From the NCBI GenBank assembly GCA_017798145.1, contig CP059069.1, positions 3,023,226 to 3,087,225 on the forward strand: a stretch of DNA of 64,000 nucleotides. The letters are read 5' to 3'. Within the stretch, counting starts at the first letter, position 1. Every line of letters starts with the position of its first letter. The DNA is from Akkermansiaceae bacterium (GTDB taxonomy: Bacteria; Verrucomicrobiota; Verrucomicrobiia; Verrucomicrobiales; Akkermansiaceae). The notes beneath the pieces are model-generated. The model worked only from the letters and a program-made list of their open reading frames with translations, was not told the DNA's origin and ran no database searches. The position numbers were made by a program, and so were the translations under genes. Shown piece after piece: positions 1 through 64,000 of this stretch.

Positions 1-284
1 ACCTGTCGAATCCGGCGGCGGCCAAGACCGCGCTGATTTCCGGCTCTGTTTTCGGGGCGCTTTCGGCCATCTGGGGCTTCCTCCTGCTCAAGGGCCTGGG
101 CTTCGCGAAGTGGGCCGCGCTCGCCACCACCCTCCTGCTCTGTGCGGTATTCTCATGGCGATCCTTCGCCAGCTGGCAGAAATTCGCCGATGGCGAACCC
201 AAAGCCTTCGCCGCATCGCTCATCACCCTCATGCTCATCGGCTCTCTCGCGACCGCCGCAAGGCTCGTCGTAAAGAAAGCCTAG
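1..284 (+). CDS. TMEM14/UPF0136-like small membrane protein, 5' partial
   Basis: The reading frame enters from the window edge (first complete codon at base 3) and stops with TAG at 282-284, leaving about 93 visible residues. Three hydrophobic helices are visible, at roughly residues 10-32, 34-51 and 72-90, each rich in small residues. The pattern NPAAAKTALISG, a glycine-rich helix and a following SWxKFADGEPKAFAASLI loop resembles the TMEM14 (Tmemb_14, UPF0136) family of roughly 100-residue inner-membrane proteins, whose bacterial role is not established. Only the first few residues should be missing. The family call rests on remembered pattern similarity. Confidence 0.6.
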   Translation, partial: LSNPAAAKTALISGSVFGALSAIWGFLLLKGLGFAKWAALATTLLLCAVFSWRSFASWQKFADGEPKAFAASLITLMLIGSLATAARLVVKKA

Positions 285-406
285 CCGTTATCGCAATTGT
301 GATTGCAGGGATTCCTGGCGATCCGATCAATTCTCGTCGCTCCGGAAAATAGTGCGTTGTATTCGGCACCGGTCATCCATCCTCTTGAGTCGCACAGAAT
401 CCCTGC

Positions 407-1198
407 CTACTTCTCCCCAAGCACCTCCAGCATCGCACCCGCAGCGACGACCCCGAAGGTGGCGGTGACGTGGGTGGCGGTGCCGTAGCCGGTGGCGCAG
501 TTGAGGCGCATGTCGGCGTCTTCGGGGCGGGCGCAGGAAACCTCCCCGTCGCTGCCGGGATAGACGGGGGATTCGTCGGAAAAAACGGCCGGGATGCCCA
601 TGGGTTCCGGCTTCGAGCCCATCGGGACGGGCGGGAAACCATGATCCTTGCGGAGGGTTTTGCGGAGCTGGTGGAGGAGGGCGTCCTTGCCGCAGAATGC
701 CAGGTCGCGCACCGAGATCCTTGTCGCATCGCGCTTGCCGCCGGCTCCGCCGCAGGTGACGAGGGGTAGGCCGCGCCGCTTGCATTCCGCGATGAGCAAG
801 GCCTTGTGTTTCATTGAGTCGATCGCATCGATCACACCGTCCACCCCGCCGCCGAGCACTTGCTCCACGGAGCGTTCAGTGAAAAAACCTTCGATCACCT
901 CGAGTTCGCAGGCGGGGTTGATCGCCCGCACCCGCTCGGCCATGGCTGCGGTTTTCTGACGGCCGATCTGGCCGTCCATCGCGTGGAGCTGCCGGTTGAC
1001 GTTGGTGATGCAGATTTCATCGAGATCCACCATGCGGATTTTCCCGATACCGGATCGCGCCAGCGCCTCGACGGTCCACGATCCCACCCCGCCGATCCCG
1101 ACGACGACGACCCGCGCCGCCACGAAGTTCTGCAGCGCACGCACCCCGTAGAGCCGCGCGATCCCTCCGAAACGGTCTTTGGTTGCCTCGCTCAACAT
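407..1198 (-). CDS. tcdA: tRNA threonylcarbamoyladenosine dehydratase TcdA (CsdL)
   Basis: This E1/MoeB/ThiF-fold enzyme performs the ATP-dependent dehydration of t6A37 in tRNA to the cyclic form ct6A. It has 263 residues, close to the E. coli protein. A Rossmann nucleotide-binding stretch GIGGVGSW lies near residue 34, followed by VDLDEICITNVNRQLHA, where Asp and Arg contact ATP. VIDAID and VTCGGAGGK follow, and a C-terminal GYGTATHVTATFG motif closes the domain. The start is set at the ATG giving MLSEATKDRFGGIARLYG, which aligns with E. coli TcdA; an upstream in-frame start at 1243 would add 15 low-complexity residues. It is divergent from pdxA, and the gap holds an inverted repeat. Confidence 0.93.
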   Translation of the reverse strand: MLSEATKDRFGGIARLYGVRALQNFVAARVVVVGIGGVGSWTVEALARSGIGKIRMVDLDEICITNVNRQLHAMDGQIGRQKTAAMAERVRAINPACELEVIEGFFTERSVEQVLGGGVDGVIDAIDSMKHKALLIAECKRRGLPLVTCGGAGGKRDATRISVRDLAFCGKDALLHQLRKTLRKDHGFPPVPMGSKPEPMGIPAVFSDESPVYPGSDGEVSCARPEDADMRLNCATGYGTATHVTATFGVVAAGAMLEVLGEK

Positions 1199-1240
1199 CG
1201 CGGGAGAGTTTCCGGGCTGGCTCGTCACCTGGCAAGGCAA

Positions 1241-1305
1241 CAAGGAGGGGCGGTATGCCCGGCGATTTCACCACGCACCTGGCCACTGGATGCAGCCCCT
1301 CCTTG
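1241..1305. repeat. Inverted pair of the CAAGGAGGGG intergenic repeat
   Basis: CAAGGAGGGGC at 1241-1251 and its exact reverse complement GCCCCTCCTTG at 1295-1305 frame a 43-base loop between divergent tcdA and pdxA. The right arm read on the minus strand, CAAGGAGGGGCTGCATCC (1288-1305), matches 17 of 18 bases of the element at 7199 and is related to the one at 62541. It therefore looks like a member of a dispersed palindromic (REP-like) family. The function is unknown; it lies just upstream of both start codons and could affect either leader RNA. Confidence 0.6.
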
Positions 1306-1337
1306 ACCCGCCGCCCCACAGGCTTCATATCCATCCC

Positions 1338-2192
1338 ATGCCGGAAATCCTCATCACGCTCGGTGATCCCGCCGGGATAGGCCCGGAAGTCATCGATGCC
1401 GCCCTGGCTTCCGGCAAGCTTCCCGGAGGCTTCGATTTCCGTGTGATCGGGGACAGGTCCGCAGGGGTGCCGGGCAGGCCGACCCGTGAGTCCGCGCAGG
1501 CCGCGCTTGATGCTCTCCATGAAAGTGTCCGCCTTCTCCGGGAAACGGATGCCGCCGCCGTAGTCACTGGGCCGGTCTCCAAGGAGGGTTTGCAATCCGT
1601 CGGATTTCCCTTTCCCGGCCAGACGGAATTTTATGCGGACGCGTTCGGCTGCGAAGACTACGGGATGCTGCTCACCGGCCCGACCCTTACCGTCGGCCTG
1701 GCGACAATCCACAATTCACTCGCCGATGTGCCGCGGCTTCTTACGGAGAAGGCCATCATCCGGATCGGCTGCCTGACGGCGGATTTCCTGCGGAAAAAAG
1801 GCATGAGATCACCGCACATCGCTGTCTGCGGGCTCAATCCCCACGCCGGGGAGAACGGAGCCTTCGGCAGCGAGGAAAAGGCCGTCATTGTGCCCGCCGT
1901 CGCCGCGCTCAATGCGACAGGCCTCGCCGCCTTCACCGGGCCGCATGTGCCGGATGCGATTTTCCGCGATGCGGCGCAGGGGAAATTCGATGCCGTCCTG
2001 GCGATGTATCACGACCAGGGGCTGATCCCGTTAAAGTTGTTAGATTTCGACGAGGCGGTGAACGCCACCCTTGGCCTGCCCAAGCCCCGCACCAGCCCGG
2101 ATCATGGCACCGCCTTTTCCATCGCCGGGAAAGGCCATGCGACCCCCGACTCCATGATCGCCGCGATCCGCCTGGCCTGCGCCCTGGCCTGA
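1338..2192 (+). CDS. pdxA: 4-hydroxythreonine-4-phosphate dehydrogenase PdxA
   Basis: PdxA oxidises 4-phosphohydroxy-L-threonine with NAD(P)+ in the DXP-dependent pyridoxal phosphate pathway. Family signatures appear in order: LGDPAGIGPE (about residue 8), VTGPVSK (74), IHNSLADVP with a metal-ligand histidine (122), GLNPHAGENGAFG (163), YHDQGLIPLK (221) and TSPDHGTAF (252). At 284 residues it is shorter than the usual 320-330. The missing length is in the N-terminal part, before VTGPVSK, while all ligand motifs are kept, so a working enzyme is likely. The start is the ATG just before PEILITLGDP; the frame is open further upstream but that part has no family similarity. Confidence 0.93.
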   Translation: MPEILITLGDPAGIGPEVIDAALASGKLPGGFDFRVIGDRSAGVPGRPTRESAQAALDALHESVRLLRETDAAAVVTGPVSKEGLQSVGFPFPGQTEFYADAFGCEDYGMLLTGPTLTVGLATIHNSLADVPRLLTEKAIIRIGCLTADFLRKKGMRSPHIAVCGLNPHAGENGAFGSEEKAVIVPAVAALNATGLAAFTGPHVPDAIFRDAAQGKFDAVLAMYHDQGLIPLKLLDFDEAVNATLGLPKPRTSPDHGTAFSIAGKGHATPDSMIAAIRLACALA

Positions 2193-2317
2193 TTCCTTGA
2201 ATTCCAAATGGTAGGGCTGATCCGGCCGAGGCCGAAGCGTCCCGGCCATGGATGAAATCCTTGCGAAACCTCCACCCTTGCGGAAACGGAGCAAAGGAGT
2301 ATCTTGGCCACATCGCG

Positions 2318-2701
2318 ATGCGTTGTTTCTCAGTCATATTGTTTGCGGCCATGTCTGCGGTTCTGCCGCTGGCTGGTGTGCAGCGATATTTCTGCACCAT
2401 GAACATGGAGTTTGTGCAGGGTGCGGATGACTGCCCGGCGGAGCCGAAAAGCTGCTGTGCGAAAAAGGAAAAGCACAAGCCCACGGAACCGGATTGCATG
2501 GCTTCCGCAAAGCTCCTGCCCAATGCCGACAAGCATACCCCCATCCATATCCCTTCCGCAGATGGCGTTTGGGAAACGATCCCTGTGACATTCCAGGACT
2601 CCATGCCGACCCGCCTCGCCGGGCCTGTGTATGTGGAAACAGAGCGTGCCCCTCCGGATCGGTCGGGCTTGTACGCCGATTTCCGGCGGCTGTTGATTTG
2701 A
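2318..2701 (+). CDS. Small cysteine-rich exported protein, first gene of the ABC export cassette
   Basis: A 127-residue protein not recognised as a named family. Residues 3-21 form a hydrophobic signal-like segment (FSVILFAAMSAVLPLAGV). The mature part holds five cysteines (26, 39, 46, 47, 60), in YFCTMNMEF, DDCPAEPKSCC and PTEPDC, set in a Lys/His/Glu-rich stretch. This suggests a periplasmic thiol or metal-binding protein, which is inference only. An AAAGGAG sequence lies at 2293-2299, about 18 bases before the ATG, which is farther than usual. It is followed 92 bases later by the adaptor, ATPase, two permeases and another Cys-rich lipoprotein, so it probably belongs to that transport system. 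Confidence 0.6.
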   Translation: MRCFSVILFAAMSAVLPLAGVQRYFCTMNMEFVQGADDCPAEPKSCCAKKEKHKPTEPDCMASAKLLPNADKHTPIHIPSADGVWETIPVTFQDSMPTRLAGPVYVETERAPPDRSGLYADFRRLLI

Positions 2702-2792
2702 AGGTCGGAGGCTGGACTCACGCCCGGCGCTGTCCGCTGTGGCATTTCCGTTCCCCGGGAAATTTCCCGCGACCTTCAAACACCAGAAAACC

Positions 2793-4178
2793 ATGTCAAC
2801 CACAGGCCCATCCATCGGCCATATCCTTGAAACCAGCGAAGCTCCGAAATCCGCCAAGGCGCGGCTTGGTGCATGGCTGTTGCCGCTTGCCGTCATTCTG
2901 GGTTTTGCCCTGCTCTTCGCTGTCCTTTTCCGCGACCGCCTGCTGCCGGCCAAAGCCGTGCGGGTTTTTCCCGCCGTCGCAATCGCTGAGCAGGGAGAGG
3001 CTCCCGCGAAGGAAACTTCCGCCGGCAAGCTCCTGTTCCAGGCATCCGGATGGATCGAGCCGGACCCGCTGCCGATCAAGGCGACCGCCCTCACCGATGG
3101 CATCGTCGAGGAAGTCCATGTGCTGGAGGGCGAGCTAGTGAAAAAAGGCGATCCGCTCGCCAGCCTGATCGGAGTCGACACCCGCATCGAGCGCGACCTG
3201 ATGGCGGCGAAGCTGGAGGATCTCAAGGCATCCTTCGACGCGCATTGCGTCGGCACGCAGATCCAGCTGAAAAAGATGGATGCGGGGAAAGCCGCGCTGG
3301 CCATCGCACAGGCCGATGCCGACGAGGCGGCGGACAAGCTCGCCCGCTATGAAAGGATCAGCGAAGGCGCCATCACCCAGGATGAGCGGATCGCTATCCG
3401 CTACGACCACACCCGCAAGCTTGCGGAAGTGGATGCCGCAAAGGCGCGGATCGGCGAGATCGCAGAGAACCTTAACAGGATCGCCTACGAGGTGCTCGCG
3501 CTGCAATCGCGGATCAGGGGCGCGGAACATGATCTGGAGAAGGCCGAGCTTGCCCACAGCCGCACCAAGATCACCGCACCGGTGGATGGGCGGGTGCTTG
3601 CCCTGATGGCCTCGCCGGGACAGAAAAAAATGGTCGGCATGGATGAGGAGGACAGCGCAACGGTCGCGGTGCTCTACGATCCCGATCACCTCCAGGTGCG
3701 GGTCGATGTGCCGCTGGCGGACGCGGCGGGGCTGAGCGTCGGCCAGCGCGCGAAGATCCGCTGCAACCTCCTCCCGGACCAGGTTTTCGAGGGCGAGGTC
3801 ACGCGCATCGAGGGAGCCGCCGACCTCCAGCGCAACACCCTCCAGGCCAAAGTCCGGATAGAGAGCCCCAGCGAAAAGATGCGCCCGGAAATGCTCTCAC
3901 GGGTCGAGTTTTTCGAGACATCCCTCTCCGGTGGAAATGCGGCGGGAGGCCCCGAGATCTCCGTCTATGTCCCGGCGGCGGCGGTTTCCGGTGGCTCCGT
4001 CTGGATCTGTGACGCCGATTCCCTGCGCGCGGAGAAACGCCCCGTCACCACCGGCGCAACGCGCGAAAACCTGGTCCGCATCAGCGAGGGTGTCCGCCCC
4101 GGCGAGTGGGTGGTGTCCGACCCCGCAGGGCTGGAACCCGGCCAACGCCTCAAACCCCTTTTCCAAGAAAAACCATGA
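2793..4178 (+). CDS. HlyD-type periplasmic adaptor (membrane fusion protein)
   Basis: This 461-residue adaptor would link an inner-membrane ABC exporter to outer components. It has an N-terminal anchor at about residues 28-50 (AWLLPLAVILGFALLFAVLF) and then a split biotinyl-lipoyl domain, first half ALTDGIVEEVHVLEGELVKKGD and second half TKITAPVDGRVLALMASPGQ. Between them lies a long Ala/Glu/Lys-rich coiled-coil hairpin (about residues 130-250). A beta-barrel region with VRVDVPLADAAGLSVGQRAK follows. The start is the ATG giving MSTTGPSIGH; an earlier in-frame start would add 18 unrelated residues. Its stop overlaps the ATPase start as ATGA, which implies translational coupling. Confidence 0.88.
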   Translation: MSTTGPSIGHILETSEAPKSAKARLGAWLLPLAVILGFALLFAVLFRDRLLPAKAVRVFPAVAIAEQGEAPAKETSAGKLLFQASGWIEPDPLPIKATALTDGIVEEVHVLEGELVKKGDPLASLIGVDTRIERDLMAAKLEDLKASFDAHCVGTQIQLKKMDAGKAALAIAQADADEAADKLARYERISEGAITQDERIAIRYDHTRKLAEVDAAKARIGEIAENLNRIAYEVLALQSRIRGAEHDLEKAELAHSRTKITAPVDGRVLALMASPGQKKMVGMDEEDSATVAVLYDPDHLQVRVDVPLADAAGLSVGQRAKIRCNLLPDQVFEGEVTRIEGAADLQRNTLQAKVRIESPSEKMRPEMLSRVEFFETSLSGGNAAGGPEISVYVPAAAVSGGSVWICDADSLRAEKRPVTTGATRENLVRISEGVRPGEWVVSDPAGLEPGQRLKPLFQEKP

Positions 4179-4864
4179 TCTCCTGCAGAGACATCACGAA
4201 ATCCTACCGCAAGGGCGCGAACCTCGTCACGCCCCTCGAAAAGCTGAACCTGGAAGTCCCGCAGGGCGAGTTCCTCGCGCTCATGGGCCCGTCCGGATCG
4301 GGGAAAACCACCCTGCTCAACCTGATCTCCGGCATCGACACCCCCAGCTCCGGCTCGCTGGAAATCAACGGCGAGGACATCACCGGATTTTCCAGGAAAC
4401 GGCTCACCAAATGGCGCTCGGAAAACGTCGGCTACATCTTCCAGCTCTACCACCTGATCCCTGTCCTGACAGCCTTCGAGAACGTCGAGCTGCCGCTGCT
4501 CATCACCTCCATGAGCCGGGCGGAGAGGAGGAAAAAGGTCGCTGCCGTGCTCGATCTGGTCGGCCTTGCGGATCGCTCCGACCACACGCCGGCCGAGCTT
4601 TCCGGCGGGCAGGAACAGAGGGTTGCCATCGCGCGGGCGCTGGTGGCAAACCCCGCCCTGCTGGTCGCGGACGAGCCGACCGGCGACCTCGACCGCGAGT
4701 CCGCCACGCACATCCTCGATCTGCTGCACACACTTGCGCGGGATCACGGCAAGACCATCGTCATGGTGACGCACGATGCCCGCGCCGCCGCCGCCGCAGA
4801 CCGCACGTTGCACCTTGAGAAAGGCAAGCTCCTCACCGAAGACCCTAACAGGACACCCGCATGA
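4175..4864 (+). CDS. ABC transporter ATP-binding protein (LolD/MacB-type)
   Basis: A 229-residue nucleotide-binding subunit with every catalytic motif: Walker A GPSGSGKTT (38-46), Q-loop Gln 90 in YIFQLYHLIP, signature LSGGQEQRVAIARAL (142-156), Walker B LLVADEPTGDLD (162-173) and H-loop MVTHD with His 200. The Phe-Gln-Leu-Tyr-His-Leu-Ile-Pro run and the TGDLD motif are typical of the LolD/MacB/FtsE class, which powers mechanotransmission exporters rather than classical import. Both ends overlap neighbours by ATGA (4175-4178 and 4861-4864), so adaptor, ATPase and first permease are almost certainly co-translated. The substrate is unknown. Confidence 0.93.
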   Translation: MISCRDITKSYRKGANLVTPLEKLNLEVPQGEFLALMGPSGSGKTTLLNLISGIDTPSSGSLEINGEDITGFSRKRLTKWRSENVGYIFQLYHLIPVLTAFENVELPLLITSMSRAERRKKVAAVLDLVGLADRSDHTPAELSGGQEQRVAIARALVANPALLVADEPTGDLDRESATHILDLLHTLARDHGKTIVMVTHDARAAAAADRTLHLEKGKLLTEDPNRTPA

Positions 4865-6000
4865 CCGCGCTATTGCAACTCGCCCTGAAACAGCTCGCCC
4901 GCCACCGCCTGCGGACGGCGCTGACCGTGCTCGGCGTCGCGTCCGGCATGTTCCTTTTCACCTCCGTGGAGACCTTGCAGCGGTCGCTGGGAGCGGCCAC
5001 CGAGGAGACGGCGGCGGATACCACGCTGGTGGTGTACCGCGAGAACCGCTTCTGCCCCATGGCCAGCCAGCTGCCCGAGCATTACGCCGATGAGATCCGG
5101 CAAATCCCGAACGTCCGCGAGGTCATTCCCATCAAGATCATCGTGAACAACTGCGGGGCCAGCCTGGATGTCATCACCTTCCGCGGCGTCCCCGAAGGCC
5201 TGCTCACCAAGTTCGCGCCCGAGATCGAGGTCTTCGACGGCTCGGCGGCGGAGTGGTCGAAGCGCAGTGACGCCGCCTTGCTCGGCGAGCAGTTCGCGAA
5301 ACGCCGCGGGCTCAAGCCGGGCGACAAGTTCGATGCGGTGGGCATCACGGTTTACGTCGCGGGCATCATCCGCTCGCCCTTTCCGCAGGACAACAACGTC
5401 GCCTACGTCCACCTCGATTTCCTCCAGCAGGCATCGCGCACCGGGCTGGGGATCGTCACGCAATTCAATGTGCGGGTCGAGAAATCGGCCGACCTGAAAC
5501 CGGTGGCGGAGGCCATCGACGCCCGTTTCAAATCCGACCAGCAGCCGACCAACACCCGCCCGGAGAAAGCCTTTTTCGCGGAAACCGCAGGCCAACTCAT
5601 CGAGTTGATCGGCTTCACCCGCTGGCTGGGATTGGGCGCGGTGCTGGCGGTCATCGCCCTCGTGGCAAATTCCATCCTGCTCATGGTGCGCAGCCGCGTG
5701 AAGGAGAACGCCGTGCTCCGCACCATCGGCTACCCCGGCCGTGCGATCATGTTCCTGGTTCTCAGCGAGGGCGGGATGCTCGGGCTCGCGGGCGGCATCG
5801 CAGGGGCGGGCTTGGCATGGGTTTTCCTGCGCTGGCAGAGCTTCACCATGGGCAGCGAGGGGCACACCCTCGCCGTCCTGCCGGAGCTTTCCACCGTCCT
5901 TTTCGCGAGCGGCGCGGCCCTGGTGCTGGGCGTGGTGGCTTCGCTCCATCCGGCCATCGTCGCCATCCGCCAACCCATCGTGAAATCACTTAGGTCATGA
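4861..6000 (+). CDS. FtsX-like (DevC/MacB-type) ABC permease 1
   Basis: A 379-residue permease with the FtsX/MacB plan. Helix 1 lies at about residues 18-36 (RTALTVLGVASGMFLFTSV), a periplasmic domain spans about 40-255, and three helices cluster near 258-278, 295-325 and 340-365. The C-terminal part carries the family feature of a loop after helix 2 (RSRVKENAVLRTIGYPGRAI) that contacts the ATPase. The periplasmic domain has isolated cysteines in ENRFCPMASQ and VNNCGAS, which is notable beside two Cys-rich partners. The ATG overlaps the ATPase stop. No peptidase or lipase domain is fused. Confidence 0.88.
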   Translation: MTALLQLALKQLARHRLRTALTVLGVASGMFLFTSVETLQRSLGAATEETAADTTLVVYRENRFCPMASQLPEHYADEIRQIPNVREVIPIKIIVNNCGASLDVITFRGVPEGLLTKFAPEIEVFDGSAAEWSKRSDAALLGEQFAKRRGLKPGDKFDAVGITVYVAGIIRSPFPQDNNVAYVHLDFLQQASRTGLGIVTQFNVRVEKSADLKPVAEAIDARFKSDQQPTNTRPEKAFFAETAGQLIELIGFTRWLGLGAVLAVIALVANSILLMVRSRVKENAVLRTIGYPGRAIMFLVLSEGGMLGLAGGIAGAGLAWVFLRWQSFTMGSEGHTLAVLPELSTVLFASGAALVLGVVASLHPAIVAIRQPIVKSLRS

Positions 6001-6044
6001 AATAGAATCTTCCTTGAGGATTGAATTCTGAAAGTTGAGTTTTA

Positions 6045-7193
6045 ATGCTGCCACTATCATACGCCCTGCGGAATCTTTTCCGCGACAAGTCCCGGCTCGT
6101 GCAGACGGTGGGCGGGTCCGCGCTTGTGGTGCTGCTCATCATGGCGGCGACGGCGCTGAACGGCGGGATGGCGAGAACCCTTTCCGCCTCCGGCTCGCCG
6201 CACAACGCGATCCTGCTGGGTGCGGGCAGCGAGGAAAGCATCCAGCGCAGCGAGGTCAGCGCTTTGTTAGGCGGCATCGCCGAGGCATCGATCCCCGGCG
6301 TTTCCACGATACTCGGCAAGCCCGCCGTTTCCCCTGAGATCCACTACATGACATTTTTGGAAACGCCCGCCGGCGGGAAAGGGCAGGGGCTTTTCCGTGG
6401 CGTGACTCCCAAGGCGCTGCTGGTGCATCCCGAAGTGCGCATCACCAGCGGCACTTTTCCCGGAGCGGGCGAGGTCATGCTCGGCAGGCTCGCATGGCGC
6501 AAGCTCGGCCTTCCCGCGGAAAGCCTGATGCCCGGTTCCAAGGTCATCATCGACGGCGCGGAGCTCACCGTCTCCGGCATCTTCGCCGCCCCCGGCACCG
6601 TCATGGAATCCGAAATCTGGGCTGCCATCGGCGATCTCCATATGCTCGCCCAGCGCGAGACCGTCTCCTGTGTGGTGATGAAAATGGAAACCCTGAGGGA
6701 TTTCGCGGAAGCCGAGCTTTTCAGCCAGCAGCGGCTCGACCTGGAGCTCACGGCGATGCGGGAAAGCGATTACTATGCGGCGCTCAGCGATTTCTACCGC
6801 CCGCTGCGCATCATGACCTGGATCACCGCCGGGCTCGTCGCCGCCGGGGCGGTCTTCGGCGGATTCAACACCCTCTATGCAGCCTTCGCCTCCCGCATCC
6901 GCGAGCTGGCCACGCTCCAAGCCATCGGCTTCGGGCGGGCGGCGGTGTTTTTCAGCCTCGTGCAGGAAAGCCTCGTCGCATGCCTCGCCGGCACCCTGCT
7001 CGCCTCCGTGCTCGCCATCTTCCTTCTGGATGGCTTGACGATTCCCTTTTCCATCGGCGCGTTCACGCTTACCGTTTCACCGGCGGTGGCGGTTGTCGGC
7101 CTTGTGGCCGGCACGCTGCTCGGCGTCATCGGCTCCATCCCGCCCGCCATACGCTGCCTCCAGCCATCATTGCCGAAAGCCCTGCGATCATAA
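6045..7193 (+). CDS. FtsX-like ABC permease 2
   Basis: A second permease of almost equal size (382 residues) and the same topology: an N-terminal helix near residues 22-42 (GGSALVVLLIMAATALNG), a periplasmic domain, and helices near 258-280, 300-330 and 345-370. The loop SRIRELATLQAIGFGRAAVF is the FtsX-family coupling segment. Sequence similarity to permease 1 is low apart from these features, so the pair probably forms a heterodimer around the single ATPase. The gap from permease 1 is 44 bases. It is followed by a palindromic repeat and the lipoprotein gene. Confidence 0.87.
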   Translation: MLPLSYALRNLFRDKSRLVQTVGGSALVVLLIMAATALNGGMARTLSASGSPHNAILLGAGSEESIQRSEVSALLGGIAEASIPGVSTILGKPAVSPEIHYMTFLETPAGGKGQGLFRGVTPKALLVHPEVRITSGTFPGAGEVMLGRLAWRKLGLPAESLMPGSKVIIDGAELTVSGIFAAPGTVMESEIWAAIGDLHMLAQRETVSCVVMKMETLRDFAEAELFSQQRLDLELTAMRESDYYAALSDFYRPLRIMTWITAGLVAAGAVFGGFNTLYAAFASRIRELATLQAIGFGRAAVFFSLVQESLVACLAGTLLASVLAIFLLDGLTIPFSIGAFTLTVSPAVAVVGLVAGTLLGVIGSIPPAIRCLQPSLPKALRS

Positions 7194-7198
7194 CCTAG

Positions 7199-7228
7199 CA
7201 AGGAGGGGCCGCATCCTGCGGCCCCTCC
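7199..7228 (+). repeat. Palindromic intergenic repeat (perfect 12-bp stem)
   Basis: GGAGGGGCCGCA (7202-7213) and TGCGGCCCCTCC (7217-7228) form a perfect 12-bp stem with a TCC loop, in the 58-base gap between permease 2 and the lipoprotein gene. There is no T-run on either side, so it is not a standard intrinsic terminator. Bases 7199-7224 match 23 of 26 positions of the element at 62541, and the first 18 bases match the reverse complement of 1288-1305 at 17 positions. It may stabilise the upstream mRNA or lower expression of the downstream gene. Confidence 0.7.
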
Positions 7229-7251
7229 CTGGGAAAAACAAAACCAAGACC

Positions 7252-7794
7252 ATGAAAACCACAATCACGCTATCCGCCATCCTCGCCGCGCTCGCATTCA
7301 GCGCCTGCAAGGAATCCGCAACCACCGCCACATCCGAGCAAGCCATCGCCCCCGATCCCGTCCTGGAGAGATTCTTCACCGATGAACCCATCGCGGATGC
7401 CCGGCAGATCACCGCCGTGAGAGCCACCGTCAAGCCTGGCGACGGGATCACCCTCACCGGCCTGGTGATGGGCAGGACAAAAGTCTTCGTCGATGGCCGC
7501 GCATCCTTCGTTCTCGGCGACAGGACGACACTCACCCCATGCAGCGACATGGGCGAGGACGACCACTGCCCGACACCCTGGGATGCCTGCTGCGACTCCA
7601 AGGAAGACCTCCTCAACGGCATCGCCTCCATCCAGATCGTCGGCGAGGACGGTCGCGTCCTTTCCGGAAACATCAAAGGCACGAAAGGCCTCAAGGAACT
7701 CAGCAAGGTGACTGTGACAGGCACCGTCGCCGAGCAATCGACCGCCGATTCCCTCATCGTCAACGCGACCAAGATCCACGTTGGCGAGCCATAG
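7252..7794 (+). CDS. Cysteine-rich lipoprotein of the ABC export cassette
   Basis: A 180-residue protein with a lipoprotein signal ending in LAFSAC (Cys 19). The mature part has an OB-like beta-rich look (TLTGLVMGRTKVFVDGRASFVLGD ... VTVTGTVAEQS) interrupted by a cysteine cluster, TPCSDMGEDDHCPTPWDACCD, holding four cysteines and several acids. A metal or redox role is plausible but inferred. Its frame does not overlap the permease, but it lies 58 bases downstream in the same direction and shares the double-Cys feature with the first gene of the cassette. Not recognised as a characterised family. Confidence 0.72.
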   Translation: MKTTITLSAILAALAFSACKESATTATSEQAIAPDPVLERFFTDEPIADARQITAVRATVKPGDGITLTGLVMGRTKVFVDGRASFVLGDRTTLTPCSDMGEDDHCPTPWDACCDSKEDLLNGIASIQIVGEDGRVLSGNIKGTKGLKELSKVTVTGTVAEQSTADSLIVNATKIHVGEP

Positions 7795-7797
7795 TTC

Positions 7798-9045
7798 TCA
7801 CCGGCCCACCAGGCCTGCGAGTTGCCGGACTGCCTCCCGGTGCGATTCCGTTTTCAGTGCCTGGTCGGATTGTTCGAGTGCGAGGGAGGAATGCCGCCTG
7901 GCTGCGGCGGTGAGCTCCCCGTGCCCGAGGCGCGCCAGCACGGCCAGGCATTTCTGGACCCGCACCCCGACTTCGAAAATCGCCGCCCCGTCGCGGCTGA
8001 TCGCGGTGAAGGCATCGTCGAGCAGATCCTCGGGATCGAGGGCGGCCACCTCCACGTTGGGATACTTCACTTCATCGGTTTCGCTGCGCAGCTTGCTCCA
8101 CGTCTCCACCAGGCGGATCTGGATGCCGAGCACGGCGATGGCCGTGCCGGGGTCGTTGACGGCGGGTGAAAGCGCCCGGCCGGCGATTTCCGAAAGGATG
8201 ATCATGCCGAAGCGCGGATCGCTCACCACGCGGCGGGCATCGCCGATGTTGAAACAATCATGGATGAGCGAAGAGGTCTCCTCGTCGGGCATTTCCCCGC
8301 CGCTGATGACGACGAGCGAATCATGCGGATCGACGAACGCACCGGGGCGCTCGAGGATGTGGATGTTGCCGCCGATTTTTTCCGCGATGCGGTCAAGCTC
8401 GGCGACGTTGATGCTCTGCACATACCCGATCTTGCTCGCCTTGATGCGCGTTCCGGATGGTGCATCGCCTTCCGCCTTTGCCGCTCCAAGGGTGCCCATC
8501 GCCTCGGGGGAGCAAAATGCCTCGCGGCAGGCTTCCTCGACTCGCTCCAGCGTGTCGCCCATGCGCCCGAGCTTCGAGACCCGGTCCACCCAGCGGACGA
8601 AGGACACAAGCACCCAGCCTACCATGAACGCATATCCGACGAAGAGCAGTGCGCGCCCGCCCTGGCCGTAGTTTGCGATGCTGATGGCGACCAGGGCGAC
8701 GATGGCGTAGATGAAGGCGGAGAGGAAACTGGTGAGGGCGTTCTGCGAGGTGCTGTCCTGCATCACGATCCGCGTCGCGCGAGGCGTCGCCGTGGAGGCC
8801 ACGCTGGCGAAGGCGCTGACCATCGCCGCGACGGAGAAGGTCGCCACCGTGAGCATGGTGGAAGCCATGATCCCGAGCAGGTTGATGAGGATGTCGCGCT
8901 TCACCTCTATCCACAATTCCCCGGGCATCCACGTCGAGCAGAGGTAGGCGATGCTGACCCAGGCCGAAGCGGCCACTCCCATGATGGACGGCTTCACCCA
9001 GAGGCTGGAGCGGAGCTCGCTGAGCAGATATTCGGCCTTGGTCAT
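7798..9045 (-). CDS. DUF2254 predicted membrane protein
   Basis: A 415-residue protein with four N-terminal hydrophobic segments (about residues 20-40, 55-90, 110-130 and 140-160) and a long cytoplasmic C-terminal part. Sequences such as STMLTVATFSVAAMVSAFASVASTATPRAT and SEIAGRALSPAVNDPGTA are hallmarks of DUF2254, a family of unknown function found widely in proteobacteria and actinobacteria. The start is the ATG giving MTKAEYLLSELRSSLW; the frame is open for 78 more codons upstream, but that part is proline-rich and antisense to the start of the hydrolase. It converges on the lipoprotein gene with only 3 bases between the stops. Confidence 0.8.
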   Translation of the reverse strand: MTKAEYLLSELRSSLWVKPSIMGVAASAWVSIAYLCSTWMPGELWIEVKRDILINLLGIMASTMLTVATFSVAAMVSAFASVASTATPRATRIVMQDSTSQNALTSFLSAFIYAIVALVAISIANYGQGGRALLFVGYAFMVGWVLVSFVRWVDRVSKLGRMGDTLERVEEACREAFCSPEAMGTLGAAKAEGDAPSGTRIKASKIGYVQSINVAELDRIAEKIGGNIHILERPGAFVDPHDSLVVISGGEMPDEETSSLIHDCFNIGDARRVVSDPRFGMIILSEIAGRALSPAVNDPGTAIAVLGIQIRLVETWSKLRSETDEVKYPNVEVAALDPEDLLDDAFTAISRDGAAIFEVGVRVQKCLAVLARLGHGELTAAARRHSSLALEQSDQALKTESHREAVRQLAGLVGR

Positions 9046-9140
9046 ATCTTCATTCCAGCGGCTTTCCGGCAAGATACAAGTCGGCTGTGGAAAGTATCCG
9101 GTTGCATGGCCGACTGGGTCTGATGGAGTGGGCGGCGGCA

Positions 9141-10187
9141 ATGAATGCGGCCAAGGAAAAATGCTCGGACTCCCTGCTACGGCGCATGCTGGTTCGGCTG
9201 GGCATCTGGCTGGCGCTTGGGCTTGGGCTGCTTTACGGGGTGGTTGTCTGGTGGTGCGCGGGCGAGATCGCTGAGCCATCGCGCAGGCCGCTCAGCCCGG
9301 CCCAGTCCGCCCTTCTCGACGGAACTGAAAAGGCCGGCTTCACCGTGACGAAATTCGTTTCCGGAAACGGGATGCCATGCCTTGTCTGCACGCCCGTCGC
9401 CACTCCGGATTTCACCCAGCGCGCCAAGACCATACGCGCACAGATCGCGCAAAAAGGCATCGCACTGAAGCCGTCCGGGGAAACCATCGGCACACTGGTG
9501 ATCCTGCACGGGCGCTCCGGGATGAAGGAAGACTACCTGCCTGTCGCCGAGCGATATTGCGCGATCGGCTTCCGTTGCATCATTCCCGATCTTCCCGGCC
9601 ATGGGGCGCACCCCGACCGCTTCGCCACCTACGGGGTCAGCGAGGGGGATATGGTTCTGGATTGCTATCGTGAGGCTGCCGAAGAACTCGGTTTCCCCAT
9701 GCAGCCCTGCGCCGTCCTCGGCCAGTCGATGGGCGGCTCCGTGGCCGTCCATGCCGCAGCGCTGCCGGATTCGCCGTTCGGCGCCATGGTTGTCGTCGCC
9801 ACCTTCGACAAGCTCGAGACGGTGATCCGCAGCCAGGCGGGGAATCTGTTAGGTTCCGTGCTCGGCGCGGCGGTAAGTGCTCCGGCGGATGTCGTTTTCG
9901 GATGGAAAACGGGTGTGCGGATTTCCGACATCAAGCCCGTGGACAAAGCGGAGAAAATCACGATCCCCACGATGGTCGTCCACGGCGATGCGGACATCTC
10001 GGTGCCAACGGCCGCCGGGCGGGAGCTCTACGCCGCATTTCCCGATGCCACGGAAAAGCAATGGCTCAGCGTGCCGGGCGCCGCCCACAACAACGTCCTG
10101 GTAACCGACTTCCCTCTCTACGCCGCGATGGGCGAATGGCTGCTCACGCACCTTCCAGCCGCCCGACCCGCATCCGCTCCGCGATGA
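9141..10187 (+). CDS. Membrane-anchored alpha/beta hydrolase
   Basis: A 348-residue serine hydrolase of the alpha/beta fold. One N-terminal helix (about residues 17-36, IWLALGLGLLYGVVVWW) anchors it to the membrane. Visible motifs are the oxyanion strand VILHGRSG, the nucleophile elbow GQSMGGS, a late acid in VVHGDADISVP and a C-terminal His in AAHNN, giving a full Ser-Asp-His triad. The substrate cannot be told from sequence. The start is uncertain: ATG at 9141 has GGAG at 9126-9129, ATG at 9123 would add six residues, and a GTG lies at 9087. The 3' end overlaps gmk on the opposite strand by 44 bases. Confidence 0.8.
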   Translation: MNAAKEKCSDSLLRRMLVRLGIWLALGLGLLYGVVVWWCAGEIAEPSRRPLSPAQSALLDGTEKAGFTVTKFVSGNGMPCLVCTPVATPDFTQRAKTIRAQIAQKGIALKPSGETIGTLVILHGRSGMKEDYLPVAERYCAIGFRCIIPDLPGHGAHPDRFATYGVSEGDMVLDCYREAAEELGFPMQPCAVLGQSMGGSVAVHAAALPDSPFGAMVVVATFDKLETVIRSQAGNLLGSVLGAAVSAPADVVFGWKTGVRISDIKPVDKAEKITIPTMVVHGDADISVPTAAGRELYAAFPDATEKQWLSVPGAAHNNVLVTDFPLYAAMGEWLLTHLPAARPASAPR

Positions 10188-10746
10188 GCAGCGCCCTGAA
10201 GCGCGCGTAGTCCTCTTCCTGCGTGCCGGAAAGCAGCCGGTAGGTGTAAAGCGGCCAGTGGCGCATCTCCTCCAGCGCGTTTTTCATGCGCAGGGCGATG
10301 ACCTCCGCCGAGTCCGTCCCCCTCCCGGAGAGGCGCGTCATGAGTTCCTGCTCGCCTGGAGGCATCACGAAAAGATCCACCGCGGCCAGGCGGATCGCAG
10401 GCTCGGCGCATGCCCGCACCAGCGCCGCCCCCTGGACATCCAGATCCATCACCACATCCTCACCCTGCGCCAGCCGCCCCGTCACCTCGGACTTGAGCGT
10501 GCCATAGAGATTCCCGTGCACCTCCGCGCTCTCGAGGAAATCCCCCGCATCGCGCCTCACCACGAATTCCTCCCGGCTCAGGAAATGGTAGTCCCGCCCG
10601 TCCACCTCTCCCGGCCTTGCGGCGCGCGTCGTGCATGAGGTCGAGTAGCTCGCCTCGCCCTCGTCGGCGAGCCGCCTGCAAAGCGTGGTTTTTCCGGAGC
10701 CGGATGGGCCGGAGACGACAAGAAGGATTCCAGTGCGGCGGGGCAT
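10144..10746 (-). CDS. gmk: Guanylate kinase
   Basis: Gmk phosphorylates GMP to GDP with ATP and is essential for guanine nucleotide supply. The 200-residue protein has the P-loop GPSGSGKTT near residue 12, the GMP-binding segment STSCTTRAARPGEVDGRDY, the FLESAEVHGNLYGT segment and VVMDLDVQGA. The length is typical (190-210). The start is the ATG giving MPRRTGILLVVSGPSG; longer in-frame starts up to 10974 add residues with no similarity. The stop lies inside the 3' end of the hydrolase gene (44-base tail-to-tail overlap). Confidence 0.95.
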   Translation of the reverse strand: MPRRTGILLVVSGPSGSGKTTLCRRLADEGEASYSTSCTTRAARPGEVDGRDYHFLSREEFVVRRDAGDFLESAEVHGNLYGTLKSEVTGRLAQGEDVVMDLDVQGAALVRACAEPAIRLAAVDLFVMPPGEQELMTRLSGRGTDSAEVIALRMKNALEEMRHWPLYTYRLLSGTQEEDYARFRALLIAERMRVGRLEGA

Positions 10747-11094
10747 GGCATGAGGCTGCATGGAAAACCCGGGATTCAAAATCCAAAATTCAGGCAAGAT
10801 TTCCCAAGGCCTCAGGTGTGGCCGGAAGGCAGCCCCGAACGGGTGCATTGCCGCAGGGCGACCCTGCGGAATTTTCAGATGGCCAGGGCGAGCATCTTGT
10901 GTGCGGGCAAACGGGCTCCCCGTGGTTGACGCGGAATGCGGTACGAGGAAGACGCCGGACGATACGGAACCCAAGAGGCGTTCACAGGCCGCATGCGCAT
11001 ATTTTCCAAGCCAGATTCAAGGTGACATCCCTGATTTCTGCGAATCGCTTGAAATGGCCGCATCATCCCATCGTTCCCTGCCTTGGCGCTTGGC
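10747..11094. other. 348-base gap between the kinase fusion gene and gmk, with one hairpin
   Basis: No convincing gene is seen in this gap between two minus-strand genes. It contains the hairpin CCGCAGGG/CGA/CCCTGCGG at 10851-10869 (perfect 8-bp stem, 3-base loop), followed on the plus strand by AATTTTC. The T-run lies on the wrong side to terminate the minus-strand operon. The stretch 10877-11040 shows no recognisable promoter or RNA gene to me. The gmk promoter should lie within this interval. Confidence 0.4.
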
Positions 11095-14000
11095 TCACCC
11101 CCACTCGCACAGCCCGTTGATGTAAGCCGCCGATCCATCCCGCAGCCAGCCGTCGAGCTGGGCGGGGTCTTTGAGCTGCTGTCCCCGCAGTCTTGGCACG
11201 ACAAGGTATCCGCAGGTGATGCCGGGGAGCACGCTCATGTCGCCCCAGATTTTCTCAAACTGGGTGACGGGAAAAACGTCCTCCTGGCCGTGGCCCCAGC
11301 GTTTTTTCACGTCTTTCAGGGTGACATACGTAGGGAGCTGGGAGGCGAGCTTGCGGATGGCCACGGTGATTTTCCCCTCGTCCTCGGCGAGGATGTCGGC
11401 GCGGGTGAGGCCGAGGCGGGTGAGAAGCTGGTCGATGTCGATCCAGCAGCTCAGGGTGTTGTAGTAGCGGAGGGCGAACTCGTCCTCCTCGTTTGGCATG
11501 GCGAGTCCTTCGACGAGGCGCACCTGGCCGTTGACGCGGGCGAGGCCGCCGCCCCTGTCCTCGAGCCGGCGGGAAATGACCTCGAAGGTGAGTGTCGCGC
11601 CGCTCTCAAGGTGAGCGCCCAACAGCGTGGGGTCGAGATCCGCCCCGAGGGTGTCGATGTTGTGCAGGAACAGCGTTTCCAGGCCGGGCCGTTCGCGCAG
11701 CAGCGACGCCAATGTGCCGTTGCGGAGCATGTTGGGAAGCTCGAAGAAGTGGCCGACCGGATGAAGGCACTGGAGCGGGAGGTTATCGGTGTAGTCGCTG
11801 CCCTCGCCTGCAGAGTTCGCCCAGCCGATGAGGGCGGTGCGCAGGGAGTCGCGGACTTTCTGCTGCTGCGCGTCGAGCATCTGCTGGGGCATTTCCTCCC
11901 AGGCGAAGCGAAGGTCGCGCTCCATCGGGACCATCCGCAGGCCGACCGATTTCCCCCTCGAAAGCAACAGCGGCCCCGGGTAGCAGTAGTCCGCGACATG
12001 GCGGAGGAAAGACTCGGTGGGGGTGTGGGTGAGGTAGCTGGTGGTGAAGATGTGCGGCACTGTCGCGCCGGATTCGGCGGAAACGCGCCGGCTCTTGGCA
12101 AGGTGGGTCTCGATGAAGGTGCGGTGTTTCCCGCCGAGCTTGGCAAAGGGGTTGAGCGCCTTGCAAACGCCCGCGCCCTGCGTCCAGCGGCTGCCCGCCC
12201 CGGCGGCGAGGCTGATGACGGCGACTCTGCCGTCCCTCAACGCGGCGCTGCCGATTTTTTTCAGGGCATCGTTTCCTCCGGAGGAGAAATCCCGCACATC
12301 GCCGGGCTGCACGTCCTCGATGACGGAGCTGTTAGGCAGGCGGTTCTGGGCGAGGCCGATGCGCCCGTTCTGGAGATCCTGGCGGATTTTCTCGTGCAGC
12401 TCGGGATCGAAGCCGTTTTCCGCGAGAAGGTTTTTCAGGGACCTGCGGGAGGATGCCCCGGCCTCGCTGCGCGGCAGGAAGGAATCGAACAGATCCTGCA
12501 CCAATCCGCCGAAAGCAGCGTCACTGCGGGAAGCGGCTGCGAGGCAATCGAGTTCCGCACGCGCACCGGATGGCAGGCTGCGCGGATCCTGGCGGAGCGT
12601 CGCGGGAAGATGGAGCTTGTAATAGCGCGGCGGGAGGAGGGCGGATTTCCCGGTGAGCGTTTCCGAAAAGGTGCCGTGCGGGTTGATCGCGAAATCATAG
12701 ACCACCGGCTCCATCGCGAAGGGCAGTGCGTCCTGCAGGCGGGCTTTCGCCTCCGACATGATGCGCTGCATCGCGACCTGTGCCCCGGCCTTCCGCTCCG
12801 GCGCGAAGATGAATCCCATCCCCCCGCCGGACATCCCGCCGAGCATCCAGAAGCCCCAGAAATCATCGCCGAACTCCGCTTCCGCCGCCGCGATGAGCTG
12901 CTCGGTGTAGAGCGTGGTCGCCCAAGGGATGATCGCCTGGATGGGGCCACGGAAATTCTCGGTGGTAATGGCCCCGAGCTTGCGGATGTCGCCCTCGCTG
13001 AGTGCGCCGATGACCTTTTCCAGGAGATCGAGCGCTTCCTGCCGCGCAACCCATTCCCCCGAGCCGCGCAGCAAGTATTTTTCCGTCACCATCTCCAGGA
13101 TGGGGCCGACGTTCTGGGCCATGCCGCCATGCACCAGCACCAGCGAGTCCTGGAGCGCGGTGCGGGCGCTTTCCGGGATCTCCTCCGTGGTGAACACCTT
13201 GTGTGTGGGCATCAGGCGGCCGCGCGAGATGCCGTGTTCCGGATCGGTTTCCCCGGCGATGGCTCCCTCGATCAGCTTGATCCCCGGCCAGACGCCGCCG
13301 GAATCCTGCCAGCCGCCGCCCGAGCCGCCGATCCACTCGCCCAGGATGGCGCGGGCCAGGACGATGCGGCGTTCGCTTTCCAGCAGCTCTCCGGTGATCG
13401 ATGCCGTCTGCCCGGTCGCCCTCATGCAGGCGCTGATGAGCGCTGCGAGGAGATTGGTGGAAACGGCGAGCCGCGATCCTTTCGGGATGTCGTTGACGCT
13501 GGAAACCAGTTCGACCCCCAGGCCCGGGCCTACGAGTTTCTCCAACAGCGCTTGCAGTGTCTGGCCGGAGCCTTCGATGCCGGGAGGCACCACGCCGCTG
13601 GCGATGACAGCCGCCTTGAGCAGGCCGAGATGGTCTTTGGCGAAATCGAACACATCACCCAAGGAGTTGATCTCGGCGGTGGCGTTGAGGTCGATGCTGG
13701 TGAGCCGGATGACCGGCTTCTCGATCACACGCAGGTAAGCCTCCACGGGCGGGCGCGGCTTCGCATCGCGGCCATGGACGCCGAGATCGACGGATACGTT
13801 GATGACTCGCGCCCCTTCCGGGAAATCCATGCCGAGGAAAAAGATGTCGGACCACGCCGAGTGCGTGAGATCCATGCGCACCGGGGTCGTTTCACGGAGG
13901 ATGGGGAAGGTTCCGTTCTCCGATGCTTGTAGTAGTTCCTTGCGGAAACGCAGCGGATGGTCGGCTGGATGGCCCATGCGGAACATCCAGCGGTTTCCAT

Positions 14001-14421
14001 CGACGGAGCGGACGCTGGAGCGCACCTGGTCGGCGAGCGTCTGGAAGGCGAGCGAGTGGTAGGCGGAGGACAGGGAGGAGCAGAGCGCATCGCCCGCGCC
14101 CTGTTCGGATTGGGCTTCGAGGAATTCCTCGATGGCCTCCTCGAAGCGGCGTTGCAGGAGATGTTGGAAACCCGCGAAAGGGATGCTGCCCGCAGGCTTT
14201 CCCGCAAGCAGTGGCGGCAGGTGGAAGCGGTGGATCGCGTAGAGGAAAAACAGCGAGCGGACACGGTGGTAGAGGTTCCCGCTGTGTTGGCGGAAAGCTT
14301 CCAGCTCCGAGCAAGCCTGCAGCAACCCTTCTGCGGAAAGCCCCCAGCAAAGGGATTCGAGCGGGGTGTCCCTCTGTTCCGCCTCATCCGAGACGATGGC
14401 ATTTACGAAAGGCGAACTCAT
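11095..14421 (-). CDS. Fusion of a GHMP sugar kinase and a UDPGP-type nucleotidyltransferase
   Basis: A 1108-residue two-domain protein. Residues about 150-600 look like the GHMP kinase half of fucokinase/GDP-fucose pyrophosphorylase (FKP): the ATP motif [12 protein letters not shown] lies near residue 315, [19 protein letters not shown] near 367, and [11 protein letters not shown] further on. Residues about 735-1108 look like the UTP-sugar-phosphate pyrophosphorylase superfamily, with a nucleotide loop LAAGAGSRW near 740, [12 protein letters not shown], and [12 protein letters not shown] near 922. Together these could phosphorylate a sugar at C1 and transfer a nucleotide to it. In FKP the order is reversed, pyrophosphorylase first. 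The start is the ATG overlapping the upstream stop (ATGA); upstream in-frame codons are read-through of that gene. Confidence 0.82.
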
Positions 14422-15245
14422 GCGGGGCGGCTGCTGGTTGCGAGGAGTTCTAGCAGGGAGACAAGCACGCCGTCGCGCTGCGGGCCGTCCAGGGCGAGGG
14501 CGAGCTGGGCGATGAGCATGCCGTTCTGCTCGTCGAGGTTGAAGCGCCGCCCGGCGATCTCGTAGGCGAGGCAGCGCTCCGATTTCGCGAGCTCGCGCAG
14601 CGCCGGCGAGACCCCCTTTTCCGCGCCTCCGAGGATCTCCAGGAATTTCGGGCTGAGCGCGTGCATCCCGAAGAAGCACAGGTATTGCGCGGCGCGCAGG
14701 CCGGGGATGGTCAGGTGCTGCTCGGCAAGGGTCGGGCTGGGCTTCTCGATGACGTTGCGGATTTCATAGAGTCCCGCCGACTGGGGCACTTTCACCCCGC
14801 CGACCGCACCGTAGAGCGGCAGCTTGCTCTCATGTGTCGCCTGCACGGCGGAGACGGAGCAGCCGTTTCTCTCCGCCATCGCAAGGAGCTGCGAGACGCA
14901 CGAGCTTTCCGTATGGCTGAGGTAAAGGTGATCGCTGACCATCAGCAGGAAGGGGTCGCCGCCGATGAAACCCGTGGCCTGCAAAATCGCATCCCCGTAG
15001 CCCGAGGGCTCCGACTGCTCGATGAAAACGACCTGCTCCTCATGCGGGCCGGCGGCTTTCCGGTAGGCTTCCGTATCCCCGGCGGCGACGACCACCGCCG
15101 CGGATCCGATGCCGGCGGTGAAAACCTCGTCGAGCAGTACCTGGAGGGCGGTTTGCGATGTGCCGGAGCGGCTGGTGACCGCCTGGAGCGGAAGGAGGCG
15201 CTGGTCTGGGCCGGCTGCGGTGATGACTGCCTTGCGGATTTTCAT
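14418..15245 (-). CDS. Sugar-1-phosphate nucleotidyltransferase (GalU/RmlA-like)
   Basis: A 275-residue NTP_transferase protein. It starts [21 protein letters not shown], the place where GalU and RmlA have the GGxGTR pyrophosphorylase loop; here that loop reads [10 protein letters not shown], a divergent form. Conserved later parts include [21 protein letters not shown] with the metal-binding Asp, NVIEKPSP and the C-terminal [11 protein letters not shown]. It resembles UTP-glucose-1-phosphate uridylyltransferase, but the sugar is not certain. It is the first gene of a two-gene operon, its stop overlapping the start of the kinase-pyrophosphorylase fusion, which places both in one sugar-nucleotide pathway. 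Confidence 0.82.
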
Positions 15246-15335
15246 GGGAGTGCGGGAAGACTCTGCCAGAAAGATCTCCGGGCGGAAGGAGGAAAAACCC
15301 TTCGCCGGAATTCGGAACACAACTACAATTTGACC

Positions 15336-15905
15336 ATGCCAGTCCTCGTCACCGCATTCGGCCCCTTCGGCGGCAGGGAGCGTAACGCTTCCATGCTCGC
15401 CCTCATGGAGCTGAGGAAAATGATGCCGGAGATCCGGACCCGCATCCTTCCTGTCGATGCCGTGCTCGCTCCCTCGCGGCTGCGGCAGGCGCTGCGCGAG
15501 ATTCGTCCGGATGCTCTCATCATGCTCGGCGAGGCGGCGGGGAGCGACGCGATCCGGCTTGAGGGGACGGCATGGAACGAAAAGGATTTCCGGATCCCCG
15601 ACATAGCTGGCCGCATGCCCACGGGTGTTCCAATCCGCCCAGGCGCGCCCGCATCCATGCCATCGACCCTGCCGCTGCGCGAAATCCACCAATGCCTGGC
15701 GGATGCCGGGCAGCCGGTCACCCATTCCCAGGATCCCGGGCGTTATCTCTGCAACCAGCTTTTTTTCAGCGCGATGGATTTCCTGAAGACAAATGCGCTC
15801 CGCATCCCGGCGGGCTTCATCCACCTGCCCCTGGAGGGCGAGCTGCCAAGCACGAAGGCGGCGGAGGCCATCGCGGAGGCCATCAGGCGGAGTGATGCGA
15901 GGTAG
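15336..15905 (+). CDS. Pyroglutamyl-peptidase I-like protein (peptidase C15)
   Basis: A 189-residue protein matching the C15 family, which removes N-terminal pyroglutamate from peptides. The start VLVTAFGPFGG is the family signature. The catalytic triad can be placed: Glu in RLEGTAWN (family ERVAIN), Cys in GRYLCNQLFF and His in GFIHLPL. The protein is about 25 residues shorter than the usual 215, with shortening at the C-terminal end. The start ATG follows TTTGACC and is divergent from the nucleotidyltransferase gene, 90 bases away. Confidence 0.85.
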   Translation: MPVLVTAFGPFGGRERNASMLALMELRKMMPEIRTRILPVDAVLAPSRLRQALREIRPDALIMLGEAAGSDAIRLEGTAWNEKDFRIPDIAGRMPTGVPIRPGAPASMPSTLPLREIHQCLADAGQPVTHSQDPGRYLCNQLFFSAMDFLKTNALRIPAGFIHLPLEGELPSTKAAEAIAEAIRRSDAR

Positions 15906-15950
15906 CCTGAAAAGGCTGGACTTATTAGCTGATATTGATATTCCATCTGC

Positions 15951-16577
15951 ATGACATTTCTGGTGCTCTTTTGCGGCGTAGCAGCCGTTTGCCTGAGTTC
16001 ATGCGATCACATCGATGCCGTCGGCGACAAGGTCAACGAGCTGAAAGATGTCCGAAAGCAGAGCAGCCAGGGTGTCGAGGGCATGGACATAAAGGCCATT
16101 GTCAGTGGGGCGCAAAATGCCGGCCCGACCGTGCAGGATATCGGCGAGGTGGATTTCCAAACCTTCATCTCCCAGCCCGGCAGGCTCAATGTGGTGGATT
16201 TCCACGCCGATTGGTGCGGCCCCTGCAAGCAGCTTGCACCGGTGCTCTCGGGTGTCATCGAGACGAACTCAACGGTCGCGCGCCTCGGCAAGCTCAATGT
16301 GGATCATGCCCGCGAGCTTTCGCGGGAGCAGGGTGTCACCAGCATCCCGGATGTCCGGTTTTATGTTGACGGGAAGCTTGTCCACAAGTTCGTCGGCGGC
16401 GAATCCAAGGAAACCCTGGAAACCCTGATCGCCACGCATTCCGCAAACATCAGCCCTGCCGGTGGAGGTGGGGATGCCATCCCCGGCCGCCCCCGTCCAC
16501 CGAACGCGAAGCACATCGAGGAAGCGATGAAGCCCATGGAAAAGGAATGGCTGCCTCCGGGTATGATCAAGAAGTGA
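15951..16577 (+). CDS. Thioredoxin-fold lipoprotein
   Basis: A 208-residue exported protein with a lipoprotein signal (MTFLVLFCGVAAVCLSSC, Cys 18). A thioredoxin domain spans roughly residues 65-165: VVDFHADWCGPCKQLAPV carries the WCGPC active site, and the cis-proline is in GVTSIPDVRFYVDGK. A low-complexity tail GGGGDAIPGRPRPP follows, then a short charged end. It probably acts as a membrane-tethered periplasmic disulphide reductase. It is convergent with the SNF2 gene, 10 bases between stops. Confidence 0.87.
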   Translation: MTFLVLFCGVAAVCLSSCDHIDAVGDKVNELKDVRKQSSQGVEGMDIKAIVSGAQNAGPTVQDIGEVDFQTFISQPGRLNVVDFHADWCGPCKQLAPVLSGVIETNSTVARLGKLNVDHARELSREQGVTSIPDVRFYVDGKLVHKFVGGESKETLETLIATHSANISPAGGGGDAIPGRPRPPNAKHIEEAMKPMEKEWLPPGMIKK

Positions 16578-16587
16578 TGCGGGCTGG

Positions 16588-19254
16588 CTAGCCAAGCAGC
16601 TCGCGGATCATCGATGCATCAAGCTTGCGGACAATGTCCGCATCCGCGAGCAGTCCATCGGCAAGCTTGGCCTTCTCGATCTGGAGGCGGTGGATGCGCT
16701 CCTCGACGGTGTCCTGGCAGAGGAGCTTGTGGACGAAGACCGGCTTGTCCTGGCCGATGCGGTAGGCGCGGTCGGTGGCCTGGGCTTCGGCGGCGGGGTT
16801 CCACCAGGGATCGTAGTGGATCACGGTGTCGGCGGCGGTGAGGTTCAGGCCGGTGCCGCCGGCCTTGAGGGAAATAAGGAAGACGGGGAATTTCCCGGAT
16901 TGGAAATCCTCGACAAGCTTCCCGCGATCCTTGGAGCCGCCGGTGAGCTTCAGGTGGGGGACCTTGGTTTTCACCAGATGATCCTCGATGAGCGAGAGCA
17001 TGGTGGTGAATTGGGAAAAAATGAGGATGCGGCGGCCTTCCTCGATCAGTGTTTCGAGAAGCTCCGCGAGGAAATCGAGCTTCGCGGAGCTCTTCACGCC
17101 GTCGGCGAAATCGGGGGGGAGCAGGCGCGGGTCGCAGCAGATCTGGCGTAGCTTGAGGAGGGCGTCGAGGAAGACGATCTGGGATTGCTCGATGCCGCGC
17201 GCGGCGATGGCCTCGCGGACGCGCTTGTCCATGGTGGCGCGGACGGTTTCGTAGAGATCCTTCTGGTCGGAGTGGAGCTCGACAAGATGGACCATGATCG
17301 TTTTCGGCGGCAGTTCCTTGGCGACCTGGTCTTTCGTTCTCCTCAGGACTAGTGGAGCGATGCGTTTTTTCAGAAGGGCGTTCTTGTCCGCATCGCCCTC
17401 CTCCTCGATGGGCTTGCGGAAGTTTTTCTGGAAGGTGTCCTCCGTTCCGAGGTAGCCCGGGATGAGGAAATGCATCAGGCTCCACAGCTCGCCGAGGTGG
17501 TTCTCGATGGGCGTTCCCGAAAGGCAGAGCCGATGCCTTGCGACGACCCTGCACGCGGCCTGCGAGACCTTGGCGCGGGGGTTCTTGATGTACTGCGCCT
17601 CGTCGAGCGCCATGATATGATACTGGTAACCTAGTAGTCTCTCGATGTCGCGCTGCAGCAGGGCGAAGGAGGTGATGACCAGATCGGCGTGGGGGATGGA
17701 GCGGTAGTATTTCCTGCGATCCGCGCCGTTGAGGACAAGGACGCGCAGACCGGGCGCGAACTTGACCGCCTCCGCCCGCCAGTTTGGCACCACGGAGGTC
17801 GGCGCGATGACGAGCGAGGGCAAGCCGCCGCTGCGGCCGCTTGCCTTCTCCGCCATCAGGTGCGCTAGGGTCTGTAGCGTTTTGCCGAGACCCATGTCAT
17901 CTGCGAGGATGCCGTGGAGTCCGTGGCGGGCGAGGAACTGCATCCAGCGGAAGCCGTCCTTCTGGTAGTCGCGCAGGGTGGCCTGGAGTTCCGGGGGCTC
18001 ATCCAGTTCCTCGACCTTGGAGAAATTCTCCAGCCTCTTCTTGAGCTTCGCGAGGCCTTTGGGTGTCTCGATCCCAAGCCCTTCCAATCCACCGAGTGCC
18101 GCCGCATCCAGCGCATGGACGCGGACTTTCCCGAAGGATTTCGGATCCACCAGCGCGGAGAGGTGGTGAAGGATCCTTCGCACCCGGCCGATGGGCAGCT
18201 TGAGCGCATCGCCGTTGGAAAGAGGCGCGTATACGAAGCCGCCGTTCGGGCGGTCGAGTGTTTCCTCGAGGAAATCCTGTTTCAGCAAGCCCGCGAGGAT
18301 GGGCATGAGGTCGTGGCGCACCCCGTCCACATCGAAGCCCACCGAGAGGCTGAACCATCCGCCGTCGGAAAAGTCCCCCTCGTATCCATCCTCACCTTGC
18401 GAAATTTTCGTATGCCATTTCTCCGGATCCGCCTCGTGGACCTGGTGTCCGACGCCATCGCCGAAGCTCACCTTCCAGCCCATCGCCCCCAGCTCGGCCA
18501 CGGTCTCGCCGCGGAACTGGTGCCAGAAGGCATCGACAGGCACGCGGCCGGGGTCGGGAAACCACTTGTCGCTGCCCTCATCCGCACGCACCGAGCGCGA
18601 TTTCATGCTGAGCAAAAATCGCCACGCCGGGTTTGACATCATCGAGGAAAGCCCGGTCTCGCGGAGCTGCCGGATGGCGCGCATTTCCGCCGGGGTCTTG
18701 CCTCCTTCGCCTGCATCGGAAAGTGGTTTCCGCAGGTTCCCATAGCTGACAAAAGCCTCACCGAAAATCCACTCCTCCGGCTCCTTCTCTCCGAGCGACT
18801 GCAGCAAAAGCTTCGTCGCCCGATCCACCTCGCCCTTCCGCACCGCCAGCTCGAACACGGCCTCCGGAGCATCCTCACCCTCTCGCCCGATCTCCCCCTC
18901 ACCCGATCCTCTTTCCCCAAGGGCAACTTCGACCGCCTCCACCGCGGTCCTCCCGAACAGCCTTCCCAGGCGCTTCTCCTTCGCCATCTTCCCCACCATC
19001 GCGAAACCGTGTTCACAGAACGCACCGACATCGCAGGAGCAGCTTGTCTCGAAAGCCATGCCGCCACCCTCCTCCCAAAACGTCGCCTCCACTTCCTCCC
19101 CGAACACCTCCGCCTTCGCCTGGATCTCTTCCTCGCCTTCCAGCCTCAGCCCCTTCACCTTGGAAACCGCCCGCGCCCCGACTCCCCGCACCTCCTCGTC
19201 AAACCGCTCCACCCAGCTCTCGGCGGCCAAATACTCTTCCAATTTTCCGACCAT
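16588..19254 (-). CDS. SWIM zinc-finger / SNF2-family helicase
   Basis: An 888-residue Swi2/Snf2 ATPase. An N-terminal SWIM-like zinc motif (SCSCDVGAFCEHGFAM, near residue 75) is followed by a variable region and then the SNF2 core from about 410: Walker A GILADDMGLGKTLQTLA, APTSVVPNWRAEA, the DEAQ box LDEAQYIKN, the helicase C part ILIFSQFTTM, LKAGGTGLNL and ATDRAYRIGQ. This architecture is common in bacterial SNF2 proteins; the substrate is DNA or a protein-DNA complex and the cell role is uncertain. Start: ATG at 19252-19254; an in-frame TTG two codons upstream would add two residues. Confidence 0.9.
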   Translation of the reverse strand: MVGKLEEYLAAESWVERFDEEVRGVGARAVSKVKGLRLEGEEEIQAKAEVFGEEVEATFWEEGGGMAFETSCSCDVGAFCEHGFAMVGKMAKEKRLGRLFGRTAVEAVEVALGERGSGEGEIGREGEDAPEAVFELAVRKGEVDRATKLLLQSLGEKEPEEWIFGEAFVSYGNLRKPLSDAGEGGKTPAEMRAIRQLRETGLSSMMSNPAWRFLLSMKSRSVRADEGSDKWFPDPGRVPVDAFWHQFRGETVAELGAMGWKVSFGDGVGHQVHEADPEKWHTKISQGEDGYEGDFSDGGWFSLSVGFDVDGVRHDLMPILAGLLKQDFLEETLDRPNGGFVYAPLSNGDALKLPIGRVRRILHHLSALVDPKSFGKVRVHALDAAALGGLEGLGIETPKGLAKLKKRLENFSKVEELDEPPELQATLRDYQKDGFRWMQFLARHGLHGILADDMGLGKTLQTLAHLMAEKASGRSGGLPSLVIAPTSVVPNWRAEAVKFAPGLRVLVLNGADRRKYYRSIPHADLVITSFALLQRDIERLLGYQYHIMALDEAQYIKNPRAKVSQAACRVVARHRLCLSGTPIENHLGELWSLMHFLIPGYLGTEDTFQKNFRKPIEEEGDADKNALLKKRIAPLVLRRTKDQVAKELPPKTIMVHLVELHSDQKDLYETVRATMDKRVREAIAARGIEQSQIVFLDALLKLRQICCDPRLLPPDFADGVKSSAKLDFLAELLETLIEEGRRILIFSQFTTMLSLIEDHLVKTKVPHLKLTGGSKDRGKLVEDFQSGKFPVFLISLKAGGTGLNLTAADTVIHYDPWWNPAAEAQATDRAYRIGQDKPVFVHKLLCQDTVEERIHRLQIEKAKLADGLLADADIVRKLDASMIRELLG

Positions 19255-19502
19255 TTCCAAACAGCCGGGAATCTGAGGGAATCGGAGTTGCTTTGCAAGC
19301 GGGGCGAGGCATGAAGCATGATTTGTGAAATATCCTCTGCCAAAGAGATGGAAGCGCAGGGAACTCCGGCACCAGACTTCTCACAGCTTGCACGGCAGTT
19401 GTCCCGATATCCCGGTCCACCGTGAGCTGGCACCCGATGCCCATGGATCCTTGCACCGTGCGGAAAATCGTTTCCATTTATTGCCGACACGATCCCGCCA
19501 GC

Positions 19503-20288
19503 ATGATTTCACTTCAGGAAGCCGACCGCCACACCCTTGAGCAATTCTGTCTTCGGATCCAGGATATACAGAACAAGCGACAACTCGAAGACTTCACCAT
19601 CAATATCATTCCTCCCTTTCTCGGTGCCGAGTTCGCCAGCTGGAACGAACACGACGAGGCGATGTTCCTGACCCGGGTCGCAACATCGACCTCCCACAGC
19701 CATCTCGTAAAGCCCCTGATCGGCGCTCTGAACCAAACCCTGCCAACCCACCCCCTTTTCCCCAAATATCTGGATCTTTCCACCGGGAAAGTCCGTTACG
19801 TTGATACCGTTGACCGCACCCGCGACCATATCGATGACGATTCTTACCGCGCCCTGCCATTCTATCTCCGCGTTGCCTCTCGCCTGAGGATCGAAGACCA
19901 GCTGCTGATGCATATCTTCGTCGAGGAAAGTGCGGGGATCCTCGTCACCTTTCACTCCTCCCGCAAATTCACCCGCAGACAGCAACTTCTTGCCACCATC
20001 CTGCGCAGCCACCTGGTGACGCGGCTCTATGCGATCCAACGCCAGTCGCAGAAACGATCCCAGCTTGCCGGCGAAATCTCATCCCACCTCACCTCCCGGC
20101 TCACCCCCCGTGAAATTGAAATCCTACGGCTCATCTGCCGCGGCCATGGCAATCAGGAAATCGCCCAATCGCTGGAGATCTCCAAGCGAACCGCCGACAA
20201 ACACGCTTCGAACATACTCCGCAAACTCAACGCGTCCTCCCGTTTCCAGATCATCGCGCGCTTCGGCCACTGGCTCCAGGCGCCTTGA
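19503..20288 (+). CDS. LuxR-type transcriptional regulator
   Basis: A 261-residue regulator. The C-terminal 60 residues form a LuxR/GerE helix-turn-helix: LTPREIEILRLICRGHGNQ, then EIAQSLEISKRTADKHASN with the usual T(V/A)xxH recognition helix. The first 190 residues contain no response-regulator receiver (no DD...D...K pattern) and no autoinducer domain that I recognise, so the signal is unknown. Start: ATG giving MISLQEADRH; a GTG at 19422 would add 27 residues of poor quality. No SD. The target genes are not evident; the next gene downstream is a secreted protein 96 bases away. Confidence 0.82.
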   Translation: MISLQEADRHTLEQFCLRIQDIQNKRQLEDFTINIIPPFLGAEFASWNEHDEAMFLTRVATSTSHSHLVKPLIGALNQTLPTHPLFPKYLDLSTGKVRYVDTVDRTRDHIDDDSYRALPFYLRVASRLRIEDQLLMHIFVEESAGILVTFHSSRKFTRRQQLLATILRSHLVTRLYAIQRQSQKRSQLAGEISSHLTSRLTPREIEILRLICRGHGNQEIAQSLEISKRTADKHASNILRKLNASSRFQIIARFGHWLQAP

Positions 20289-20384
20289 TACGCAGATGCG
20301 TGGCAATGCCTGGTCGGGCGTACGCATACTTACCCATTTACCCGGCAGGCGTTGATTCAGATGATTGGGGGATAACGTCGCACC

Positions 20385-21221
20385 ATGAAAACGATATCCG
20401 CTCTGATAATCCTCGCCGCCATTGCCTGCCCGGTCCCTGCCGAAGTCGTCACCGTCCGGCTTCGGGGGCAAGTCAGCGGCGTCACCGACCCGGACAATTC
20501 CCTGAACGACACTGCCCGTGCCGGCGACCCTGCGCTCATATCCATCACCTACGACCGCAACGCACCCCCCAATCCGAACCCCCAGAATACCGCCGCCGGT
20601 TTCTCCACGCAGGTCAATCTCGGACTGGATCTCAAGGTCCTGACCTCAGGCGGCCCCTCTTGGTCTCTGACTTCCGCGAACGCCCCCGAGATCACCCTCA
20701 CCCTCGAGAATAACAGCATCCCCACCACCGGCACCCGCGACGACTCGCTTTACCTCACACCCCAGACACTAACCCGTCCCGTTCGCTTCACCTTCGCCGG
20801 CCAGATCGTCTCAAACGTATCGTCCTTGCCCACTGTTTCCGAGCTTTCCTTCGCCAGCTTGATCACTGCCCAGGCTAGCAACGAGCTTGGCGATACGGTC
20901 TTCTTCGTCTTCGACCGTTTCACCTTTCACGGCTTCCCCGCCGTCTCCACTCCGGTCACCGCGATCGGGCCGCTCAATTTCTCGATCACCGGCTCCGAGT
21001 CATCCCGTACTGCCTCCTTCAACATTCCTTTCACCTCGCCCGGAGCCTTTCACCGTGTCGAATTCTCCGATGACCTGGTGAACTGGACTCCCCTGGTCCT
21101 AATCGAAGGAAATGGCTTCCAGCGTAACTTCTCGACTTTCCTCGGATCTCTCCCATCCCGATTCTTCCGCATCGCCGACAACTGGACCGAGTTTGACCAA
21201 ATCAACTCAAACCCGCCCTGA
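20385..21221 (+). CDS. Secreted protein with verrucomicrobial C-terminal beta module
   Basis: A 278-residue exported protein with a clear signal peptide (MKTISALIILAAIACPVPAE). The mature part is rich in Thr, Ser and Asn and looks entirely beta-stranded. The last 60 residues (HRVEFSDDLVNWTPL ... FLGSLPSRFFRI) follow the 'xxSxDLxNWTxL...RFFRV' pattern I associate with the C-termini of many Verrucomicrobia surface proteins. There is no PEP-CTERM sorting motif and no catalytic signature. Function unknown. The start ATG follows CGCACC without SD. Confidence 0.7.
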   Translation: MKTISALIILAAIACPVPAEVVTVRLRGQVSGVTDPDNSLNDTARAGDPALISITYDRNAPPNPNPQNTAAGFSTQVNLGLDLKVLTSGGPSWSLTSANAPEITLTLENNSIPTTGTRDDSLYLTPQTLTRPVRFTFAGQIVSNVSSLPTVSELSFASLITAQASNELGDTVFFVFDRFTFHGFPAVSTPVTAIGPLNFSITGSESSRTASFNIPFTSPGAFHRVEFSDDLVNWTPLVLIEGNGFQRNFSTFLGSLPSRFFRIADNWTEFDQINSNPP

Positions 21222-21435
21222 GACAAAAACGATCCGGCCGTTTCGTGCCTTTCCTCACCCTCACTTTCTCTCAAGCAGCGCCCGCATGAGATAGGACAGG
21301 TTCAGGCTCAACACCACGCACGGGGCCATCTCGACGCAATTTGCCCGACAATATGAGATTTTCTTCGGCATCTGATGAGGGGATTCCCAAGTTTTTGGTT
21401 GTTTGCAGGGCGGAAAACGGGACATTCGCGACCAG

Positions 21436-22272
21436 ATGAGCGAACTAACGGACGGAGCGGCGGTGCGTATCCTGTTTCTCGGCGATATCGTGGGCGAGCC
21501 GGGTCGGAAGGCGGTGATCGGCGCACTGCAGGAAATCAGGAAACAGCACTCGATCGATTTCGTGATCGCGAACGGCGAGAACGCCGCAGGGGGGCGGGGG
21601 ATCACGCCGAGGATCGCCATCGACCTGCTTAGGGCGGGGGTTGCGGTCATAACGACCGGCGACCATGTCTGGGACCAGCAGGAGATCGTCGATTATTTCC
21701 CAACCGAGCCGCGGCTGTTGCGCCCCGTGAATTATCCGCAGGGCACGCCGGGTGCGGGGAGCGTGGTGCTGGAGACTTCCAAAGGGAAGATAGCGGTCGT
21801 CCAGGCTCAGGGGCGCAGCTTCATGCAGCCGCCTTTGGAAAACCCCTTTCTCGCAGTCGAGGCGGAGGTGGCGAGGCTCAGGGCGGACGGGCTCAGGGTT
21901 ATCGTGCTTGATTTCCATGCGGAGACAACCTCGGAGAAAATCGCGATGGGCCGGATGCTCGACGGCAGCGTCTCACTGGTCGTCGGCACCCACACCCATG
22001 TCCAGACAGCGGATGAAACGGTTTTCCCGGGCGGCACCGGATACCTGACGGATGCGGGGATGTGTGGTCCGGTGGAATCGGTGCTTGGGCGCTGCGTGGA
22101 ATCGGTGGTCTGGCGTTTCCGCTCCGGGATGCCCACCCGTTTTCCGGTCGCGAAAGGGGATGTGAAACTCTGCGGGGTGATTGTCTCGGCGGAAATATCC
22201 AGCGGGCGCTGTGTGGATATCGAAAGGTTTATCCTGCAAATCGGCGAGAATGAGACAGAAACAGCCGGTTGA
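21436..22272 (+). CDS. YmdB-family metallophosphoesterase (TIGR00282)
   Basis: A 278-residue calcineurin-like phosphoesterase of the YmdB type, described in Bacillus and Deinococcus as a 2',3'-cyclic nucleotide phosphodiesterase. Metal-binding motifs occur in order: LGDIVGEPGR (near residue 14), NGENAAGG (47), TTGDHVWD (75), DFHAETTSEK (156) and VGTHTHVQTAD (182). The length is typical (265-280). The start is the ATG giving MSELTDGAAVRILFLGD; a start at 21403 would add 11 residues with no similarity. It lies upstream of the tRNA-Thr/tuf operon, 203 bases away. Confidence 0.9.
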   Translation: MSELTDGAAVRILFLGDIVGEPGRKAVIGALQEIRKQHSIDFVIANGENAAGGRGITPRIAIDLLRAGVAVITTGDHVWDQQEIVDYFPTEPRLLRPVNYPQGTPGAGSVVLETSKGKIAVVQAQGRSFMQPPLENPFLAVEAEVARLRADGLRVIVLDFHAETTSEKIAMGRMLDGSVSLVVGTHTHVQTADETVFPGGTGYLTDAGMCGPVESVLGRCVESVVWRFRSGMPTRFPVAKGDVKLCGVIVSAEISSGRCVDIERFILQIGENETETAG

Positions 22273-22334
22273 GCCGCCTGCAAAGCCGCAAAACACGGGG
22301 ATTTCGGGAAAGTGACAAAAAGACCATATTTTTT

Positions 22335-22360
22335 TTGACAGGTCGGGGCGAATTGATAAT
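22335..22360 (+). promoter_or_regulatory. Candidate promoter of the tRNA-Thr/tuf/secE-rpoC operon
   Basis: TTGACA at 22335-22340 sits at the end of a T-rich stretch and GATAAT at 22355-22360 matches the -10 hexamer in five of six positions. The spacer is only 14 bases, shorter than the normal 16-18, so one hexamer may be mis-assigned. It lies about 116 bases before the tRNA-Thr gene, at the AT-richest point of the gap. Confidence 0.4.
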
Positions 22361-22475
22361 GTCCGCCCGCTCTTCCCCACATGCAGTCAGGGGTGCCGCG
22401 CCCGGTCTTGGGTCAAACTGGACAGGTCGCGGTTCTTTTGTCGGCAGGAAGGTCGGGCGAACAACAATCCAGTCT

Positions 22476-22550
<75 letters not shown>

Positions 22551-22598
22551 GGAACCACACGAACATCTCCCAAACATCTCAGCGAAACCACAACGAAA

Positions 22599-23783
<1,185 letters not shown>

Positions 23784-23835
23784 GTCAAACCAACGGCCGC
23801 ACAGGGAAACCCGTTTCCCTGTCAGCCAGGCACTT

Positions 23836-23862
23836 GGGGCACCCCGCCAAACGGGGTGCCCC
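23836..23862 (+). terminator. Hairpin downstream of tuf (attenuator or processing site)
   Basis: GGGGCACCCCG (23836-23846) and CGGGGTGCCCC (23852-23862) form a perfect 11-bp stem with a CCAAA loop, 53 bases after the tuf stop. No T-run follows, so it is a weak intrinsic terminator at best. It may separate tuf from secE expression or protect the tuf transcript. A related sequence lies between rplK and rplA. Confidence 0.5.
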
Positions 23863-23901
23863 TAAGTCGCCTCAAACACCCACAACTTTCCAACCCAAAA
23901 C

Positions 23902-23977
23902 GCGTCAGTAGTTCAATTGGTAGAGCGTCGGTCTCCAAAACCGAATGTTGGGGGTTCGAGTCCCTCCTGGCGTGCCA
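23902..23977 (+). tRNA. tRNA-Trp (CCA)
   Basis: 76 bases including an encoded CCA (23975-23977). Acceptor GCGTCAG pairs with CTGGCGT, with a G-T pair at position 1 and one G-T wobble inside the stem. The anticodon loop CTCCAAA gives anticodon CCA, and the D-arm and T-arm (GGGGG TTCGAGT CCCTC) are normal. It lies between tuf and secE. Confidence 0.95.
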
Positions 23978-24001
23978 CTTTCCGTTACCCTTCCACAGCG
24001 A

Positions 24002-24325
24002 ATGAATTTCCTTGAATATCTCAAGCTCGGCGACAGTTGGATCACTTCGGGGATCGTTTATGCGGTCTCCCTGGTTCTCATCTTCCTGCTCGTCCGCAAC
24101 CTTGCCCGTGTCTCCACCTTCATCGGCGAGGTCAAGGGTGAGCTGCGCAAGGCCAGCTGGCCGTGGGACTCCGATCCGAAGGCCAAAGGTTTCAGGAAAT
24201 ACAAGGAGCTCGTGGATTCCACGATCGTCGTCCTCATCGCCGTGATCCTGCTCGCAGGTTTCGTCCAGTTCTGGGACTTCATCCAGGTTCTCATCGTCGG
24301 TTTCCTCACCGAAATCTTCCGCTAA
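24002..24325 (+). CDS. secE: Preprotein translocase subunit SecE
   Basis: A 107-residue SecE, longer than the common 60-70-residue single-span type. The family core FIGEVKGELRKASWPW is followed by an insertion DSDPKAKGFRKYKE and then the conserved helix STIVVLIAVILLAGFVQFWDFI. An extra hydrophobic segment precedes it (about residues 14-32, ITSGIVYAVSLVLIFLLV). So it has two or three membrane segments. It clamps SecY in the translocon. The ATG follows the tRNA-Trp by 24 bases; the position before nusG is the canonical one. Confidence 0.9.
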   Translation: MNFLEYLKLGDSWITSGIVYAVSLVLIFLLVRNLARVSTFIGEVKGELRKASWPWDSDPKAKGFRKYKELVDSTIVVLIAVILLAGFVQFWDFIQVLIVGFLTEIFR

Positions 24326-24351
24326 TCTTCACCCTCCCAAGCCAGCCTCCC

Positions 24352-24921
24352 ATGCCCAACGCCAAAGATTACAAAGACCAGTGGTACGTCGTCCAAGTCC
24401 TTTCGGGCATGGAGGGCAAGGTGCGCGAGCGCATCGCCCGCCAGGTCGAAGCCGAGGAAATGCAGGACTACATCCGCGAGGTTCTCGTCCCCACCGAAGT
24501 GGTTTCGGAGATCAAGCGCGGCAAGAAAACCGAGACCAAGAAGAAATTCTTCCCCGGTTACATCATCGTGAACATGTATCTCGCCGATGAGAACAACCAG
24601 CTCGTGGAGAAGACCTGGTTCTTCATCAAGGAGATGGAAGGTGTCATCGGTTTCGCCGGCACCAAGGACAGGCCCGCACCGATGCGCCCACGCGAGGTCG
24701 AGGCGATGCTCTCCCAGATCCAGGAGCGCGAGGAAACCGTCCGTCCGGCGATCTCCTTCGAGGTCGGCGATACCGTCAAGGTCGCCGACGGCCCGTTCCA
24801 ATCCCAGAACGGCGTTGTCGAGGAAATCGACCCCGAGCGTGGCAAGCTGCGCGTCGCCGTCGATATCTTCGGCCGCACCACACCCGTCGAGCTAGAATAC
24901 TGGCAGGTCGAGCGCGAGTGA
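24352..24921 (+). CDS. nusG: Transcription termination/antitermination protein NusG
   Basis: A 189-residue NusG. NGN domain: WYVVQVLSGMEGKVRERIA near residue 10, then KTETKKKFFPGYIIVNM, the region that binds RNA polymerase. C-terminal KOW domain from about 135: FEVGDTVKVADGPFQSQNGVVEEIDPE. It links RNA polymerase to Rho and to ribosomal protein S10. Start chosen at MPNAKDYKDQWYVV; the leader CAGCCTCCC has no SD. Gap to secE 26 bases. Confidence 0.95.
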   Translation: MPNAKDYKDQWYVVQVLSGMEGKVRERIARQVEAEEMQDYIREVLVPTEVVSEIKRGKKTETKKKFFPGYIIVNMYLADENNQLVEKTWFFIKEMEGVIGFAGTKDRPAPMRPREVEAMLSQIQEREETVRPAISFEVGDTVKVADGPFQSQNGVVEEIDPERGKLRVAVDIFGRTTPVELEYWQVERE

Positions 24922-24974
24922 GTTTCATTTCGGCATTTTAGTTTTCAGAATTTCAGCATTTACCAAATAACATC

Positions 24975-25403
24975 ATGGCCAAGGAAGTCGTCAAAATCAT
25001 CAAACTCCAGATTCAGGCTGGAGCCGCCAACCCATCACCACCAGTAGGCCCCGCACTCGGCCAGGCCGGTGTCAACATCATGGGTTTCTGCAAGGAATTC
25101 AACGCCGCGACCCAGTCGCAGGCCGGTGATGTGCTTCCGTGCGTGATCTCGGTCTACAAGGACAAGTCCTTCACCTTCATCACCAAGCGTCCGCCCGCAG
25201 GCAACCTCCTCAAGAAAGCCGCCGGCCTCGCATCCGGTTCCGGTGAGCCGAACAAGAAAAAGGTCGGCAAGATCACCAAGGCCCAGCTCATGGAAGTCGT
25301 CAACATCAAGATGCCCGACCTCAACACCAAGGATCCCGAAGCCGCAGCCCGCATCCTCGCCGGCACCGCCCGCCAGATGGGCCTTGAGGTCGAAGGCATG
25401 TAA
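24975..25403 (+). CDS. rplK: 50S ribosomal protein L11
   Basis: A 142-residue L11 with the usual two domains: [22 protein letters not shown] (proline-rich N-terminal segment contacting thiostrepton and RelA sites) and the C-terminal rRNA-binding part [15 protein letters not shown] ... [10 protein letters not shown]. Length is exactly typical. It binds 23S rRNA at the GTPase-associated centre. No SD; leader ACCAAATAACATC. Confidence 0.97.
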
Positions 25404-25413
25404 CAGAATCTCA

Positions 25414-25456
25414 GCCCCGTGTCAAAACGGGGCACCCCGCAAGAGGGTGGGTACCC
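25414..25456 (+). promoter_or_regulatory. Hairpin region between rplK and rplA
   Basis: GCCCCGT (25414-25420) pairs with ACGGGGC (25427-25433) around the loop GTCAAA, 10 bases after the rplK stop. The bases that follow, 25429-25456, begin GGGGCACCCCGCAA, identical to the start of the hairpin after tuf (23836), and end in the palindrome GGGTACCC. No T-run. A feedback site for L1 would be expected near here or upstream of rplK; whether this hairpin is that site cannot be told. Confidence 0.35.
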
Positions 25457-25492
25457 AATCCCATCCGCCATCACTGCAAACCAACAAACACA

Positions 25493-26203
25493 ATGTCCAA
25501 AACACGCAGCAAACGCTACCGGAAAGCCGCCGAACTGGTGGGCGCCGGAAAATCCTACTCCCTCGCGGATGCCATCAGCACCGTGAAGAAACTCCCGGCG
25601 CCGAAATTCACGCCGACAGTCACCCTGTCTTTCCGACTCGGCGTTGACCCACGGAAAAGCGACCAGATGGTCCGCGGCTCCGTCTCGCTCCCGCACGGGA
25701 CCGGAAAAAACGTACGCGTCGTCGTCTTCGCCCAGGGTGCAGCTGCGGAAGCAGCCCTTGCCGCCGGTGCCGAGCACGTCGGATACGAGGATCTCATCAA
25801 GAAAGTCCAGGAAGGCTTCGTCGATTTCGACTCCGCCATCGCGACCCCCGATGCCATGGCCGAAGTCCGCAAGATCGCCCGTGTCCTCGGCCCGCGCGGC
25901 CTGATGCCGAACCCCAAGACCGGAACCGTCACCGATGACGTCGCGAAAGCCGTCAAGGAGGTAAAGGCCGGCCGCATCGACTACAAGCTCGACAAGAACG
26001 GCAACGTCTCCGGTGCGATCGGCAAGGCCGATTTCGACGAGAAGCAGCTCGAGGACAACGCCCGCGCGTTCCTTGAGAGCGTCGTCCGTGCCAAGCCCGC
26101 CTCCGCAAAGGGCAACTTCGTCCAGGCCGTGACCCTCGCCGCTTCCATGCTTCCCGGCCTGCCGCTGGAAGCCTCCGCCTACACCGCAAAGGCAACCGCA
26201 TAA
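25493..26203 (+). CDS. rplA: 50S ribosomal protein L1
   Basis: A 236-residue L1. Conserved motifs: TVTLSFRLGVDPRKSDQMVRG near residue 43, FAQGAAAEAALAAGAEHVG, GPRGLMPNPKTGTVT near 140, and KAGRIDYKLDKNGNVSGAIG. It binds the L1 stalk of 23S rRNA and, in other bacteria, represses its own operon. Start ATG preceded by ACAAACACA, no SD. Confidence 0.97.
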   Translation: MSKTRSKRYRKAAELVGAGKSYSLADAISTVKKLPAPKFTPTVTLSFRLGVDPRKSDQMVRGSVSLPHGTGKNVRVVVFAQGAAAEAALAAGAEHVGYEDLIKKVQEGFVDFDSAIATPDAMAEVRKIARVLGPRGLMPNPKTGTVTDDVAKAVKEVKAGRIDYKLDKNGNVSGAIGKADFDEKQLEDNARAFLESVVRAKPASAKGNFVQAVTLAASMLPGLPLEASAYTAKATA

Positions 26204-26221
26204 CCCCAGCACGCAACCAAC

Positions 26222-26797
26222 ATGAATCCTGACAAGCAAATCATCATCAACGGCCTGCTGGCGCGCGTCAACGACTCGCCCTACGTCATCGTCATCGACT
26301 ACACCGGCCTCACCGTCCCGCAATTCAGCGAGCTCCGCAACCGCCTCGCCGACAACGGCGGGAAGTGCACCGTCGCGAAGAACAGCTACATGCGCAAGGC
26401 TCTCACCGAAGCCGGGCTTCCCGACATCGGCGCGGATCTTGTTGGCCAGACGGCTTTCGTCACCGGCGATTCCGAGGTCTTTTCCGCAGCCAAGATCCTC
26501 AAGAACTTCGAGAAGGAATTCAAGAAGCCCGAGATGAAGGTCGGAATCCTCGGCCAGGATGTCCTCGACACCGACAAGCTCAAGGCACTTGCAGACATCC
26601 CGTCGCGCGAAGCCGTCCTTTCGCAGCTCCTCGGCCTCATCAACGAGCCTGCCACACGCATCGCCCGCATCCTCCTCGAGAAATTCGATCCGGAGCGCGA
26701 GCACTTCAAATCGGGCGGCGCCGAAGAGCCTGCCGAAGCCGAGGCACCAGCACCCGCAGCGGAAACGCCCGCCGAAGGGGCACCTGCCGCCGAATAA
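26222..26797 (+). CDS. rplJ: 50S ribosomal protein L10
   Basis: A 191-residue L10 that anchors the L7/L12 stalk. N-terminal rRNA-binding domain includes DYTGLTVPQFSELRNRLAD and VAKNSYMRKAL; the C-terminal helix that binds L7/L12 dimers follows. The last 25 residues are an Ala/Pro/Glu-rich tail (AEEPAEAEAPAPAAETPAEG), making it longer than the common 165-175. The gap after rplA is only 18 bases, so no large L10-binding leader lies directly upstream. Confidence 0.95.
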   Translation: MNPDKQIIINGLLARVNDSPYVIVIDYTGLTVPQFSELRNRLADNGGKCTVAKNSYMRKALTEAGLPDIGADLVGQTAFVTGDSEVFSAAKILKNFEKEFKKPEMKVGILGQDVLDTDKLKALADIPSREAVLSQLLGLINEPATRIARILLEKFDPEREHFKSGGAEEPAEAEAPAPAAETPAEGAPAAE

Positions 26798-26891
26798 CAA
26801 ACAATCTGAACGGAAGGCCTGTCGCGTCTCCACGCAATGGCCGGATTAACAATGGTACCTCGTCGGTTTCCCAGCAGGGAAATTGAAATCT

Positions 26892-26905
26892 CCGGGAGCT
26901 CCCGG
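26892..26905 (+). promoter_or_regulatory. Palindrome in the rplJ-rplL gap
   Basis: A perfect 14-base palindrome CCGGGAGCTCCCGG lies in the 138-base gap, 30 bases before the rplL start. It can form a 5-bp stem with a small loop in RNA. The gap is longer than the others in the ribosomal operon, so a regulatory or processing role that raises L7/L12 output over L10 is possible, but this is inferred from position only. Confidence 0.35.
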
Positions 26906-26935
26906 GGGCGACGACACCGCAACGGAGATAAACAC

Positions 26936-27310
26936 ATGTCAAATATTGCAAACCTCGTAGAAGAACTCGGCAAGCTCACCGTCCTGGAAGCTGTCGATCT
27001 CGTGAAACAACTCGAAGAAACCTGGGGCGTCTCCGCCGCAGCAGCCGTCGCAGCCGGTCCGGCCGCAGCCGGCCCTGCCGAAGCCGTTGAGGAGAAGACG
27101 GAATTCAACGTCGTCATCACCGACTGCGGAGCCAACAAGATCGCCGTCATCAAGGCGGTGCGCGAAGTTGCTCCCGGACTCGGTCTTGCCGACGCCAAGA
27201 AACTCGTCGAATCCGCACCTGCCAACATCCTCGAAGGTGTTGCGAAGGATGCTGCCGAAGCCGCCAAGAAGAAACTCGAGGAAGCCGGCGCCAAGATCGA
27301 GCTCAAGTAA
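26936..27310 (+). CDS. rplL: 50S ribosomal protein L7/L12
   Basis: A 124-residue stalk protein. The N-terminal dimerisation part ([23 protein letters not shown]) is followed by an Ala/Gly/Pro hinge (about residues 38-52) and the C-terminal domain that recruits GTPase factors ([34 protein letters not shown]). The start MSNIANL is preceded by CGGAGAT, the only clear SD-like sequence (GGAG, 10 bases before ATG) in this operon, which fits the need for several L7/L12 copies per ribosome. Confidence 0.97.
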
Positions 27311-27327
27311 TCCGCAAGGAAATTTCA

Positions 27328-27355
27328 CCCGGGGCGGGATGTTTCCCGCCCCGGG
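27328..27355 (+). terminator. rplL-rpoB hairpin (attenuator or RNase III-like site)
   Basis: CCCGGGGCGGGA (27328-27339) and TCCCGCCCCGGG (27344-27355) form a perfect 12-bp GC stem with a TGTT loop, 17 bases after the rplL stop. The sequence that follows (CAATTCGCACTCTCCCCG) lacks a T-run, so read-through into rpoB is expected. In E. coli a partial terminator and an RNase III site lie at the same place and keep RNA polymerase output below ribosomal protein output; a similar role here is inferred. Confidence 0.65.
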
Positions 27356-27387
27356 CAATTCGCACTCTCCCCGTTTTCATAATCAAT

Positions 27388-27416
27388 TTGAAATCCCGCA
27401 ATCGACGCGTGATACT
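27388..27416 (+). promoter_or_regulatory. Candidate internal promoter for rpoBC
   Basis: TTGAAA at 27388-27393 and GATACT at 27411-27416, with a 17-base spacer, match the sigma-70 type consensus in five and four of six positions. It lies 125 bases upstream of the rpoB start, just after the rplL-rpoB hairpin. Such a promoter would let rpoBC be transcribed apart from the ribosomal genes. Confidence 0.4.
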
Positions 27417-27541
27417 ACCACACCCCGCAGTGTTTCGCGTCGCTTTCGCTCATTTGTCCTCTCCGTCCATCTCCTGAAACCAATCCGCCCGCGCTTTCAA
27501 AAGGCTCGGGCTCAAACTCGTAACACTAGCACCGCACCACC

Positions 27542-31492
<3,951 letters not shown>

Positions 31493-31536
31493 TCCGAAAC
31501 GCGAAACCAACCTAACACCTAGAATCATTACCTACC

Positions 31537-35688
<4,152 letters not shown>

Positions 35689-35707
35689 GCCAACTGAAAT
35701 TCACAAG

Positions 35708-35740
35708 ACCCCGGCCCGTCGCGAGATGGCCGGGGTTTTT
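35708..35740 (+). terminator. Intrinsic terminator after rpoC
   Basis: ACCCCGGCC (35708-35716) pairs with GGCCGGGGT (35728-35736) around an 11-base loop and is followed by TTTTT to 35740, 20 bases after the rpoC stop. This is a classic rho-independent terminator ending the long operon; the P-type ATPase gene converges on it from the other side. Confidence 0.9.
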
Positions 35741-35776
35741 CGTTCCACCGGGGAAGGGTGAGCCGGCACGTGATGC

Positions 35777-38470
<2,694 letters not shown>

Positions 38471-38514
38471 GTCGGTTCTTTTTTTCCCGGGGCGATCCGG
38501 GATCCGGGCCGTGG

Positions 38515-39510
38515 TCACGGGGCGAATCCGGCGGGCAGGGACTCGCCTTTCAGGAAAGTGGCGCAGTTCCCGACCGTGACGCGGGCGATTTCCGCAAGCG
38601 CTTCCTTGGTGAGGAATGCCTGATGGGCGGTGATTAGGACGCTGGGAAACGTGATGAGCCGGGCCAGCTCGTCATCCTGCAACACCATGCCCGAATGATC
38701 CTCGAAGAAGATGCCCTCCTCTTCCTCATAAACGTCCAGCGCGGCGCCACCGAGGTGCCCCGATTTCAGTGCCCCTATCAGGGCGCTTGTATCGACCAGT
38801 TTGCCGCGGCTCGTGTTGACCAGGTAGGCGCCGGGTTTCATCGAGCGGATCGCGGAGGCATCGATCAGATGATGGGTCGCGGGAGTCAGCGGCAGGTGCA
38901 GGCTGATCACGTCGCTGGTCTCCAGCAAGGCTTTCGCCGCTGTGTATTCGATCCCGTGCACCGCGGCCCATTCCGGCGCGGGCAACATGTCATTGGCGAG
39001 GACGCGGCAACCGAAGCCGCGGAAAATCTGTGCCGTGATGCGGCCGATCTTGCCGGTGCCGATGATGCCGACGGTCTTGCCATGGAGATCGAAACCGACG
39101 AGTCCGCTGAGGGAGAAATTCTGCTCGCGGACACGGTTGTATGCGCGGTGGATCTTCCGGTTGAGGGCGAGGAGGAGCGCAACGGTGTGCTCCGCCACGG
39201 CATGGGGCGAGTAGCTCGGAACCCTGATCACGGTGACGCCGAGCTCGTCGGCGGCGGCGAGATCCACGTTGTTGAATCCGGCGCAGCGCAAGGCCACGAG
39301 CCCGACTCCCCCGGCGGAGAGAAGCTCCAGGCAGCGCCGGTTCACGATGTCGTTGACGAACACGCAAACCGCCTGTGCGCCCGCGGCGGAGGAAGCGGTC
39401 TCGCCGGAGAGGCGGAAATCATGGTAACGGATCGTCATCCCGTTTCCCCGCGCCTCAGGCTCGAAGTGGGTTCTGTCGTAGGGCTTGGTATCGTAGAAAG
39501 CTATTTCCAT
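38515..39510 (-). CDS. ldhA: D-lactate dehydrogenase (LdhA type)
   Basis: A 331-residue D-2-hydroxyacid dehydrogenase that reduces pyruvate to D-lactate with NADH. It matches E. coli LdhA along its length: start MEIAFYDTKPYDR, ALRCAGFNNVDL, VRVPSYSPHAVAEHTVALLLALNRKIHRAY, Rossmann motif VGIIGTGKIGRIT near residue 147, VNTSRGKLVD with the catalytic Arg, and FLTKEALAEIA following the catalytic His (TAHQAFLT). Start ATG at 39508-39510; another ATG and a GTG lie directly upstream. First gene of an operon with the P-type ATPase. A pyruvate phosphate dikinase gene diverges from it. Confidence 0.93.
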   Translation of the reverse strand: MEIAFYDTKPYDRTHFEPEARGNGMTIRYHDFRLSGETASSAAGAQAVCVFVNDIVNRRCLELLSAGGVGLVALRCAGFNNVDLAAADELGVTVIRVPSYSPHAVAEHTVALLLALNRKIHRAYNRVREQNFSLSGLVGFDLHGKTVGIIGTGKIGRITAQIFRGFGCRVLANDMLPAPEWAAVHGIEYTAAKALLETSDVISLHLPLTPATHHLIDASAIRSMKPGAYLVNTSRGKLVDTSALIGALKSGHLGGAALDVYEEEEGIFFEDHSGMVLQDDELARLITFPSVLITAHQAFLTKEALAEIARVTVGNCATFLKGESLPAGFAP

Positions 39511-39820
39511 CATCACAGGTATGGTCGGCTTCCCAACATAGCATTGCCGAGCTTGGGGGGAAGCCCATAACCCCGCTTGATCACACTTCGTGGCGGGCTC
39601 CCCATCCCTGCGATCCCGGGGCGGATGGCGTGGCCGGGGAGCTTTCTGCGCATGGCTTCCGGATATCCCCGCACCGTTCCCCGACGCCGATGATTTCCTG
39701 CAACTGCACGTTTGACAGGTAGGGCGCTCCTGCTAGCCTGCCGCGCCCGCTCCAAGGCAATGGAATCATTTTTCCACAAGCAAGCCAGGTGGCGGCACCA
39801 ACCCGACAATACCAAACAAG
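39511..39820. other. 310-base divergent gap between ldhA and ppdK
   Basis: No gene is visible. The gap holds the ppdK promoter candidate (39712-39739), a T-rich stretch ATTTTTCCACA at 39768-39778 that resembles a single DnaA box, and a purine-poor leader (ACCCGACAATACCAAACAAG) before the ppdK start. The ldhA promoter should be in the 39511-39700 part but no clear hexamers are seen there. Confidence 0.4.
39712..39739 (+). promoter_or_regulatory. Candidate ppdK promoter
   Basis: A consensus TTGACA (39712-39717) is followed after 16 bases by TAGCCT (39734-39739), which carries an upstream TGC giving an extended -10 look. The predicted start point would be near 39747, leaving a leader of about 75 bases before ppdK. 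The -10 match is weak. Confidence 0.45.
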
Positions 39821-42673
39821 ATGGCAACCAAGAAGAAAACCGCCGCCAGCAAACCGGCCGCGAAGAAATCCGCAGCGAAAGCAAAGAGCTCCGCAAAAGC
39901 TACGAAGTACGTTTACACCTGGGGCGCAGGCAAGGCCGACGGCCACGGCAAGATGAAGGAGCTGCTTGGCGGCAAAGGCGCGAACCTCGCCGAGATGACC
40001 CTCATCGGTCTTCCGGTTCCCGCGGGCTTCACCATCACCACCGAGGTCTGCACCTACTACTACGACCATAAGAAAACCTACCCGAAAGTCCTCCGCTCCC
40101 AGATGGAAGCAGGCGTGGCCAACATGGAAAAAATCATGGGCTACAAGTTCGGCGACGACAAAGGCTTCCCTCTTCTTCTCGCGGTCCGCTCCGGCGCGCG
40201 CGACTCCATGCCCGGCATGATGGACACCGTCCTCAACCTCGGCCTCAATGACAAGACCGTCGCCGCTCTCGCGAAGGCCACCAGCAACGAGCGTTTCGCA
40301 TGGGACTGCTACCGCCGTTTCATCCAGATGTATGGCGACGTCGTTCTCGGCGTGCAGAAGCTTCCCTCCGAAGACCACGAGCCATTCGAGCACGCCATCG
40401 AGTCTTTCAAGCATGAGAAGTATGGGAAAGACATCGTCGATTCCGAGCTGACTGCTGAGGACAACAAGGAGATGGTCGCCATCTTCAAGAAGCTCGTGCT
40501 CGACCGCACCGGAAAAGGTTTCCCGGAAGATCCATGGGAGCAGCTCGAGGGTGCAGCAGGTGCCGTCTTCAGCTCGTGGATGAACGACCGCGCGATCGTC
40601 TATCGCCGCAAATACGGCATCCCCGCCGCGTGGGGCACCGCCGTCAACGTCCAGGCCATGGTCTTCGGAAACACCGGCAAGAACTCCGGCTCCGGAGTTG
40701 CCTTCACCCGCAACCCCGCCAACGGCGAAAACGTTCTCTACGGTGAGTTCCTCGTCAACGCACAGGGTGAGGATGTCGTCGCCGGTGTCCGCACCCCGGA
40801 TGCCGTCGCAGGCATGGCCAAGGCGCTCCCCGGCGCGTTCAAGGATCTGATGAAAGTCCGCGCCATCCTTGAAAAACATTTCCGCGATGTGCAGGACGTC
40901 GAGTTCACGATCCAGGAAGGCAAGCTTTTCATGCTCCAGACCCGGAACGGCAAGCGCACCGCCGCCGCCGCGCTCAAGTTCGCCGCCGACATGGTGAAGG
41001 AAAAGCTCATCGACTGGCAGACCGCCGTCCTGCGCAACCCCGCCGACCAGCTCGACGCGCTCCTCGCCCCGGTCTTCGACATCGCCGAGACCAAGAAGGC
41101 GACCATCATCGCCAAGGGTCTGCCCGCCGGCCCGGGTGCCGCTTCCGGGAAAGTTTATCTCAATGCGGATCGCGCAGAGGCTGCCGCCCAACGTGGTGAG
41201 AAAGTTCTCCTCGTCCGCGTGGAGACATCCCCGGAAGACCTTCGCGGGATGATTGCTGCGGAAGGCATCCTCACCTCGCGTGGCGGTGTTTCCTCGCACG
41301 CGGCTCTCGTCGCCCGCCAGATGGGCAAGGTCTGCGTCTGCGGCGCCTCCGGTGTCGAGGTGGATTACGAAAAGAAAACCGTCAAGGCTGGCGGCCTCAC
41401 CTTCAAGGAGGGCGACTACCTCTCCATCGACGGAACCGCAGGAACAGTCTATGCTGGTGAGCTCGCCACCGAGCCATCCGAGATCATCACCGGTCTCATC
41501 TACAATAAGAAGGCCTCCCAGGGCACCGAGAAGTTCAAGAACTTCGTCCAGCTCATGGACTGGTGCTCCCAGGCAACCCGCATGGGCGTCCGCACCAACG
41601 CCGACACCCCGGAGCAGGTCAAGAACGCCGTCGCATTCGGCGCGGAAGGCATCGGCCTCACCCGTACCGAGCACATGTTCTTCGAGGGCGACCGCATCGA
41701 CGCGATGCGCGAGATGATCCTCGCCACCAACGAGCCAGCCCGCAAAAAGGCGCTCAAGAAGCTCCTCCCGCACCAGCGCAAGGACTTCTTCGGCATCTTC
41801 AAGGCGCTGGAAGGCAAGCCCGCCACGATCCGCCTCCTGGATCCGCCGCTCCACGAGTTCCTCCCGCACTCCAAGGAGCAGCAGATGGATCTCGCCCGCA
41901 AGCTCGGTGTCCGCGTCGAGGAGATCATGCAGCGCGTGCACGACCTCCACGAGTTCAACCCGATGCTTGGTCACCGTGGCTGCCGTCTTGCCATTTCCTA
42001 TCCGGAAATCGCCGAGATGCAGGCACAGGCGATCTTCGAGGCCGCCGCGATGTGCGTTTCCAAAGGCATCCCGGTGAAGCCCGAGGTGATGGTTCCGCTC
42101 GTCGGCTACGCCCGCGAGCTGGAGCTTCAGGTGGAGATCATCCACCGAGTCGCCAAGGAGGTGAAGGCCGCCAAGGGCGTGAAGTTCGACTATCTCGTCG
42201 GCACGATGATCGAGGTGCCCCGTGGTTGCGTCACCGCAGATGAGATCGCGCAGCACGCGGAGTTCTTCTCCTTCGGCACGAACGACCTCACCCAGACCGC
42301 ACTCGGCGTCAGCCGGGACGACATGGGCTCGTTCCTCAACAGCTACCAGGAAAACGACATCTATCCGAAGAACCCCTTCGCCTCGCTCGACACCACAGGA
42401 GTTGGCCATCTCATGGAGATCGCCGTCGCCAAAGGCCGCTCGACCAAGAAAAACATCAAGCTCGGCATCTGCGGTGAGCACGGTGGCGATCCGGATTCGG
42501 TGACCTTCTGCCACAAGCTCGGCCTCGCCTACGTTTCCTGCTCGCCGTACCGCGTGCCCGTCGCCCGCCTCGCCGCCGCCCAGGCAGCGATCAACGACGG
42601 CACCGCCCCCAAGGCGCCCGCCAAGAAGAAGGCCAAGAAAAAGCCAGCCAAGAAGGCCGCGAAGAAAAGCTAA
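39821..42673 (+). CDS. ppdK: Pyruvate, phosphate dikinase with Lys/Ala-rich tails at both ends
   Basis: A 950-residue PPDK converting pyruvate, ATP and phosphate to PEP, AMP and PPi, or the reverse. Core motifs: [21 protein letters not shown] (near 50), ATP-binding [19 protein letters not shown], the phosphohistidine [16 protein letters not shown] (near 490), PEP-domain [16 protein letters not shown] and catalytic Cys in CGEHGGDP. Unusual are a 27-residue basic N-terminal tail ([20 protein letters not shown]) and a 20-residue C-terminal tail ([20 protein letters not shown]), both like histone H1. Most bacterial PPDKs are about 880 residues, so these are extensions. No SD precedes the ATG. Confidence 0.95.
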
Positions 42674-42716
42674 GCCTGGCGGCGGGTTTCAGCCGCCATG
42701 CCATATCGGAAGCCAC

Positions 42717-42749
42717 AAGCCGCGTCGGAGCAATCCGGCGCGGCTTTTT
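42717..42749 (+). terminator. Intrinsic terminator after ppdK
   Basis: AAGCCGCGTCGG (42717-42728) pairs with CCGGCGCGGCTT (42735-42746) around AGCAAT, with one G-T wobble, followed by TTTTT at 42745-42749. It lies 44 bases past the ppdK stop, between ppdK and the convergent aminopeptidase gene. Confidence 0.85.
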
Positions 42750-42803
42750 GCGCAATGAAAGGAAGAGGGATGCCTGGCGGCTCTGTTCCCGGCTGGCATG
42801 AAC

Positions 42804-44090
42804 CTAAGCCATGAGCGCCTCGATCTCATCGGCCTCTATGGGGATGCCGGCCATGAGGTCGGTGTTTCCGGTTTCGCCGATGAGATAGTCGTTCTCCAGG
42901 CGGACGCCGAGCTTTTCCTCGGGGATGTAGATGCCGGGCTCGATGGTGAAGACCATGCCGGGGGCGACGGGTGTGTGGGCGGGGGAGACGTCGTGGACGT
43001 CGATGCCGAGATGGTGGGAGACGCCGTGCATGAAATACTTTTTCACCAGCGGCTTGGTCTCGTCCTGGACGGCTGCTTCCTCCGCGGTGAAGAGGCCGAG
43101 GGCTATGAGTTCCTTCTCCATCTGCGCGACGCACTGTTTCTGGTATTCCGGCATGAGGATGCCGGGGCGGAGTATTGAATTCCCGAAGCGAAGCATGCGC
43201 AGGACGGCGTTGTAAACGTCGCGCTGGCGGTCGGTGAACTTGCCATTTGCCGGGATGGTGCGGGTCATGTCCGCATTCCACCCGCCGTATTCCGCGGCAA
43301 CGTCCATGAGAAGGAGTTCGCCGTCCTTCAGCTCGCAGTCATTTTCCACATAGTGGAGACATAGGGCGTTGCCACCCGCTGCAATGATGGGGTTGTAGGC
43401 GAAGCCACGCGAGCCGCGGCGGGTGAACTCGTGGATGTATTCCGCCTCGACCTCCCATTCGCCGACTCCGGGTTTCACGAAGCCGAGGATGCGGCGGAAT
43501 CCTGCTTCGGTGATGTCGCAGGCTTCCTGAAGGAAGGCGATTTCCTCGGCGGACTTGATGGTGCGGAGCTTGTAGATCAGCGGGGAGAGGCGGCCGTAGC
43601 TGTGCAGCGGGAAGCGCTCGCGGCACTGTTTTACGAAACGGGCGTTGCGCGTCTCGATGGGGACTGCGCAGCGAGGGTGCTCGTTGGTGGGGATGAAAAA
43701 GCCATCGGCCTGGACGGAGAGGTTGGCCAGGGTTTGGTCGAAGCTGCCGTTCCACTCGATTCGGGCGATGCCGGTGCGTTCCTTGGCCTGATCCTTGGTC
43801 AGCTTCGCACCCTCCCAGATGGCGATGGTTTCGTTGGTCTCGCGGAGGAAGAGGATTTCCCTGTCCTTGGGCTCCTTCGCATCCGGGTAGAGGATGAGGA
43901 TGGTGTCCTCCTGCATGACGCCGGTGAGGTAGAACAGATCGCTGCTCTGCTCGAAGGTGTGCTGGGCGTCGGCGTTGGTGGGGTAGATGTCGTTCGAGTG
44001 GATCACCGCGATGGAATTGGGCGCGAGGAGGGCGGCGAGGTTTTTCCTGTTTGAGACGAAGAGCGATGGATCGGGTAGGCGCGTGCGCAT
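42804..44090 (-). CDS. Xaa-Pro aminopeptidase (M24B, PepP-like)
   Basis: A 428-residue pita-bread metallopeptidase that removes N-terminal residues preceding proline. The N-terminal domain spans about 1-170. In the catalytic domain the five metal ligands are visible: Asp in LLMDVAAEYGGWNADMTRT (two Asp), His in MHGVSHHLGIDVHD, Glu in TIEPGIYIP and Glu in GVRLENDY. Length matches E. coli PepP (441). Start ATG giving MRTRLPDPSLF; a start 19 codons upstream would extend into the ThuA gene spacer. Confidence 0.92.
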   Translation of the reverse strand: MRTRLPDPSLFVSNRKNLAALLAPNSIAVIHSNDIYPTNADAQHTFEQSSDLFYLTGVMQEDTILILYPDAKEPKDREILFLRETNETIAIWEGAKLTKDQAKERTGIARIEWNGSFDQTLANLSVQADGFFIPTNEHPRCAVPIETRNARFVKQCRERFPLHSYGRLSPLIYKLRTIKSAEEIAFLQEACDITEAGFRRILGFVKPGVGEWEVEAEYIHEFTRRGSRGFAYNPIIAAGGNALCLHYVENDCELKDGELLLMDVAAEYGGWNADMTRTIPANGKFTDRQRDVYNAVLRMLRFGNSILRPGILMPEYQKQCVAQMEKELIALGLFTAEEAAVQDETKPLVKKYFMHGVSHHLGIDVHDVSPAHTPVAPGMVFTIEPGIYIPEEKLGVRLENDYLIGETGNTDLMAGIPIEADEIEALMA

Positions 44091-44159
44091 GGCGGGAAAG
44101 CTAGATGGCAAATCCCGATTGCCAACCACCAAAAAGGGCGCGTGCATGCGCTGAGGGGT

Positions 44160-45071
44160 TCAGTCCTGGTTGGCTTCCATTTCCGCATCGGTGGGTGTGG
44201 CGGTGGGGATGCCTTTTTCCGGGACTTCCATGCCTGCGATCCATGCGATCGCGTTCAGCACGACCCTGCGCTGGCTGTCGCTCTGCCAGTTCTTGTGGAA
44301 ATGCCCGCCGGTGAAGCCGAAGCCGCGTCCACCGCCATTCGGGTCAGGACGCTGGAAGGCCCACATGACGTGCTGCGGCTGCCTGTCCTCCAGGACCGCC
44401 TTGCGGACATCCGGGTTCCCGGAGTGCGGGCCGTCCTTGCGTTTGAGGGTTTCCGAAGGTGGGAGGGCGGAGAGGATGGGGGTGACCCCTTCCATGTCCT
44501 TGCGGAAGCGCATGTGGTAGTACCATTCGTCGTTGATGTTGAAATCGGCGACTCCGTTGGCGATGGGGTGGGACGGCATTTTGAAGGAGGCGTCCCAGTG
44601 CGGGTTCACCGACCAATGGGTCTCGAAGAAGCCGCCTATGGCATCGAGGAAAGTGTCGCCAGGCTCCCCTTTCGGGATCTCGACGGCGTAGTGGATGCAG
44701 CCGATGCCGACGCCCGCCTCGGCGAGTGCGCGGAGTTTTTCCAGGCGCAGCAGGGCGGGATGTTTCGGCCCGCCATCCGAGTAGATGACGACGGCGGAGG
44801 CTCCGTTGAAGACCGACTCATCGGCGGGCCAGCCGTTTTCGACGACGACCGTCTCGAAGCCGAGGCCGGATTTTTCCAGGTGATCGGCGAGCAGCATGGA
44901 GCCGGCGCGGTGCTCGTGCTGGCCGCGCCCGTGGCTGGGCTTGCCGGCGATGAAGACGATCTTTCGGGTGGCGGCTGCGGGTGAGGTTTCCTCCGCAGTG
45001 GACCTGATCCATAGGATGGCGCTGGCGAGTCCTAACAGGCAGGCGAGCAGCAGGGGGCTTGTTTTTCTCAT
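44160..45071 (-). CDS. Exported ThuA-like (trehalose utilization domain) protein
   Basis: A 303-residue protein with an N-terminal signal or anchor (RKTSPLLLACLLGLASAILWI, residues 2-22). The rest matches the ThuA domain, a class I glutamine amidotransferase-like fold: RKIVFIAGKPSHGRGQHEH, GIGCIHYAVEIPKGEPGD with the nucleophile-elbow-like Cys, and FGFTGGHFHKNWQ near the C-terminus. ThuA proteins of Verrucomicrobia and Planctomycetes often sit among sugar genes, but no sugar gene is adjacent here. The biochemical role is not established. Divergent from trpF. Confidence 0.82.
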   Translation of the reverse strand: MRKTSPLLLACLLGLASAILWIRSTAEETSPAAATRKIVFIAGKPSHGRGQHEHRAGSMLLADHLEKSGLGFETVVVENGWPADESVFNGASAVVIYSDGGPKHPALLRLEKLRALAEAGVGIGCIHYAVEIPKGEPGDTFLDAIGGFFETHWSVNPHWDASFKMPSHPIANGVADFNINDEWYYHMRFRKDMEGVTPILSALPPSETLKRKDGPHSGNPDVRKAVLEDRQPQHVMWAFQRPDPNGGGRGFGFTGGHFHKNWQSDSQRRVVLNAIAWIAGMEVPEKGIPTATPTDAEMEANQD

Positions 45072-45159
45072 GCTGCGGGATCATACGGACGGGTGGCGGC
45101 AAAGCTATCGCGGCTTGCAATGGGGAGGTGCCGCGGACAGGTTGCGGCGGAGAAACGAA

Positions 45160-45804
45160 ATGCAATTCCTGGATAGAGAAACGACATCACTGAAAATCTG
45201 CGGCGTCACCCTGCAAGGAGATGCGGAGGGGCTTGCGGAGCTCGGCGTGGATGCGCTGGGCTTCAATTTCTGGCCGCAGTCGAAACGCTATCTGGATCCG
45301 CGGAAAGGGGGCTGGGCGAAGGGGCTGGCGGGAAAGATCCTTCGGGTCGGTGTTTTCGTGAACGAGGCGAGCGACCTGCCATACCGGCTGTATGGCGATG
45401 GCATGATCGATGTGGTGCAGCTTCACGGCGATGAGTCGCCGGAAACGGTGGGTGGTTTCGCGATGTCGGGCATCCCGGTGATCAAGGCTGTGGGTGTGAA
45501 GGGCGCGGCGGACATCGCGGGAGCAGGCGGATACGGGGCGGATGCGGTGTTGCTCGATGCGCACGCGCCGCTGGTGTTCGGTGGCACCGGGGAGGTGTTC
45601 GACTGGGGTTTGGCGCTGGCCTTCAGGGACCGGTTTCCGGAGATCCCGATGATCCTCGCCGGGGCATCGCGCCCGGCTAATGCGCGGCAGGCTGTCACCC
45701 AGGTGAAACCTGCGGCGGTGGATGTGGCATCGGGTGCGGAGAGTGCGCCTGGGGTGAAGGATTTCGGGAAGGTGGAGGCGCTGCTGGCGGCATGCAGGGC
45801 ATGA
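45160..45804 (+). CDS. trpF: Phosphoribosylanthranilate isomerase
   Basis: A 214-residue TIM barrel that catalyses the Amadori rearrangement in tryptophan synthesis. Motifs: LKICGVT with the catalytic Cys (near residue 12), ALGFNFWPQSKRYL, VGVFVNEA, VVQLHGDES, a catalytic Asp in AVLLDAHAP, GGTGEVFDW, AGASRPANARQ and VDVASGAESAPGVKD. The frame is open for 88 codons upstream, antisense to thuA; the start is set at the ATG giving MQFLDRETTSLKICG. Its stop overlaps tatD (ATGA). No other trp genes are nearby. Confidence 0.92.
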   Translation: MQFLDRETTSLKICGVTLQGDAEGLAELGVDALGFNFWPQSKRYLDPRKGGWAKGLAGKILRVGVFVNEASDLPYRLYGDGMIDVVQLHGDESPETVGGFAMSGIPVIKAVGVKGAADIAGAGGYGADAVLLDAHAPLVFGGTGEVFDWGLALAFRDRFPEIPMILAGASRPANARQAVTQVKPAAVDVASGAESAPGVKDFGKVEALLAACRA

Positions 45805-46613
45805 TCGCGGACTCGCACTGCCATCTCGCGTCATCGCGTTTTTCCAATGAGGAACGCGGTGCCATAATACAGCGGGCGGTCGATGCGGGCGTGCACCGGA
45901 TGGTCACGCTCTCGACCTGCCTGGAGGATGTCGGGAAAAACCTGGAACTCGCCAGCGATCCTAGGGTGCTGGCGACGGTTGGCATCCATCCCTGCGATGT
46001 CCACAATGCCCCCGACGATGCGGTGGAACAGCTCTCGGCCCATACCGCCGATCCCCGGGTGTGTGCGGTCGGCGAGACCGGACTGGATTATTTCCATCCG
46101 GCTCCGGATGGCTGGGATGAGGAAAGCTATCGCCGGAGGCAAAGGGATTTCCTGGAAAGGCATTTCGAGCTGGCCGCATCCGCCGGGCTGAATGTGGTGA
46201 TCCACACCCGCGACAAGGAGGGCAGCGGATCGTTCGGGGATGCGCTCGCTATCTATAGGCGGCACTCTGCCCGGGTGCGGGCGGTTTTCCACTGTTTCAT
46301 CTCGGAGTGGGATCTGGCGGAAAAGGTGATCGCCGAGGGCGGGCTGGTTTCCTTCGGTGGAGTGGCGACATTCAAGAATGCGGCGCTGGCCAAGGACGCG
46401 GTCAGGCGCGCACCGGCGGGAAGCTTCATGCTGGAGACCGATTCGCCATACCTCGCCCCCGAGCCTGTGCGCGGGAAGCGCAACGAACCGGCCTTCGTGA
46501 TGCATGTCGCGCAGGCGGTGGCGGCGATGCGCGGGGAGAGCCTGAAGCAACTCGCGGCGCACACCGGGGCGGCGTGCGGAAGGTTTTTCCGCGGGTTGAA
46601 TGAATCCGCTTGA
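45801..46613 (+). CDS. tatD: TatD family metal-dependent hydrolase/DNase
   Basis: A 270-residue TatD-type nuclease. Metal ligands: HxH in DSHCHLAS (near residue 6), Glu in VGETGLDYFH, His in VIHTRDKEG, His in VFHCFISEW and Asp in LETDSPYLAPEP. TatD proteins degrade DNA and 3' RNA ends and act in repair and quality control. The ATG overlaps the trpF stop (ATGA); an in-frame ATG nine bases upstream is also possible. The neighbours suggest coupled expression but no functional link. Confidence 0.92.
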   Translation: MIADSHCHLASSRFSNEERGAIIQRAVDAGVHRMVTLSTCLEDVGKNLELASDPRVLATVGIHPCDVHNAPDDAVEQLSAHTADPRVCAVGETGLDYFHPAPDGWDEESYRRRQRDFLERHFELAASAGLNVVIHTRDKEGSGSFGDALAIYRRHSARVRAVFHCFISEWDLAEKVIAEGGLVSFGGVATFKNAALAKDAVRRAPAGSFMLETDSPYLAPEPVRGKRNEPAFVMHVAQAVAAMRGESLKQLAAHTGAACGRFFRGLNESA

Positions 46614-46694
46614 ATAAAATCCTCCACGGCAATCGTTTCTGTGTGTATTGACATCCGTAAACCGCTACGGTTCCCGAACACGAAATCCCCAGTT

Positions 46695-47078
46695 ATGAAA
46701 AACGCACCACTGCTTGCCTTGGCCGCCCTCTCCGCAACCCTCGCCTCATGCTCCCCCCAAGGCGGCGGCGGCGAGGACTACGACGTATCCAACCCATACG
46801 CCGCCCCCGATTACGGCGATGACACAGGCACGCCCTTCGACACCTCCGATGTGAACCCCGCCTACGACGCACCCGCCGTGTACGAGGATACCACGCCGGC
46901 CGCCAGCCCCGCACCCGCACCCGCCGCGAGTGCGACCGTCCACACCGTCGTGCGCGGGGATTCGCTCTGGAAGATCGGCAGGCAATACGGGGTGACCGTG
47001 GATGCGATCAAGCAGGCCAACGGCCTGACCAAGGACACCGCCGTGCTCGGTGCGAAGCTCAAGATCCCAGCCCGCTGA
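46695..47078 (+). CDS. LysM-domain lipoprotein
   Basis: A 127-residue lipoprotein with signal and lipobox ending LASC (Cys 19). A low-complexity Asp/Pro/Ala/Tyr region (about residues 24-80) precedes one LysM domain: HTVVRGDSLWKIGRQYGVTVDAIKQANGL. LysM binds peptidoglycan or chitin-like glycans, so this is an envelope-anchored cell-wall binding protein. A TTGACA hexamer lies at 46648-46653 but no good -10 follows. Start ATG follows CCCAGTT. Confidence 0.87.
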   Translation: MKNAPLLALAALSATLASCSPQGGGGEDYDVSNPYAAPDYGDDTGTPFDTSDVNPAYDAPAVYEDTTPAASPAPAPAASATVHTVVRGDSLWKIGRQYGVTVDAIKQANGLTKDTAVLGAKLKIPAR

Positions 47079-47082
47079 TCCC

Positions 47083-48042
47083 ATGCCCCTCCGTTCGGCT
47101 CTCGCTGGCATCCCGCTATGCGCCGCATTGCTCTGCGCCCAGCCCGAGCCGTCTGCGGAAACCCCGATGACCCCCAGGGAGGATGCCGTCGAGCAACTCC
47201 TCTCGGAAAGGGAATCGCCCGAAGCCCTCGAAAAGGCGGCGGCCGCGGCGCGCGCACTCGGCGTATCCGAACAGGCCATCCTTGAGGCGCGCTTCCTCTT
47301 CCACGTCGACCGTGCCGAGGATGCCGAAATCGCCGCGCTCCTGCCACAGTTCCTTGCGCTCAAGGACAAGTTCAGCCTGACGGACTCCGAGATCTTCGGC
47401 AGCGCGGATGACTGGCTGGCGGTCACCGAATACGTGCAGGCGCTCGCCGCCCTGGAGAAGGGCGACAAGGACGGTTTCAAGAAACACATCACGGAGGCCT
47501 TCTGGCTCAGCCCGAGGCAAGGTGCGGCCTTCGCACCCCACATCGACCGCATCCGCCTCATGGATGCGATGAAGGCGGTGAGGGTCGATTTCGGGAAAGG
47601 CTACACCGACACGCTGACGGGAAAGCCCACGGATTTCGGCACGATCCTCGGAACAAGGAAAGGGATGCTGCTCCACTTCTGGTCCCCATGGAGCAGGGAG
47701 TGCGAGGCTACCCTGGCCGACTTCCTCATCACCGCGGAACACCTGGCCGCGAATGATGTCGCCGTCGCGTCCGTCCTTCCCGAGACCTCGGACAAAGTCA
47801 TCGCGGATGCCAGGGCGATGCTCGCCGCGACCGGCAAGAAACTCCAGGGGGCATGGATCGTGGACACGGTGAAAAACCCCCTCAGCGCGAAGCTCAGGGT
47901 GCAGAGCGTCCCCGCCGTAGTGCTGGTCTCGCCGGACGGCCGCATCCTTTTCAACGGCCATCCGACGGACGGCGAGTTCTGGGAGGCGCTGGAAAGGATC
48001 AATCCGGAGATCGCCCGCCCCGAGATGCGCGCCGAGGATTGA
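47083..48042 (+). CDS. Exported thioredoxin-fold protein with degenerate active site
   Basis: A 319-residue exported protein (signal about residues 5-20, ALAGIPLCAALLCAQ). Residues 35-180 are helical and Ala/Glu-rich with TPR-like spacing. A thioredoxin/TlpA-type domain covers about 180-315: MLLHFWSPWSRECEATLADF holds the active-site position, where WCxxC has become WSxxC (Ser, then Cys), and cis-Pro lies in SVPAVVLVSPDGRILFNG. With one cysteine it cannot work as a normal disulphide reductase. It is 4 bases downstream of the LysM gene, likely co-transcribed. Confidence 0.75.
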   Translation: MPLRSALAGIPLCAALLCAQPEPSAETPMTPREDAVEQLLSERESPEALEKAAAAARALGVSEQAILEARFLFHVDRAEDAEIAALLPQFLALKDKFSLTDSEIFGSADDWLAVTEYVQALAALEKGDKDGFKKHITEAFWLSPRQGAAFAPHIDRIRLMDAMKAVRVDFGKGYTDTLTGKPTDFGTILGTRKGMLLHFWSPWSRECEATLADFLITAEHLAANDVAVASVLPETSDKVIADARAMLAATGKKLQGAWIVDTVKNPLSAKLRVQSVPAVVLVSPDGRILFNGHPTDGEFWEALERINPEIARPEMRAED

Positions 48043-48043
48043 A

Positions 48044-48077
48044 TACTATGAATCTAGTAATACTGCGAATCCAGTAA
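48044..48077 (+). repeat. Tandem 17-bp direct repeat upstream of the BlaI-H1 fusion gene
   Basis: TACTATGAATCTAGTAA (48044-48060) is followed immediately by TACTGCGAATCCAGTAA (48061-48077); 14 of 17 bases match. Each unit carries TACT and AGTA ends, giving partial dyad symmetry like winged-helix operators. A related sequence, GAAATACTAGTTTTC, lies at 48153-48167. It sits directly after the stop of the thioredoxin-like gene and 116 bases before the fusion gene, suggesting autoregulation, which is inferred. Confidence 0.55.
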
Positions 48078-48192
48078 CAGGGGGCTTCGCGGTGCGGGAA
48101 CGGGACGAGAAATTTATTTAGGAATTCCGTAATTTATCTTGACGGAAACATGAAATACTAGTTTTCTCGTAACCAAGAGAAGCAAGCGCCCA

Positions 48193-48918
48193 ATGGTAAC
48201 GCCATCCCATCCATCGAACCTCGAGCTCCAGGCGCTCTCCGTGCTCTGGCACGAAGGGCCATCTACGGTGAACGTAGTGCATGGGGCCCTGCCAGACGGC
48301 AGGGAGCGGGCCTACACGACGGTGCTCTCCGTGATGCAGAGCCTGGAGCGCAAGAAGCTCGTGAGGCGCATCCGATCCGGCAGGGCGCACACCTACGAGC
48401 CCGCCTATTCCCAGGAAGTCATCGTGCGCCGCGCCATGGACGACTTCATCACGAACGCTTTTGGAGGACGCCTCGGTGAGGCTGTTCTCGCTACCCTCTC
48501 CGCCGGTACATTGACACCGGAAGAGAAAACAAACATCGAACGCGAACTCCAACGACACAAAACCATGGCTGCAAAAAAAACAGTAAAGAAGGCCGCGGCC
48601 AAACCCGCGAAGAAAACCGCCAAGAAAGTTGCCAAGAAGGCGCCGGCCAAAAAAGCCGCACCCAAGAAGGCAGTGAAAAAGGCGGCCAAGAAAGCACCCG
48701 CTAAGAAAGCCCCGGCCAAGAAAGCCGCGGTGAAGAAGGCTCCGGCCAAGAAAGCGGCAAAGAAGGTGGCGAAAAGCGCCAAGAAGGTAGCGAAGAAGGC
48801 GGCGAAGAAAGTCGTGGCCAAGAAAGCGCCTGCCAAGAAGGCCGCCGCCAAGAAGGCACCGGCAAAAAAGGCACCGGCCAAGAAGGCACCGGCAAAAAAG
48901 GCCGCTAAGAAGAAATAA
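48193..48918 (+). CDS. BlaI/MecI-type winged-helix repressor fused to a histone H1-like tail
   Basis: A 241-residue protein. Residues 1-124 match the BlaI/MecI/CopY family from end to end: [69 protein letters not shown] and [17 protein letters not shown]. From residue 125 comes a 117-residue tail made of KKA, KKV, KAPAKK and VKK repeats, like the C-terminal domain of histone H1. An in-frame ATG begins the tail ([13 protein letters not shown]), so it could also be made alone. No blaR1-like sensor peptidase follows, which is usual for BlaI. A dual operator-binding and DNA-compacting protein is suggested by the architecture but not proven. Confidence 0.82.
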
Positions 48919-48994
48919 CCATACCACCGCAAACAGCACAGACTGCCCTCCGGGGCACAAAAGGCTGTTCGCGTTGTTCCTGATGTTTCGAAAC

Positions 48995-49026
48995 AAAAGC
49001 GGGAAGCCTATGGCTTCCCGCTTTTT
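48995..49026 (+). terminator. Intrinsic terminator after the BlaI-H1 gene
   Basis: AAAAGCGGGAAGCC (48995-49008) and GGCTTCCCGCTTTT (49012-49025) form a perfect 14-bp stem with a TAT loop, followed by a T-run to 49026. It lies 77 bases after the fusion gene stop and 37 bases before the next start. Confidence 0.92.
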
Positions 49027-49062
49027 GCTTCCATGCCCGCCGGGATGTGTTTTGCTGCGCGC

Positions 49063-49536
49063 ATGAAATACCACGCCGCATGGATCGTTGCCCTCTTCCT
49101 TTGCGCAGGCCCGGCGAGTGCGGGTGGCAACAAGGGGGAGCCAGCGAAGGTCTCGTTCCACATCGAGACGGAGGGCACGGACAACCCGAAGATGATCTTC
49201 CCGCACGGGGTCATGGGCAAGCAGCGGTTTTTCCGGAGGATCCCGGAGATCACCTCGAAGGACTTCGCGGCGTTTTCGCCCTTCCCTGCGGAAGACCAGG
49301 CATCCTACGGAGCCATGTTCCAGCTCAAGGGTAACGCCGCGAAACGCTTCGCGGCCGTGACCAACGCGAACCAGGGAAAATGGCTGGTGTGCCTCGCCTT
49401 CGGAAAGATCATCGACGGAGTTGTCATCGACGCACCCGTCGATGACGGGATCATCGTGGTCTGGAGGAACTTTTCCATCAAGGAGATCGAGCAGCTCGAC
49501 GAAACACTGCCAAGGATAGCGGCAAGGAAAGACTGA
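49063..49536 (+). CDS. Exported protein with SecD-P1-like region
   Basis: A 157-residue protein with a signal peptide (YHAAWIVALFLCAGPASA). The C-terminal 70 residues (TNANQGKWLVCLAFGKIID ... IDAPVDDGIIVVWRNFSI) resemble the periplasmic P1 region of SecD (NVGKRLAIVLDGKVISAP ... ITGNFTLEEA). It has no SecD membrane helices, so it would be a free-standing periplasmic version. The relation is remembered pattern similarity and should be treated as tentative. It is followed by the M23 peptidase 7 bases later. Confidence 0.6.
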   Translation: MKYHAAWIVALFLCAGPASAGGNKGEPAKVSFHIETEGTDNPKMIFPHGVMGKQRFFRRIPEITSKDFAAFSPFPAEDQASYGAMFQLKGNAAKRFAAVTNANQGKWLVCLAFGKIIDGVVIDAPVDDGIIVVWRNFSIKEIEQLDETLPRIAARKD

Positions 49537-49543
49537 AACCGTG

Positions 49544-50590
49544 ATGAAAAGCCAGACCCTTGCAACCTGGGCCGCGCTCAGCTTTGCCGTTTGCGCGGAG
49601 CCTCTTGTTCTCTCGCTGCCCACGGAGAACGCGCACCTCTTCAGCGGCGAGCCCGAGAAATTCTACATGTATGTGGACCGCATCTTCGAGGGGGAGACCA
49701 GCAAGCCATGGGAAGGCGGCTCCTTCGGATACGTCCGGTCGCCGGTCCGTGTGGGCGGGAACGTGGTGATGAGCCGGTTTCACGAAGGGATAGACATCGC
49801 CCCGGTGCGGCGCGACAAGGCGGGCAACCCCCTGGATCTCGTGATGGCCATCGCGGCTGGGGAGGTCGCCCACACCAGCCTGGTGTCGGGCCGCAGCAAC
49901 TACGGCAAGTATGTGGTCGTCGCCCACGATTGGGAAAACTCGAAGGTGTATTCCCTCTACGCGCACCTTGCGGAAATCACGGCCAAGGTGGGTGATCCCG
50001 TCAAGGCGGGTTCCGTCCTCGGGCGCATGGGTTACACCGGAGCTGGTCTGAACCGCACCAGGGCGCATGTCCACCTTGAGCTGGGCCTGCTGATGTCGAT
50101 GAATTACCAATCATGGCACAACGAGAATTTCGGCAGCGCCAACTACCACGGCAATTTCAACGGCATGAACATCGCGGGTGTCGATGTGGCGGGGTTTTTC
50201 CTGGCGCACAGGGAGAACCCGGAACTCAGGTTCAGCGAGTTCGTCCTGGGCCGTCCGGTGCAGTTCAAGGTGAGGGTGCCGGCCGGTCCCGCCGAGCCCG
50301 AGTTCCTCCAGCGCTACCCGTGGATGCGGCGCGAGGGTGCGTCGGTTCCGGTTTCTTGGGAGATCGGCTTCGCGGCGACAGGGCATGTGGTTTCCTTCAC
50401 CCCGTCCGCAAGCCCGGTGGAGGCTCCGGTCGTCTCCCATCTCAGGCCATCGGAAATTCCGCAACGCTGGCTGACCCGCGGGCTGCTCACAGGCGAGGGC
50501 GCGAACACCACGCTCTCTGCGGGCGGCAGGGGCCTGGTCTCGCTGGTGATGGACAGCTTCCCCATCGCGGAGCCGGCTTCCCGGCTCTGA
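49544..50590 (+). CDS. Exported M23 (LytM-type) metallopeptidase
   Basis: A 348-residue exported protein with a short signal (MKSQTLATWAALSFAVCAEP). The M23 domain spans about residues 65-185: zinc ligands His and Asp in SRFHEGIDIAPV, the segment YGKYVVVAHDW, YSLYAHL with the catalytic His, and HVHLELG with the last zinc His. All active-site residues are kept, so peptidoglycan or peptide hydrolysis is possible. Residues 190-348 form an unrecognised beta-rich C-terminal region. Start ATG at 49544; a GTG one codon upstream is also open. Confidence 0.85.
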   Translation: MKSQTLATWAALSFAVCAEPLVLSLPTENAHLFSGEPEKFYMYVDRIFEGETSKPWEGGSFGYVRSPVRVGGNVVMSRFHEGIDIAPVRRDKAGNPLDLVMAIAAGEVAHTSLVSGRSNYGKYVVVAHDWENSKVYSLYAHLAEITAKVGDPVKAGSVLGRMGYTGAGLNRTRAHVHLELGLLMSMNYQSWHNENFGSANYHGNFNGMNIAGVDVAGFFLAHRENPELRFSEFVLGRPVQFKVRVPAGPAEPEFLQRYPWMRREGASVPVSWEIGFAATGHVVSFTPSASPVEAPVVSHLRPSEIPQRWLTRGLLTGEGANTTLSAGGRGLVSLVMDSFPIAEPASRL

Positions 50591-50655
50591 GTTTCCCGCC
50601 CCGCAAGGCAATCGGCGCTTCCAAAGGCGGCAGGCTGCATGCATGCTTGCCGCGA

Positions 50656-52566
50656 GTGAAATGCATCCTCACATGCCTTCTATTGGGTTTCGCCCACGCA
50701 TCAGCCCATGCGGCCGGGCCGGGCGAGGCCGCCCTGGATTTCCTGGAAAAGGTGAGGGAGGGCGGGCTGAACCTCGAACCCGGCGGTGACACCGCGCTTC
50801 AGCCAGGCACTGCGCAAGGCAAGCTCAGGTCAATACGCAAGGGGATCGAGAGGCTGGACGAGGATCTGGGCGGGGCTGTGCTGGAGCTCGGCGAGGTGAT
50901 GGAGGACGACGGCTTTGCCGCAGTGATCGTGCGCAAACCCGCGTTGTTCGATTCCTCGGAAATGCAGGTCTATCCGGTGGCGCTGGTGAAGGTCGGCGCA
51001 GCATGGCTGCCAGCCCCCGTGCTCGCATCCTATGAGAATGCCGTCGCCGCCTATACGCTGCCGATCCGGGAAAAGCTTTCGCGTCTCGAGGGCTGGATGA
51101 TGGAAAAACGGGTCACCGATCTCGGCGGGATGATGGCGGATTCCACATTGCGCATGAGACAGCGCATCCGTGAGAGCATCGTCGGAGAGCACCTGGAGGG
51201 GGATGATCTCGGTACGATCTCGCAGGCTTTCCTGGATGCCTGCGCCGCGAAGGACAGGGCGGCGATCCTCGGTTTCCTGGGCGGCCTTTCGGATCCGTTT
51301 CCGCAGGATTGGCCGGCGCGCCTCGCCGCATCTCGGCATGCCGTCGAATCGCGGGGAGCCTGGCGCCTGCTGGCGGATCCCGAGGTGGTGCGCATCCCGC
51401 TCTTTGAGGAGAGGGATGGGAAGAGCGGCATGCTGACCATCGCCTGCCTCGATCCGTCCATGCCAGGGTTCCCCGGAACCATGGGCAGGATACGGCTGCT
51501 TTTCATCGATGTCGAAAAGGACGGCTCCGGCCAATGGCGGCTGGAACTGCCTTCCTCGCTGCTTTCGGGGAATGCGGACTTTTCCGAGGACGGGGATGAT
51601 CTTGATGCGGACCTGATGGATCTTTTCCCCAAGCGGCTGCGCGAGCTCGATCCGGCCATCCATGCACCCGGCGCGCGCGAAGCGGCGGATGGCGTGATGG
51701 CCTCGCTGAAGTCCGGGACCCTCCGCGAGACGCTGAGGCGAGTGGACTTCGGCAGACAGGGAAAGGAAGGCCGGATCGCCTGCTCCGATGCGGCCAAGCT
51801 GTGGTGGAAGGTTCACGGGTCCGGCGCGCTGCGCATGCCGCTGGAGCTGGGCTTCCGGGAAGAGGGGGACTCCGCCGCCGCCGTGTTCCAATGGTTTTCC
51901 GTGGCGGATCCGGACCGCTTCGAGCCGGTCACCCTATTTTTCAGGAAATCCGCGGATGGCTGGTTGTGGTGCCCCGGCATCGTCCCTTCGGATGGCATGG
52001 AGGATCATCGGGCCCTTTCGGAATGGGCGAAGGCGGGCGAAGGCGGATGGCGGAAGTCCTGGCGCACCGAGCTGATGAAGTCCGGCACCCCCCTCGGTAG
52101 CATCGATTTCGGGCGTGTGGCCAGCGATGAGGAGATCCGCAGCGTTCTGGCGGATTGGATGGGCGCCCTGGAGAGCAAGGACATTCGTCGGGCGCTTTCG
52201 CTTTCCGCATGGCTCGGCAGGGAAGGGGAGATCCCCATGAAAGCCTTGCGTAACCTAAGCTATGACCTTTCGTCGTACAAGGAAGGTTCATGGAAACCCG
52301 GTGCGATCCACCGCTCCGCATCGTGGGCGGCGGCTACGCTACGGCAGGCTGATGGGGATAAGGCACGCCATGCCTTCATTCCCATCGTGGTGACCGCTGC
52401 GGGTGCCCGGCTGCTTCCGGAAATCGACCTGTTTTCGGAAGATACGCGGACAAGGAATTTCCTCAACGAAACCTCTTTCGAGAGATTGGGGAGATTCGTC
52501 GGAAAAGACAGGCTGGAGGAACTCAGGGCGCTGTTCGATGGGTTTAAAAAAGCTTCGATCGAATGA
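50656..52566 (+). CDS. Large exported protein of unknown function
   Basis: A 636-residue protein I do not recognise. A signal peptide CILTCLLLGFAHASAHAAG starts from a GTG at 50656-50658; no ATG is available before the signal, and the open frame upstream is antisense-like and overlaps the M23 gene. The body has three or four similar alpha/beta modules: FLDACAAKDRAAILGFLGGL (near 190) parallels DWMGALESKDIRRALSLSAWL (near 500), suggesting internal duplication. There are no membrane helices beyond the signal and no catalytic motif. It stands 65 bases after the M23 gene. Confidence 0.65.
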   Translation: MKCILTCLLLGFAHASAHAAGPGEAALDFLEKVREGGLNLEPGGDTALQPGTAQGKLRSIRKGIERLDEDLGGAVLELGEVMEDDGFAAVIVRKPALFDSSEMQVYPVALVKVGAAWLPAPVLASYENAVAAYTLPIREKLSRLEGWMMEKRVTDLGGMMADSTLRMRQRIRESIVGEHLEGDDLGTISQAFLDACAAKDRAAILGFLGGLSDPFPQDWPARLAASRHAVESRGAWRLLADPEVVRIPLFEERDGKSGMLTIACLDPSMPGFPGTMGRIRLLFIDVEKDGSGQWRLELPSSLLSGNADFSEDGDDLDADLMDLFPKRLRELDPAIHAPGAREAADGVMASLKSGTLRETLRRVDFGRQGKEGRIACSDAAKLWWKVHGSGALRMPLELGFREEGDSAAAVFQWFSVADPDRFEPVTLFFRKSADGWLWCPGIVPSDGMEDHRALSEWAKAGEGGWRKSWRTELMKSGTPLGSIDFGRVASDEEIRSVLADWMGALESKDIRRALSLSAWLGREGEIPMKALRNLSYDLSSYKEGSWKPGAIHRSASWAAATLRQADGDKARHAFIPIVVTAAGARLLPEIDLFSEDTRTRNFLNETSFERLGRFVGKDRLEELRALFDGFKKASIE

Positions 52567-52593
52567 AGCAAGTGGATCTATTGAAAATAAATT

Positions 52594-52626
52594 AGCTGAA
52601 AACATCAATTCAGCTTGAACTTTTTT
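52594..52626 (+). terminator. Low-GC terminator-like hairpin after the large exported protein gene
   Basis: AGCTGAA (52594-52600) pairs with TTCAGCT (52609-52615) around AACATCAA, and a T-run follows at 52621-52626 after TGAAC. The stem is only 7 bp and the T-run is five bases away, so strength is doubtful. The whole gap 52567-52640 is much more AT-rich than the rest of the window. Confidence 0.45.
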
Positions 52627-52664
52627 AAAAAAACGTCAGCCTGGTCTCTGCCAACCCCCCAAAC

Positions 52665-53108
52665 ATGATGACCAACCCATCCAAGAACCGTTGCAGATCC
52701 AGACTCCATGCAAGTCGTTGCCCCAGGGGAATGACGCTGCTTGAACTCACCGTAGTCATCCTTGTCCTGCTATCGCTCATTTCCATTCTTTTCGTTGGGG
52801 CGCAGGCGTGGAAGAGGGGATCTGACAGGACTCTGTGCATCATCAACATCCAGAATGTCCAGAAAGGCGTTAGGAGTTTCTCAAACATGTATGGCTACAG
52901 CCCCGGCCAGAATGTCGCAGGGCTGCAGATGAGGGTTGTCGGCCTTGGGAGATTCGTGGAAAAAACCCCGACCTGCCCCTCCTCCGGGAATTACACCTAC
53001 GGCGGCGCCTTCGGGATCGATACCATCCCACCCGTCGGCGAGCTTTACCTCGGCTGCTCGCTTTCCTCCTCCGGCGGCCACATCCCGTCGGATTACGCCG
53101 ATTGGTGA
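52665..53108 (+). CDS. Type IV pilin/pseudopilin-like protein
   Basis: A 147-residue protein with a prepilin leader: a basic N-terminus (KNRCRSRLHASRCPRG) followed by the cleavage motif G-M-T-L-L-E with Glu at position +5 of the mature protein, and a hydrophobic helix LTVVILVLLSLISILFVG. The mature part is 125 residues and carries four cysteines that could form a disulphide loop. It resembles the many DUF1559/H-X9-DG-type or T2SS pseudopilin proteins of Verrucomicrobia and Planctomycetes. No pilus assembly genes are adjacent. Start uncertain by one codon (ATG at 52665 or 52668). Confidence 0.8.
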   Translation: MMTNPSKNRCRSRLHASRCPRGMTLLELTVVILVLLSLISILFVGAQAWKRGSDRTLCIINIQNVQKGVRSFSNMYGYSPGQNVAGLQMRVVGLGRFVEKTPTCPSSGNYTYGGAFGIDTIPPVGELYLGCSLSSSGGHIPSDYADW

Positions 53109-53205
53109 TCGCCGCCCCCAGCCCTTCCGGGATTTCTGAATCGACAAGAGGTTGATGTGTGGCAATTTACAGGCGACATAGTCACCTCACCGACGCTAAC
53201 ACATC

Positions 53206-55464
53206 ATGATCACCCCTTGGCTCCGCAACGCGACCCTCGCAATCGGCATCGTCGCCCTCTCCAACCCGGCCTGCGCCCAGCAGCAGGCGGATTTCAACGA
53301 GGTGGGTCGGCAGATGGCCATCATGCTCCAGAACAGCCACTTCGCACGGCTTCCGTACAATGCGGAGCTGAGCGGCAAGTTTTTCGACGATTACCTCAAG
53401 GATCTGGATTTCCAGAAACTGTATTTCACGCAGCAGGATGTGGACGGTTTCCGAAACAAGTACGGGGAGCGGCTGCACACCCTTTTGCTGCAGGGCAACA
53501 GCATGGAACCGGCCACCGAGATCTATGCCCTATACAGGCAGCGTGTCGGGGAGCGGGTTGCGCTTGCGCAGGAATTGCTGGCAGGGGAGTTCGATTTCAC
53601 CGGCCAGGACAGCGTGATGATGTCACGCAAGGACGCCGCGTGGCCCGCCGACGAGGCGGAGGCTGAGTTGATCTGGACGCGCCAGATCAAGGAGGCCGTT
53701 CTGTCGGAAACGCTGCGCCGCGAGCTGATCACGAAGATGGCCAATGAGCAGGGCAAGCCGGATCCCGGTGCGGACGACATGGATCCGCGCAAGAAAGTCT
53801 CCCTCCGGTACAAGCGCCTCCTCGCGAGCATCAATGACGCGGACGACGAGGATGTCGCGAACTATTTCCTCAGCGCCGTCGCCCGCGCCTACGATCCGCA
53901 CACGGATTACATGAGCTACCGGGAGATGAACCGTTTCAAGGGCGACATGAAGAACGAGCTCGTCGGAATCGGCGCCCTCCTGCAGGCGGAAGAGGACGGT
54001 GCGACCATCATCAAGGGCATCGTTGTCGGCGGCCCGGCGGACAAGCAGGGTTCCCTGAAGCTCAACGACCGAGTCGTCGGCGTGGACACGGTGAACAGCG
54101 GCACGGCGGAGGGCATGACGGACATCATGTTCATGCCCATCGACAAGGTGGTCGAGCTCATCCGCGGCAAGCAGGGCACCGAGGTTGGGCTCAAGGTGGA
54201 GCCTTCCGGAGGCGCCCCGGGAGCAACCAAGATCGTCGTCATAGAGCGCGACAAGGTGGAGCTGAAGGACGAGCAGGCCAGCGGCGAACTCATTGAGATG
54301 AAAAACGCAAAGGGAGAGGTTCGCAGGATCGGCGTCATCACGCTGCCTTCCTTCTACGCGGATTTCGACGAGGGTCTGACACGCTGCTCGGTGGATGTGG
54401 AGCGCATCCTCATGCGCCTGATGGAGGGTAAGATGGACGGCCTGATCTTCGACCTGCGCAACAACGGCGGGGGATCGCTCGAGGAAGTGCGCAGGATGAC
54501 TGGCTTCTTCGTGCCGGCAGGCCCGGTGGTGCAGGTGAAGAATACGCTCGGCCAGGTGCAGGTGAAGGATTCCGACGGCGGCAAGCCCATCTACGGCGGC
54601 CCCATGGTGGTGATGATCGACAAGAGCAGCGCCTCCGCCAGCGAGATCCTTGCCGGCGCCCTGCAGGATTACAACCGCGCGGTCGTCGTCGGGGATTCCT
54701 CGACCTTCGGCAAGGGAACCGTGCAGCAGCCGATGGACATCGGCAGGATGCTGCCGCTCTTCGCCGTCCGCGACAAGGCGGGCTTCCTCAAGGTGACGAT
54801 CCAGAAGTTCTACCGCCCGTCCGGTTCCTCGACGCAGATGGATGGGGTGGTGCCCAACATCACCTTGCCGAGCATCATGGACGCGATCGACATCGGCGAG
54901 GCGCATCTGGAGAACGCCCTGCCGCACGACAGGATCAGGCCGGCGGCTGACTTCAGGGCGCTGGATCCGCAGGCGCTTTTCCTGCCCAGGCTGAAGGAGC
55001 TCAGCCAAGAGCGTGTCGCCGCGTGCCGGGACTTCACCTACGTGATCGAGGACGTGATCAAGGCCAAGGAGCGTATCAAGGAAAACACGGTGTCGCTCAA
55101 CAAGGCAGCCCGTGAGAAGGAATTGGCGGAGGCGGATGTCCAGAAGAAGGAGCGCAATGCGGAGCGTCTTGCGCGGTTCGCGGAGATTTCCGCCCAGGAC
55201 GAAAAACGGCTGACCTTCTACAAGCTCACCCTGGACGACCTGGAGAAGGGTGCGGATTTGAAGGCCTATGACCCGTCCAAGGAAAACGCGGATTACATGC
55301 GCCGCGCCGTGGATGCGACAGACAGCCTCGACGACACGCCGAAGTGGCCGTCCGGCCTGAACCCGGAGAAGCGCGAGGCGATGCACATCCTCCGGGATCT
55401 TGTCGATGAGACGGAAAAGGCGAAGATGGTCGGCCTGCTCAAGGGCGATGCCAGGGAGCGCTGA
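53206..55464 (+). CDS. prc: Carboxy-terminal processing protease Prc (S41A)
   Basis: A 752-residue periplasmic protease with a signal peptide (residues 5-24, to NPACAQ). Order: N-terminal region 30-230, PDZ domain (about 250-340, LVGIGALLQAEEDGATIIKG ... LKLNDRVVGVD), S41 catalytic domain with the Ser in VMIDKSSASASEI and Lys in SSTFGKGTVQQP, forming the Ser-Lys dyad, then the C-terminal DUF3340 region with coiled-coil stretches (EKELAEADVQKKERNAERL). This is the architecture of E. coli Tsp, which degrades periplasmic proteins from their C-termini. Its stop TGA shares its last base with the yggS ATG (TGATG). Confidence 0.95.
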   Translation: MITPWLRNATLAIGIVALSNPACAQQQADFNEVGRQMAIMLQNSHFARLPYNAELSGKFFDDYLKDLDFQKLYFTQQDVDGFRNKYGERLHTLLLQGNSMEPATEIYALYRQRVGERVALAQELLAGEFDFTGQDSVMMSRKDAAWPADEAEAELIWTRQIKEAVLSETLRRELITKMANEQGKPDPGADDMDPRKKVSLRYKRLLASINDADDEDVANYFLSAVARAYDPHTDYMSYREMNRFKGDMKNELVGIGALLQAEEDGATIIKGIVVGGPADKQGSLKLNDRVVGVDTVNSGTAEGMTDIMFMPIDKVVELIRGKQGTEVGLKVEPSGGAPGATKIVVIERDKVELKDEQASGELIEMKNAKGEVRRIGVITLPSFYADFDEGLTRCSVDVERILMRLMEGKMDGLIFDLRNNGGGSLEEVRRMTGFFVPAGPVVQVKNTLGQVQVKDSDGGKPIYGGPMVVMIDKSSASASEILAGALQDYNRAVVVGDSSTFGKGTVQQPMDIGRMLPLFAVRDKAGFLKVTIQKFYRPSGSSTQMDGVVPNITLPSIMDAIDIGEAHLENALPHDRIRPAADFRALDPQALFLPRLKELSQERVAACRDFTYVIEDVIKAKERIKENTVSLNKAAREKELAEADVQKKERNAERLARFAEISAQDEKRLTFYKLTLDDLEKGADLKAYDPSKENADYMRRAVDATDSLDDTPKWPSGLNPEKREAMHILRDLVDETEKAKMVGLLKGDARER

Positions 55465-56171
55465 TGTCTGCAATCCCGGGACAGCTTGCCGAGATCAGGG
55501 AAAGGATCTCCTCCGCTTGCCGGGACGCGGGGCGTGATCCGGGCTCCGCCCGGCTTGTCGCGGTTTCAAAGACCTTTCCTGTGGAGGATATCCGCGTTGC
55601 CGCAGAAGCGGGGCAATGCGCTTTCGGCGAGAGCAGGCTGCAGGAGGCGGAGGCCAAGATCCCCTCGTTCCCTGCGGATCTTGAATGGCATTTCATCGGC
55701 AGGGTGCAGCGTAACAAGGTGCGCAAGATCCTGCCCCTTTTCCAATATATACATGCGGTGGATTCCCTGAGGCTGGCCACGTACATCGATGGCGTGGCGG
55801 CGGATCTCGGGCTGCGTCCCAAGGTTTTCCTTCAGGTCGATCAGGCGGGGGAGGAATCCAAGGGCGGCTTCGCAGCCGGGGCGCTTCGCGCGGATTTCCC
55901 GGCGATCATGGCACTGCGCAACATCGATGTCGTGGGCTTGATGTCCATCCCGCCCGCTGCTGGCCGTGCGGAGGATTCAAGGCACTGGTTCCGCGGGCTG
56001 CGCGAGTTGAGGGACGGGCTAGAATCCTCGTTTTCCGCAAAGCTGCCTTTCCTGAGCATGGGCATGAGCGGTGATTTCCCGGTGGCGGTGGAGGAGGGGG
56101 CCACGCATGTACGGGTCGGCTCCGCGATTTTCGGAAAGAGGGAGCACAAGGTGGAGGGGGAGCTTGGATGA
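55464..56171 (+). CDS. yggS: YggS family pyridoxal phosphate homeostasis protein
   Basis: A 235-residue PLP-binding protein of the alanine racemase N-terminal fold. The PLP lysine is in LVAVSKTFP (near residue 36); FGESRLQEAEAKI, LEWHFIGRVQRNKVRKI, IHAVDSL and FLSMGMSGDFPVAVEEGATHVRVGSAIFG follow in family order. It keeps PLP and amino-acid pools balanced. Start overlaps the prc stop, so the pair is probably translationally coupled; a functional tie is not evident. Confidence 0.94.
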   Translation: MSAIPGQLAEIRERISSACRDAGRDPGSARLVAVSKTFPVEDIRVAAEAGQCAFGESRLQEAEAKIPSFPADLEWHFIGRVQRNKVRKILPLFQYIHAVDSLRLATYIDGVAADLGLRPKVFLQVDQAGEESKGGFAAGALRADFPAIMALRNIDVVGLMSIPPAAGRAEDSRHWFRGLRELRDGLESSFSAKLPFLSMGMSGDFPVAVEEGATHVRVGSAIFGKREHKVEGELG

Positions 56172-56172
56172 C

Positions 56173-56481
56173 ATGACCATGAAAAACCTGCGGAATGCAT
56201 GTGTGATCGGCGAGGAGCTAGCGCTCGCTTTCAGCGATGGGAGCGAGATGTACCTGTCCCTTGCGATGATGAGGAGAGCCTGCCCTTGCGCCCAGTGCCA
56301 GGGAGAGCCGGATGCCATGGGACGGGTGAGGCGGCCCGTTGTCGAGCATGGCGCTGGGGCTTTCTCGCTGAAGCGCTTTGAGCTTGTCGGCGGCTATGGC
56401 CTGCAGCTTTTCTGGGCCGACGGCCACGGCACCGGCATCTATAGCATCGCGTATCTCGATAAGCTGGCTGCGATGGACTGA
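56173..56481 (+). CDS. DUF971 protein
   Basis: A 102-residue protein of the DUF971 family (the GBBH-like N-terminal domain, also found in Fe-S proteins). Typical motifs are LALAFSDGSEMYLSLAMMRRACPCAQCQGEP with a CPCAQC cysteine cluster, then FELVGGYGLQLFWADGHGTGIYSIAYLDKL. The cysteines may bind iron or zinc. Start chosen at MTMKNLRNACVIG, one base after yggS; ATG 56179 is an alternative. Confidence 0.85.
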   Translation: MTMKNLRNACVIGEELALAFSDGSEMYLSLAMMRRACPCAQCQGEPDAMGRVRRPVVEHGAGAFSLKRFELVGGYGLQLFWADGHGTGIYSIAYLDKLAAMD

Positions 56482-56502
56482 TTGCAGGCTTTGCCATGGA
56501 AA

Positions 56503-56540
56503 GAAAAAACCCCGGCAAATCCACATGGGATGAGCGGGGT
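56503..56540 (-). terminator. Terminator for the Ala-rich lipoprotein gene
   Basis: Read on the minus strand, ACCCCG (56540-56535) pairs with CGGGGT (56514-56509) around a 20-base loop, followed by TTTTTT and CTTTCC. It lies 32 bases past the minus-strand lipoprotein stop. The stem is short but the T-run is clear. Confidence 0.6.
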
Positions 56541-56571
56541 CAGGGTATCCCGTGGTGGGGATATTGTCAGG

Positions 56572-56943
56572 TTACTCCTCCGGAGGAGTGACCGCCTCAA
56601 GGGCTTTCTTTGCTGCCTCAGCGGCATCCGCACCGGCTTCCTCGGCTGCGTCAACGGCACCTTCGACGGCGCCTTCAACGGCACCGGAAGCGGCATCGGA
56701 CGCATCGTCCTTGGCCTCTTCGACGGCTTCCGCGGCGCTGTCAGCGGCGCCTTCGGCGGCTTCGCCCGCTTCTGCTGCGGCTTCCTTGACTTCTTCCGCA
56801 GCGGTATCGGCCATTTCTTTGACTCCCTCGGCAACCTTGTCGGCACCCGAGGACATTTCTTCCGTGACGGTTGGTTTCTCGCATGATGCGAGCGCGAATA
56901 CGAGTGGTAGTGCAATGGCTGCACTGATGATGTTTGCTTTCAT
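56572..56943 (-). CDS. Acidic alanine-rich lipoprotein
   Basis: A 123-residue lipoprotein: signal with lipobox LASC (Cys 21) followed by about 100 residues made almost only of Ala, Glu, Asp, Val, Lys and Gly (EEVKEAAAEAGEAAEGAAD, AVEEAKDDASDAA, GAVEGAVEGAVDAAEEAGAD). The periodicity is that of long amphipathic helices (heptad or 11-mer), recalling LEA-like or Lpp-like proteins, and it ends TPPEE. A helical spacer or stress-protective surface lipoprotein is possible; function unknown. Start ATG giving MKANIISAAIALPLV. Confidence 0.72.
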   Translation of the reverse strand: MKANIISAAIALPLVFALASCEKPTVTEEMSSGADKVAEGVKEMADTAAEEVKEAAAEAGEAAEGAADSAAEAVEEAKDDASDAASGAVEGAVEGAVDAAEEAGADAAEAAKKALEAVTPPEE

Positions 56944-57045
56944 GATGTTTCTTGGTTTAGGTGGCGGGCAAGATGCCCCTACCACCGAAAACACTGACAC
57001 CTTGGCTGGAGGAGTCAAAGGAATCCGTCATTTTTACGGCATCCG

Positions 57046-58488
57046 CTACCTGCGCAGCTGTCCCTCGATACGCTCTATCCTCTCCCGCAGGCCTGGCTGT
57101 TTCGCGATCTCGGAGGCCACTTTCTTGCAGGCGTGGATGACCGTGCCGTGATCCCTGCCGCCGAAGGATTCGCCGATCTCCACCAGGGAGCTGTGGGTCA
57201 TGCTGCGGCTCAGATACATGGCGATCTGGCGCGGGAAGGCGATGCTGGCGGGGCGGCGCCGTGAGATCATGTCCGCCATGCGGACGTCGAAGGTTTCCGC
57301 AACGGCTCGCTGGATGCCGTCGATGGTCACCTGGCGGCTGGCCTCCTCCTGGATGAAATCGCGCAACAGGTGCTCCACTTTCTGCACGGAGACGCTTTCC
57401 CCGGCGAGCGAGGCGAAGGTGGCCACGCGGACGAGGGCACCCTCGAGGCGGCGCACGTTGGAGCGGATCTTTTCGGCGAGGAACTCGATCACGGAATCAT
57501 CCACGGTGACCTTCCACTCGAGCGATTTCTTTTTCAGGATGGCCATGCGCGTCTCGAGTTGCGGCGGCTGGAGCTCGACGGCGAGGCCGCACTCGAAGCG
57601 CGAGATGAGCCGCGGCTCGATGCTCTTGATCTCGCAGGCGGGGCGGTCGCTTGTCAGGACGACCTGGTTGCGGCCGTCGAGCAGGGTGTTGAAGGTGTGG
57701 AAGAACTCCTCCTGCGAGCGCTCCTTGCCGGCGAGGAACTGGACGTCGTCGATGAGAAGGACGTCTGAGCTGCGATAGCGCCTGCGGAACTTCTCGATGT
57801 CTCCCTTGCGGATGGCCTCGATGAACTCGTTGGTGAATCTCTCGCAGGTGAGATAGATGACACGGGCGTCGGGACGGCGGCGGAGGATTTCCCGGCCTAT
57901 GGCGTGCATCAGGTGGGTCTTGCCGAGTCCGGAGCCACCGTGGATGAAGAGCGGGTTGTAACCGACGCTTTTTTTCGCAGCCACCGCCTCGCAGGCCGCG
58001 TGTGCGAACTGGCTGTTGCTTCCCACGACGAAGCTTGCAAAGGAGTATTCCGGGTTGAGGCCGGCCGCTTTGGCCCGCTTGTCGAGAATATCGCCGGGCA
58101 GCTCCGTACGGACTTGTGGTGCGGATGAGCGGTGTTCGGACACGTGGTTTTCCGCAGCGCCTTCGGCATGCTCCGCGACCTCGATCCCGATGCGGTGGAT
58201 CCCTTCCTGGGCGACACCGGCTGCGCAAAGCAGCTCCGGCATGTAGTTGGTCTCGATCCAGACCTGGTGGATCTCGCCGGGGACGATGACCGTGCCGCGC
58301 CCGTTCTCCGAGCCGCCCCAAGAGGCCGCGCCGAACCAGCGCTGGAAGGCATCCGCCCCGATGGATTTGCGCAATGCTGCGGAAATCGTTTCCCATTCAC
58401 CCCCATCATGGATCGCCCCGCGCCCGGCTGTTTGCGGCTGCGTGACGGCAGGGATGTGTCCCTCTTCTTCCAGTGGTGTTTGTTTCAT
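57046..58488 (-). CDS. dnaA: Chromosomal replication initiator DnaA
   Basis: A DnaA of about 480 residues. AAA+ core: Walker A HGGSGLGKTHLMHAIG near residue 185, Walker B LLIDDVQFLAGKERSQEEF, sensor RLISRFECGLAVEL. Domain IV ends with SLVEIGESFGGRDHGTVIHACKKV, the DnaA-box recognition helix. Domain I is divergent and preceded by a linker rich in acidic residues. Start set at ATG 58488 (MKQTPLEEEGHIPAV); ATG 58509 is possible. dnaN and recF are not next to it, and no cluster of DnaA boxes is seen in the upstream gap, so the origin is probably not here. Confidence 0.95.
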   Translation of the reverse strand: MKQTPLEEEGHIPAVTQPQTAGRGAIHDGGEWETISAALRKSIGADAFQRWFGAASWGGSENGRGTVIVPGEIHQVWIETNYMPELLCAAGVAQEGIHRIGIEVAEHAEGAAENHVSEHRSSAPQVRTELPGDILDKRAKAAGLNPEYSFASFVVGSNSQFAHAACEAVAAKKSVGYNPLFIHGGSGLGKTHLMHAIGREILRRRPDARVIYLTCERFTNEFIEAIRKGDIEKFRRRYRSSDVLLIDDVQFLAGKERSQEEFFHTFNTLLDGRNQVVLTSDRPACEIKSIEPRLISRFECGLAVELQPPQLETRMAILKKKSLEWKVTVDDSVIEFLAEKIRSNVRRLEGALVRVATFASLAGESVSVQKVEHLLRDFIQEEASRQVTIDGIQRAVAETFDVRMADMISRRRPASIAFPRQIAMYLSRSMTHSSLVEIGESFGGRDHGTVIHACKKVASEIAKQPGLRERIERIEGQLRR

Positions 58489-58767
58489 GTTCTTCTTCAG
58501 GCGTTGCATTCCTGCGTCTCCCACCCACGGGTTCCGCGAATGCAACGGTCCGGCAAAGATGGGGGGTGATGAGCCGCTCCGGAATTCTTTTTGGGGCGGC
58601 TCTAACAGGCAGGGGTTTCCCGCCGCATTCCACAAGCGTTCCACGGGATGATTTTTTTAAAACTTGACCCGAAGTTTGGTAAGCTTTTCCGAAGCAAAGA
58701 TGCCTTCTATCAGTTGGTTCTTTGCGTAAGCCCTTGAAAAGCAAGGGAAGCGGATGTGACGGCTCTG
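58489..58767. other. 279-base gap upstream of dnaA
   Basis: No gene seen. It contains AT-rich GATTTTTTTAAAAC at 58647-58660 and two TTCCAC sequences near 58626 and 58637, but none matches TTATCCACA beyond six of nine bases. The dnaA promoter should lie here; no clear hexamer pair is identified. Confidence 0.4.
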
Positions 58768-60354
58768 TCACCGGAATTCCATCGGTCTGTGCCCGCCGAG
58801 AGGAAGCATGCCGCAGAGGAACGTGATGGCCGCATTGAGCGGATAGAACCATGGGAAAGCGATGCCGGGGCGGAAGGAGGAAAGAGTGTCCGCAAGGTGC
58901 CCAAGCCCGACGGCGGAGAGGATCTGACCTAGCTCCGGCCGCATCCAGGCTACGATGAGGACCGAGGCGGCAACGCCGACAAACAGGCCCCTGACGCTCC
59001 TCCGGCCCGGCAGGATTGCGGCAAGCAGCACACCTAGCAAAGGCCCGTAGGTGTAGGCGACCATGCCGAAGGCGAGGTCGATGAGGTTCTTGTTCTCGCT
59101 CTGTGCGTAGCCGCCGGCCAGCAGGATCGCCACGCCGGAAAGGATCAGCGCCCAGATCACCACGGCCATGCGCGATCGGAAAACCATCCGTTTCCCGTCC
59201 GCCTCATGCTCCAGTCTCTCGCGCCCGTAGATGGCGGAAAGCGATGTCTGCGAAAGTGCGGCCAGAACGGAGTCCAGGCTTGAGATCGCGGCCGCGAAGG
59301 CACCCGCGAGGATGAGCCCGGTGATGCCCGGCGGCAGCACCGTGGTGATCCAGACGGGGAATACGAAGTTCGGGTTCTCCGCGAATTTCAACGCCTCATC
59401 AGGGGACAATCCCTTGACCGCATACCATGCGAAAAGCCCGGAACCCACGGCCAGCATCAGCAGGGTTGTCAGCAGGGAGACACTGCTCCAGACCACCGCC
59501 TTGCGCGCATCCTTTTCAGAGCCGCAGCAGAAGATGCGCTGGGCGTTGAGCTGGTCCGTGCCGAAGGCGGCGAAGTTCTGGAACGGCATCGCGACCACAC
59601 CCACCCAGAAGGTGTAGTGCAGCAGGGGGCTGTCCCAAGGGAAGGTGAAATCGAAGATCCTGAGCTTGTCTACGGAGCCGTCCGGCCCGGCCGCGGAGTT
59701 GATTTGCCAGATCGTATCCATGCCCAGGTTGCCGACCAGCCAGCCGAAGGCCAGCAGGCCGCCGAAAATGAAAACGCCGAACTGGATGACATCCGTCCAG
59801 ATGACGGTGCGCATCCCGCCTAACAGGGTCCACACCACTGCGAACGCGCCGATGGAGAGGATGCACGCCTCGGTGGAAAGGCCGGTGACGGTTTCCAAAA
59901 TGAGAGCCGTGACAAGAACCCTGACGCTCTGCCCGAGGATGGCTCCCAGCGAGAAGAGCCCCGTGACAAGCCGTTTCACGCCCTCTCCGAGGCGGGCGCC
60001 CATGTAGTCGTAGGGGCTGTAGATCTCCTCCTTGAAATACAGCGGCACCAGCCAGTATCCGACCGCGAAGCGCGCGATGATGGAGCCGATCCCCCATTGC
60101 AGGTATGTCCAGTCGCCGTTGAGCGCGAAGACCCCGCCCGGGACGCCGATGAAAGTCAGCGCGCTGATCTCGGTGGCGATCATCGAGCCGCTCACCGCCC
60201 ACCACGGAAGCGACCTGCCGCCGAGGAAGAAGTCGCGGATCGTCGCGTTCTTTCCGCTGAGCGCATGGCCGATCCAGGTGGTCAGCAGCATGTAGCAAAG
60301 CACCACTCCCCAATCCAGCCCCGTGAAATGCGTTTCGATCGCGCCGATGAACAT
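58768..60354 (-). CDS. Sodium:solute symporter (SSS family)
   Basis: A 528-residue membrane protein with about 13 hydrophobic helices. SSS signatures: DWGVVLCYMLLTTWIGHALSG, RDFFLGGRSLPWWAVSGSMIATEISALTFIG (helix with the Na+-site Ser/Thr), GGMRTVIWTDVIQFGVFI and LAGAFAAAISSLDSVLAALSQ. It resembles SGLT/YidK-type sugar or sialic-acid transporters, but the substrate is not readable. Start ATG giving MFIGAIETHFTGLDW. It stands alone, between dnaA and the branching enzyme gene. Confidence 0.9.
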   Translation of the reverse strand: MFIGAIETHFTGLDWGVVLCYMLLTTWIGHALSGKNATIRDFFLGGRSLPWWAVSGSMIATEISALTFIGVPGGVFALNGDWTYLQWGIGSIIARFAVGYWLVPLYFKEEIYSPYDYMGARLGEGVKRLVTGLFSLGAILGQSVRVLVTALILETVTGLSTEACILSIGAFAVVWTLLGGMRTVIWTDVIQFGVFIFGGLLAFGWLVGNLGMDTIWQINSAAGPDGSVDKLRIFDFTFPWDSPLLHYTFWVGVVAMPFQNFAAFGTDQLNAQRIFCCGSEKDARKAVVWSSVSLLTTLLMLAVGSGLFAWYAVKGLSPDEALKFAENPNFVFPVWITTVLPPGITGLILAGAFAAAISSLDSVLAALSQTSLSAIYGRERLEHEADGKRMVFRSRMAVVIWALILSGVAILLAGGYAQSENKNLIDLAFGMVAYTYGPLLGVLLAAILPGRRSVRGLFVGVAASVLIVAWMRPELGQILSAVGLGHLADTLSSFRPGIAFPWFYPLNAAITFLCGMLPLGGHRPMEFR

Positions 60355-60544
60355 GGGCTGAGGCTATCCTTCCATGATGCACATCCAAGTTTCAAATTGG
60401 CCGCCGCACATCCAATGTGAAGAGGGGATCCGCAACCGTTTTTCGGAGGATGGGGAAATGGCTGGGGATGCGATCCCATTTTCCATATTCCTTTGCCACC
60501 CTTTTCGTTTCCCATGCGCTCCCGCCCCGCGTTAAATCATCCGC

Positions 60545-62536
60545 ATGGAAGAAAAGCCGGACATCCCGATCATCGTTCAGAACGATCCGTGGCTGGAGCC
60601 ACAAACCGAGGCGATCAACCGCCGAACCCGCCGCTTCGAGGATGCACTCGCCGAGATTCGGGAAAAGTCCGGCTCGCTCTCCGCCCATGCCCGCGGCCAC
60701 AAGTTCAGCGGCATCCATTTCAAGGCTGCGGAGAACCAATGGACGGTGCGGGAATGGGCTCCCGAGGCGAAAGCCGTTTCCCTTATCGGTGATTTCAACC
60801 ACTGGAACCGCGGAGCGAACCCGATGCAGAAAAAGGACGGCGGCATCTGGGAGCTGAAACTCCCCGCTGAGACCCTCGCCCACGGAGAAAAAGTGAAGCT
60901 CCACATCCACGGCGCCGACGATTCGCTCCGCGACCGGCTCCCGGCCACGATCACGCGCGCTGTGCAGGATCCCCTCACCCACGATTACTCCGGCCAGATC
61001 TGGAACCCGCCGGAGCCTTACGTTTGGAAAAACGAGTTCGATCCCTCGACCGTCACCGCGCCTTTCATCTACGAGAGCCACACCGGCATGGCGGGCGAGG
61101 AGCCGCGCGTCCACACCTACCGCGAGTTCGCCGACGAGGTGTTGCCCCGCGTCAAAAAGGCCGGCTACAACACGATCCAGCTCATGGCCGTCCAGGAACA
61201 CCCCTACTACGGCTCTTTCGGCTACCATGTGTCCTCGTTCTTCGCCGCCTGCTCGCGCTTCGGCACCCCGGAGGATCTGAAATACCTCGTCGATACGGCG
61301 CACGGCATGGGCATCGCCATGATCCTCGACATCGTCCATTCCCACTCGGTCAAAAACATGTCGGAGGGGCTCAACGATTTCGACGGCTCCGGCCACCAAT
61401 ATTTCCACTCCGGAGGAAAAGGCGATCATCCGCAGTGGGACTCGAAATGCTTCGACTACGGCCGCCCGGAGGTGAAGCAGTTCCTGCTCTCCAACGTACG
61501 CTTCTGGCTGGAGGAATACCGCTTCGACGGCTTCCGCTTCGACGGCATCACCTCGATGCTCTACCACTCCCACGGCAACCGCGCCTTCGGCTCCTACGAC
61601 GACTACTTCGGCGACGACGCGGACGAAGAGGCCATCCTTTACCTGAAACTCGCCAACGAGCTCATTTCCGAGATCAGGCCCGGCGCCATCGTCGTCGCCG
61701 AGGACATGTCCGGGATGCCCGGCCTTTGCCGCCCGAATTCCGAGGGCGGCGTCGGTTTCAGCCACCGCCTCGCGATGGGCATACCGGACCATTGGATCAA
61801 GCTCCTCAAGCACAGCCGCGACGAGGACTGGAACCTCGACGAACTCTGGGGCGTCCTCACCAACCGCCGCCACGGCGAGGCCACCATCGCCTACGCGGAA
61901 AGCCACGACCAGGCGCTCGTCGGCGACAAGACCCTCGCCTTCTGGCTGATGGACAAGGAGATGTACTGGCACATGGGCAAGGACGACAAGCATCCTGTCA
62001 TCGAGCGCGGCATCGCCCTCCACAAGATCATCCGCCTGCTCACCATGGCCTTCGGCGGCGAGGGCTGGCTGTCCTTCATGGGCAACGAATTCGGCCACCC
62101 AGAGTGGCTCGATTTCCCCCGCGAGGGCAACGGCTGGTCCTACCACTACTGCCGCCGCCAGTGGTCGCTGTTAGATAACCCGGCCCTGAAATACCATTGG
62201 CTCGCCGAGTGGGACCGCGACCTCGTCAATCTCGCCAAGGAGCGCAAGCTCCTAGAATCGGCTCCCGCCCAGCTGCTCCACGTCGACCATGAAAACAAGA
62301 TCCTCGTCGCCGAGCGCGCGAACCTCATCTTCGTCATCAACCTGTCCCCGGACAAATCGCCCTTCGGCTACCCCATCAGCCCCTACCGCAAGGAAACCCA
62401 CAAGCTACTCCTCGATTCCGACCAGGCGAAATTCGGCGGCCACGCCCGCATCGATCACTCCGCGGATTATCCAATCGACGGGGACGGGCCTATGAAGATC
62501 TACGCGACATCGAGAACCGCGCTGGTCTTCGGGTAA
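60545..62536 (+). CDS. glgB: 1,4-alpha-glucan branching enzyme, eukaryotic-type
   Basis: A 663-residue branching enzyme (GH13). CBM48 domain near residues 60-140 (REWAPEAKAVSLIGDFNHWNR); catalytic nucleophile in RFDGFRFDGITSMLYH, acid Glu in IVVAEDMSG, and Asp in AESHDQALVGD. The wording MGNEFGHPEWLDFPREGN, CRRQWSL and SGMPGLCRPNSEGGVGF is that of eukaryotic GBE1 and plant starch-branching enzymes rather than the E. coli GlgB type (728 residues). It makes alpha-1,6 branches in glycogen. Start MEEKPDIPIIVQNDP; no SD. No glgA or glgC is adjacent. Confidence 0.93.
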   Translation: MEEKPDIPIIVQNDPWLEPQTEAINRRTRRFEDALAEIREKSGSLSAHARGHKFSGIHFKAAENQWTVREWAPEAKAVSLIGDFNHWNRGANPMQKKDGGIWELKLPAETLAHGEKVKLHIHGADDSLRDRLPATITRAVQDPLTHDYSGQIWNPPEPYVWKNEFDPSTVTAPFIYESHTGMAGEEPRVHTYREFADEVLPRVKKAGYNTIQLMAVQEHPYYGSFGYHVSSFFAACSRFGTPEDLKYLVDTAHGMGIAMILDIVHSHSVKNMSEGLNDFDGSGHQYFHSGGKGDHPQWDSKCFDYGRPEVKQFLLSNVRFWLEEYRFDGFRFDGITSMLYHSHGNRAFGSYDDYFGDDADEEAILYLKLANELISEIRPGAIVVAEDMSGMPGLCRPNSEGGVGFSHRLAMGIPDHWIKLLKHSRDEDWNLDELWGVLTNRRHGEATIAYAESHDQALVGDKTLAFWLMDKEMYWHMGKDDKHPVIERGIALHKIIRLLTMAFGGEGWLSFMGNEFGHPEWLDFPREGNGWSYHYCRRQWSLLDNPALKYHWLAEWDRDLVNLAKERKLLESAPAQLLHVDHENKILVAERANLIFVINLSPDKSPFGYPISPYRKETHKLLLDSDQAKFGGHARIDHSADYPIDGDGPMKIYATSRTALVFG

Positions 62537-62540
62537 GCCC

Positions 62541-62566
62541 CAAGGAGGGGTTGCATCCTGCTGCCC
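62541..62566 (+). repeat. CAAGGAGGGG palindromic repeat, copy 3
   Basis: CAAGGAGGGGTTGCATCCTGC (62541-62561) plus TGCCC follows the glgB stop by 4 bases and matches the copy at 7199-7224 in 23 of 26 positions. The right arm is degraded here (TGCCCGACACC), so the hairpin is weaker than at 7202. No T-run. It may be a 3' end protecting element of glgB mRNA. Confidence 0.5.
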
Positions 62567-62703
62567 GACACCCCGAGACACCTTCGGTGACGCCCTGCCG
62601 CTCTCACACCGGGGTCGGCCAGGGGAACGGTTCCCGTAAAAACTTACCGCGCAACAAATCAGCCCGCTTGCCTATCCGGGGGAAATCGGGCCATATAGCA
62701 CCC

Positions 62704-63585
62704 ATGGAATGGAAAGGCAGGCAAGGCAGCAGGAACGTTGAGGATGCGCGCGGCAGCTCCGGCGGCGGGGGGATGCGCGGCGGCGGGATGGGTATGGGAT
62801 TGCTCTCCCTCATCGGGCGGAAATTCGGGATCAAGGGAATCCTGATCGCGGGGATCGCTTTCCTGCTGCTGTGGAAAATGGGGATCGTGGATCTCAATAT
62901 GTTGATGGGAGGCAGCCCAGTGGCCTCGTCCCCGGCGCAGATCAGCCCGCAGGAGCAGGAGAGGTTCGAGTTCGCGAAAGTGGTTCTGGCGGACACCGAG
63001 AAGGTCTGGAAAGAGGAGTTTTCCCGGATCGGCAAGACCTACCGCGAGCCGGTGATGCAGGTTTACCGGGAGCGAACACACACCGCCTGCGGGGCCGGAA
63101 GCGCGGAGATGGGCCCCTTCTATTGCCCGGGCGACATGAAGGTTTACATCGACCTCGGATTTTACGACGAGCTCGCAAAGACCTTCCAGGCGCCGGGGGA
63201 TTTCGCCCAGGCGTATGTCATCGCGCACGAAGTGGGGCACCATGTCCAGAAATTGCTGGGATACTCGGAGATGGTCGCCGCGAAACGCGGGCAAGCGGAT
63301 TACAACGAATGGTCCGTGCGGCTGGAACTGCAGGCGGATTTCCTGGCAGGCGTCTGGGCACACCACAACAGCGAATACCTGGAGAAGGGCGACATCGAGG
63401 AGGCGATGCGCGCTGCAAACGCGATCGGCGACGATGCGATCCAGAAAAAGATGCAGGGCCGCGTGGTGCCTCATTCCTTCACCCATGGCACTTCGGAGCA
63501 GCGCATGCGCTGGTTCAACAAGGGGCTGAGGAGCGGGAAGATCGAGGACGGGGACACCTTTTCCATGCCGTATTCCCAGCTATAG
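62704..63585 (+). CDS. Neutral zinc metallopeptidase, YpfJ family
   Basis: A 293-residue membrane-linked metallopeptidase. After a Gly/Arg/Met-rich N-terminus and one helix at about residues 42-60 (IKGILIAGIAFLLLWKMG) comes the YpfJ (DUF1482/neutral zinc metallopeptidase) domain with the zinc motif HEVGHH (near residue 180), ELQADFLAG with a third ligand Glu, and PFYCPGDMKVYIDLGFYDEL. The substrate is unknown. Start ATG giving MEWKGRQGSRNVEDARG, typical of the family (WxGRRxSxNVEDRR); the open frame upstream has no similarity. Confidence 0.9.
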   Translation: MEWKGRQGSRNVEDARGSSGGGGMRGGGMGMGLLSLIGRKFGIKGILIAGIAFLLLWKMGIVDLNMLMGGSPVASSPAQISPQEQERFEFAKVVLADTEKVWKEEFSRIGKTYREPVMQVYRERTHTACGAGSAEMGPFYCPGDMKVYIDLGFYDELAKTFQAPGDFAQAYVIAHEVGHHVQKLLGYSEMVAAKRGQADYNEWSVRLELQADFLAGVWAHHNSEYLEKGDIEEAMRAANAIGDDAIQKKMQGRVVPHSFTHGTSEQRMRWFNKGLRSGKIEDGDTFSMPYSQL

Positions 63586-63639
63586 CGCCATTTCCTTGGT
63601 TGCAGAGTTGGCATCCCTGATGCATGAGGTGGCACGCAC

Positions 63640-64000
63640 ATGTCCGCCACATCCTCCTTCCTGCCACGCCACCTCGGGCCCAACGATGCCGAGACCTCCG
63701 CAATGCTCGAAACCGTTGGGCACGGCACACTCGACGAGCTGATTTCGGAAGCCGTTCCCGGCGGGATCCGCATGGACGGGGCGATGGATCTGCCCGAGCC
63801 GCTTTCCGAGACCGAGGCGCTGGCATGGCTGCGGGCATGGATGGGGCAGAACGCGGTGCTCAAAAGCTTCATCGGCCAGGGGTATCACGGGACAATCACG
63901 CCGGGGGTCATCCAGCGGAACATCCTGGAAAACCCCGGCTGGTACACCGCCTACACGCCCTACCAGGCGGAGATCGCGCAGGGGCGGCTGGAGGCCTTGC
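63640..64000 (+). CDS. gcvP: Glycine dehydrogenase (decarboxylating), 3' partial
   Basis: The first 120 residues of a P-protein of the glycine cleavage system: [18 protein letters not shown], then [45 protein letters not shown], the near-invariant N-terminal segment of the PLP enzyme. The gene runs past the window end, so the active-site lysine is not seen. No glycine riboswitch is evident in the 54-base gap upstream. Start ATG follows GGCACGCAC. Confidence 0.93.

Follow-up and report, generated by a model that had tools for sequence, protein, structure and literature searches.

A histone H1-like gene probably nested in frame within a BlaI-type repressor gene of Akkermansiaceae

Does the open reading frame (ORF) at 48193-48918 specify one protein, a BlaI-type repressor with a lysine-rich tail, or two, with the tail also translated by itself from an ATG at the junction? 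This locus, located in the window (the whole 64,000-nt stretch of Akkermansiaceae DNA that was analysed), was compared with its relatives in the family and order.

A repressor part joined to a basic tail

The reading frame and its two parts are as follows.

48193-48918, + strand: whole ORF, BlaI domain plus H1-like tail (241 aa, calculated 25.7 kDa)
48193-48564, + strand: BlaI/MecI winged-helix repressor part, residues 1-124 (PF03965 at residues 8-120)
48565-48918, + strand: nested ORF, putative free H1-like tail (117 aa, calculated 11.9 kDa, pI 11.7)

The ORF begins with ATG, ends with TAA and is open across the BlaI/tail junction. The Penicillinase_R profile (PF03965) matched residues 8-120 with an E value of 2.8e-24 and 86.1 bits (cut-off 22.6), covering profile positions 2-114 of 115, as in a full BlaI/MecI/CopY domain. 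The nearest solved chains for this part were 2g9w, 2k4b and 1sd4, the last of which is named penicillinase repressor. The last 117 residues consist of 51 K, 44 A, 10 P, 8 V, 2 T, 1 M and 1 S, with a calculated pI of 11.7. Their score against the H1-like model NF038053 was 34.2 bits, under the cut-off of 80, so the tail resembles H1-like proteins without being filed as a member; its likeness to them, its composition and its pI suggest that it could compact DNA. The preliminary description of a complete BlaI/MecI repressor fused in frame to a 117-residue K/A/P tail that starts at an ATG codon (48565) is thus borne out.

The source genome (one contig, 4.39 Mb) contains three PF03965 genes, and its two M56 matches adjoin the other two. 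No M56 (BlaR1-type) gene was found beside ORF 48193-48918, which agrees with the earlier remark that a BlaR1 sensor is absent here and leaves the gene outside the BlaI/BlaR1 pairs. A search for further tails of this kind in the same genome gave just two weak places (E 0.18 and 0.39). The 5' neighbours are TatD, LysM and thioredoxin-like genes, the thioredoxin-like match being below its curated cut-off. Same-strand matches to the three were found in 56, 59 and 52 of the 63 loci tested, respectively, some of these loci being short and the LysM count possibly containing paralogs.

Matches at E 1e-3 were found in 48 of 59 genomes of relatives, paralogs counted in. At E 1e-18, 135 of the 260 family genomes matched, distributed in 8 of 16 genera, genus g18 not being among them. 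The named genomes, titled Luteolibacter, Haloferula, Akkermansiaceae and others, provided 61 ortholog loci, most with BlaI protein identities of 74-95%. The basic tail was in frame in 59 of the 61, the remaining two being truncated by contig ends, which indicates that the fusion is more than chance. Reading the family orthologs whose BlaI part is intact showed no stop or frameshift between residues 120 and 130, which would have spoken against the fusion.

Orthologs with the tail in frame come from eight genera of this family; two more families of the order have them too. Using a query from family f3, 108 of the 386 genomes of the order matched at E 1e-17, mostly from that same family; the tailed form was carried by eight f3 genomes and one f6 genome, and three f2 genomes that were read encode a BlaI without such a tail. 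The frame is kept across the linkers in eight of the nine f3/f6 copies, L040 having a one-base shift near residue 95. A tailed BlaI in the f2 genome G361 (L273) is close to the genus g27 copies and is a probable bin contamination; it was excluded from the counts, except for the strict-form palindrome count below. The 138 complete loci that have the ATG (L011/L061 and others, duplicates counted) carry tails of 27 to 176 residues, a spread such as repeat expansion would give, and the shortest tail may be an assembly collapse.

The internal ATG and its leader

Among the 135 loci of the family, 111 were fetched, and 110 of these could be read across the junction, one ending too early; the internal ATG was kept in 102 of them and in 60 of the 61 named-genome loci, the other one being cut short. 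The two sets overlap in genomes. It was also found in all nine f3 and f6 copies, although the preceding linker varies in length and sequence. The eight family loci without it are six from genus g31 (L130-L134 and L154; six of the eight g31 genomes fetched), L148 (g19) and L165 (g26). The basic tail is still fused in all eight, and its outlasting the ATG in 8 of 110 loci suggests that the tail also does something on BlaI.

The surroundings of the ATG contain the following features.

48457-48585, + strand: synonymous-constraint block, codons -36 to about +7 around the internal ATG (silent-site comparison)
48464-48489, + strand: leader hairpin 1 (consensus fold; absent from the window's own minimum-energy fold)
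48497-48526, + strand: leader hairpin 2 (consensus fold; covaries at silent sites)
48527-48564, + strand: A/C-rich leader 5' of the internal ATG (no Shine-Dalgarno-like 4-mer)

Strong synonymous constraint covers about 108 nt 5' of the ATG and 7 codons 3' of it. Scored in ten-codon windows over 63 distinct sequences (0, codon-usage expectation; 1, invariant), silent sites gave 0.01-0.27 up to codon -37 and 0.37-0.77 from about -40 to +11; codons about -52 to -37, just 5' of the block, were unconstrained. Among diverged pairs (silent identity in the BlaI body below 0.6), the leader exceeded the BlaI body in silent identity in 1818 of 1819 (0.77 vs 0.44-0.45), although these pairs are not independent. 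By genus, the leader was the more conserved part in 27/27 (g27), 192/196 (g29) and 3/3 (g26) pairs. In the five g31 sequences without the ATG, a small group, the leader was not more conserved than the body (0.39 vs 0.41; 4 of 9 pairs), and codons -16 to +7 gave 0.43 vs 0.40 (5 of 8 pairs).

RNAalifold on the 63 sequences predicted two hairpins followed by a stretch that is open through the ATG. In this alignment 98.9% of cells pair, with 18 two-sided changes compared to 6.5 in shuffles, none of 500 reaching the observed number. For hairpin 2, 47 diverse sequences gave 31 two-sided change cells compared to 10.7, again with 0 of 500 shuffles, and a silent third-position pair in this hairpin appears as CG (17), UA (14), AU (4), UG (2), GC (1) and GU (1), being unpaired in 8. 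One of its nine pairs, which fails in 14 of the 47 sequences, was dropped by RNAalifold. Compared with codon-resampled versions of 21 of the 63 sequences, positions -38 to +20 were more often unpaired (0.69 vs 0.53; more open in 21/21), and the hairpin region was barely more paired (unpaired 0.36 vs 0.38; 17/21). In the minimum-energy fold of the window hairpin 2 is kept, hairpin 1 is missing and the leader is partly paired with upstream sequence. Folded alone, the window's leader gave an unconvincing z of -1.18, 31 of 200 shuffles being equally or more stable, so the support for the fold was taken from the alignments. No Rfam match was found at the constrained block up to E 5. Seven Rfam matches up to that E value, all under their gathering scores, lie 3' of the leader at 48940-49100 and were discarded.

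The 36 nt 5' of the internal ATG are 45% A and 32% C. A Shine-Dalgarno-like 4-mer preceded none of 100 internal ATGs, compared with 20 of 111 first starts at script-assigned positions. Two f3 copies, L041 and L250, do have AAGGAG or AAGGAA 5' of the internal ATG. The joint conservation of ATG and leader is the start-like behaviour of this codon, and the ATG at 48565 looks like a real, conserved translation start, well supported by the comparison. The tail-only product, raised in passing in the preliminary description, has thereby become its best-supported part; the accompanying idea of one protein that compacts DNA while recognising an operator is a conjecture.

The upstream region

Four candidate elements precede the gene.

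48044-48059, no strand: palindrome TACT-N8-AGTA, putative BlaI operator (sequence pattern)
48061-48076, no strand: second palindrome TACT-N8-AGTA, putative operator (sequence pattern)
48156-48171, no strand: third, looser palindrome TACT-N8-CGTA, putative operator (sequence pattern)
48139-48144, + strand: TTGAC box, perhaps a -35 element, with no -10 element resolved (motif enrichment)

A promoter scan found nothing in this region. Palindromes of the form TAC(T/G)-N8-(A/C)GTA were present in 91 of 138 distinct upstream regions (170 nt) compared with 13 of 1380 shuffles, and TTGAC was present at most 110 nt from the start in 98 of 138 compared with 155 of 1380, mostly near -50 to -60; both enrichments overstate the independent evidence, since related sequences share ancestry. 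The strict form was perfect in 27 of 142 regions (3 of 710 in the control), a count that took in L273 and three tail-less f2 BlaI genes (L274-L276), all left out of the 138. In family f3 the palindrome lies closely 3' of TTGAC. The 17-bp repeat noticed earlier is one member of a set of three palindromes, which probably suit self-repression of the BlaI gene. The CopY operator consensus, RNYKACANNTGTMRNY in the part of the source available (PMC7253601), is related to these palindromes, not identical with them.

A wide regulon of TACT-N8-AGTA sites showed no sign of existing: the perfect palindrome occurs at 26 genomic places, whereas a reversed-pattern control gave 90. Of the other places twelve were inspected: a long ORF on some strand overlaps 11, and two were judged intergenic. 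A further perfect TACT-N8-AGTA is found in the window at 17621-17636 (G000:C1:3040846-3040861).

Separated tails and a probable gene within a gene

Copies in which the two parts have come apart were also found. A covariance model built from 47 fused leaders with the ATG matched the leaders of stand-alone KA-rich genes in seven g31 genomes (G272, G269, G273, G278, G276, G275 and G274; E per genome 1.1e-5 to 4.7e-3), four of them found first by protein search and three new from the RNA model. Because an A-rich lysine start raises the score at the last positions of the model, each score partly reflects shared start context; the model also picks up A-rich starts in unrelated lysine-rich proteins and, weakly, two ATG-less fused copies (L131, E 1.9e-4; L130, E 1.3e-3). 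Of the six g31 genomes whose fusion lacks the internal ATG, five have a stand-alone tail gene with a similar leader; none was seen in the sixth, G270 (82% complete). G272 combines a fusion that has the ATG with a stand-alone copy, and in G271, which kept the ATG, no stand-alone copy was seen.

Two draft genomes, G163 and G167 (390 and 190 contigs, 95% complete), retain the leader, the ATG and a tail (90 and 125 residues; L315 and L316), whereas only fragments of BlaI are left. L315 still folds both hairpins. The TTGAC box lies 296 nt (G163) and 358 nt (G167) 5' of the ATG, compared with 426 nt in the window.

The best explanation, which we consider probable from these comparisons, is a histone H1-like gene nested in frame in the BlaI gene, so that the locus would yield the fusion protein as well as the tail by itself. 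In this scheme a single mRNA would come from one promoter, on which the BlaI domain probably acts as repressor through the TAC(T/G)-N8-(A/C)GTA palindromes. Translation from 48193 would produce a 26-kDa BlaI repressor with a histone-H1-like tail; translation from 48565, preceded by a dedicated leader of two hairpins followed by an A/C-rich stretch without Shine-Dalgarno, would give the 12-kDa tail alone, which would coat and compact DNA. Because promoter and stop are common to both, the repressor would determine how much free tail protein is made. That the fusion is also made is suggested by the open frame and by the conservation of the BlaI protein while silent sites of its body agree at 0.44-0.45. 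Weighing against the nested-gene explanation are the eight ATG-less loci with a fused tail, the window's own minimum-energy fold, the lack of a Shine-Dalgarno-like 4-mer 5' of the internal ATG, the RNA model's matches to unrelated lysine-rich proteins and to two ATG-less copies, and the tail's score below the NF038053 cut-off.

It is unlikely that only the fusion is made, with the lysine-rich tail raising the repressor's DNA affinity and the junction methionine being a relic of a fused gene. The frame does stay open, and eight family loci retain the basic tail without the ATG, but a relic would preserve neither silent sites, hairpin pairs nor an open leader, and would not remain once BlaI decays, as in G163 and G167. 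Two genes in practice, with the tail transcribed separately from a promoter within BlaI so that the in-frame overlap matters little, would account for the stand-alone genes with a similar leader and for tails that outlive BlaI in these two genomes. This arrangement is quite improbable: the unconstrained codons about -52 to -37 show no conserved internal promoter there (promoters can be loose, though), the TTGAC box persists upstream in G163 and G167, and eight of nine f3/f6 copies hold the frame across variable linkers. An element unrelated to tail translation (a binding site, small RNA or antisense gene) would suit a block that is long (about 130 nt) and begins sharply, but is very improbable, since the block stops about 7 codons past the ATG, its constraint is absent from copies without the ATG, its second half recurs 5' of stand-alone start codons and Rfam has no match there up to E 5.

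The nested gene can be compared with several known systems. As in BlaI/MecI/CopY repressors, the winged-helix domain covers nearly the whole PF03965 model and palindromic sites lie upstream; unlike them, this gene has no adjoining M56 sensor, and has a long lysine-rich tail and an in-frame gene start inside. Lysine-rich H1-like nucleoid proteins include chlamydial HctA/HctB, Pseudomonas AlgP and the tail of mycobacterial HupB. The present tail shares their K/A/P repeat composition and very high pI, but falls under the curated H1-like cut-off and is encoded within a repressor gene.

A conserved internal start with initiation signals, as in genes with in-frame dual products, was found by comparison of the sequences. 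According to the available parts of the sources, AerR has long and short forms through an in-frame internal start (PMC6199135) and phage endolysins can produce two polypeptides from one gene in the same way (PMC9430671), so that, as proposed here, two proteins share one frame and one stop. In these accounts the short form is part of the same regulator or enzyme, whereas the free tail would differ in functional class from the front half and would be translated behind a structured leader, and lineages exist here where both parts have separated. No paper on a BlaI-H1 fusion or nested gene was among the matches listed in a literature search, most subscription journals being outside its coverage.

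One ORF could be a complete self-limiting chromatin circuit, with an operator-specific repressor and a nested histone H1-like nucleoid protein, the ratio of the two being set by a conserved structured leader RNA inside the coding sequence, mostly without Shine-Dalgarno; this joint reading, in which the arrangement dates to the common ancestor of several families in the order and was later dismantled in some lineages, is offered tentatively and falls just short of probable. A gene caller would report one protein here and overlook the free histone-like product, even though silent sites of this gene are most strongly conserved around that product's start. The natural controls at this locus (ATG lost, BlaI lost, stand-alone copies) bear on translation starts inside a gene without Shine-Dalgarno and on a nucleoid protein tied to its own repressor.

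Fifteen places matched by the RNA model were fetched and read. L312-L314 are stand-alone tail genes and L315-L316 the copies with decayed BlaI; a KA-rich start was absent from L317, L319, L320 and L321. At L318, L324 and L325, from genomes (g28, g18) that lack the fused gene, the match lies at the start of a KA- or KP-rich protein with an A/C-rich leader, a possible counterpart of the free tail. L322 and L326 are small proteins with a KA-rich front, and L323 is an enzyme-like protein with a basic front.

K/A-rich N-terminal stretches occur on several unrelated proteins (L210, L215, L192, L322, L326 and L323), among them two DksA/TraR-like by eye, small ones with LNYxxRxExGLPGDS-type endings and the enzyme-like one. 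Another recurrent feature of the family, including g18, is a small basic protein (about 60-100 aa) in which a conserved RRRR...EYLKRKKEQ.KL front is joined to a K/A-rich tail (L112 in the source genome itself, and L209, L219, L223, L224, L227 and L239).
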